A stretch of DNA of 44,828 nt from Clostridioides difficile (GTDB taxonomy: Bacteria; Bacillota; Clostridia; Peptostreptococcales; Peptostreptococcaceae), in NCBI RefSeq assembly GCF_900243075.1, contig NZ_OEZH01000036.1, forward strand, positions 1 to 44,828. Reading direction: 5' to 3'. Shown here piece by piece: positions 1 through 44,828 of this stretch. The notes under the pieces were generated by a model. It had not been told where the DNA came from and made no database searches. It saw nothing but the letters and a program-made list of their open reading frames with translations. Positions within the stretch are counted from its first letter, which is position 1; each line of letters begins with the position of its first letter. The translations under genes were made by a program, and so were the position numbers.

Positions 1-24
1 TGGTTTATAGTTATTGTTTTTCAT
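1..24 (-). CDS. 5' end of an unidentified gene, cut by the window edge
   Basis: Only eight codons are visible, reading M-K-N-N-N-Y-K-P from an ATG at 24-22. The start is supported by a GAGGTGAT ribosome site (complement of 28-35) at a normal distance. It follows the carrier gene at 117 in the same direction with a gap of about 90 bases, so the two may be cotranscribed. Too little is present to name a family. Confidence 0.6.
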
Positions 25-116
25 ATAATCACCTCTTGACTATATTTTACTATAAATAACTATATTTATCTATGTTTTTATTAACTAAAGATAACCTCAT
101 ATAAGTCTATTTACTA

Positions 117-1325
117 TCAACCAAATATAATTGGACCTATTATACTAGCAAATGCCACTGATGCAATAGTTACAGTAACAAATCCCCCTATAATCATCTT
201 TGGTAACAAATAATCTGTTGCCCTTTGTTTTTCTTCTTCAGTTCCTTCCATAGCATCAATACCTTCATTAGAAATTATCTGTGTTGCTGGATAAGCAAGC
301 ATGCAAGTTACGCCAATTGCAGCTGACATTCTTGGAGAATATCCCAATAGCTTTCCTACAATTGCAGTAAATATTATTATGAATACAGAGCCTACAACAA
401 GTATTCCTATAGTTGGAACAATCATCCCAAACAATGCTGTTGGAGTTACCTTAGCAAGTCCTCCAGGTAACATTAACATACAACCAAACATTATAATTCC
501 ATTAGATTGAGATTTATCTAAAATTCCTTTTTCTAAAAAACCTATTCGTGTAAAAATCAATCCCACTAACAAACATGCTATGTTGGGATTTAAATAATAG
601 TTTGCAGGAGTAAATCCTGGTATTAAAGTAGCCAATCCTACAAAATTACCAATCATAGCAACAAATGAAAGCTTTGCAAGATACACTAGAGTAGATGATT
701 TTTTACCTAAATCTTCTTTAAAAATTCTCATGCTTGGAAGCTTAAAATTACTTTTTGATTCATCTTTTAAGAAATCTCCACTATCTCTTTTAAATTTTAA
801 TTCTTTATTTATACAATATGTAGTTATCGGAATACCAAAGAATTTTTGAAATGATAATACTAGAATTACAAATGCTGCAAGTTCAGGTCTATTTGCTGCT
901 TCTGCAACAGTTGTTACAATAATACCGGCAACAGTAGAACCTGCTATTGGAGGTGCTGCTATTAAAGCATACTCTCTACCAAATAACATACTACCTACTG
1001 TTAAACAACCAACCCCTATTCCTACAATACCTACTAATGCAATTACAACCGTTTTCCATTCATGACATAAGTCTTCAAGATTTATAAGTGTTCCTAAGTT
1101 AGTTATTAATAAAGCTATACCAAAGTTACTCATTGCAGCTAATATCCCTGATGCTCCTGTAATGTCTTTTGGTAAAATATTTGTCCAAAATCCTAGTAAA
1201 AATATAATACATACAAATAGCAATGTTGAAATTGCACCTTTTGTTTTCTTAGATAAAAACTCACTAAAAGCATAAATCATTACAGATACAGTAAAGCAAG
1301 TAAGCGGATTCCAAAAATTTTCCAT
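117..1325 (-). CDS. Multi-pass membrane carrier, possibly Na+/carboxylate (GltS-like or DUF3100-like)
   Basis: A 402-residue, strongly hydrophobic protein with about ten to twelve predicted membrane segments and a short polar stretch near residues 175-210. The glycine- and alanine-rich segments (IAAPPIAGSTVAGII at about 122-136 and GVTCMLAYPATQI near 338-350) resemble discontinuous helices of secondary carriers. Na+/glutamate symporters of the GltS type have about 400 residues and a similar layout, but I do not see a diagnostic motif, and an uncharacterised membrane family such as DUF3100 fits equally well. Start: ATG 1325 preceded by AGGAGGAAAC. A TATAAT box lies at 1372-1377 (complement) with no good -35. 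Instead a perfect inverted repeat (1391-1408) covers the -35 position, which suggests an activator. Substrate unknown. Confidence 0.6.
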   Translation of the reverse strand: MENFWNPLTCFTVSVMIYAFSEFLSKKTKGAISTLLFVCIIFLLGFWTNILPKDITGASGILAAMSNFGIALLITNLGTLINLEDLCHEWKTVVIALVGIVGIGVGCLTVGSMLFGREYALIAAPPIAGSTVAGIIVTTVAEAANRPELAAFVILVLSFQKFFGIPITTYCINKELKFKRDSGDFLKDESKSNFKLPSMRIFKEDLGKKSSTLVYLAKLSFVAMIGNFVGLATLIPGFTPANYYLNPNIACLLVGLIFTRIGFLEKGILDKSQSNGIIMFGCMLMLPGGLAKVTPTALFGMIVPTIGILVVGSVFIIIFTAIVGKLLGYSPRMSAAIGVTCMLAYPATQIISNEGIDAMEGTEEEKQRATDYLLPKMIIGGFVTVTIASVAFASIIGPIIFG

Positions 1326-1390
1326 TGTTGTTTCCTCCTAAATATAATAATTTTTTATCAATAAAACAATAATTATAAAATGTATATTCT

Positions 1391-1408
1391 GTAGTTATTC
1401 TTAACTAC
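1391..1408 (-). promoter_or_regulatory. Inverted repeat over the -35 position of the carrier promoter
   Basis: Seven-base arms GTAGTTA / TAACTAC separated by four bases, centred about 75 bases upstream of the carrier start. The -10 candidate TATAAT is at 1372-1377 (complement) and no -35 consensus is visible at the right distance. This arrangement is typical of an activator-dependent promoter. The repeat contains AGTTAAGAATAA, the core of the motif repeated further upstream. Confidence 0.4.
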
Positions 1409-2203
1409 ATATGGTATAGCTTGATATTTTTTGATGATATTTTATACGTCTTAAATTATTCCTAAAATACCTAAATAGATATAGCTATAGTTAACTCTTT
1501 AAATGTTGACTGTAATTATTAACTTACTAGATTTCTTTTTAATTTTTACTTTCTACATCATTTTATAAATGCAGAATTGTACTACAGCTATTTTCAATCT
1601 TAGTATACATGTTGGAAGACTTACATTTATTTAAATATTAAATATATAATGTATATTTATAAACGTCTTAAATTATTCTTAAAGTGCTTAAAATAAAATA
1701 ATAATGCACCCATTAAATTAATATTATCAGAATAAACTTCATTTTAAGTCTTCTCTATGTACAAACTTTATCTACTGGCGCATCCCCTCCTTTGTAAATC
1801 AGATTATTTCTAAGTGAATTTAGATATCTTATTCCCAGAAATTATTCCTAGAAACAAAAATCATTTATTATATTAAATCAATGATAAACTATACTTTAAA
1901 ACTCTTTCTAGATAAGTATAACTTATCATATAATGACGTCTATACCTTCACCTCAACAGTAGTCCTAAATTATTCTTAAATTAACAATAAAAATAATTTT
2001 GCTCCTTATAAAAACACTCGTTTTTATATTGTCAAACTATTCTTAACATAAATTATAATTTCAAACCTTTTCTTTGTCAATATATTCTGACATTTTTCCA
2101 GAAATTTTATAGATTTATCTGGTGAGTAAATCATACTATTTTTATGTAAGGAATAAATCATACTATGAACATGTCTAAATATTTACTTAAGTATAAATAT
2201 AAA
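1409..2203. repeat. Long gene-free stretch with four copies of a GTCTTAAATTATTCTTAAA-like motif
   Basis: No coding region could be supported in about 800 bases. Four imperfect copies of one motif, all in the same orientation, lie at 1448-1466, 1665-1683, 1962-1980 and 2031-2049. The copies at 1448 and 1665 agree over about 35 bases, including the following CTTAAA block. The 16-base core at 1667-1682 is identical to 18342-18357, just upstream of the LytTR response-regulator gene. The rest is AT-rich sequence without recognisable structure. A regulatory role is inference. Confidence 0.45.
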
Positions 2204-2267
2204 AAATGTGTATTCTCCTTTATATAATAACTTTAGTTGTCATTACTTTAGGAAGAATACACACTTT
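2204..2267 (-). terminator. Terminator of glucoside locus A
   Basis: A 15-base imperfect stem pairs 2204-2218 with 2251-2267. Read on the minus strand it ends in a run of T (complement of 2199-2204). It lies about 95 bases past the stop codon of the 2363 gene. Its stem sequence (GAATACACA type) recurs in the terminator at 8295-8357. Confidence 0.75.
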
Positions 2268-2362
2268 ATTTTAAAAACCCCACACTCTATTTTAAATGTA
2301 TTGCTAGATACTAATTAGAGTAGTACCTAACTTCTATTTATCTTATTCCTATTATCTTATTC

Positions 2363-7150
<4,788 letters not shown>

Positions 7151-7225
7151 TATTGTAATTGAATTATATCATCATACTTTTTTTACCTTATAATTTTCGA
7201 TTTTTGGAAACTTTATTATATAAAC

Positions 7226-7265
7226 AAAAAAACGTGGTATAATATTTAAGTCACCACGTTTTTTT
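7226..7265. terminator. Bidirectional terminator overlapping the end of the RpiR gene
   Basis: A 13-base stem (7226-7238 with 7253-7265) flanked by seven A and seven T, so it works as an intrinsic terminator on either strand. The stop codon and last codons of the regulator lie within it. It separates the regulator transcript from the permease operon, which therefore probably has its own promoter in 7126-7225. Confidence 0.75.
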
Positions 7266-8063
7266 GCTATTTATTAGTTCTTTATATCTAGATACAATAG
7301 TATCTGTAATTACCTGATATATTATAGGATGTGTTTGAACACTTGATTTATGTCCAAAACAGATACATAAATCAACATATGGACTTTTTTCTAGTTCTTT
7401 ATTTGATGTAATTGCAACAATCTTAGCTTTTGTTTCTTTAAAAACGCCTTTATCTATATTCCCTCCTATCAGCTGATATTTCTTTATATAATCACCAGAG
7501 TTTGTAAATATAATTATTAAAGTATCCTCTTTTGCATTTCTAATAAATTCATGCTGTTTTACATCATCTATTCTAGAAAAAATATATTTATTGTTATAAG
7601 CTAACTTAGTTTGAAAATCTACAGCGGCAGACTGAGAATAAAGCACACCAAATGCTGCAATACTTTTATACTTAATTAAATCTTTGGCTAATTCATCTAT
7701 TTTATTATATTGAATATTTGATTTTAAATCTTCTAAATCTTTCATTATCGCATTTATATAATCTTCAACACTATGACAATCAAGATATCCTAGTATATTA
7801 TCATTATAATTTAATATATTTTGATTTTTATTACTTTTATATTCAGCTGCAGATTTTAAATCAGAAAAATCTTCAAATCCAATATATCTTGTAAACTTTG
7901 ATATTGTTGACTTTGAAACAAAACATAATTCTGCTACTTCTGATATTGTCATATCTTTAATTTTGTCATAATTACATATTAAAATGTTTGCTATATGATA
8001 GTAAGTAGATTCAGTTTTTCCATTGTTTAAAATATTTAACAACCTATTTAAGAGTACTCCCAT
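7251..8063 (-). CDS. RpiR/MurR-family transcriptional regulator of locus A
   Basis: A 270-residue regulator. The N-terminal domain (about 1-75) is an RpiR-type helix-turn-helix with MTISEVAELCFVSKSTISKFTRYIGFEDFSDLK, here cut to its recognisable blocks VAELCFVSKSTISKF and GFEDFSDLK. The C-terminal part (about 105-265) is a SIS sugar-phosphate-binding domain, with YKSIAAFGVLYSQSAA and IIIFTNSGDYIKK. Family members sense phosphosugars, so the ligand may be the phosphoglucoside or glucose 6-phosphate made by locus A. Start: ATG 8063 after a GGTGGTGG site. It is followed directly by a terminator, so it is probably monocistronic and regulates the downstream permease operon. No operator could be assigned with confidence. 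Confidence 0.85.
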   Translation of the reverse strand: MGVLLNRLLNILNNGKTESTYYHIANILICNYDKIKDMTISEVAELCFVSKSTISKFTRYIGFEDFSDLKSAAEYKSNKNQNILNYNDNILGYLDCHSVEDYINAIMKDLEDLKSNIQYNKIDELAKDLIKYKSIAAFGVLYSQSAAVDFQTKLAYNNKYIFSRIDDVKQHEFIRNAKEDTLIIIFTNSGDYIKKYQLIGGNIDKGVFKETKAKIVAITSNKELEKSPYVDLCICFGHKSSVQTHPIIYQVITDTIVSRYKELINSKKTW

Positions 8064-8294
8064 TTATAAACCACCACCTTCAAATAAATCTTAAAATGAT
8101 AGTTTATATTATACTTTGTTTATATTTGTAGATAAAATCATTTTTAAATATTTATTTCAATATATTTTTTAATACTTCTTTTTCTAAATATAAAAAATGT
8201 TCCTTCTCCCTGTATAGCTATATTTAAGTTTTTAATTATCACCATTTAGTACAGTTTAGTTGATTATAGAATCAGATGTTTTTACTATACATAA
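8064..8294. other. Gap upstream of the RpiR gene
   Basis: AT-rich sequence holding the probable promoter of the RpiR gene. A TATAAT box (complement of about 8112-8117) lies about 50 bases before the start, without a clear -35. Nothing else was seen before the terminator of locus B at 8295-8357. Confidence 0.4.
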
Positions 8295-8357
8295 AAAATG
8301 TGTACCTCCAATGATAGTAATTATACTTAGCTTCTTTATTACCACGGAGAATACACA
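8295..8357 (-). terminator. Terminator of glucoside locus B
   Basis: A stem with a two-base bulge pairs about 8295-8309 with 8344-8357, followed on the minus strand by a T run. It starts eight bases past the stop codon of the glucosidase gene. The stem is similar in sequence to the locus-A terminator at 2204-2267 although the loops differ. Confidence 0.75.
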
Positions 8358-8364
8358 TTTTACT

Positions 8365-9819
<1,455 letters not shown>

Positions 9820-9826
9820 CTAAAAT

Positions 9827-12521
<2,695 letters not shown>

Positions 12522-12541
12522 ATATTCCTCCCTTCAATAAA

Positions 12542-12602
12542 AAGAACCCAAGCATATATGTATAGAGTATTCCTCTATTTTTCACATATATACTTGAGTT
12601 CT
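12542..12602 (-). terminator. Leader terminator of the locus-B operon
   Basis: Long stem pairing 12542-12560 with about 12584-12602, followed on the minus strand by a T run just before the ribosome site. Its upstream arm overlaps the 3' side of the RAT element, so formation of the antiterminator would prevent this hairpin. Confidence 0.85.
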
Positions 12603-12625
12603 GCCTGCTAATCAGTAACATACTC
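12596..12625 (-). promoter_or_regulatory. RAT ribonucleic antiterminator
   Basis: The minus strand contains TGTTACTGATTAGCAGGCA flanked by complementary GAGT/ACTC ends, 30 bases in all. It matches the BglG/LicT target pattern (GTTACTG, loop, CAGGCA). It overlaps the leader terminator and lies upstream of the antiterminator gene, the standard position for autoregulated induction. Confidence 0.88.
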
Positions 12626-12683
12626 AAAATTATGACTACATCGCCATAATTAGAATTCTTTTTTGTTTAATTTTATATCCTAT

Positions 12684-12712
12684 ATCTTATACTATCTATG
12701 TAAATCTGTCAA
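12684..12712 (-). promoter_or_regulatory. Promoter of the locus-B operon
   Basis: Perfect -35 TTGACA (complement of 12707-12712). The -10 is TAAGAT at a 17-base spacing (12684-12689), with TATAAG at 15 bases as an alternative. The transcript would start some 50 bases upstream of the RAT. The -35 overlaps a half-fitting cre-like sequence around 12706-12720 that I do not regard as proven. Confidence 0.6.
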
Positions 12713-12784
12713 CGATTTCCTAAATATTTTTTTAATTATATAACTACAGACTCTGTTAGGCGATTATCTTACAAAGTTCATATA

Positions 12785-13453
12785 CTAAATTGATACTATT
12801 TTACCATCACTAATATTTATAATATTATCTGAATTATTAGCTATTTCAGCATTGTGAGTTATCATAACTAATGTCTGTTTATACTCATATACACAGAGTT
12901 TTAGAAGTCTCACAACTTCATTAGTTGTTTTACTATCTAAGTTTCCTGTAGGCTCATCCGCAAATATTATTGAAGGTTTATTTGCAAGCGCTCTAGCAAT
13001 TGCTACCCTTTGTTGCTGACCTCCAGATAATTCATTAGGAAATTTATTAATTTGAGATTTTATACCTAGTTTAGCTATTAAATCTATTATATAGTCTTTA
13101 TCTATTTTTCTTTTACTAATTGAAATGGGAAGTACTATATTATCATAAACATTTATAACTGGAATTAGATTGTAACTTTGAAATATAAATCCAAACACTT
13201 CTCTCCTTATCTTTGATAACTTATCATCATTTAGGGTATATAAATCTAAATCATCTATAAATACTTTTCCATCTGTAGGTTTATCAAGACCTGCCATACA
13301 GTGAAGTAATGTACTTTTGCCTGAGCCACTTTGCCCAACTATAGTTGTAAATTTATTAGGTTGTATTTCTAAATCTATCCCATTTAATGCATATACTTTA
13401 TTATCCCCTTTTCCATATACTTTCTTTATATTCTTTATAGCTAATTTTTTCAT
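12785..13453 (-). CDS. ABC exporter ATP-binding subunit, MacB/LolD type
   Basis: A 222-residue ATPase with Walker A GQSGSGKST, Q-loop in FIFQSYNL, signature LSGGQQQR, Walker B IIFADEPT and the H-loop MITHN. It has the size and spacing of the LolD/MacB group that pairs with FtsX-type permeases, here the large protein encoded 73 bases upstream. Start: ATG 13453, seven bases after GGAGAA. An ATG at 13468 is in frame but poorly placed. It is the last gene of the group after the two-component system. The cargo may be an antimicrobial peptide or cell-envelope compound; the sequence does not say. Confidence 0.92.
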   Translation of the reverse strand: MKKLAIKNIKKVYGKGDNKVYALNGIDLEIQPNKFTTIVGQSGSGKSTLLHCMAGLDKPTDGKVFIDDLDLYTLNDDKLSKIRREVFGFIFQSYNLIPVINVYDNIVLPISISKRKIDKDYIIDLIAKLGIKSQINKFPNELSGGQQQRVAIARALANKPSIIFADEPTGNLDSKTTNEVVRLLKLCVYEYKQTLVMITHNAEIANNSDNIINISDGKIVSI

Positions 13454-13526
13454 AATACGGTTCTCCATTCTTCTTATTTAAATCCCACTAAATAGTATTA
13501 CATTTTTATCTTGTCATTCCATAGCC

Positions 13527-16094
13527 TTAATTATTTTGTGAAATTCCTTCTGTTATTGTTGTACCTTCTATCTTATCTTTTGATACATATATAGAAATAA
13601 ATCCCATAGCAATAAAAATTGTAAATAGTATAATTATTTGAGAAAAAGGAATATTGGGTTCTATTATCCTAGTATATCCACCTTCCAAAAGAACTTTGTT
13701 CGTTTTAGCCAAACCATAATTATGATATACTGTTGCAATTATAGCTCCTATTATAGAAGCTACCATTCCATACATTTGACTTTCAATAATTAGTATCTTT
13801 TTAATACTTTTTATACTCATTCCAATTGCCCTTAAGGTTGCCAGCTCTTTTCTTCTTGCAATAATATTACTTCTCATAATAAAAATAATATTCACCGCAA
13901 GTATTAATATAGTCAAAAACTGATATATTACAGAAAGTCTTTCTTCTGAACTTTGTTGCATTCCAATAAGTTTTAGTTCTTCTCCTTTTCCATTGATTTC
14001 AGTAGATCCATAATTCTTAGTGGTTTCTTCTAATCTTCTTTCTACAGAATATAATTGTCCCTTTTCAACTATGACAAAAAGCTTATTATACTCTTTTTGA
14101 CCTGTTAATTCTTTATAGTCATTTTCTTTAAATATCATTTGAGCCCCTTGAGCTTGTGTATTCCCATCCTGACTTGATGCATATAATTCTTTCATGATAG
14201 CACCAACCTCTACCTTAAAGTTTTCATATTTTTCAATACCATCTCTATATACAGGTAGCTTTATCTCTATAATATCTCCTATTTTCACATCATCAATTAT
14301 CTTTGCATCAAAAGAATGTGTAACTTGCGAATTCGTATTGTTAACTAAGATGACTTTCTTGTACTTGCCAGATGTAGTACTTAGTATATTTTCCCCTTTT
14401 TCAATAAATTCTTGTCTTTGCTTTAACATATCATCACTATACCCTCTTATCAAAAGTGGATATTCATTGTTATGTTCCTCTTGATAAGAGGAATTTTTTC
14501 TGTCTAATTCATCTTGATAAGCTTTTGATAACTTATTTTTAGAAAGTAAAATATGGCCACGATGATTATAAAAATGTGGTTCTACATACCTTACACCTTT
14601 CATGTCGTTCACTTTTTGTATTAAATTATTGTCTAATTTATAAAATAAAGATTCTGAACTTCTAGAATCTCCCTCAACAGTTTTATCAACACTTCCATAT
14701 GACATTGACCATGAACCACCTGTTATCCCCTCTTCCATATTCTTTTTTAGCAAACTTTTAGCACCTAGATTTAAGATAAACATTATTCCAACCAATGTAA
14801 TTGCTAATATTGTTAATATTGTTCTAGGTTTATTTCTCCATAGATTTCTAGTTGCCATACTTATAAGTAAATTTTTACTTTTTCCACCTATCTTTTTATT
14901 GTCATTTTTTGATTTTTTTTCATACTTATCACTTGACCTTATAGCCTCAATTATAGACATTTTTCTGGATTTTTTAATTACTATAAAGCTAGAAATAGAT
15001 ACTGATATGATTGAAACTGCAAAAGAACATATTACACTAGATATTTGTATTGTTAGCATAGAGCTGTATCCATACACTACTCTTAAACCAACACATGAAA
15101 AAATCATTCCAAATACTATTCCTACTAGAGTTCCTAAAATTATATAGATAAAGCTCATAATAACAAGCATATTTCTTACTTTCTTATTTGACATACCAAT
15201 AGATTTCATAAGACCTATTTGACTAGTCATATCCTGAAAAATAATATTAAAAATATTGTATATTACAATAGTTGATACAATGACTAAAAGCACTGAATTT
15301 ATAATATTTTCTTTGCTGAATTTTGAATTTTGTCTTTGATTCTTTGCTAAGTCAACCTCACCATTTTCATGCAGATTAAAGACATTGGTATCTATCTTTT
15401 TTGTCATCTTAGTTATAAATTGAGGTATATTTTTCTCTGATTTAAGATAAATTGTTCCATTATATGTATCTTTTATTTTTATTGGCAAATTGGAGTCTTT
15501 ATACACAAAAGCTCGAAGTGTAATATTATACCTAGATTTATCGTAATATTTATCTAATTTTTCTATCACACCAACAACTTTGAATGTTTTATTTGCACTA
15601 TCCATATGGTTAATCCCATTGTCATCAATATACTTATTTAAAAGCATCAAATCTATATTTTTGTTTAATGGGTTAGATATCCCCATTTGGCTTGTAGCTT
15701 CTTTTTCTATCACTATTTCTCCATCTTTTATAGGTTCTCTTCCATCTATTTTATATCCCAAAGAACTTAGAAAACCCTTGTCAAATGAATTTAAATAAAG
15801 CTTAACACCACTTTCTTTATCTACAACTTCACATAGCTCTTTTGAAGTGTTTGACTTTGATATACCTTCTTCATTTGTAAGGTCTTGTGTTTTGTCCTTT
15901 TCAAGCCCCTCAAACCATATATGATAATCACCATGTAAATCCTTTGCCTCTTTTATTTGAGAATCATATCCAGAATCCCTAATCACAATCATAGAAAAAA
16001 TAAGCATTACAGCAAGAACTATACACGATAGTAGTGCTACTGTTTTTCCTTTTTGTCTTTTCATATAAGAAACTGCTAGTTTAAATGTAGTCAA
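13527..16094 (-). CDS. FtsX-domain ABC exporter permease, 855 residues
   Basis: Membrane subunit with two FtsX repeats. A first membrane segment at about 18-38 is followed by an extracellular domain to about 265, then three segments to about 372. The second half repeats this: segment near 427-447, extracellular domain to about 735, and three segments near the end. The conserved FtsX features are visible (LMKSIGMSNKKVRNM and ATLRAIGMSIKSIKK, each following a membrane segment). Start is TTG 16094 with a strong AGGAGGTAAAG site. It partners the ATPase at 12785. A terminator hairpin lies between it and the histidine kinase gene, so it probably has its own promoter in 16164-16271, perhaps controlled by the adjacent LytTR regulator. 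Confidence 0.9.
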   Translation of the reverse strand: MTTFKLAVSYMKRQKGKTVALLSCIVLAVMLIFSMIVIRDSGYDSQIKEAKDLHGDYHIWFEGLEKDKTQDLTNEEGISKSNTSKELCEVVDKESGVKLYLNSFDKGFLSSLGYKIDGREPIKDGEIVIEKEATSQMGISNPLNKNIDLMLLNKYIDDNGINHMDSANKTFKVVGVIEKLDKYYDKSRYNITLRAFVYKDSNLPIKIKDTYNGTIYLKSEKNIPQFITKMTKKIDTNVFNLHENGEVDLAKNQRQNSKFSKENIINSVLLVIVSTIVIYNIFNIIFQDMTSQIGLMKSIGMSNKKVRNMLVIMSFIYIILGTLVGIVFGMIFSCVGLRVVYGYSSMLTIQISSVICSFAVSIISVSISSFIVIKKSRKMSIIEAIRSSDKYEKKSKNDNKKIGGKSKNLLISMATRNLWRNKPRTILTILAITLVGIMFILNLGAKSLLKKNMEEGITGGSWSMSYGSVDKTVEGDSRSSESLFYKLDNNLIQKVNDMKGVRYVEPHFYNHRGHILLSKNKLSKAYQDELDRKNSSYQEEHNNEYPLLIRGYSDDMLKQRQEFIEKGENILSTTSGKYKKVILVNNTNSQVTHSFDAKIIDDVKIGDIIEIKLPVYRDGIEKYENFKVEVGAIMKELYASSQDGNTQAQGAQMIFKENDYKELTGQKEYNKLFVIVEKGQLYSVERRLEETTKNYGSTEINGKGEELKLIGMQQSSEERLSVIYQFLTILILAVNIIFIMRSNIIARRKELATLRAIGMSIKSIKKILIIESQMYGMVASIIGAIIATVYHNYGLAKTNKVLLEGGYTRIIEPNIPFSQIIILFTIFIAMGFISIYVSKDKIEGTTITEGISQNN

Positions 16095-16132
16095 AACTTT
16101 ACCTCCTTCTTCTATTAAATCCTTGTATAAAA

Positions 16133-16163
16133 AAATGCTACCTTTTTTGTAAAGGTAACATTT
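16133..16163 (-). terminator. Terminator between kinase gene and ABC permease gene
   Basis: A 12-base stem with one mismatch (16133-16144 with 16152-16163) and a seven-T tail on the minus strand. It may end the two-component transcript or attenuate read-through into the transporter. Confidence 0.65.
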
Positions 16164-16271
16164 CTAAAATTTTGATTCAATATAAGTCCGACAAGTGGTA
16201 TTTTTTCACCGCCAACTAGCATATTAAAGACTAGCTTATAAGCTTTTTAAATGCATTAATCTATTGAATTT

Positions 16272-17609
16272 TTATTCAATTGGTATATGAGCAGTAACTA
16301 TAAATTTATACTCACTATCCTTAATTTTTAATTCTCCATTGTATTTTCTTATTGAAGATTTTATACTCTCAATACCTATGCCATGAAGAAATTTATCTTT
16401 TTTAGAAGTAAAAATCTTATTATTTTTAATTATTACTTTATTCATTTTACTGTTTTCAAATCTGATTATATAATATCCTTTTATAAAGGTACTTTTTATA
16501 GTTATATATTTTTCTATATTATTGTCATCAATATTACTACATGCTTCTATTGCATTATCTATTAAATTTGAAAATATACTACTTACATCAATCATTTCTA
16601 TAAATTCACATTTACTAAAATCTATGCCTACATTAAAATCTATATTATTCTCCATGCATAATCTACTTTTTTCATACAAGATAATATCTAATAGTACATT
16701 TCCTGTATTATAAATATTTTTAGTATTTTTTACTTCGTCTTCTATACTATTAATATATTTGTTTACGTCCTCACTACTGTTTTTTAGCGATTTTATATTT
16801 TTCATATGATTGTTCATATCATGGTATACTTGTCTCATTTTTTCTTGTGATTCTTTTACCGTAAAATAGTATTTATACTGCATATCTAACTTTTCACTTA
16901 CAAATTCTGCTTTAATTTTTTCTTTTTCTGATTTTATAGAATTTATAAATATAGATATTAATAATACATTTACTATAAATAAAATATATGGAAATGTATT
17001 TTTCATAAAAAGTGAAAAATACATTGTATATACATTATAACTATATTCAATATGATTCTTTGTTACTATTGTATATAAATCATCCATTTTTTCAGTTGAT
17101 ATATTTAAAAATAAAACTATAACTACATTAACTGTTATTGTTAAAATTATATATAAATAATACTTCTTATTATTATAAATTTTATGTAGTATATCAAAAA
17201 AATAAACACCTGTAAAAATAATAATAAAATTTATTACAGTATTTGCTTTAAGTATGTAATGACCTACATACTTCCATGAGAACTGTAAAATCCAATACAT
17301 ACTACACCCTATCAAAATATATAACAAGCTATATATAACAGAATTAATAGTAGCTTTTTTTATGTTAATCTGATAAGTAATTTTACAAATTAAAGATAAT
17401 ATTAAAATTATTCTTATTAAAGCATGTAATGGCACAATCCCAAAAGGCATACCATTTATAATTAAGATTGCAGATAATATTAAAATTAATATAAGTTGAA
17501 TATTAGTTTTGCATCTGTAAGTATAACCAATTTTATTCATCAACATAAAAAATAAAGCTATAAATATTACCATATTTATAATAGCTAAGCTATACACACT
17601 ATCTAACAT
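16272..17609 (-). CDS. Sensor histidine kinase, AgrC/GHKL type
   Basis: A 445-residue kinase. Residues 1-225 form six or seven membrane segments with very short loops. A linker follows, then the phospho-acceptor region with His263 in YHDMNNHMKNI, and a GHKL-type ATPase domain with N-box SNLIDNAIEAC (N348) and a G-box GIGIESIKSSI near 412. This fold is typical of AgrC and peptide-sensing kinases partnered with LytTR regulators. It overlaps the regulator gene by seven bases and its ribosome site (GAGGAG) lies inside that gene. The signal is unknown, and no signal-peptide gene of the AgrD type was found beside it. Confidence 0.9.
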   Translation of the reverse strand: MLDSVYSLAIINMVIFIALFFMLMNKIGYTYRCKTNIQLILILILSAILIINGMPFGIVPLHALIRIILILSLICKITYQINIKKATINSVIYSLLYILIGCSMYWILQFSWKYVGHYILKANTVINFIIIFTGVYFFDILHKIYNNKKYYLYIILTITVNVVIVLFLNISTEKMDDLYTIVTKNHIEYSYNVYTMYFSLFMKNTFPYILFIVNVLLISIFINSIKSEKEKIKAEFVSEKLDMQYKYYFTVKESQEKMRQVYHDMNNHMKNIKSLKNSSEDVNKYINSIEDEVKNTKNIYNTGNVLLDIILYEKSRLCMENNIDFNVGIDFSKCEFIEMIDVSSIFSNLIDNAIEACSNIDDNNIEKYITIKSTFIKGYYIIRFENSKMNKVIIKNNKIFTSKKDKFLHGIGIESIKSSIRKYNGELKIKDSEYKFIVTAHIPIE

Positions 17610-18313
17610 AATTTCTCCTCTATTAAATCAAAAAATTTATCTTTTGTCTCCTTAAACCTATACCTACTAACAGGTACTTCCTTGCTGTTTTCAAGTATAG
17701 CAACATACTGTTTTATACTTTTCACATGCTCTAAATTAACCAAAAAACTCTTATGACATCTAAAAAATCTACTACAATCTATTTCCTTTTCAATATTACT
17801 CATTGTACCATTTATTTTATAAACTTCATTTAAAGTGTGTATAGTTATAGTTTCTTTTTGCACTTCTATATATGTTATTTCACTTACATTTAATTTAGTT
17901 TGACTCCCTTGTGCTTTTACCATAATATATTTATTTTTTATATCCACTTCTTTTATACAATTTATTATATTATCTTTTAAATTATTATACTTTACTGGTT
18001 TTATTAAGTATCTATAAGCCCTTACCTCATAACCTTCTAGTGCATATTCTATTAATGCTGTAATAAATATAATTTCTACTTTGTCATCCAGTACTCTAAC
18101 TTTTCTCGCAGTATCGATTCCATTAATTTGTCCCATTTGTATATCTAATAAAAGTATATCAGTATCTTTTGAATATCTTTCAAGTAATTCTTCCCCTGAA
18201 TTAAATACTTCCAATCTACATTTAACAGACAATGCATCAAATATTTGATTTATATATCTTTTCAACAACTCTTGTTGTTCTTTTTCATCTTCACATATTG
18301 CTATTTTTATCAA
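17603..18313 (-). CDS. LytTR-family response regulator
   Basis: A 236-residue regulator. The receiver domain (1-120) has the acidic pair ED at 8-9, phospho-acceptor D57 in ILLLDIQM and Lys in LIKPVKY. The DNA-binding LytTR domain spans about 135-232, with FFRCHKSFLVNL and VPVSRYRFKE. Start is TTG 18313 after GGGGTGG. It is the first gene of the pair with the kinase. Upstream, TTAAGAA occurs three times at helical-phase spacing (18351, 18372, 18404), which could be an autoregulatory binding array. The obvious target is the ABC exporter downstream. Confidence 0.92.
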   Translation of the reverse strand: MIKIAICEDEKEQQELLKRYINQIFDALSVKCRLEVFNSGEELLERYSKDTDILLLDIQMGQINGIDTARKVRVLDDKVEIIFITALIEYALEGYEVRAYRYLIKPVKYNNLKDNIINCIKEVDIKNKYIMVKAQGSQTKLNVSEITYIEVQKETITIHTLNEVYKINGTMSNIEKEIDCSRFFRCHKSFLVNLEHVKSIKQYVAILENSKEVPVSRYRFKETKDKFFDLIEEKLC

Positions 18314-18341
18314 CTAATTCCACCCCATACACATTTATATA

Positions 18342-18410
18342 CTTAAATTATTCTTAACAAAGCTAAAATTTTTCTTAATCTTCTTATTCAGTTACGTACT
18401 TTATTCTTAA
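18342..18410 (-). promoter_or_regulatory. Phased TTAAGAA repeats upstream of the LytTR regulator gene
   Basis: On the minus strand TTAAGAA occurs at 18351-18357, 18372-18378 and 18404-18410. The starts are 21 and 32 bases apart, about two and three helical turns. LytTR regulators usually bind direct repeats spaced two turns apart. The block at 18342-18357 is identical to the core of the repeated motif at 1667-1682. Binding is inference. Confidence 0.4.
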
Positions 18411-18411
18411 A

Positions 18412-18458
18412 TAATAATCATTTATGAGTTATTATGGAATACTCATAAGTGATTATTA
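18412..18458. terminator. Strong hairpin between DUF3139 gene and LytTR regulator gene
   Basis: A stem of about 16 bases with one mismatch (AATAATCA.TTATGAGT against its complement) around a short loop, with T-rich sequence following it on both strands and the better run on the plus strand (18459-18464). No plus-strand gene precedes it, so it more likely ends minus-strand read-through before the two-component operon. The remaining sequence up to 18805 is AT-rich and shows nothing further. Confidence 0.5.
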
Positions 18459-18805
18459 TTTTTTATGCAGTATACTCTTTTAATATTTAAGATAATATTA
18501 TGTATATATTTTTCATAAATCAACCTTTTCTAATATATACTTTTATTCATTTTAGCAAATTATAAAATTATATTCTATATATTTAATATATAAACTTGTA
18601 TAGGTTTCATAAGCTTAAAGATAAATAAACTAATCATACACTACTTTTATTTATTACATATATTTTTATTTACTTAAATACTATAAAATTTTCAGATGTC
18701 ATAAATTATATGTTTATATATAAAGTCTTAAGTTTAGTTTTATTTAAACACTCTAGTGATATTTTTAAATAAATTTTAATAAAAATCCTTCTATTTTGTC
18801 ATAAA

Positions 18806-19210
18806 TCATTTATCTGACTTATATTTAAGATAAATTGGTGGATACTTCACACCTTTTAATTCTTCATTACTTCTTAAAAGTTTATTATTATTTTCCATAT
18901 CATAAATCTGTAACATTACTTTATTTACATATAGAGCATAATAATTATCACTATAAAAATATTGATACTCATATCGAGGGTCATCTTTGTAATACACTTT
19001 GTATAGTATTCCTTTATAACTTGCTTTCTTGGCTTTTTCTTTTGTAATACTTTTTATATTATCTTTTGAAATCTCTTGCTTTACCATATACTTATCAATA
19101 TATGTTTCAGCATCTTTCCATGGTTTAATGTAGTTTTTATATACAACAAACCCTGTTACACTTAGAATACCTATAATTAATACTATAAAAATAACTTTAT
19201 ATTTTTTCAT
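18806..19210 (-). CDS. DUF3139-like small membrane-anchored protein
   Basis: A 134-residue protein with one N-terminal membrane segment (about 5-26) after MKKYK and a polar extracytoplasmic domain. The pattern AETYIDKYMVKQ.ISKDNIKSI followed by YKVYYKDDPRYEYQYFY resembles the DUF3139 family of small Firmicute proteins, identified here by eye. No function is known. It could be a retained lipoprotein-like or secreted domain, but there is no lipobox. Start: ATG 19210 after GGAGGATTAAT. It stands alone, downstream of a terminator hairpin at 19263-19295 and about 490 bases before the two-component operon. Confidence 0.7.
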   Translation of the reverse strand: MKKYKVIFIVLIIGILSVTGFVVYKNYIKPWKDAETYIDKYMVKQEISKDNIKSITKEKAKKASYKGILYKVYYKDDPRYEYQYFYSDNYYALYVNKVMLQIYDMENNNKLLRSNEELKGVKYPPIYLKYKSDK

Positions 19211-19262
19211 ATTAATCCTCCTTCATTTATTGTTTAAAACTTAATATAATGCACTAAAAAAA

Positions 19263-19295
19263 GGATGTTATCTTTTTTATTAAAATATAACATCC
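19263..19295 (-). terminator. Terminator hairpin
   Basis: Nine-base perfect stem GGATGTTAT / ATAACATCC with an eight-T tail on the minus strand (complement of 19255-19262). It lies just upstream of the DUF3139 gene and downstream of a degraded glycosyltransferase fragment, whose terminator it may once have been. Confidence 0.7.
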
Positions 19296-19362
19296 CTCAT
19301 ATTTAGCATCAATATATATGCCCCAACTGGTAGGTTAAAAGACCCCACTGTCAGTATTTTGC

Positions 19363-19473
19363 TTAATTTGAATCTCCTGAATTATAAAAGCTTTTTGATA
19401 GTTTAATTGCATTTTCTTTGTATCCATTGTCATTCATAACTTGAAATACTGCATCTTTAATATCTTCTGACTT
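19363..19473 (-). pseudogene. C-terminal relic of a glycosyltransferase (UGT/MGT-like)
   Basis: An open frame of 36 codons ends in TAA at 19363 and reads, in part, EDIKDAVFQVMND and NGYKENAIKLSKSF. It is the kind of C-terminal helix found in macrolide/UDP-glycosyltransferases (pattern: index, Y..NA..LS.SF...GG). There is no start codon or ribosome site. A stop codon lies just upstream, and homology ends at the palindromic repeat at 19481. I read it as the tail of a gene whose 5' part was deleted. The family call is by eye from a short piece. Confidence 0.4.
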
Positions 19474-19480
19474 ATTTTAT

Positions 19481-19540
19481 TTCATACAAAAAAGAATGTC
19501 TCATGAACTAAAAAGTTCATTTTGAGACACTCCCTTTTTC
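19481..19540. repeat. Dispersed palindromic terminator, copy 1
   Basis: Inverted repeat with core GTCTCATGAACT and its near complement AGTTCATTTTGAGAC (19498-19527), flanked by A and T runs, 30 to 75 bases past the stop of the enoate reductase gene. It can terminate on both strands. Related copies lie at 24774-24830 (inverted) and 41430-41470. Copies 1 and 2 also share the flank TTTCATACAAAAA. Confidence 0.75.
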
Positions 19541-19572
19541 TAATAAAAGAATACTATCTACTTCTCTTTTAA

Positions 19573-21522
19573 CTATATATCTAGCGCAGCATGATGCCCT
19601 TGGTATACTGCATTTGTTATTGTAGAAGCACGCACACAATCTCCAATTTGAGCTACATATGGAGCACAATCAAGTAAAGTATCTACCACTTCTCTTCTTG
19701 GTTTTTGTCCAAGTGCACATATTACCGAAGTTCCTGGAATATTTATTTTATTTTCAGATTTATTCATACATACTACACCTTCTGTTGTTACACTTAAACC
19801 TTTATGCTCTGTATATACATATATACCTTGTTTTTCTATTTCTTGTAGTAATATTGGACGATGTCTTATATTTGCATCTGGAGCAAGCTCTTCTCTCATC
19901 TCTACTAAGTGAACAGTCTTTCCTTCTTGAGCTAAGTGAATTGCAGCTTCACACCCTGCTAATCCCCCACCTAAAACTACTACTTCGTCAGTGACTTTTT
20001 CTTTTTCTAGGTAATAGTCATTAACTATTACTACATTTTCTCCATCAAGCCCCTCTATTGGCGGAACTAGAGGTTCAGACCCTACTGCTATAATTAATGC
20101 ATCAACATTTTCATTTTCAACATATTCTTTTGTAACTGTTGTATTTAAACGTACTTCAACACCTAAATCTTTTGCTATTTTTCCAAAAGTATTTCCTAAT
20201 TCATACATTTCGTACTTAAATGGAAGTGCTTGTTCTCCCTTTAAAATTCCACCTAATTCATTAGTCTTTTCACAAAGTATTACTTTATGTCCACGCTTTG
20301 CAGCTGTAATGGCTGCTTGCAATCCTCCTGGTCCACCACCTGCTATTAATACTTTTTTAGGTTTTAATACTGGAACAACTTCAGTTCCATCTAATTCACG
20401 TCCAATAAGTGGATTAACAGTGCAACGTCTTGTAGATGTGGTAGCACGTTCTGCCATACAAGTGAAACATCTTAGACATTTTACTATGTTTTCATCTTGA
20501 TTACTCATAACTTTTCTTGGTAATTCGTGGTCAGCTAGTAATGCACGAGCCATATAAATAACATCTGCTTTTCCACTAGCAATTATCTCTTCCATCATTT
20601 CTGGGTCATTTAATGCTCCTATAGTAGCAACTGGAATACTTACATGTTTTTTAATTTCTTCTGCAAGGTATACATTACATCCATGCTCTAGGAACATAGA
20701 AGGGTGTGTTACTGCAAACCCTCTTTGGTATGTACCTGCTGATACATGAATTAAATCTACTCTTGATTCCAATAATTTAGCAATTTCTATTCCATAATCT
20801 AAATCATACCCTCCCTCAAATAATTCAGAACCACTCATTCTAAACTCTATTGGGAATCCTGGACCTACTGCTTTACGAACACTATCTAAAACTTCTTTAG
20901 CAAAACGAACTCTGTTTTCTAAAGAACCACCATATTTGTCAGTTCTTTTGTTAAAGTAAGGTGATAAGAATTGATTGATTAACCATCCATGTCCACCATG
21001 AATCATAATCATCTCAAACCCTGCTCTCTTAGCCAATGCTGCAACATTTCCATACGACTCTACTATTTCAGCAATTATTTCTTCTGTAAGTTCTTTTATC
21101 TCTAATCCATCAGGACGAACACTAGGACTTACTCCCCATTGTGATAATCCTCGTTTCTTATCTTTGTCAACTAAATAAGTTCCTGAATATTGTCCTGAAT
21201 GAGATAGCTCTACACTTGGTATTGCTCCATGACGACGAATTGCATCGGCTGTGTAAGTAAAACTTGCTAAAGAGTCAACTATTTTTAAATCTAGATGATA
21301 TGCATGTGAACCATCTGTTTCTAGATGAACCATACATTCACTAATTGTAACTGCACCTGCCCCACCTTTTGCTCTTAATTCATAAAAGGCTGTTGATTTT
21401 GAACCAATAGTACAATCTGCTGTTATGTCTGTTCCCCCCATAGGTGCTGAAAACATTCTGTTTTTGAATGCTACATTTCCAATTTTAATTGGCTTACATA
21501 GATTTGGATATTTTCTTTCCAT
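19573..21522 (-). CDS. Old-Yellow-Enzyme family Fe-S flavoenzyme (enoate / 2,4-dienoyl-CoA reductase type)
   Basis: A 649-residue oxidoreductase of the FadH / enoate reductase / BaiCD / trimethylamine dehydrogenase group. Residues 1-335 form the FMN barrel, with HGGHGWLINQFLSPYFNKR (from about 175) and YGGSLENR. Cys349, 352, 355 and 367 form the 4Fe-4S motif (spacing CX2CX2CX11C). Residues from about 391 hold a dinucleotide site VLIAGGGPGG, with a second near 515 (VVVLGGGLAG) for FAD and NAD(P)H. It should reduce an activated C=C bond with NAD(P)H. Start: ATG 21522 after GGGAGA, overlapping the MFS gene by 29 bases. The PadR partner suggests a phenolic or aromatic acid substrate. That is inference, and a bile-acid or fatty enoate substrate is also possible. 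Confidence 0.9.
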   Translation of the reverse strand: MERKYPNLCKPIKIGNVAFKNRMFSAPMGGTDITADCTIGSKSTAFYELRAKGGAGAVTISECMVHLETDGSHAYHLDLKIVDSLASFTYTADAIRRHGAIPSVELSHSGQYSGTYLVDKDKKRGLSQWGVSPSVRPDGLEIKELTEEIIAEIVESYGNVAALAKRAGFEMIMIHGGHGWLINQFLSPYFNKRTDKYGGSLENRVRFAKEVLDSVRKAVGPGFPIEFRMSGSELFEGGYDLDYGIEIAKLLESRVDLIHVSAGTYQRGFAVTHPSMFLEHGCNVYLAEEIKKHVSIPVATIGALNDPEMMEEIIASGKADVIYMARALLADHELPRKVMSNQDENIVKCLRCFTCMAERATTSTRRCTVNPLIGRELDGTEVVPVLKPKKVLIAGGGPGGLQAAITAAKRGHKVILCEKTNELGGILKGEQALPFKYEMYELGNTFGKIAKDLGVEVRLNTTVTKEYVENENVDALIIAVGSEPLVPPIEGLDGENVVIVNDYYLEKEKVTDEVVVLGGGLAGCEAAIHLAQEGKTVHLVEMREELAPDANIRHRPILLQEIEKQGIYVYTEHKGLSVTTEGVVCMNKSENKINIPGTSVICALGQKPRREVVDTLLDCAPYVAQIGDCVRASTITNAVYQGHHAALDI

Positions 21523-22792
21523 CTTTTATATCTCCCTTCATTAAATTTTCTATTTTTAAATTTTGTATTTTATTTATATATTTATATAAAAATGTTAATA
21601 TAAAACCTATTAAAGCTATAATTATAGCTATAATGAAAGCCCTTTGATAATTGCCATCTGCAGCATATACATTTTTCATCACTGCAGGTCCAATATATCC
21701 TGCAAAAGCAAATCCAATAAACATTATTCCATAATTTACACTATTATTTTTAGGTCCAAATTTATCTACTGTAAATCCTGGGAAAATTCCCATAAATGAA
21801 CCAAAGCATATACCTATAATTATTATTCCAATATAGAATGTTGCTATATCTCCTTCTCTCGAGAATAATAAACAGAATAAACCAAAAATTGAAATAACTA
21901 ACGCACCTGCTAAAGTATTTATTCTACCAATTTTATCTGAGATATATCCTGCAACAATACGACCTAATGTATTAAACAAGGCTAAAATTGAAACTACTAT
22001 AGCTGCGTCTGAACTTGTCATGCCAATCATATTTGTTGCTAGAGAAGATGCTAATGACACACACATTAATCCATAGAAAGCTCCACAAGTTAATATTACA
22101 ATCATTAGATAAAATATAGGTGTTGAAAGCATTTGTTTCCAATTTTTATTAATAATAGCTCTTGTCTTTCCTTTTTTCTCTGATGGTATCCATCCTTCTG
22201 GTGTGAAATCTGCTGGACATTTTTTAATAAAGAAAGAAGAAACACATACAATTACAAGAAATACTAAACCTATTGATTTAAATGCTGTGGTTACTCCATA
22301 TTTATTAATTATCCAATCAGTAACTGGAGGCATTATTACTGAACTAAACCCATAAGCTGCTGTTGTTATACCACCAACTAATCCACTTTTATCTGGAAAG
22401 AATTTAATTGAATTACTTATTGTACAGCCATAAACCATGCCAACCCCAAGACCTGTTATTATCCCGTATGATAAAACCAACATAGGCAATCCCTTTGAAA
22501 AACCTGCCAATATCATACCTATACCAAAAATTAATCCTCCTACAAATACAACCTTTTTAGGACCAAATTTATCATTTATCATTCCCCCTGTAATCATAGT
22601 AATAGGTCCAACTAAGTTTGTAACTGTAAATACAATTGCTAAACTAGCAGCTGTAAAAGTTGCTCCAGTAATACTATTTAAATGCTCTGCCATAGGTGAT
22701 GCGAATACACTCCATGCATATATTGAGCCAATACATAAGTTAATGAAACAACTTGCAATTAATATAATCCATCTTTTTTGTGTTAAATTCAT
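21494..22792 (-). CDS. MFS carrier, oxalate/formate antiporter (OFA) family
   Basis: A 432-residue carrier with twelve predicted membrane segments. The N-terminus RWIILIASCFINLCIGSIYAWSVF is characteristic of the OFA branch (core: NLCIGSIYAWSVF), and the MFS loop GPKKVVFVGG follows helix 2. OFA members exchange small carboxylates. Start: ATG 22792 with GGAGGAG at a good distance. An upstream GTG at 22846 has no site. It is the first gene of the PadR-controlled operon and overlaps the reductase, so it probably imports the substrate or exchanges substrate for reduced product. Confidence 0.88.
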   Translation of the reverse strand: MNLTQKRWIILIASCFINLCIGSIYAWSVFASPMAEHLNSITGATFTAASLAIVFTVTNLVGPITMITGGMINDKFGPKKVVFVGGLIFGIGMILAGFSKGLPMLVLSYGIITGLGVGMVYGCTISNSIKFFPDKSGLVGGITTAAYGFSSVIMPPVTDWIINKYGVTTAFKSIGLVFLVIVCVSSFFIKKCPADFTPEGWIPSEKKGKTRAIINKNWKQMLSTPIFYLMIVILTCGAFYGLMCVSLASSLATNMIGMTSSDAAIVVSILALFNTLGRIVAGYISDKIGRINTLAGALVISIFGLFCLLFSREGDIATFYIGIIIIGICFGSFMGIFPGFTVDKFGPKNNSVNYGIMFIGFAFAGYIGPAVMKNVYAADGNYQRAFIIAIIIALIGFILTFLYKYINKIQNLKIENLMKGDIKDGKKISKSM

Positions 22793-22858
22793 TACTCTCC
22801 TCCTCGATAAATTTATTAAACAGAATTTCTTAGTTAAGATTATCACAATTTTTTCTAT

Positions 22859-22888
22859 ATGTAAATATAAACATGTAAATATTTACAT
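22859..22888. promoter_or_regulatory. Two overlapping PadR boxes (ATGT-N8-ACAT)
   Basis: ATGT-N8-ACAT occurs at 22859-22874 and again at 22873-22888. The second is a perfect 16-base palindrome, and the two overlap by two bases. This spacing is the known PadR operator pattern. The site lies 67 bases upstream of the MFS start and between the divergent padR gene and the operon, so PadR probably represses MFS and reductase, and perhaps itself. Confidence 0.8.
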
Positions 22889-22981
22889 ATTTATATTTTT
22901 ATAAATTTATTTTTATGTATAGTTTTGTTTATTTTTATTACTCATAATTTACAAATTCTTATTAAAACATAGCTATATTAA

Positions 22982-23012
22982 TTGATTCAAATTAAATATA
23001 TCGTGTTATAAT
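22982..23012 (+). promoter_or_regulatory. Promoter of the padR gene
   Basis: A perfect -10 TATAAT at 23007-23012 lies 30 bases before the start codon. The -35 candidate TTGATT at 22982-22987 has a 19-base spacing, a little long. No other candidate is better. Confidence 0.5.
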
Positions 23013-23042
23013 AAGTATGTAATTAAAGAAAGAGGTGTATTT

Positions 23043-23600
23043 ATGCGAACTTTAAAGTATGCAATTTTAGGATTGTTAAATAGAAATCCTATGACTGGTT
23101 ATGATATAGCGAAAGAGTTCAATTTTCAATTAGCTGAGTTTTGGAATGCAAAGCATAGTCAAATATATCCTGAACTAAAGAAGTTGGTAAATGAAAAACT
23201 TATTATATATGATATTAAAATTAGTGGTGATGTATTAGAAAAAAAATTATACACAATCACAGAAAAAGGTAAAGATGAGTTCTTGAAATGGCTTGAAAAG
23301 GATGAGCCAATGGAAAGAACCCCTAAGGATATTTTTCGTCTTAGAATGTACTTTTCTAATAATTTAGATATAGATACTAGGCTTATTTTACTAGAGCATC
23401 AATTGCTTCAACACCAAGAAAGAATTGCGTTCTTGTACAGTCAAATGGAACGTTATAGTGAAGTTCCTCCTCTTGATAGTAATGATTTTGGTGATTATAT
23501 AGTTCTTGATGGAGCTATTATCAGGGAACAAGGTGCTATAAAATGGCTAACAAATTGTATTAACCATCATAAAAATTTGGATAATACTACTTTGAAATAA
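23043..23600 (+). CDS. PadR-family transcriptional regulator
   Basis: A 185-residue repressor. The winged helix (1-80) has ILGLLNRNPMTGYDIAKEF, HSQIYPELKKLVNEKLI and YTITEKGKDEFLKWL, the last two being the hallmark of PadR. A C-terminal helical dimerisation domain with VirR-like character follows (about 95-180). In characterised members phenolic acids release the repressor from ATGT-N8-ACAT sites, and such sites are present 155-185 bases upstream. It is divergent from the MFS-reductase operon. Start: ATG 23043 after AGAGGTG. Confidence 0.92.
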   Translation: MRTLKYAILGLLNRNPMTGYDIAKEFNFQLAEFWNAKHSQIYPELKKLVNEKLIIYDIKISGDVLEKKLYTITEKGKDEFLKWLEKDEPMERTPKDIFRLRMYFSNNLDIDTRLILLEHQLLQHQERIAFLYSQMERYSEVPPLDSNDFGDYIVLDGAIIREQGAIKWLTNCINHHKNLDNTTLK

Positions 23601-23651
23601 TAACTTGTTGATTTTAATAGTGTATTTAATTATAGACATTAAATTTATAAA

Positions 23652-23688
23652 AAAGACTGTACACAACTTTGTCTTTGTATACAGTCTT
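23652..23688. terminator. Hairpin after padR
   Basis: A stem of about 14 bases (23652-23665 with 23675-23688) 50 bases past padR. The T run is stronger on the minus strand (complement of 23648-23654). It may end padR, or block minus-strand transcription from entering padR. Confidence 0.6.
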
Positions 23689-23752
23689 ACAATCTTTCAC
23701 AGGCAAATTATTATCTCTTCTCATATACAAGTCCAGTTGATGTCTTGTTACT

Positions 23753-23812
23753 AAATTTAATGGTAATCAAATTCTTTACCAATAAGTATAAAAATTACTA
23801 ATGTGTTATAAT
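23753..23812 (+). promoter_or_regulatory. Shared operator-promoter module, copy 1 (flavodoxin/ferredoxin gene)
   Basis: Bases 23753-23783 are identical, over 31 positions, to the complement of 26061-26091. They contain the inverted repeat TGGTAA-N9-TTACCA. In both copies exactly 19 bases later comes GTGTTATAAT, an extended -10 (TGTTATAAT) at 23804-23812. The gene start at 23923 leaves an untranslated leader of about 100 bases. Confidence 0.7.
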
Positions 23813-23922
23813 TTTCTTAACTACTAAATTTTACATACATTTGAATAGAATATATCAATAAATTACTGGAATATATAAAAAAATTAAGAGTTAAAATAAA
23901 AAATAGTTAGGGAGATATTATT

Positions 23923-24672
23923 ATGATTTTATATTTTAGCGGTACTGGTAATAGCCGATATGTGGCTTGTAAAATTGCACAAGAATTAAACGATGAACTA
24001 ATATCACTAAATCAACTTATAAAAGAAGAAAAAATAGATGAATTAATGTCAGCAGATAAACCATTCATATTCGTATGTCCTACTTATGCATGGAGATTGC
24101 CAATAGTGGTTACGGATTTTATAAAAAAAACAAAGTTTTTAGGAAATGACAAAGTTTACTTTGTAATGACTTGCGGAGGCGATACAGCAAAAGCCATAAA
24201 TTATATTAAAAAGCTATGTAAATACAAAGAGTGGCAACTAAAAGGTATGGCAGAAATTAAAATGCCAGAGAATTATATAGCTTTATTTTCTACAACAGAC
24301 AAAGAAACATCAAAACAAATGATTAAAGAAGCAGATAAACAAATATACAGGATTATTTCTAATATACGCAATGAAAATGAATTTGAAACTATTACTCCTA
24401 GTGGCTTAGGAAGTACAATTAAAAGTGGTATAATAAATACAGTTTTTTATAAGATAATTATTAGTGCCAAAGGATTTCATTATACTGATAAATGCATTGG
24501 CTGTGGAAAATGTGTAGAGCTATGCCCTTTAAATAATATTAATTTAAAAAACAAAAAACCGGTTTGGAAAAATAACTGTACTCATTGTATGGCATGTATT
24601 TGTGGTTGCCCTACTGAAGCTATTGAGTATAAAAATAAAACTCAGAATAGAAAAAGATACTATCTAGAATAA
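23923..24672 (+). CDS. EFR1-type flavodoxin plus 2x[4Fe-4S] ferredoxin protein
   Basis: A 249-residue electron carrier. Residues 1-150 form a flavodoxin-like domain with the FMN phosphate loop FSGTGNSRYVA. The C-terminus has two ferredoxin motifs, Cys191/194/197/201 (CIGCGKCVELCP) and Cys219/222/225/229 (CTHCMACICGCP, with an extra Cys227). It is cytoplasmic and probably passes low-potential electrons. Start: ATG 23923 after AGGGAGAT. It shares its promoter module with the ferredoxin-nitroreductase operon that converges on it, so the two proteins are probably induced together by the adjacent ArsR repressor. Confidence 0.88.
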   Translation: MILYFSGTGNSRYVACKIAQELNDELISLNQLIKEEKIDELMSADKPFIFVCPTYAWRLPIVVTDFIKKTKFLGNDKVYFVMTCGGDTAKAINYIKKLCKYKEWQLKGMAEIKMPENYIALFSTTDKETSKQMIKEADKQIYRIISNIRNENEFETITPSGLGSTIKSGIINTVFYKIIISAKGFHYTDKCIGCGKCVELCPLNNINLKNKKPVWKNNCTHCMACICGCPTEAIEYKNKTQNRKRYYLE

Positions 24673-24702
24673 TACATTCTTAACATTTAAACCATTATAA
24701 AA

Positions 24703-24769
24703 TGAACTATACCCACTGTTTTATACAGTTTTACATATTTTAACTGTCTCCTAAGATGGGTATAGTTCA
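24703..24769. terminator. Nested inverted repeat after the flavodoxin/ferredoxin gene
   Basis: Perfect 13-base arms (TGAACTATACCCA and complement) at 24703-24715 and 24757-24769. The 41-base loop holds a second hairpin ACAGTT/AACTGT. No T run follows at once, so it may act with the palindromic terminator next to it, or be a small element of its own. Confidence 0.5.
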
Positions 24770-24773
24770 AAAG

Positions 24774-24830
24774 AGAGTGTCTCAAAGTGAACTTTTTAGT
24801 TCATGAGTAACTCTTTTTGTATGAAATCAA
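24774..24830. repeat. Dispersed palindromic terminator, copy 2
   Basis: Core arms around AGTTCATGAG and CTCAAAGTGAACT with a T run on the plus strand (24813-24818). It is copy 1 in inverted orientation, including the shared flank TTTCATACAAAAA. It sits between the converging flavodoxin and ArsR genes and can terminate both. Confidence 0.75.
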
Positions 24831-24837
24831 GTATATT

Positions 24838-25212
24838 TTAATCACCTTTTCTTATATCATTTTCACCAATATGTTGTATTCCAACAAATATAAGATTTAT
24901 TAGCTCTGTTAGTGATTTCCATTGTGATTTTTTTGAATCAAGATAATAATAATTTTTCGTTCCTTCTCTACGCACATTAACAATCTCTGCTTCTTTCAAT
25001 ATCTTAAGGTGATGAGATACAGCAGGACGAGAAAGATGTGTTTTTTCTGTAATTTCTCCCACTCGTATACCATTAAAATCACTCTCTAAGAGAACAATTA
25101 AAATCAACTGTCTAGTTTCATCACCCATAGCAGAAATAGCTTTACGACATTCTTTAAATTTAGATGTTATTTCTTCTATTCTTTGCTGACATTCTTTTTC
25201 CATAAAATCCAC
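24838..25212 (-). CDS. ArsR/SmtB-family repressor
   Basis: A 124-residue winged-helix repressor. The DNA-binding block is VGEITEKTHLSRPAVSHHLKILKEAEIV (recognition part LSRPAVSHHLKIL), followed by the wing RREGTKNYYYL. The alpha-3 ELCVCD-type metal site of classical ArsR is absent; the only cysteines are Cys8 and Cys22 in the N-terminal helix. The ligand could be redox or a small molecule rather than a metal. Start: ATG 25212 after GGAGAGGGTGG, six bases after the nitroreductase gene, in one operon. The inverted repeats upstream of that operon and of the flavodoxin gene are its probable targets. Confidence 0.88.
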   Translation of the reverse strand: MDFMEKECQQRIEEITSKFKECRKAISAMGDETRQLILIVLLESDFNGIRVGEITEKTHLSRPAVSHHLKILKEAEIVNVRREGTKNYYYLDSKKSQWKSLTELINLIFVGIQHIGENDIRKGD

Positions 25213-25218
25213 CCTCTC

Positions 25219-26001
25219 CTATAAGTATCTAACATTTGCTGCTTCTTTCTGTGCAGTACGTCTATATTTAACATCTGGGTATCCAATTACTAGTGTTGTA
25301 AGAACATGATTACTGCGTTTTAGACCTAAAAGCTTTTTTAACTTTGGCGAATTATTTGCTACATCTGAAAAATATCCACTAAATAAAACTCCTAGACTAT
25401 AAGACTCTGCCATTAGTGCCATATTTGATGCTGCAAGTGAACCACTAATCTTATCTTTTGTAATTATCATTATTGCAATAGGAGCATTCTTAAAGAAAAA
25501 GTTATCATCAATCTCAACTTCCTTTGAATATTTAATAGCAATATTTGCAATAGGTTTTATTTTCCTAAAAAATTTCACTGCTTCGTTTTCATACATTGAC
25601 TTTTTATTGTCTAAAACAATATATGATACATCTTGTGAATTTTTAGCACTAGGGGTATATCTACCTGCCTCAATAATTTGCTTTACAATTTCTGAAGAAA
25701 CTTCTTTATCTTTAAATTTACGGATACTTCTTCTAGATTTAATTACCATTAGTAATTCATCTGAATCTAAGTTTGGCTTATTTGTAAGCTCTATTGGTGG
25801 TTCATCAAAACCTGTCAATGTAATAGCTTCTTTTGGACAGATTGCTGCACAATGTCCACACATTAGACAATCTTGATTTTTAATTACTGACTTTTTATTT
25901 TCTATAATTATATTGTTTACTGGACAATCATTTCTACAAAGTCCACATCCAATACAAAGCTCTTTATTAACTTCAATTATATGTTGGTATCTCATATTCA
26001 T
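25219..26001 (-). CDS. Ferredoxin-nitroreductase fusion protein
   Basis: A 260-residue protein. The N-terminus has two [4Fe-4S] motifs, Cys16/19/22/26 (CIGCGLCRNDCP) and Cys45/48/51/55 (CLMCGHCAAICP). From about residue 88 a nitroreductase domain follows (IKSRRSIRKFKDKE), with the FMN-binding pattern RYTPSAKNSQ near 115. Such fusions reduce nitro compounds, quinones or enones, taking electrons from ferredoxin/flavodoxin carriers. The EFR1-type protein under the same promoter module is a likely partner. Start: ATG 26001 after AAAGGTAG; ATG 25995 is an alternative. First gene of the operon with arsR. Confidence 0.9.
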   Translation of the reverse strand: MNMRYQHIIEVNKELCIGCGLCRNDCPVNNIIIENKKSVIKNQDCLMCGHCAAICPKEAITLTGFDEPPIELTNKPNLDSDELLMVIKSRRSIRKFKDKEVSSEIVKQIIEAGRYTPSAKNSQDVSYIVLDNKKSMYENEAVKFFRKIKPIANIAIKYSKEVEIDDNFFFKNAPIAIMIITKDKISGSLAASNMALMAESYSLGVLFSGYFSDVANNSPKLKKLLGLKRSNHVLTTLVIGYPDVKYRRTAQKEAANVRYL

Positions 26002-26031
26002 CCATCTACCTTTCGTTCATTGGTTTAAACT

Positions 26032-26091
26032 ATTATAACACGTAGATATTTTTTATATTCATTGGTAAAGAATTTGATTACCATTAAATTT
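26032..26091 (-). promoter_or_regulatory. Shared operator-promoter module, copy 2 (nitroreductase-arsR operon)
   Basis: Complement of the 31-base block at 23753-23783 (here 26061-26091), the same 19-base gap, and GTGTTATAAT (complement of 26032-26041). The transcript would start about 25 bases before the nitroreductase start. The identity ends outside this module, so it was conserved or copied as a unit. Confidence 0.7.
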
Positions 26092-26487
26092 TTAATAGGT
26101 CTGTTACACAAGTTTTTCATAGGATTTTGAAACATCATAGTTTCCACACAATAAAAAAGACAAGCTTAAAACCTAAACTCGCCTTTTGCATCTTTTATTA
26201 CAAAGTAAATTATATTACCTTCCTAACAATTCCCCTTTTAACAACTATCTTCATAAGTCTTACTATAATGTAAAGTACAATATAAAATAGTTCTATGTTA
26301 ATTTTCTACAGTTAAATAATTTATAAATATATATCTTTTTCAATATATTAACTTACTCTTCTATTATTTTTAAATATTAAAGCTATATTGTTATAAATTT
26401 ATAATAATATATTGATACATTTTGTATATTTTAATAGTGGATACAAATGAAAAATTATACTCACTATTAATTTTATATTCTTCTTAT
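26092..26487. other. Gap between nitroreductase operon and locus C
   Basis: Holds a terminator-like stem (26155-26168 with 26174-26187, partly G-U paired) with a T run on the minus strand, and a nine-base hairpin TTAATAGTG/CACTATTAA (26431-26470) just past the glucosidase stop without a T run. Together they probably end locus C. Nothing else was seen. Confidence 0.5.
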
Positions 26488-27927
<1,440 letters not shown>

Positions 27928-27975
27928 CTAAAATTATAACCAAAGCACTAGCTTATGCTAATACCTCAATCTTTA

Positions 27976-30021
<2,046 letters not shown>

Positions 30022-30049
30022 TTAATATACTACTGAAAATTTATTTCGC

Positions 30050-30892
30050 TTACATATTTGAGTCTTTAACTACTTTAGCTAAATGTATTGTTAAATATAT
30101 AAGTTCATCATCTGTTAATATGTAGTTATATTGCTTTTTAATAAAATTTTTAATTTTAACTACACATTCAAACTCTTTATTATATTTAGATTTAATAATG
30201 CTTAGTAATTCTTTATCTGTCTCACCTTCATGTGCACTATCTAAAAGCAATCTCTGTGCAAAAAACTTTAAATGCATTATAAATCTATAATAAAAGACTG
30301 ATTCTTCATGAAATTCTATCCTAAAATGATACCTAACTATACTAAGTACTTCTTGTATTAACTTTGTAATATCAGATGCCAAAGTATGACCTTCACTTAA
30401 CTGAGCATTAACTATATGAAAGGCTATAAATCCAGCCTCATCTTCAGGTAATTTTATACCTGTTTTGTTTTCAATAATATCTAGTGCTTTCATTCCAATT
30501 TCAAACTCTTCTTTATAAAATCTTTTAATTTCCCAAAGAATTGCATTTTTTACATTTATTCCTTCTTTCATTCTTTGAATTGCAGAATATGTATGGTCAC
30601 TTAAGGATATGTAAATACTTTCATTTAGCTTCTTGTTTAACTTTATTTGTGCATATTCTATAATTTCACTTGATAATTTCATGTGCTCTATAGGAATATT
30701 ATTGAGTAATTCTTGTAGCTTGTTTGATATTTCTTTATTTGATATTCTAAATACTTTATTTACTTTAGTTTTATCTATTAAATTGCCTTTTGATTTTTGA
30801 TAACCAATTCCTTTACCCATGACGATAATTTCTTCATTATTATCATCTAATGTGATTACAACATTATTGTTTAATATCTTATTAATTATCAT
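30050..30892 (-). CDS. BglG/LicT-family transcriptional antiterminator (locus C)
   Basis: A 280-residue antiterminator. The RNA-binding domain (1-56) begins MIINKILNNNVVITL and contains MGKGIGYQ. PRD1 carries His100 and His159, PRD2 His207 and a histidine near 270 (TIHLAK). Start: ATG 30892, seven bases after AAGGAGG. An in-frame ATG at 30913 lies within the leader terminator and is unlikely. It should control its own operon through the leader at 30919-31016, but the canonical RAT sequence is not there, so its RNA target probably differs from that of the locus-B protein, avoiding crosstalk. Confidence 0.92.
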   Translation of the reverse strand: MIINKILNNNVVITLDDNNEEIIVMGKGIGYQKSKGNLIDKTKVNKVFRISNKEISNKLQELLNNIPIEHMKLSSEIIEYAQIKLNKKLNESIYISLSDHTYSAIQRMKEGINVKNAILWEIKRFYKEEFEIGMKALDIIENKTGIKLPEDEAGFIAFHIVNAQLSEGHTLASDITKLIQEVLSIVRYHFRIEFHEESVFYYRFIMHLKFFAQRLLLDSAHEGETDKELLSIIKSKYNKEFECVVKIKNFIKKQYNYILTDDELIYLTIHLAKVVKDSNM

Positions 30893-30918
30893 GATTATCC
30901 TCCTTTTAAGCATAAAAA

Positions 30919-30982
30919 AAGCTTATCCATAATAATGGGCATACCCCTTCCTAGGATACTGCTATTATTAATGAATAAGCTT
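30919..30982 (-). terminator. Leader terminator of the locus-C operon
   Basis: Stem pairing AAGCTTAT.CATAATAAT with its near complement (30919-30938 with about 30963-30981), followed on the minus strand by seven T immediately before the ribosome site. An alternative stem TTAG.../TTG.../CAA.../CTAA just upstream (complement of about 30982-31013) overlaps its first arm and could be the antiterminator. Confidence 0.75.
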
Positions 30983-31021
30983 AGCTTGTACTTAAACAAT
31001 TACTACCTAATTCCAATTATT

Positions 31022-31050
31022 ATGATAAAACATTAGACATACTTTGTCAA
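31022..31050 (-). promoter_or_regulatory. Promoter of the locus-C operon
   Basis: Perfect -35 TTGACA (complement of 31045-31050), 17-base spacing, -10 TATCAT (complement of 31022-31027). It fits a transcript that begins just before the leader hairpins. Confidence 0.75.
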
Positions 31051-31294
31051 CTTTTTCTTTCCATATATTTCATCAATCTTTTGTGTTGCTTTTTTGTCAG
31101 TTATAATAATTACTCTCATTATATTAATTGAATAGAGTCTATTTTTTAATAGTTCTATTATGCTTTTTAAAATCAACAACATTAAATTATATAAATCATT
31201 TATTTATTAGAAGATTATATATTGTTACATGTTTTAAATTATATTTTCTTTCTCACCTCTAAACTATTATCTATCTCTTTTTTATTTCTGTAAT
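31051..31294. other. Gene-free stretch between locus C promoter and exporter terminator
   Basis: AT-rich, no supported gene. A 28-codon frame at 31033-31119 on the minus strand lacks a ribosome site and overlaps the promoter, so I do not annotate it. Confidence 0.4.
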
Positions 31295-31343
31295 AAAAAA
31301 CGACCTTCTATAGTATTGAATCTCTCACAGGAGGTCGTTTTTT
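31295..31343. terminator. Bidirectional terminator after the second ABC exporter
   Basis: A stem of about 15 bases (ACGACCT core) with six A before and six T after it, 75 bases past the permease stop. Active on the minus strand for the exporter operon and equally good on the plus strand. Confidence 0.8.
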
Positions 31344-31417
31344 GATCTATAAATTCAATTATTAACCTCTTCATTTGACTTAAAATCTATACCAAATTTG
31401 TCTTAATAATAAAAAAT

Positions 31418-33919
31418 TTATAAGTCTAATTTAATATTTCTTTGAGCCAATATAAATATAAAACAATTTATAGACAATACTACTAAAAATTCTATTAAAA
31501 TCAATAAATAATTAATATTATAATCTCTCTGCAACAATGAAATTAGTAAGAATCTAAATAGTTCATAAAAAATTGCTATAAGAATACTTTGGATAATTGA
31601 TACAATTATCATTTCTAATAAACCTATTTTTATCAATTTTCGTTTACTCATTCCTACTCTATACATAATTTGATAATCTAGTACTCTCCTTATAAAAATA
31701 ATTATTTGAGATGTTAGTATTAGAAGTATACTTGACAATGACACAGCAAGTATAATATTCAAAAGCAATGACTTTTGATTATCAACATATGTTTTCATAG
31801 AATAAGCAAAATCATTATAGTCCTCTAAATTAGCATCTTTATCATTATGTAATAATTTACTAAGTAAATTGTTATCTAACTTTTCTTTAAAAAAATATAT
31901 TACTGATTGATTTTTAGATAAATCAAGGGTTTTAGGTGAAATATTTTCATTTATATTTATATATCCTAAATCTACACCTTTGTTCAATGATTTTGGACTT
32001 AAAAATCCTATTACTTTAAAGTCTATCTCCTTTCCATTAATTTTTAACTTTACAATATCTCCTAGTTTATAATCTATTAAGTATCTATGAAGATAATTAT
32101 TTATAATTATACTATTTTCTTTACCATTTTCTTTAAACCAGTTTCCATACTCTAAATCACTTTTTAATATTGTCTCTTTAGCGTTGAATAAATCAACACT
32201 TAAGTCATTTAAATCATTCATTACATCTTTTCTATTCTCATATGGAATTTTGTCAATATAATCATTAATAGAAGTATTATTTACTGACTCTATACTATCT
32301 ATTTTAATTGGATAATATTGAAAATAATCTATATCATTTTCGATAAGTTTCTTATCAGTAATTAATTTTCCTTCTAAAGTTGTTTGATATACAATTGAAT
32401 TTTTTATACTATTATCAACTTCATAATTGCTAAACATAGCAAAGGTTATTTCAGATATCATAAATAACAACAAAACAAATATTATTGTTATTGTTAATAG
32501 ACTAGAGCTAAAAGCATTAGTTTTACAATCATTATTAAGATATATAAAAGTAATTGAGTATTTTCCCTTAATAATTTTTTTAATTAGACATACCAATTTT
32601 AATAATGCATATATCAAACTGTATACCAATAAATCTAGTAGTATTAATCCTAAAATAAAGAAAATACCTAGGAAAGATTTCACATATATTGTAAAAGAAA
32701 TACTTGTTAAAAATATTACAAGAATTATATCTGGAATAAAGTTAAATTTATATGAATACAACATACTATTATCTCTATTTATTCCTTCATAAGGTATATT
32801 TTTAACAAAACTTATAGGAATTAATGAGAATATTGATGTTTCAATTATTATAATAACTATTGAAATGAGAATATTTTTAGTAATACTAAAAATAGAAATA
32901 TCCAATAAATTAATATGCTGTAAGTTAATATAGAATATAGTTATAGGAAGCCCCAAAATAACACCAATTATAATCCTTTTTATAGTAAGTGACATAAGTT
33001 CAGTAAATACTAAAAGAGATAAACTTCTTTTTTTAATTCCTAAAGCCTTAAAAGTTGAAAAATCACTTATTCGATTTAAAATAAATACAATAAATGTAGA
33101 ACATAGACAAATTCCAGTAATTAATAATGAAATAGCTCCAATTAAATTTATTGAATCTAATTGCATAGATATTCTCTTCATTATTGACTGTTCTAGTTCA
33201 TCAATTGTTCTAACTTCAAAATGGCTTTTAAATACATCTTTTATTTCATTTTTAATATTTTTCACATTTTCTTTGTTTATTATATTTATATAAGCCACAT
33301 TATATTTAGTTTCATTAGGCAAATATACGTAACTTTCTCCAACTACCTCTTGACCAACCTCTGCTTCTTTTTGGGCTGTACTTAACGAAAACCTTTTTGG
33401 TATTATATCCCTAACTTTGAAATATGTATCATCATAAACTGAAGAATGTAGTTTTAAAAACACTTTATCTCCTATGTTTACATTTAATTTATTAGCTGTT
33501 TTTTGTGACAAAACTATATCATTTTCATTTCTTAATTTTAAATATGTATTTTGCATTTTTACATTGTTTACTACAGTCAATTCAGTACTTTCAATCATAC
33601 CATTTGACAATATATTTGTGTTCATACTACTTCCTAACTGAAAATCAATAAACTCTCTATCTTTTAATTCTTCTAATTTATCTATTTGTTCACTTGTAAA
33701 GTAGTATTTATTATATTCTATATTTTGTATTTTTATATCTCCGCCATTTGTTATAGCCATATTTCTTTTAACTTCACTTGAATATATGTCAGTTAACATT
33801 CTCGTAAAGAGTAATATTGCTGTGGCAAATACAATAGATATTATACAAGAGATTTTTAATAATTTATTATTTTTCAAACTATTCTTACTATATATTTTAT
33901 AAACTTCGTGAAATATCAA
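31418..33919 (-). CDS. FtsX-domain ABC exporter permease, 833 residues
   Basis: Large permease with an N-terminal membrane segment (about 22-42), an extracellular domain to about 258, three segments to about 370, a hydrophobic pair near 395-450, a second extracellular domain and three C-terminal segments. FtsX hallmarks are FSTFKALGIKKRSLSLLVF after the first block and MYRVGMSKRKLIKIGLLEM near residue 735. It starts with TTG 33919 after GGTGG, 11 bases past the ATPase gene. It is more divergent than the exporter at 13527 and has no two-component system beside it. Substrate unknown. Confidence 0.85.
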   Translation of the reverse strand: MIFHEVYKIYSKNSLKNNKLLKISCIISIVFATAILLFTRMLTDIYSSEVKRNMAITNGGDIKIQNIEYNKYYFTSEQIDKLEELKDREFIDFQLGSSMNTNILSNGMIESTELTVVNNVKMQNTYLKLRNENDIVLSQKTANKLNVNIGDKVFLKLHSSVYDDTYFKVRDIIPKRFSLSTAQKEAEVGQEVVGESYVYLPNETKYNVAYINIINKENVKNIKNEIKDVFKSHFEVRTIDELEQSIMKRISMQLDSINLIGAISLLITGICLCSTFIVFILNRISDFSTFKALGIKKRSLSLLVFTELMSLTIKRIIIGVILGLPITIFYINLQHINLLDISIFSITKNILISIVIIIIETSIFSLIPISFVKNIPYEGINRDNSMLYSYKFNFIPDIILVIFLTSISFTIYVKSFLGIFFILGLILLDLLVYSLIYALLKLVCLIKKIIKGKYSITFIYLNNDCKTNAFSSSLLTITIIFVLLLFMISEITFAMFSNYEVDNSIKNSIVYQTTLEGKLITDKKLIENDIDYFQYYPIKIDSIESVNNTSINDYIDKIPYENRKDVMNDLNDLSVDLFNAKETILKSDLEYGNWFKENGKENSIIINNYLHRYLIDYKLGDIVKLKINGKEIDFKVIGFLSPKSLNKGVDLGYININENISPKTLDLSKNQSVIYFFKEKLDNNLLSKLLHNDKDANLEDYNDFAYSMKTYVDNQKSLLLNIILAVSLSSILLILTSQIIIFIRRVLDYQIMYRVGMSKRKLIKIGLLEMIIVSIIQSILIAIFYELFRFLLISLLQRDYNINYLLILIEFLVVLSINCFIFILAQRNIKLDL

Positions 33920-33930
33920 TGTATCACCAC

Positions 33931-34599
33931 CTATTTTATAATAGTTCCATCTTTGATACTTATAATCCTATCACTATATTCTGCCATTTGAAGATCATGA
34001 GTAACCATTACTATTGTAGTACCATACTCATTGTTTATATTCTTAAACAACTGCATTATAGCATGACTATTAGTACTGTCTAATGATCCAGTTGGTTCAT
34101 CAGCAAAGAGTATATTTGGAGTACAAACTAGAGCTCTTGCAATAGCGACTCTTTGCTTCTCACCACCTGATAATTGTTTAATATTATTTTTTATTTTTGA
34201 TGTTAGCCCAACCTTTTGAATCATCTTATCTACTATTTTATATTCTTTATTATCAGAAAAAATCAAAGGCAATTTTATATTTTCTTCAACAGACATTGAT
34301 GTAATTAAATTAAATGATTGAAATACAATTCCTATCTTTCTATTTCTATATTCAGCAAGTTCATCATCAGTTAATTTCGATAAATTTTCACCACAAACAT
34401 TCACGTCGCCAGTATAGTTTTTATCAAGACCGCTTAAGATACTTATTAGAGAGCTTTTTCCACTGCCACTAGCACCCATTATAGAAACGAATTCTCCTTC
34501 TTCTATATATAAATCTATATTCCTTAGTATAGTAAGTTCTGTGTTTAACAAGTCTACAACTTTAGATAAATTTGAAACTTCAATTATCATTTTTTTCAT
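33931..34599 (-). CDS. ABC exporter ATP-binding subunit, MacB/LolD type
   Basis: A 222-residue ATPase with Walker A GASGSGKSS, Q-loop VFQSFNL, signature LSGGEKQR, Walker B ILFADEPT and H-loop MVTHD. Genes for it and the FtsX permease are adjacent and cotranscribed. Start: ATG 34599 after AAAGGAAA; ATG 34590 is in frame. It could serve in lipoprotein release, peptide export or antimicrobial resistance like other members, but no context decides. Confidence 0.92.
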   Translation of the reverse strand: MKKMIIEVSNLSKVVDLLNTELTILRNIDLYIEEGEFVSIMGASGSGKSSLISILSGLDKNYTGDVNVCGENLSKLTDDELAEYRNRKIGIVFQSFNLITSMSVEENIKLPLIFSDNKEYKIVDKMIQKVGLTSKIKNNIKQLSGGEKQRVAIARALVCTPNILFADEPTGSLDSTNSHAIMQLFKNINNEYGTTIVMVTHDLQMAEYSDRIISIKDGTIIK

Positions 34600-34718
34600 A
34601 CATTATTTCCTTTCATATAAAACTTTTAAGATTGATTATTAATTAAAACAGAGTATATAGGACACAAAAATATTAGAGAAACTTATACAAGTAAGCTTTT
34701 TTGAGAATAATATGTTTT

Positions 34719-35048
34719 CTAAAACTGTACAAATCTTAATAGGTCATTATATTTCTTATTATATATAAGATTGCTTGACCAAAAGTTAGTAAAATTATAA
34801 AAAATAAACTTTTTCAATGATAAATCTAAAAAATATAATATCATCAATAATTCAGAAATGGGATTTAATTTAATACTAAGTTTTAGCTTAGATATACAGA
34901 ACCTCTCCTCAAAATTTATATAGTTATAACACTTTATGTTATAACTATATGACTCTTTCAAATAAATTTCAACAGAATATTGAGAATATTTGATATCCTT
35001 TAGTACACCCAAAATACCATCTTTCTGTAGTAGGAATATAGGTATCAA
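34719..35048 (-). CDS. Hypothetical protein, doubtful
   Basis: A 109-codon frame from TTG 35048, preceded by GGAGAAG four bases upstream. The product is rich in Ile, Leu, Tyr and Asn with a hydrophobic stretch near 63-85 and no family I recognise. It lies directly after the terminator of locus D and ahead of the second exporter, in the same direction. The composition is what random AT-rich sequence would give, so it may be a decayed gene or no gene. The ribosome site is the main argument for it. Confidence 0.25.
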   Translation of the reverse strand: MIPIFLLQKDGILGVLKDIKYSQYSVEIYLKESYSYNIKCYNYINFEERFCISKLKLSIKLNPISELLMILYFLDLSLKKFIFYNFTNFWSSNLIYNKKYNDLLRFVQF

Positions 35049-35067
35049 ATTTCTTCTCCAAAATAAA

Positions 35068-35126
35068 AAATATGCCAGACCTTAACAAAACATATTTTTA
35101 TATATTTTACTAAAGTTTGGCTATTT
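35068..35126 (-). terminator. Terminator of the locus-D operon
   Basis: A stem of about 16 bases with a few G-U pairs (35068-35084 with 35111-35126), followed on the minus strand by six T. It lies 100 bases past the stop of the permease gene. Confidence 0.7.
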
Positions 35127-35225
35127 AAGAATCATATTTTTTAAAGTTTTAAATTGAGTTTATCTTAATTATTATATAACTATTATTTACTAAGTTTTAT
35201 AGGTTAATCACTTTTATTATTCATA

Positions 35226-36629
35226 CTACTTAACACACTTCCTTAATTTATCTGTACTTTCCTTAACATTTTTTTCAACTCCAAATATATATGTCATAAT
35301 AAATGGAGCAACCACTGCTATAAACATCACTATAAGTCCATTTACTATATTTGAACTCCCTTTTTCTCCTGATAGTCCAAGTACTGCCATTATACTATTT
35401 TGTGGAACATATAAAGTTACATGAGTAATCCCTGCGAATAATCCTGCAATTCCTGCTCCTATAGATGCTAGCATAGCAGGTTTTTTAAGTTTTAATGTAA
35501 CTCCATAAAGAGCTGGTTCAGTTATACCCATAACAGCTGATATCCATGCAGCTGATGCTAATTGTTTCATCTTACTATCTTTACTTCTTAATGCTACAGC
35601 TAATGTAGCACCACTTTGTGCTAAATTAGCACAAACTTGAGATATTAATATTAGCGATTCTTGTCCTGTAGTTGCAAATGCTGATATGAATATAGGAGTC
35701 AATGCATGATGCATCCCTGTCATAACGATAAATGGCATTGCAGCTGCCAATAAACAAACCATTATAAATCCTAACCTTCCTTGTAGTAAGTTTATTATAC
35801 TAGCTAATCCCTCTCCTAAGAAATTTCCTATTGGTCCAATTACTATTAATGCTATTGGTGCACTTATTAATAATACTAAAGTTGGATTTAAAATCGTTTT
35901 TAACATACTAGGTGTTAATTTATCAATGAATTTTTCTATATACGACATCATCCATACTGTTAAAAGTGCAGGGATAACAGATGCTGCATATATAACACCT
36001 TGAATTGGTACTCCTATAAATGATATAGGGTCCCCACTTGATACCCATGCAGAGAAATTTGGATGTAAAAACACACCTACTACTATAACTGCTATTGATG
36101 TATTAACATTAAATTTTTTAGCTGCATTTATTGCAAGTATTATAGGCATAAAGTAAAATGCTACATCTCCTATTATATCTAATACTCTATATGTACTTGA
36201 ATTTGATGATAACCAATTAAAAGCGGTACAAAGAGATAATATAACTTTTATCATCCCAGATGCTGTAAGAGCTGGTATCATAGGTGTCATACAACCAGTT
36301 ATTGTGTCTATTATATTATTTAAAATACTATTTTTTTTATTTTCATTTTTTATATCGCTTTTAATATATCCTGTGGTATTTATCCCCTCATTTATTAGTG
36401 CATTAAATACAACACCTACCTCATTACCTATTATGACCTGATATTGAGTTGAAGTTGAGTTTACTCCAACTACCTTATCTATAGATTTTAATTTATCTGC
36501 ATTGACTTTCTTTTCATCTTTTAAGATGAACCTTAATCGTGTCATACAATGAGTTAAGTCAATTATATTATCTTTTCCTCCAAGTCCATCAATTATCAAT
36601 TGAGCTACATCTTCATATTTATTCTTCAT
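35226..36629 (-). CDS. PTS glucoside-family EIIBC permease without EIIA (locus D)
   Basis: A 467-residue permease that stops after EIIC. EIIB at 1-85 has Cys28 in LTHCMTRLRF. EIIC at about 105-450 has ten or so membrane segments, ITEPALYGVTLK and a GMHHALTPI motif. The A domain of its relatives is missing, so phosphate must come from another Glc-type EIIA, perhaps from one of the EIIBCA proteins here. The nearby EIIA (42435) belongs to a different, fructose/mannitol class. It closes the operon with a phosphorylase, a beta-phosphoglucomutase and a phosphoglucosidase, so its substrate is probably a glucose disaccharide taken up as the 6-phosphate (trehalose is one candidate). Confidence 0.9.
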   Translation of the reverse strand: MKNKYEDVAQLIIDGLGGKDNIIDLTHCMTRLRFILKDEKKVNADKLKSIDKVVGVNSTSTQYQVIIGNEVGVVFNALINEGINTTGYIKSDIKNENKKNSILNNIIDTITGCMTPMIPALTASGMIKVILSLCTAFNWLSSNSSTYRVLDIIGDVAFYFMPIILAINAAKKFNVNTSIAVIVVGVFLHPNFSAWVSSGDPISFIGVPIQGVIYAASVIPALLTVWMMSYIEKFIDKLTPSMLKTILNPTLVLLISAPIALIVIGPIGNFLGEGLASIINLLQGRLGFIMVCLLAAAMPFIVMTGMHHALTPIFISAFATTGQESLILISQVCANLAQSGATLAVALRSKDSKMKQLASAAWISAVMGITEPALYGVTLKLKKPAMLASIGAGIAGLFAGITHVTLYVPQNSIMAVLGLSGEKGSSNIVNGLIVMFIAVVAPFIMTYIFGVEKNVKESTDKLRKCVK

Positions 36630-36667
36630 ACCTTATCCTCTCTTTTAAAATAATTTTTAATATAGCT

Positions 36668-37339
36668 TTAAGCCAAATTAATCTTTTTACTCCAAGCTTG
36701 TAATAGTGTATTGTAATTTAATAAGCTAGTATCTTCTACAATATGGTCACATTTTCCTAGTACTTCTTTTTTCCCCACACCAATTGATGTCATATTGGCA
36801 GCATTTATAGCTTTAATACCCGAATAAGAATCTTCTATCCCTACACAATCATATTGTTTTAAATTTAGCATCTTGCTCCCTTCAATAAAAATATCAGGAT
36901 ATGGTTTTCCCCTTTCTAATAGAGATGGATTTACTATACAATCAAATTCATCTTTTATTCCCAAAGATTCTAATATTCTAGGTGCATTCTTACTAGTAGA
37001 TGCTATTCCCAATTTCACATTATTTTTTTTAAGTTCTTTTATAAGCTCATTTATCCCTGGTAATATATCTTTATATGTTAATGAGTTTATTAACTTTATA
37101 TAAATGTTATTTTTTTCTTCACACATCTTTAACTTTTCTTCTTTAGTATAACTATCTACTTTATTAGCAGATAACAGTATTTTATCTAATGATTCTTCCC
37201 TGCTTATGCCTTTTAATTTCTCATTAAAAGTTTCATCTATTTCTATATCTAGCGATTTTGCTATCTCATGCCAAGCTTCAAAATGATACTTAGCAGTATC
37301 TGTTATAACTCCATCAAGATCAAATAAGACTGCTTTCAT
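36668..37339 (-). CDS. pgmB: Beta-phosphoglucomutase
   Basis: A 223-residue HAD-family mutase. The nucleophile motif FDLDGVITDTAKYHFEAW (D8, D10) has the YH..AW cap signature of beta-phosphoglucomutase. GIASTSKNAP, the lysine in ERGKPYPDIF and the acidic pair in VGIEDSYSGI complete the active site. It turns beta-glucose 1-phosphate into glucose 6-phosphate. It lies one base after the family-65 phosphorylase gene, whose inverting phosphorolysis yields exactly that substrate. Start: ATG 37339 after GGGAG. Confidence 0.93.
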   Translation of the reverse strand: MKAVLFDLDGVITDTAKYHFEAWHEIAKSLDIEIDETFNEKLKGISREESLDKILLSANKVDSYTKEEKLKMCEEKNNIYIKLINSLTYKDILPGINELIKELKKNNVKLGIASTSKNAPRILESLGIKDEFDCIVNPSLLERGKPYPDIFIEGSKMLNLKQYDCVGIEDSYSGIKAINAANMTSIGVGKKEVLGKCDHIVEDTSLLNYNTLLQAWSKKINLA

Positions 37340-37340
37340 A

Positions 37341-39677
37341 TTAATTACTCCCTTTAAAACAATTATTAACTTCTATTAAGTTCTTTGATAATTTTATTTC
37401 TTTATTATCGTGTAATATGGTTATGTTTCTACCTTTGATTAATTTATAATAAGACTTATATTCTTCTATATTTACAGAAACTAAATTATCTCTAAATAAT
37501 ATATTAAATTTAATGTTTTTCCAGTATTTAGGTATCCTTGGTTCAAAACTTAATTTATCATTTTTTATTTTCATTCCTGCAAATCCATATACTAAACTCA
37601 TCCATGTTCCACCCATATTAGCAGCATGTATTCCATCACTTGTATTTTTTTGTAGGTTATTAATATCCATTAATGCTGTGTCCATAAAATAGTTATAAGC
37701 TTTTTCATGATTTCCAATTTCACTTGCCATCATTCCAAATATTGACCTTGACAAAGATGAATCATGAGTAGTTATTTTTTCATAGTATTCAAAATCTCTC
37801 TTCTTTTGTTCTAAGCTAAACTCATCAGGAAAAAGCAACGCTGAAAGTACAGTATCTGCTTGTTTATTTACTTGATATCTATATATTGTTAATGGATGAT
37901 AATAGAGAAGTAATGGATATTTTTCTTTTGGTGTATTTTTAAAATCCCATACTGATTTTTCTAAAAATGAATCGTCTTGTTTGCTTATTTTCTTCTCTTC
38001 ATCATATGGTAAATACATATTTTGAGCGGCATTTATCCAGTTTTTTACTTCATATTCTTGTAATTTAACTTTTCTAAACACTTCATTTGAAAATAAATTA
38101 TGCTTAAATTTATCTACCATCTGTACTGCATATATTAAATTATATTTAGCCATTAAATTAGTGTAGTAATTATTGTTTACTATTGCTGTATATTCATCTG
38201 GTCCTGTTACTCCATTTATACAGAATTTATTATTTTTTGATTCTATATAATCTCCAAATTCAACCCAAAATCTTGCTGTTTCTATAAGAATTTCTAAGCC
38301 GTTTTGCATCATAAATTCTTCATCATTAGTTGCTTCAAAATACGTTCTAATCCCATAAGCTATATCTGCATTTATATGAAACTGTGCTGTTCCTGCTGGA
38401 TAATATGCACTACATTCATTGCCATTTATAGTTCTCCATGAATATAAGCAACCTTTATTTATTCCAAGTTCTCTAGCTCTTTCTCTTGATGCATCTAAGA
38501 TTGAATACCTATAATCTAATAAAGCTCTAGCAATGGATGGTTGAGTATATATAAAAAATGGTAATATATACATCTCTGTATCCCAAAAATAGTGACCTTC
38601 ATAGCCATCACCTGTAAGACCTTTAGCTGATATATTAGTCTTTCCATCTCTTCCTGCTGATTGATAAATATGAAATAAATTAGTTTTTATCCCCAGTTGA
38701 AGAGTTTTATCGCCTTCAATCTCTACATCAGAGGTTGTCCAAAACTCATTCATTTTCTCTCTCTGAATAGTTTTTACTTTATCAAATCCAATATTACATG
38801 CCTCTCTTAAAACCAATTCTAATGATTTTAAACGTTCTTCGCTTAAATTTAAATCAGAACATACTCTACTATATCCTACAACAATTTCTAAATTTAACCT
38901 TTCACCTTCTTTGGCATAAACTTCTATTTCTCGCTCAATACATTCCTCTGAAACATTATAAGTCTCATTTGTAATATTTCCACAAGTAATATATGAATCA
39001 AATCCACACCATAACCCTAATTTACTTGTTTCTGTAACCAAATTCATAAAATACTTATCGTTATATTTTTTTATATCAATTTTAAATTGCTTCTTATTTA
39101 TAGATGCCACTCTTGGGTCATCTACTTTTTCACAATTAAACTTCTCCATACTATTTTCCATTTTATTTTTAAATTTTATTTTTCCATTAAAATTCAATGG
39201 CGTTATTGTATATGAAATCATCATTAATTCTTCTATATCTTGTGATATTAATCTTTCTATAGATACTTTAACTTTTTTACCACGAGAGTTTTCCCATATA
39301 AATGAACGTTTAAGAATCCCTTCATTTAAATCTAGTATCCTAGTATGTTCACTTGTAATACCTTTTGATAAATCAAAGTAATCTCCTTCAATAGAGAAAT
39401 TTACTATATGAGCATTAGGTAATTTACAGATAGTCTGATTTTGTTTTGCATAGCCATAAGCACTTTCTCCATATGTAATTGGAGATGATTCATAAAATCC
39501 ATTTACATATGTACCCATATTATCTACATACTCATTATTAAAACCAGACTCTTCAATATTCCCCCTAATTCCTAAATGTCCATTAGCTAGTGTAAACAAC
39601 GTTTCATTGGATTTTATTGTATCCTTATTAAACCCTTGCTCTATAAGTTGGTTCTTAGTAGTAAATATTAAACTCAT
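37341..39677 (-). CDS. Family-65 glycoside phosphorylase (trehalose-6-phosphate / kojibiose / maltose type)
   Basis: A 778-residue cytoplasmic phosphorylase. The N-terminal beta-sandwich (about 1-270) has the ANGHLGIRGN motif. The catalytic barrel has YEGHYFWDTEMY at about 359-370, the general acid E495 in GVTGPDEYT, NKQADTVL near 618 and HAANMGGTW near 695, which shape the phosphate site. Family-65 phosphorylases invert alpha-glucosides to beta-glucose 1-phosphate. Next to a PTS permease the likely substrate is a 6-phosphorylated disaccharide, as for lactococcal trehalose-6-phosphate phosphorylase, but kojibiose- or nigerose-type linkages cannot be excluded. Start: ATG 39677 after AAAGGAG. 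pgmB follows by one base. Confidence 0.9.
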   Translation of the reverse strand: MSLIFTTKNQLIEQGFNKDTIKSNETLFTLANGHLGIRGNIEESGFNNEYVDNMGTYVNGFYESSPITYGESAYGYAKQNQTICKLPNAHIVNFSIEGDYFDLSKGITSEHTRILDLNEGILKRSFIWENSRGKKVKVSIERLISQDIEELMMISYTITPLNFNGKIKFKNKMENSMEKFNCEKVDDPRVASINKKQFKIDIKKYNDKYFMNLVTETSKLGLWCGFDSYITCGNITNETYNVSEECIEREIEVYAKEGERLNLEIVVGYSRVCSDLNLSEERLKSLELVLREACNIGFDKVKTIQREKMNEFWTTSDVEIEGDKTLQLGIKTNLFHIYQSAGRDGKTNISAKGLTGDGYEGHYFWDTEMYILPFFIYTQPSIARALLDYRYSILDASRERARELGINKGCLYSWRTINGNECSAYYPAGTAQFHINADIAYGIRTYFEATNDEEFMMQNGLEILIETARFWVEFGDYIESKNNKFCINGVTGPDEYTAIVNNNYYTNLMAKYNLIYAVQMVDKFKHNLFSNEVFRKVKLQEYEVKNWINAAQNMYLPYDEEKKISKQDDSFLEKSVWDFKNTPKEKYPLLLYYHPLTIYRYQVNKQADTVLSALLFPDEFSLEQKKRDFEYYEKITTHDSSLSRSIFGMMASEIGNHEKAYNYFMDTALMDINNLQKNTSDGIHAANMGGTWMSLVYGFAGMKIKNDKLSFEPRIPKYWKNIKFNILFRDNLVSVNIEEYKSYYKLIKGRNITILHDNKEIKLSKNLIEVNNCFKGSN

Positions 39678-39702
39678 AATAACACTCCTTTCTTAAAATG
39701 AA

Positions 39703-41193
<1,491 letters not shown>

Positions 41194-41429
41194 TCATATT
41201 TAGTTATAAGATTTTTTTCATACTATACCTTTTAAATAATTCAATTTAAAAATCCAATTATACTTTTTACTCATTATAATTAATATTGTCTATTTTCAAT
41301 ACTTTCATATTAAATATCAATATTAGATATCTATGTATATAATTATATATATAGCAAATACATTTTTATATCCTCATTATTGTTATCTTATTCTCATATA
41401 TTGCTGTATATTTATATATATAAAAGAAA

Positions 41430-41470
41430 GTGCCTCATGAACTAAGTTCATTTTGAGACACCCGCTTTTT
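41430..41470. repeat. Dispersed palindromic terminator, copy 3
   Basis: Core GCCTCATGAACT / AGTTCATTTTGAGAC with a T run on both sides. It contains the stop codon (41448-41450) and last codons of the AraC gene. Related to copies at 19481 and 24774 but without their outer flank. The 41152-41429 remainder is AT-rich leader sequence of locus D. Confidence 0.75.
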
Positions 41471-42335
41471 TCTCCAAGCTATTATATCTTTTTTTAAATT
41501 CTAATGGAGAGACTCCAATTTTTTCTTTAAATACTCTGTAAAAAGTTTTTGTACTTCCAAAACCAACTTCTTCAACCAAATCTACAATGGATATATTGTT
41601 ATTAAGTAATATCCACTTTGCTTTTTCTAATCTATATTCATTTAAAAAAGTTATAAATGTTTTTCCTGTATTTTTCTTGAAAAATTTAGTAAAATAATAT
41701 ACACTAAATCCTACTTCATAAGACACATCTTCTAATTTTATAGGTTGTTTATAATTTTTTTCTACATATTTGAATATGTTGTTCAATCTCTCTAGTATCT
41801 CTTTAGAGTTTATTTCATATTCTACTGTATTTTCTTCAATTTCTCTAGGAATCTGTCTATATAATATAGGAATTAAATTATACATTTTACCTTTTATTGC
41901 ATAACTATATCCTTCTATTTTGTATAGGTCTTCATTGTATATATCTATCAATATATCGAAAACTGACTTTCTTATTTTTGCTGACCAATCTCTACTACAT
42001 TTTTTTATACTACTAAATAAATTAATTAAGCTTTCTTTTTCTTCATTTAATAAAATTAAATCATTAAAAAAAGATATGTCAAATTGAAATACTAATCTTT
42101 CACTTCCTGGTGATGGCAGTATATAATGAATATCTCCTCCTTTTATTATCACTATCTCGCCTTTTTTTAGTTGCATAGGCTTATCATTTATAAATAGATT
42201 TACTACACCTTCTGTTATAAGTAATATTTCTATTTCCTTATGCCAGTGTGGTGTTGTTAATACTTCTCCTTCATTTGATAGACTACGAAAAGGAAATTCA
42301 TGTATTAATTTAGGCATTTCTAAATATATTGCCAT
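41448..42335 (-). CDS. AraC-family regulator with cupin sensor domain
   Basis: A 295-residue regulator. A cupin domain (about 10-120) has PHWHKEIEILLITEG and KKGEIVIIKGGDIH, typical of AraC proteins that sense sugars. The C-terminus (about 185-290) holds two helix-turn-helix units, VSYEVGFSVYYFTKFFKK and VEEVGFGSTKTFYRVFKE, ending in GVSPLEFKKRY. It lies 297 bases upstream of the locus-D operon and is the most direct candidate activator of it. Start: ATG 42335 after GGGGAAG. Its last codons overlap a palindromic terminator. Confidence 0.9.
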   Translation of the reverse strand: MAIYLEMPKLIHEFPFRSLSNEGEVLTTPHWHKEIEILLITEGVVNLFINDKPMQLKKGEIVIIKGGDIHYILPSPGSERLVFQFDISFFNDLILLNEEKESLINLFSSIKKCSRDWSAKIRKSVFDILIDIYNEDLYKIEGYSYAIKGKMYNLIPILYRQIPREIEENTVEYEINSKEILERLNNIFKYVEKNYKQPIKLEDVSYEVGFSVYYFTKFFKKNTGKTFITFLNEYRLEKAKWILLNNNISIVDLVEEVGFGSTKTFYRVFKEKIGVSPLEFKKRYNSLEKKAGVSK

Positions 42336-42383
42336 AGATATCTTCCCCTTTCTAGTGTCTAAAAATTAATCTATACTATCTAA

Positions 42384-42410
42384 AAGAATACACACTTTAT
42401 TTTAAAAACC
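42384..42410. repeat. 27-base repeat shared with the locus-A terminator
   Basis: Identical over 27 bases to 2253-2279, which holds the right arm of the locus-A terminator and the following sequence. Here the left arm is missing, so no hairpin forms. It lies between the EIIA and AraC genes. Confidence 0.6.
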
Positions 42411-42434
42411 TCAAATTTATAATTTATACAATAC

Positions 42435-42884
42435 CTACACTTCATAAAATATATCTAATATTTCTTTTTTTGTATGTGCATTTAAAAGTCTTTCACTTAT
42501 ATTTTTACCACCTAAAATGTAAGCTATTTTAGATATTAATATCATATCTTCATTACCTCCAGATTGTGGCATAGCAAACATAATTATTACCTTTACAGGT
42601 AAGCCATCTATACTTGGCCAATCTACACCTTTTTTAGATTTACCTATTACTACAGATGCCTTCTTTACATATTTTGTTTTTCCATGTGGCATGGCCATTT
42701 GATAACCTATACTAGTAGAGCCTATTTTTTCTCTATGTTTTAGTGCCTTTATAAACTTACTTTTTAAAGTTATACTTCCTGTATCGTATAATTTATCTAC
42801 TAATTCCTGTATTATGCCTTCTTTTGTAATTGATTTCAAATCTAAAATAATGCTTTCTTCTGTTAATATTTCTCTAATTTCCAT
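42435..42884 (-). CDS. PTS EIIA protein, fructose/mannitol class
   Basis: A 149-residue cytoplasmic phosphocarrier. The active histidine is His67 in YQMAMPHGKTKYVKK, and the domain fills the whole protein. This is the EIIA class of fructose and mannitol systems (also found at the C-terminus of PRD regulators), not the Glc-class EIIA required by the EIIBC of this locus. It overlaps the PRD regulator gene by 11 bases, so a role in phosphorylating that regulator is likely. Start: ATG 42884 after GGAGAAAA. Confidence 0.9.
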   Translation of the reverse strand: MEIREILTEESIILDLKSITKEGIIQELVDKLYDTGSITLKSKFIKALKHREKIGSTSIGYQMAMPHGKTKYVKKASVVIGKSKKGVDWPSIDGLPVKVIIMFAMPQSGGNEDMILISKIAYILGGKNISERLLNAHTKKEILDIFYEV

Positions 42885-44784
42885 TTGTTTTCTCCAGTAG
42901 ATTATTCTTAAATAATATTTTAATATCCTCTTTGCTCTTGCAATCTATTATATAGTTTATATAGTTCTTTTGCCTATATAAATTTGATATTTCCATTAAA
43001 ATATTCTTTAAAAAACTTTGATTACTAATTTCTAAATAAATATCAATCGTTCTATTAACATTATTGATATTCATTATCCCTTTATTTAATTTACTTTGCT
43101 TATGTATATATATATTTAAATCTTTTCCTAATGAAATAGATTCATATTTACTCCCTAAATTCACACCTATTAAACTTTCCATCTGAGCTACATCAAAATT
43201 AAAATATATATTATCTTCTAAATACATTCCTAATAAGTTTGTATCTAAGTTCATACTTTTTTTAGGTTTAGAAAGTAAAGCATTTTTTATATTATTAATA
43301 TCACTTTCCATTAATAGTACTGATACAACTATATGTAATTTATCTTTCAAATCTAAGTTTACAGTAGATATTACAAAGTCTACATCATCTAAATTTCGCT
43401 TACTCAACTGATGCATAGGAACTATATCAACTATAGTCCATTCAGGAAATTCTCTTTTTAATCTGGCTGCAAGGAGCTGAGATGTTCCATATCCTGTATG
43501 ACAAACTACTATTACTCTTTTACTACTCATATTTCTTTCTATTGCCGCTTGAAAATATGTGGCAAGATACGAAACTTCATCTATACTAATATTCTTCAAA
43601 CTATCATACTCTGGCATAATATTTATAGTCATCATACATAATCCCAGCACATCTGAAAATCGCTCTTGTATCTCTCCTAATAATGGGTTTTTTATTTGAA
43701 TATCATATCTTAATCTGTTTAACATAGGCCTTACATGAGATGCTAGACTTTTTTGTAGTAAGTCATCATTTTTGAGATTTATATTTAAAAATTGTGACAT
43801 ATTCTCTATCATTATAGATGAAACCTTTTCACTTTCACTTAATATATCTGATTCATCATTATAACTACTATTATTTTCGCTACTAAATCCAGATGATACA
43901 AAAAAAATATATATGTACATAATTTCATCTTTTGTTATTTTTACTCTGTATCTATTTTCTATTTTATCTATAAGTGTAGTGACATTTTGATATACTAACT
44001 CGTCCAAATTATCTACAGAAACTTCTCTTTCTTCTTGAGACTCTATTTGATTACCTTCTTCGATTCTCTTTAAACATATAAGTATATGGGTAATTAAATT
44101 TATATAGTAGGGCTGATTTATAGTATATCCTAAATTGTATTCTAATTCTGTAATTATAGTTTCTACAAATATAATAGAATCTATATCAAATAAATTTATC
44201 AATGCACTAAATGTAACAGAATCTAGTCTTGTTAACTCAGATATATCATCTTGTTCATAATTTTCATCTAATAAATCATCCATCATTTTGGCAATCGATT
44301 TCCTTATATCCACTTCTTTACCTATAATCTTAGTTCCCTCTAAAGTCTTATTAAGCTTTAAATTGTATTCTTTTATCCATGCCTCTATATATTTAAAATC
44401 ATTTACTATAGAAGTTTTACTTACATAATATTTATCTGCTAACTGATTTATTGAAGTTATATTATTTGAATTTAGTAATAAATACTTTAAAATCTCCATT
44501 CTTCTCTGCTCTACTGATAAAGATTTATTTTCCTTCGATTGTATATTTAAACTATTAATTAAGTCTATGTTCTTCTTTGCTAAATCTTCTATTAATATTC
44601 CATAGCCTCTTTTTATATCAATTTTTATATTAAAAGTTTCTAAATATCTCTCAATCATCTTCAAATCTTTTTGTAAAGTTTTATCAGATACATTTAATTT
44701 ATCTTTAAAGTATTTTATAGGTCTATATTTATTTTCGTTTAATCTGAACCTCCCATGACTAAAGTCACAGGGTTCCTGCTTCAT
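42874..44784 (-). CDS. PRD-containing PTS-regulated activator (LicR/MtlR type), 5' end replaced by an IS right end
   Basis: About 636 residues. A first winged helix is truncated at its start (from KYRPIKYFKDKLNVSDKTLQ), a second lies at about 93-155 (INQLADKYYVSKTSIVND), then PRD1 (His233), PRD2 (His350, ending SYLATYFQAAIERN) and a Gat-type EIIB domain with Cys428 in VVCHTGYGTSQL. The C-terminal 130 residues look like a degenerate EIIA without active histidine; a separate EIIA gene follows. Residues before about 14 are encoded by the right end of an IS200/IS605-like element. The start given is the ATG overlapping the tnpB stop (ATGA); ATG 44796 is also in frame. Neither has a ribosome site, so expression would depend on coupling to tnpB. 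Confidence 0.8.
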   Translation of the reverse strand: MKQEPCDFSHGRFRLNENKYRPIKYFKDKLNVSDKTLQKDLKMIERYLETFNIKIDIKRGYGILIEDLAKKNIDLINSLNIQSKENKSLSVEQRRMEILKYLLLNSNNITSINQLADKYYVSKTSIVNDFKYIEAWIKEYNLKLNKTLEGTKIIGKEVDIRKSIAKMMDDLLDENYEQDDISELTRLDSVTFSALINLFDIDSIIFVETIITELEYNLGYTINQPYYINLITHILICLKRIEEGNQIESQEEREVSVDNLDELVYQNVTTLIDKIENRYRVKITKDEIMYIYIFFVSSGFSSENNSSYNDESDILSESEKVSSIMIENMSQFLNINLKNDDLLQKSLASHVRPMLNRLRYDIQIKNPLLGEIQERFSDVLGLCMMTINIMPEYDSLKNISIDEVSYLATYFQAAIERNMSSKRVIVVCHTGYGTSQLLAARLKREFPEWTIVDIVPMHQLSKRNLDDVDFVISTVNLDLKDKLHIVVSVLLMESDINNIKNALLSKPKKSMNLDTNLLGMYLEDNIYFNFDVAQMESLIGVNLGSKYESISLGKDLNIYIHKQSKLNKGIMNINNVNRTIDIYLEISNQSFLKNILMEISNLYRQKNYINYIIDCKSKEDIKILFKNNLLEKTNGN

Positions 44785-44828
44785 AGAATTTTGCATACTA
44801 AAATATGTCTTACTAATTCTCCACAGGC
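44744..44828 (-). mobile_element. Right end of an IS200/IS605-family element
   Basis: The minus strand reads ...CCCTGTGACTTTAGTCATGG... then GAGGTTCAG, an imperfect subterminal hairpin and terminal motif of the type seen at IS200/IS605 right ends. It directly follows a TnpB-like C-terminus. The left part of the element lies outside the window. The junction with the PRD regulator gene is at about 44743/44744. Confidence 0.65.
44781..44828 (-). CDS. tnpB: C-terminal 15 codons of a TnpB-like protein (partial)
   Basis: The frame ends ACGELVRHILVCKIL then TGA at 44781-44783. The ACGE.VR block is characteristic of the C-terminal tail of TnpB proteins of the IS200/IS605 family. The remainder of the gene is beyond the window, so it cannot be judged whether the nuclease is intact. 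Its stop overlaps the ATG that opens the regulator frame. Confidence 0.6.
   Translation of the reverse strand, partial: ACGELVRHILVCKIL

Follow-up and report, generated by a model that had tools for sequence, protein, structure and literature searches.

The window analysed here is a stretch of 44,828 nucleotides of Clostridioides difficile, corresponding to positions 1–44828 of contig C60 (45615 bases) in a genome assembled as 187 contigs. Near its upper end, on the minus strand, lies the 3′ exon of a PRD-domain PTS regulator (42874..44743), which is recognized by its Pfam matches (PRD, Mga, HTH_11, and PTS_IIB) and lacks the first 12 codons of the gene plus two bases of codon 13. A PTS EIIA gene (42435..42884, minus strand; PF00359, E 1.6e-37) lies immediately downstream, overlapping the regulator’s end. 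On the far side of the exon, and reaching to a gap of Ns, are the last 85 nt of a CdISt1-type IStron (44744..44828, minus strand), ending in GGGAGGTTCAG. Elsewhere in the window, at 12521–12657 of the minus strand, a bglG/LicT-type cis-regulatory RNA element is matched at 131.7 bits.

The boundary between element and regulator was set by comparing ends within the genome. The 85 nt that end at 44744 are present 29 times in the genome, C60 included, and the 29 right ends are alike up to the point equivalent to 44744 and diverge past it, with flanks that all differ. The 3′ terminus of the IStron is TCAG, which is intact at the 44744 end, and its terminal G at 44744 is presumed to be the 3′ splice site. 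Past the window and beyond 124 Ns, C60 contains a match to PF07282 (63.7 bits; profile positions 1–50 of 60, broken off by the N gap), and thus the tnpB that an upstream extension had been expected to reveal. The family claim of an earlier, sequence-only reading is thereby borne out: the element is of the IS200/IS605 type, possesses tnpB, is inserted in the regulator, and has its right end at 44744.

The same reading drew attention to the frame that crosses this end, and its account of the letters was sound. An ATGA overlap is present at 44781..44784 of the minus strand, where an ATG (44784–44782) shares bases with a TGA (44783–44781). The frame opened by this ATG is free of stops across the last element base at 44744 and continues into the PRD regulator, whose own first residues are, as was stated, absent from the window. 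A 913-residue open frame on C60, which would amount to a tnpB–regulator fusion, was rejected because it reads through the 124 Ns.

The native start of the regulator and the site of insertion

The part of the regulator that is missing from C60 is found on contig C41. Here, GGTAGGGAGGGCTAAGT precedes an ATG that is followed by 12 codons and two bases ending in TTGAT, and this native start has a good ribosome-binding site (GGTAGGGAGGG). A left end begins right after the regulator’s TTGAT. The proposal that the regulator had lost its own start is therefore not supported, since the start sits before the left end on C41. When the contiguous gene of a relative was searched against the genome, it returned two pieces abutting at query positions 102/103 (C41:121-216 and C60:44425-44743), together with one further 30-base match that arose by chance. 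By this continuity of the gene, as opposed to an assembled join, C41 and C60 appear to be adjacent; a rearrangement between copies of the element is possible instead.

Comparison with strains that lack the insertion had been named as a way to see the native start. In all seven other genomes of the genus, the regulator is uninterrupted exactly across the insertion point, has its native start, and is without the insertion (0 of 7). The C. difficile records CD160 and HC132 are two of these seven relatives, G003 and G005, as shown by 3 kb without a difference. The native N-terminus in the relatives is MLVSRQIEFLKLIL (MLASRQ in G006), and the residues MKQEPCDFSHGRF of the earlier reading are encoded by the element. 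The insertion itself is precise, lies in the sense orientation after TTGAT in codon 13 of the regulator, and has occurred without target duplication. In the unspliced state, translation from the native start comes to a stop after 15 residues (MLVSRQIEFLKLIKK, then stop).

The element family and its group I intron

The regulator’s element belongs to a sizeable family. The count of 29 right ends is derived from 32 rows by removal of two remnants and a chance match on C145, and it retains the degenerate copy on C131, while a search using a left end as query gave 27 left ends (30 rows minus C70, at 75% identity, and two remnants). Contig ends are close to most of them: 27 of the 29 right ends lie within ~1.3 kb of one (the exceptions are C157 and C131), and 26 of the 27 left ends reach one within 329 nt. 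Every left end, including that of C41, is preceded by TTGAT and contains GTCAG at element position 55–59. Both ends were found in 17 of 19 loci fetched from relatives, where they are 782 to 1988 bp apart. One plasmid record of C. difficile and one Clostridioides phage record contain close copies of the element. The weakest matches in the genus are those of G006, in which one locus (G006:C1:1076000-1078900) has a diverged left end (77% identity across 142 query nt) and right end (88% across 32 nt).

Two of the excluded rows are 47-bp remnants (G000:C160:25951-26002, minus strand, and G000:C22:24770-24821) in which a left end is fused to a right end at their common GACTTTAGTCATG region, both following TTGAT. 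The remnant pattern has nine matches in six of the eight genus genomes when up to three mismatches are allowed, as compared to none for a reversed control. At the C160 site, G001 and G007 are of near-equal length and the other five genomes are ~40 bases shorter. These remnants are perhaps deletion scars, similar to solo LTRs.

The family resembles CdISt1 in many respects. According to PMC4227781, group A IStrons insert downstream of TTGAT, ATTAT, or TTTAT and terminate in TCAG, and CdISt1 is present in 9–24 copies per strain, the longest being 2213 bp. Self-splicing of CdISt1 is described in both PMC4227781 and PMC4430133. The structural features of group A are all found in the present family, namely the TTGAT target, TCAG followed by a variable 3′ flank, a 5′ group I intron, and tnpB (ORF B), along with the lack of target duplication and the many copies located mostly in genes, the match to CdISt1 being one of described features. 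The 27 left and 29 right ends slightly exceed the range given in PMC4227781.

The family also resembles the TnpB transposons of the IS200/IS605 group in its tnpB, in a TGACTTTAGTCA palindrome near both ends, and in its TTGAT target motif, and differs from them in that a group I intron fills its 5′ part. Four copies from relatives match the Rfam group I intron model (RF00028) at 66.8, 65.4, 59.8, and 56.9 bits, against a cut-off of 50. The first of these is a 782-bp copy without an ORF that was found by the whole-locus scan, which detected the intron in only one of 20 loci at E ≤ 0.01; the three other positive copies were missed by that scan and matched only as segments of ~500 bases surrounding the left end. 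The C. difficile genome under study shows the intron in part only: on C67 it is cut (26 bits, with none at E ≤ 1 in a second scan), and on C103, which was unmatched in the whole-locus scan, it is interrupted by a stretch of Ns. As for the regulator’s own copy, the assembly covers the first 120 nt together with the 3′ part, and the intron core falls outside it. Compared with three Rfam-positive copies, the 120 assembled nt on C41 show 3, 4, and 3 base differences.

A further group I intron is seen on C70 (C70:83365-83713, minus strand; 72.2 bits), ~75% like that of the IStron, and it adjoins a c-di-GMP-II riboswitch (77 bits; positions 1940–2025, minus strand, of locus L009). The pair is probably the c-di-GMP-controlled ribozyme already described in C. 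difficile.

Because the element family has a group I intron, which the sequence-only reading could not see, splicing rather than capture by tnpB is to be expected at the regulator. The reading we prefer, and regard as probable from the combined sequence evidence, is that a CdISt1-type IStron inserted in the sense orientation after TTGAT and that self-splicing of the whole element would restore the gene. Transcripts from the native promoter would pass through the entire element, and in the group I ribozyme the internal guide GUCAG would base-pair to UUGAU at the end of the exon. A U-G pair is usual at group I splice sites. The identification of GUCAG as the internal guide is a putative one, the pairing having been judged by eye. 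Excision of the element, with G 44744 as its last base, and joining of the exons would follow and bring back the native frame. Those transcripts that stay unspliced would yield the 15-residue peptide only, and a fraction of them may feed the TnpB guide RNA. Insertion site, orientation, and stop are observed at the regulator itself and the intron is observed in sibling copies; splicing and guide-RNA production in the regulator’s own copy are inferred.

The same IStron insertion might instead be spliced little or not at all, in which case the regulator would be inactivated, with its downstream frame dead or weakly made. We consider this unlikely. It gains some credit from the unassembled core of the regulator’s copy and from the upstream frame that ends after 15 codons, but the exon-pairing GTCAG is retained, the 120 nt of the 5′ end are within 3–4 bases of Rfam-positive siblings, and the TCAG at the 3′ end is intact.

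The open frame, tnpB, and the guide RNA

What had made the window’s end striking was the suggestion that the insertion places translation of the regulator under tnpB, through an ATG overlapping the stop of a 15-codon tnpB tail. Translation of the regulator would, in that case, start at ATG 44784, with coupling to tnpB and an altered N-terminus. The frame from this ATG is indeed open, but the proposal is highly improbable when it is set against the sibling copies. In all 23 copies examined for the tnpB stop (11 from the same genome and 12 from relatives), the stop is separated from the element end by 110, 117, or 126 nt, whereas TGA 44781 is 37 nt from it and closes a frame that differs from those implied by any of the three distances. 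In none of the 23 does the tnpB stop overlap the start of the captured frame. The 15-codon tail is thus not supported as the end of the present tnpB, and neither is the ATGA coupling, the tnpB stop of the siblings being elsewhere and in another frame; on C60 itself, the stop would fall in the N gap, its place being predicted from the siblings. Two copies of G007 have a shorter tail, and in these the frame that follows the tnpB stop joins the ATG frame, but only past further stops. The tail frame before TGA 44781 may resemble the C-terminus of longer TnpB proteins.

The overlap is, moreover, a feature of the family’s right ends, where it reads ATGA in 22 of 29 and GTGA in seven. The frame that follows extends for 100 codons or more without a stop at only six of the 29, three with ATG and three with GTG. 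All six share one insertion phase, in which the element splits a long host frame between the second and third bases of a codon, and the open frame at the right end results from this phase. Inspection by eye of the bases before ATG 44784 showed no ribosome-binding site, unlike the native start with its good one.

A plain, intron-less IS200/IS605 insertion, as might be supposed from a window that shows an IS-type right end only and in which an Rfam scan detected no group I intron, is very hard to credit, because at the family’s left ends, C41’s included, a group I intron begins.

The 20 nt that adjoin the element (44724..44743, minus strand) are the first of the 3′ exon, as fixed by the comparison of ends, and presumably form the guide part of a TnpB guide RNA. 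By the general rule, the guide of an IS200/IS605 TnpB is taken from the 3′ flank. The earlier suggestion of a guide drawn from 44743–44724 was accurate as to the interval, with which the flank opens, and plausible as to the role. Such a guide would match the empty site behind TTGAT. In the seven relatives, TTGAT plus the first 18 guide nt is present at the orthologous empty site in every case, with 1–3 mismatches, and in the genome under study its sole match is the element’s own end. Three more matches with three mismatches occur elsewhere, in G001, G003, and G005. A reversed control gives 0–2 matches per genome, so that it is their position, and not their count, that carries the empty-site evidence.

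A 2024 Science paper on IStrons reportedly describes competition between intron splicing and the making of guide RNA. The idea that the host message competes with the guide RNA, also put forward from the sequence alone, would fit that work. One could also imagine a switch, in which splicing gives the normal regulator and unspliced messages, where guide-RNA production has won, give an isoform from 44784. We hold this to be most improbable. If true, the isoform would have an altered first DNA-binding helix, and control of the sugar PTS would come to depend in part on TnpB activity.

The case is that of an ordinary IStron insertion broken by the assembly, in which the letters were read soundly and the mechanism wrongly. 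What looked like the capture of a gene at the edge of a contig disappears when the opposite flank and the sibling copies are taken into account.

Orientation and reading phase of the insertions

Insertions of the family favor the sense orientation, and this bias is real. At 18 of the 27 left ends and 21 of the 29 right ends, the sense frame reaches 60 codons or more and exceeds the antisense frame; the reverse holds for one left and one right end, and neither for eight left and seven right ends. In the 28 ORFs of the window, TTGAT occurs 84 times in the sense direction and 103 times in the antisense direction. Elements of the IS200/IS605 type prefer the lagging-strand template. Sense orientation was rejected as proof of selection for splicing, for this preference together with gene direction could suffice.

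With respect to reading phase, TTGAT holds a TGA, which renders one of the three phases impossible. Its sense occurrences in the 28 window ORFs are distributed accordingly, with 69 in frame, 15 in the second phase, and none in the third. Where the sense frame spans 60 or more codons, 12 in-frame insertions compare to 6 at left ends (7 with the regulator insertion) and 14 to 6 at right ends (C131 excluded from this test). The in-frame share is, if anything, below the expected 82% (p 0.06 for left and 0.15 for right ends). In PMC4227781, 64 of 118 intragenic insertions are in frame, and selection is suggested. The in-frame excess of group A can be explained without selection, which we intend as a caution and not as a refutation, given that our null is drawn from one window and that the count in PMC4227781 pools both groups. 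The regulator insertion provides one more natural test of IStron neutrality. Finally, a RAGATH-18 RNA match (59.9 bits) flanks an IStron copy of G007, at positions 409–480 (minus strand) of locus L138.
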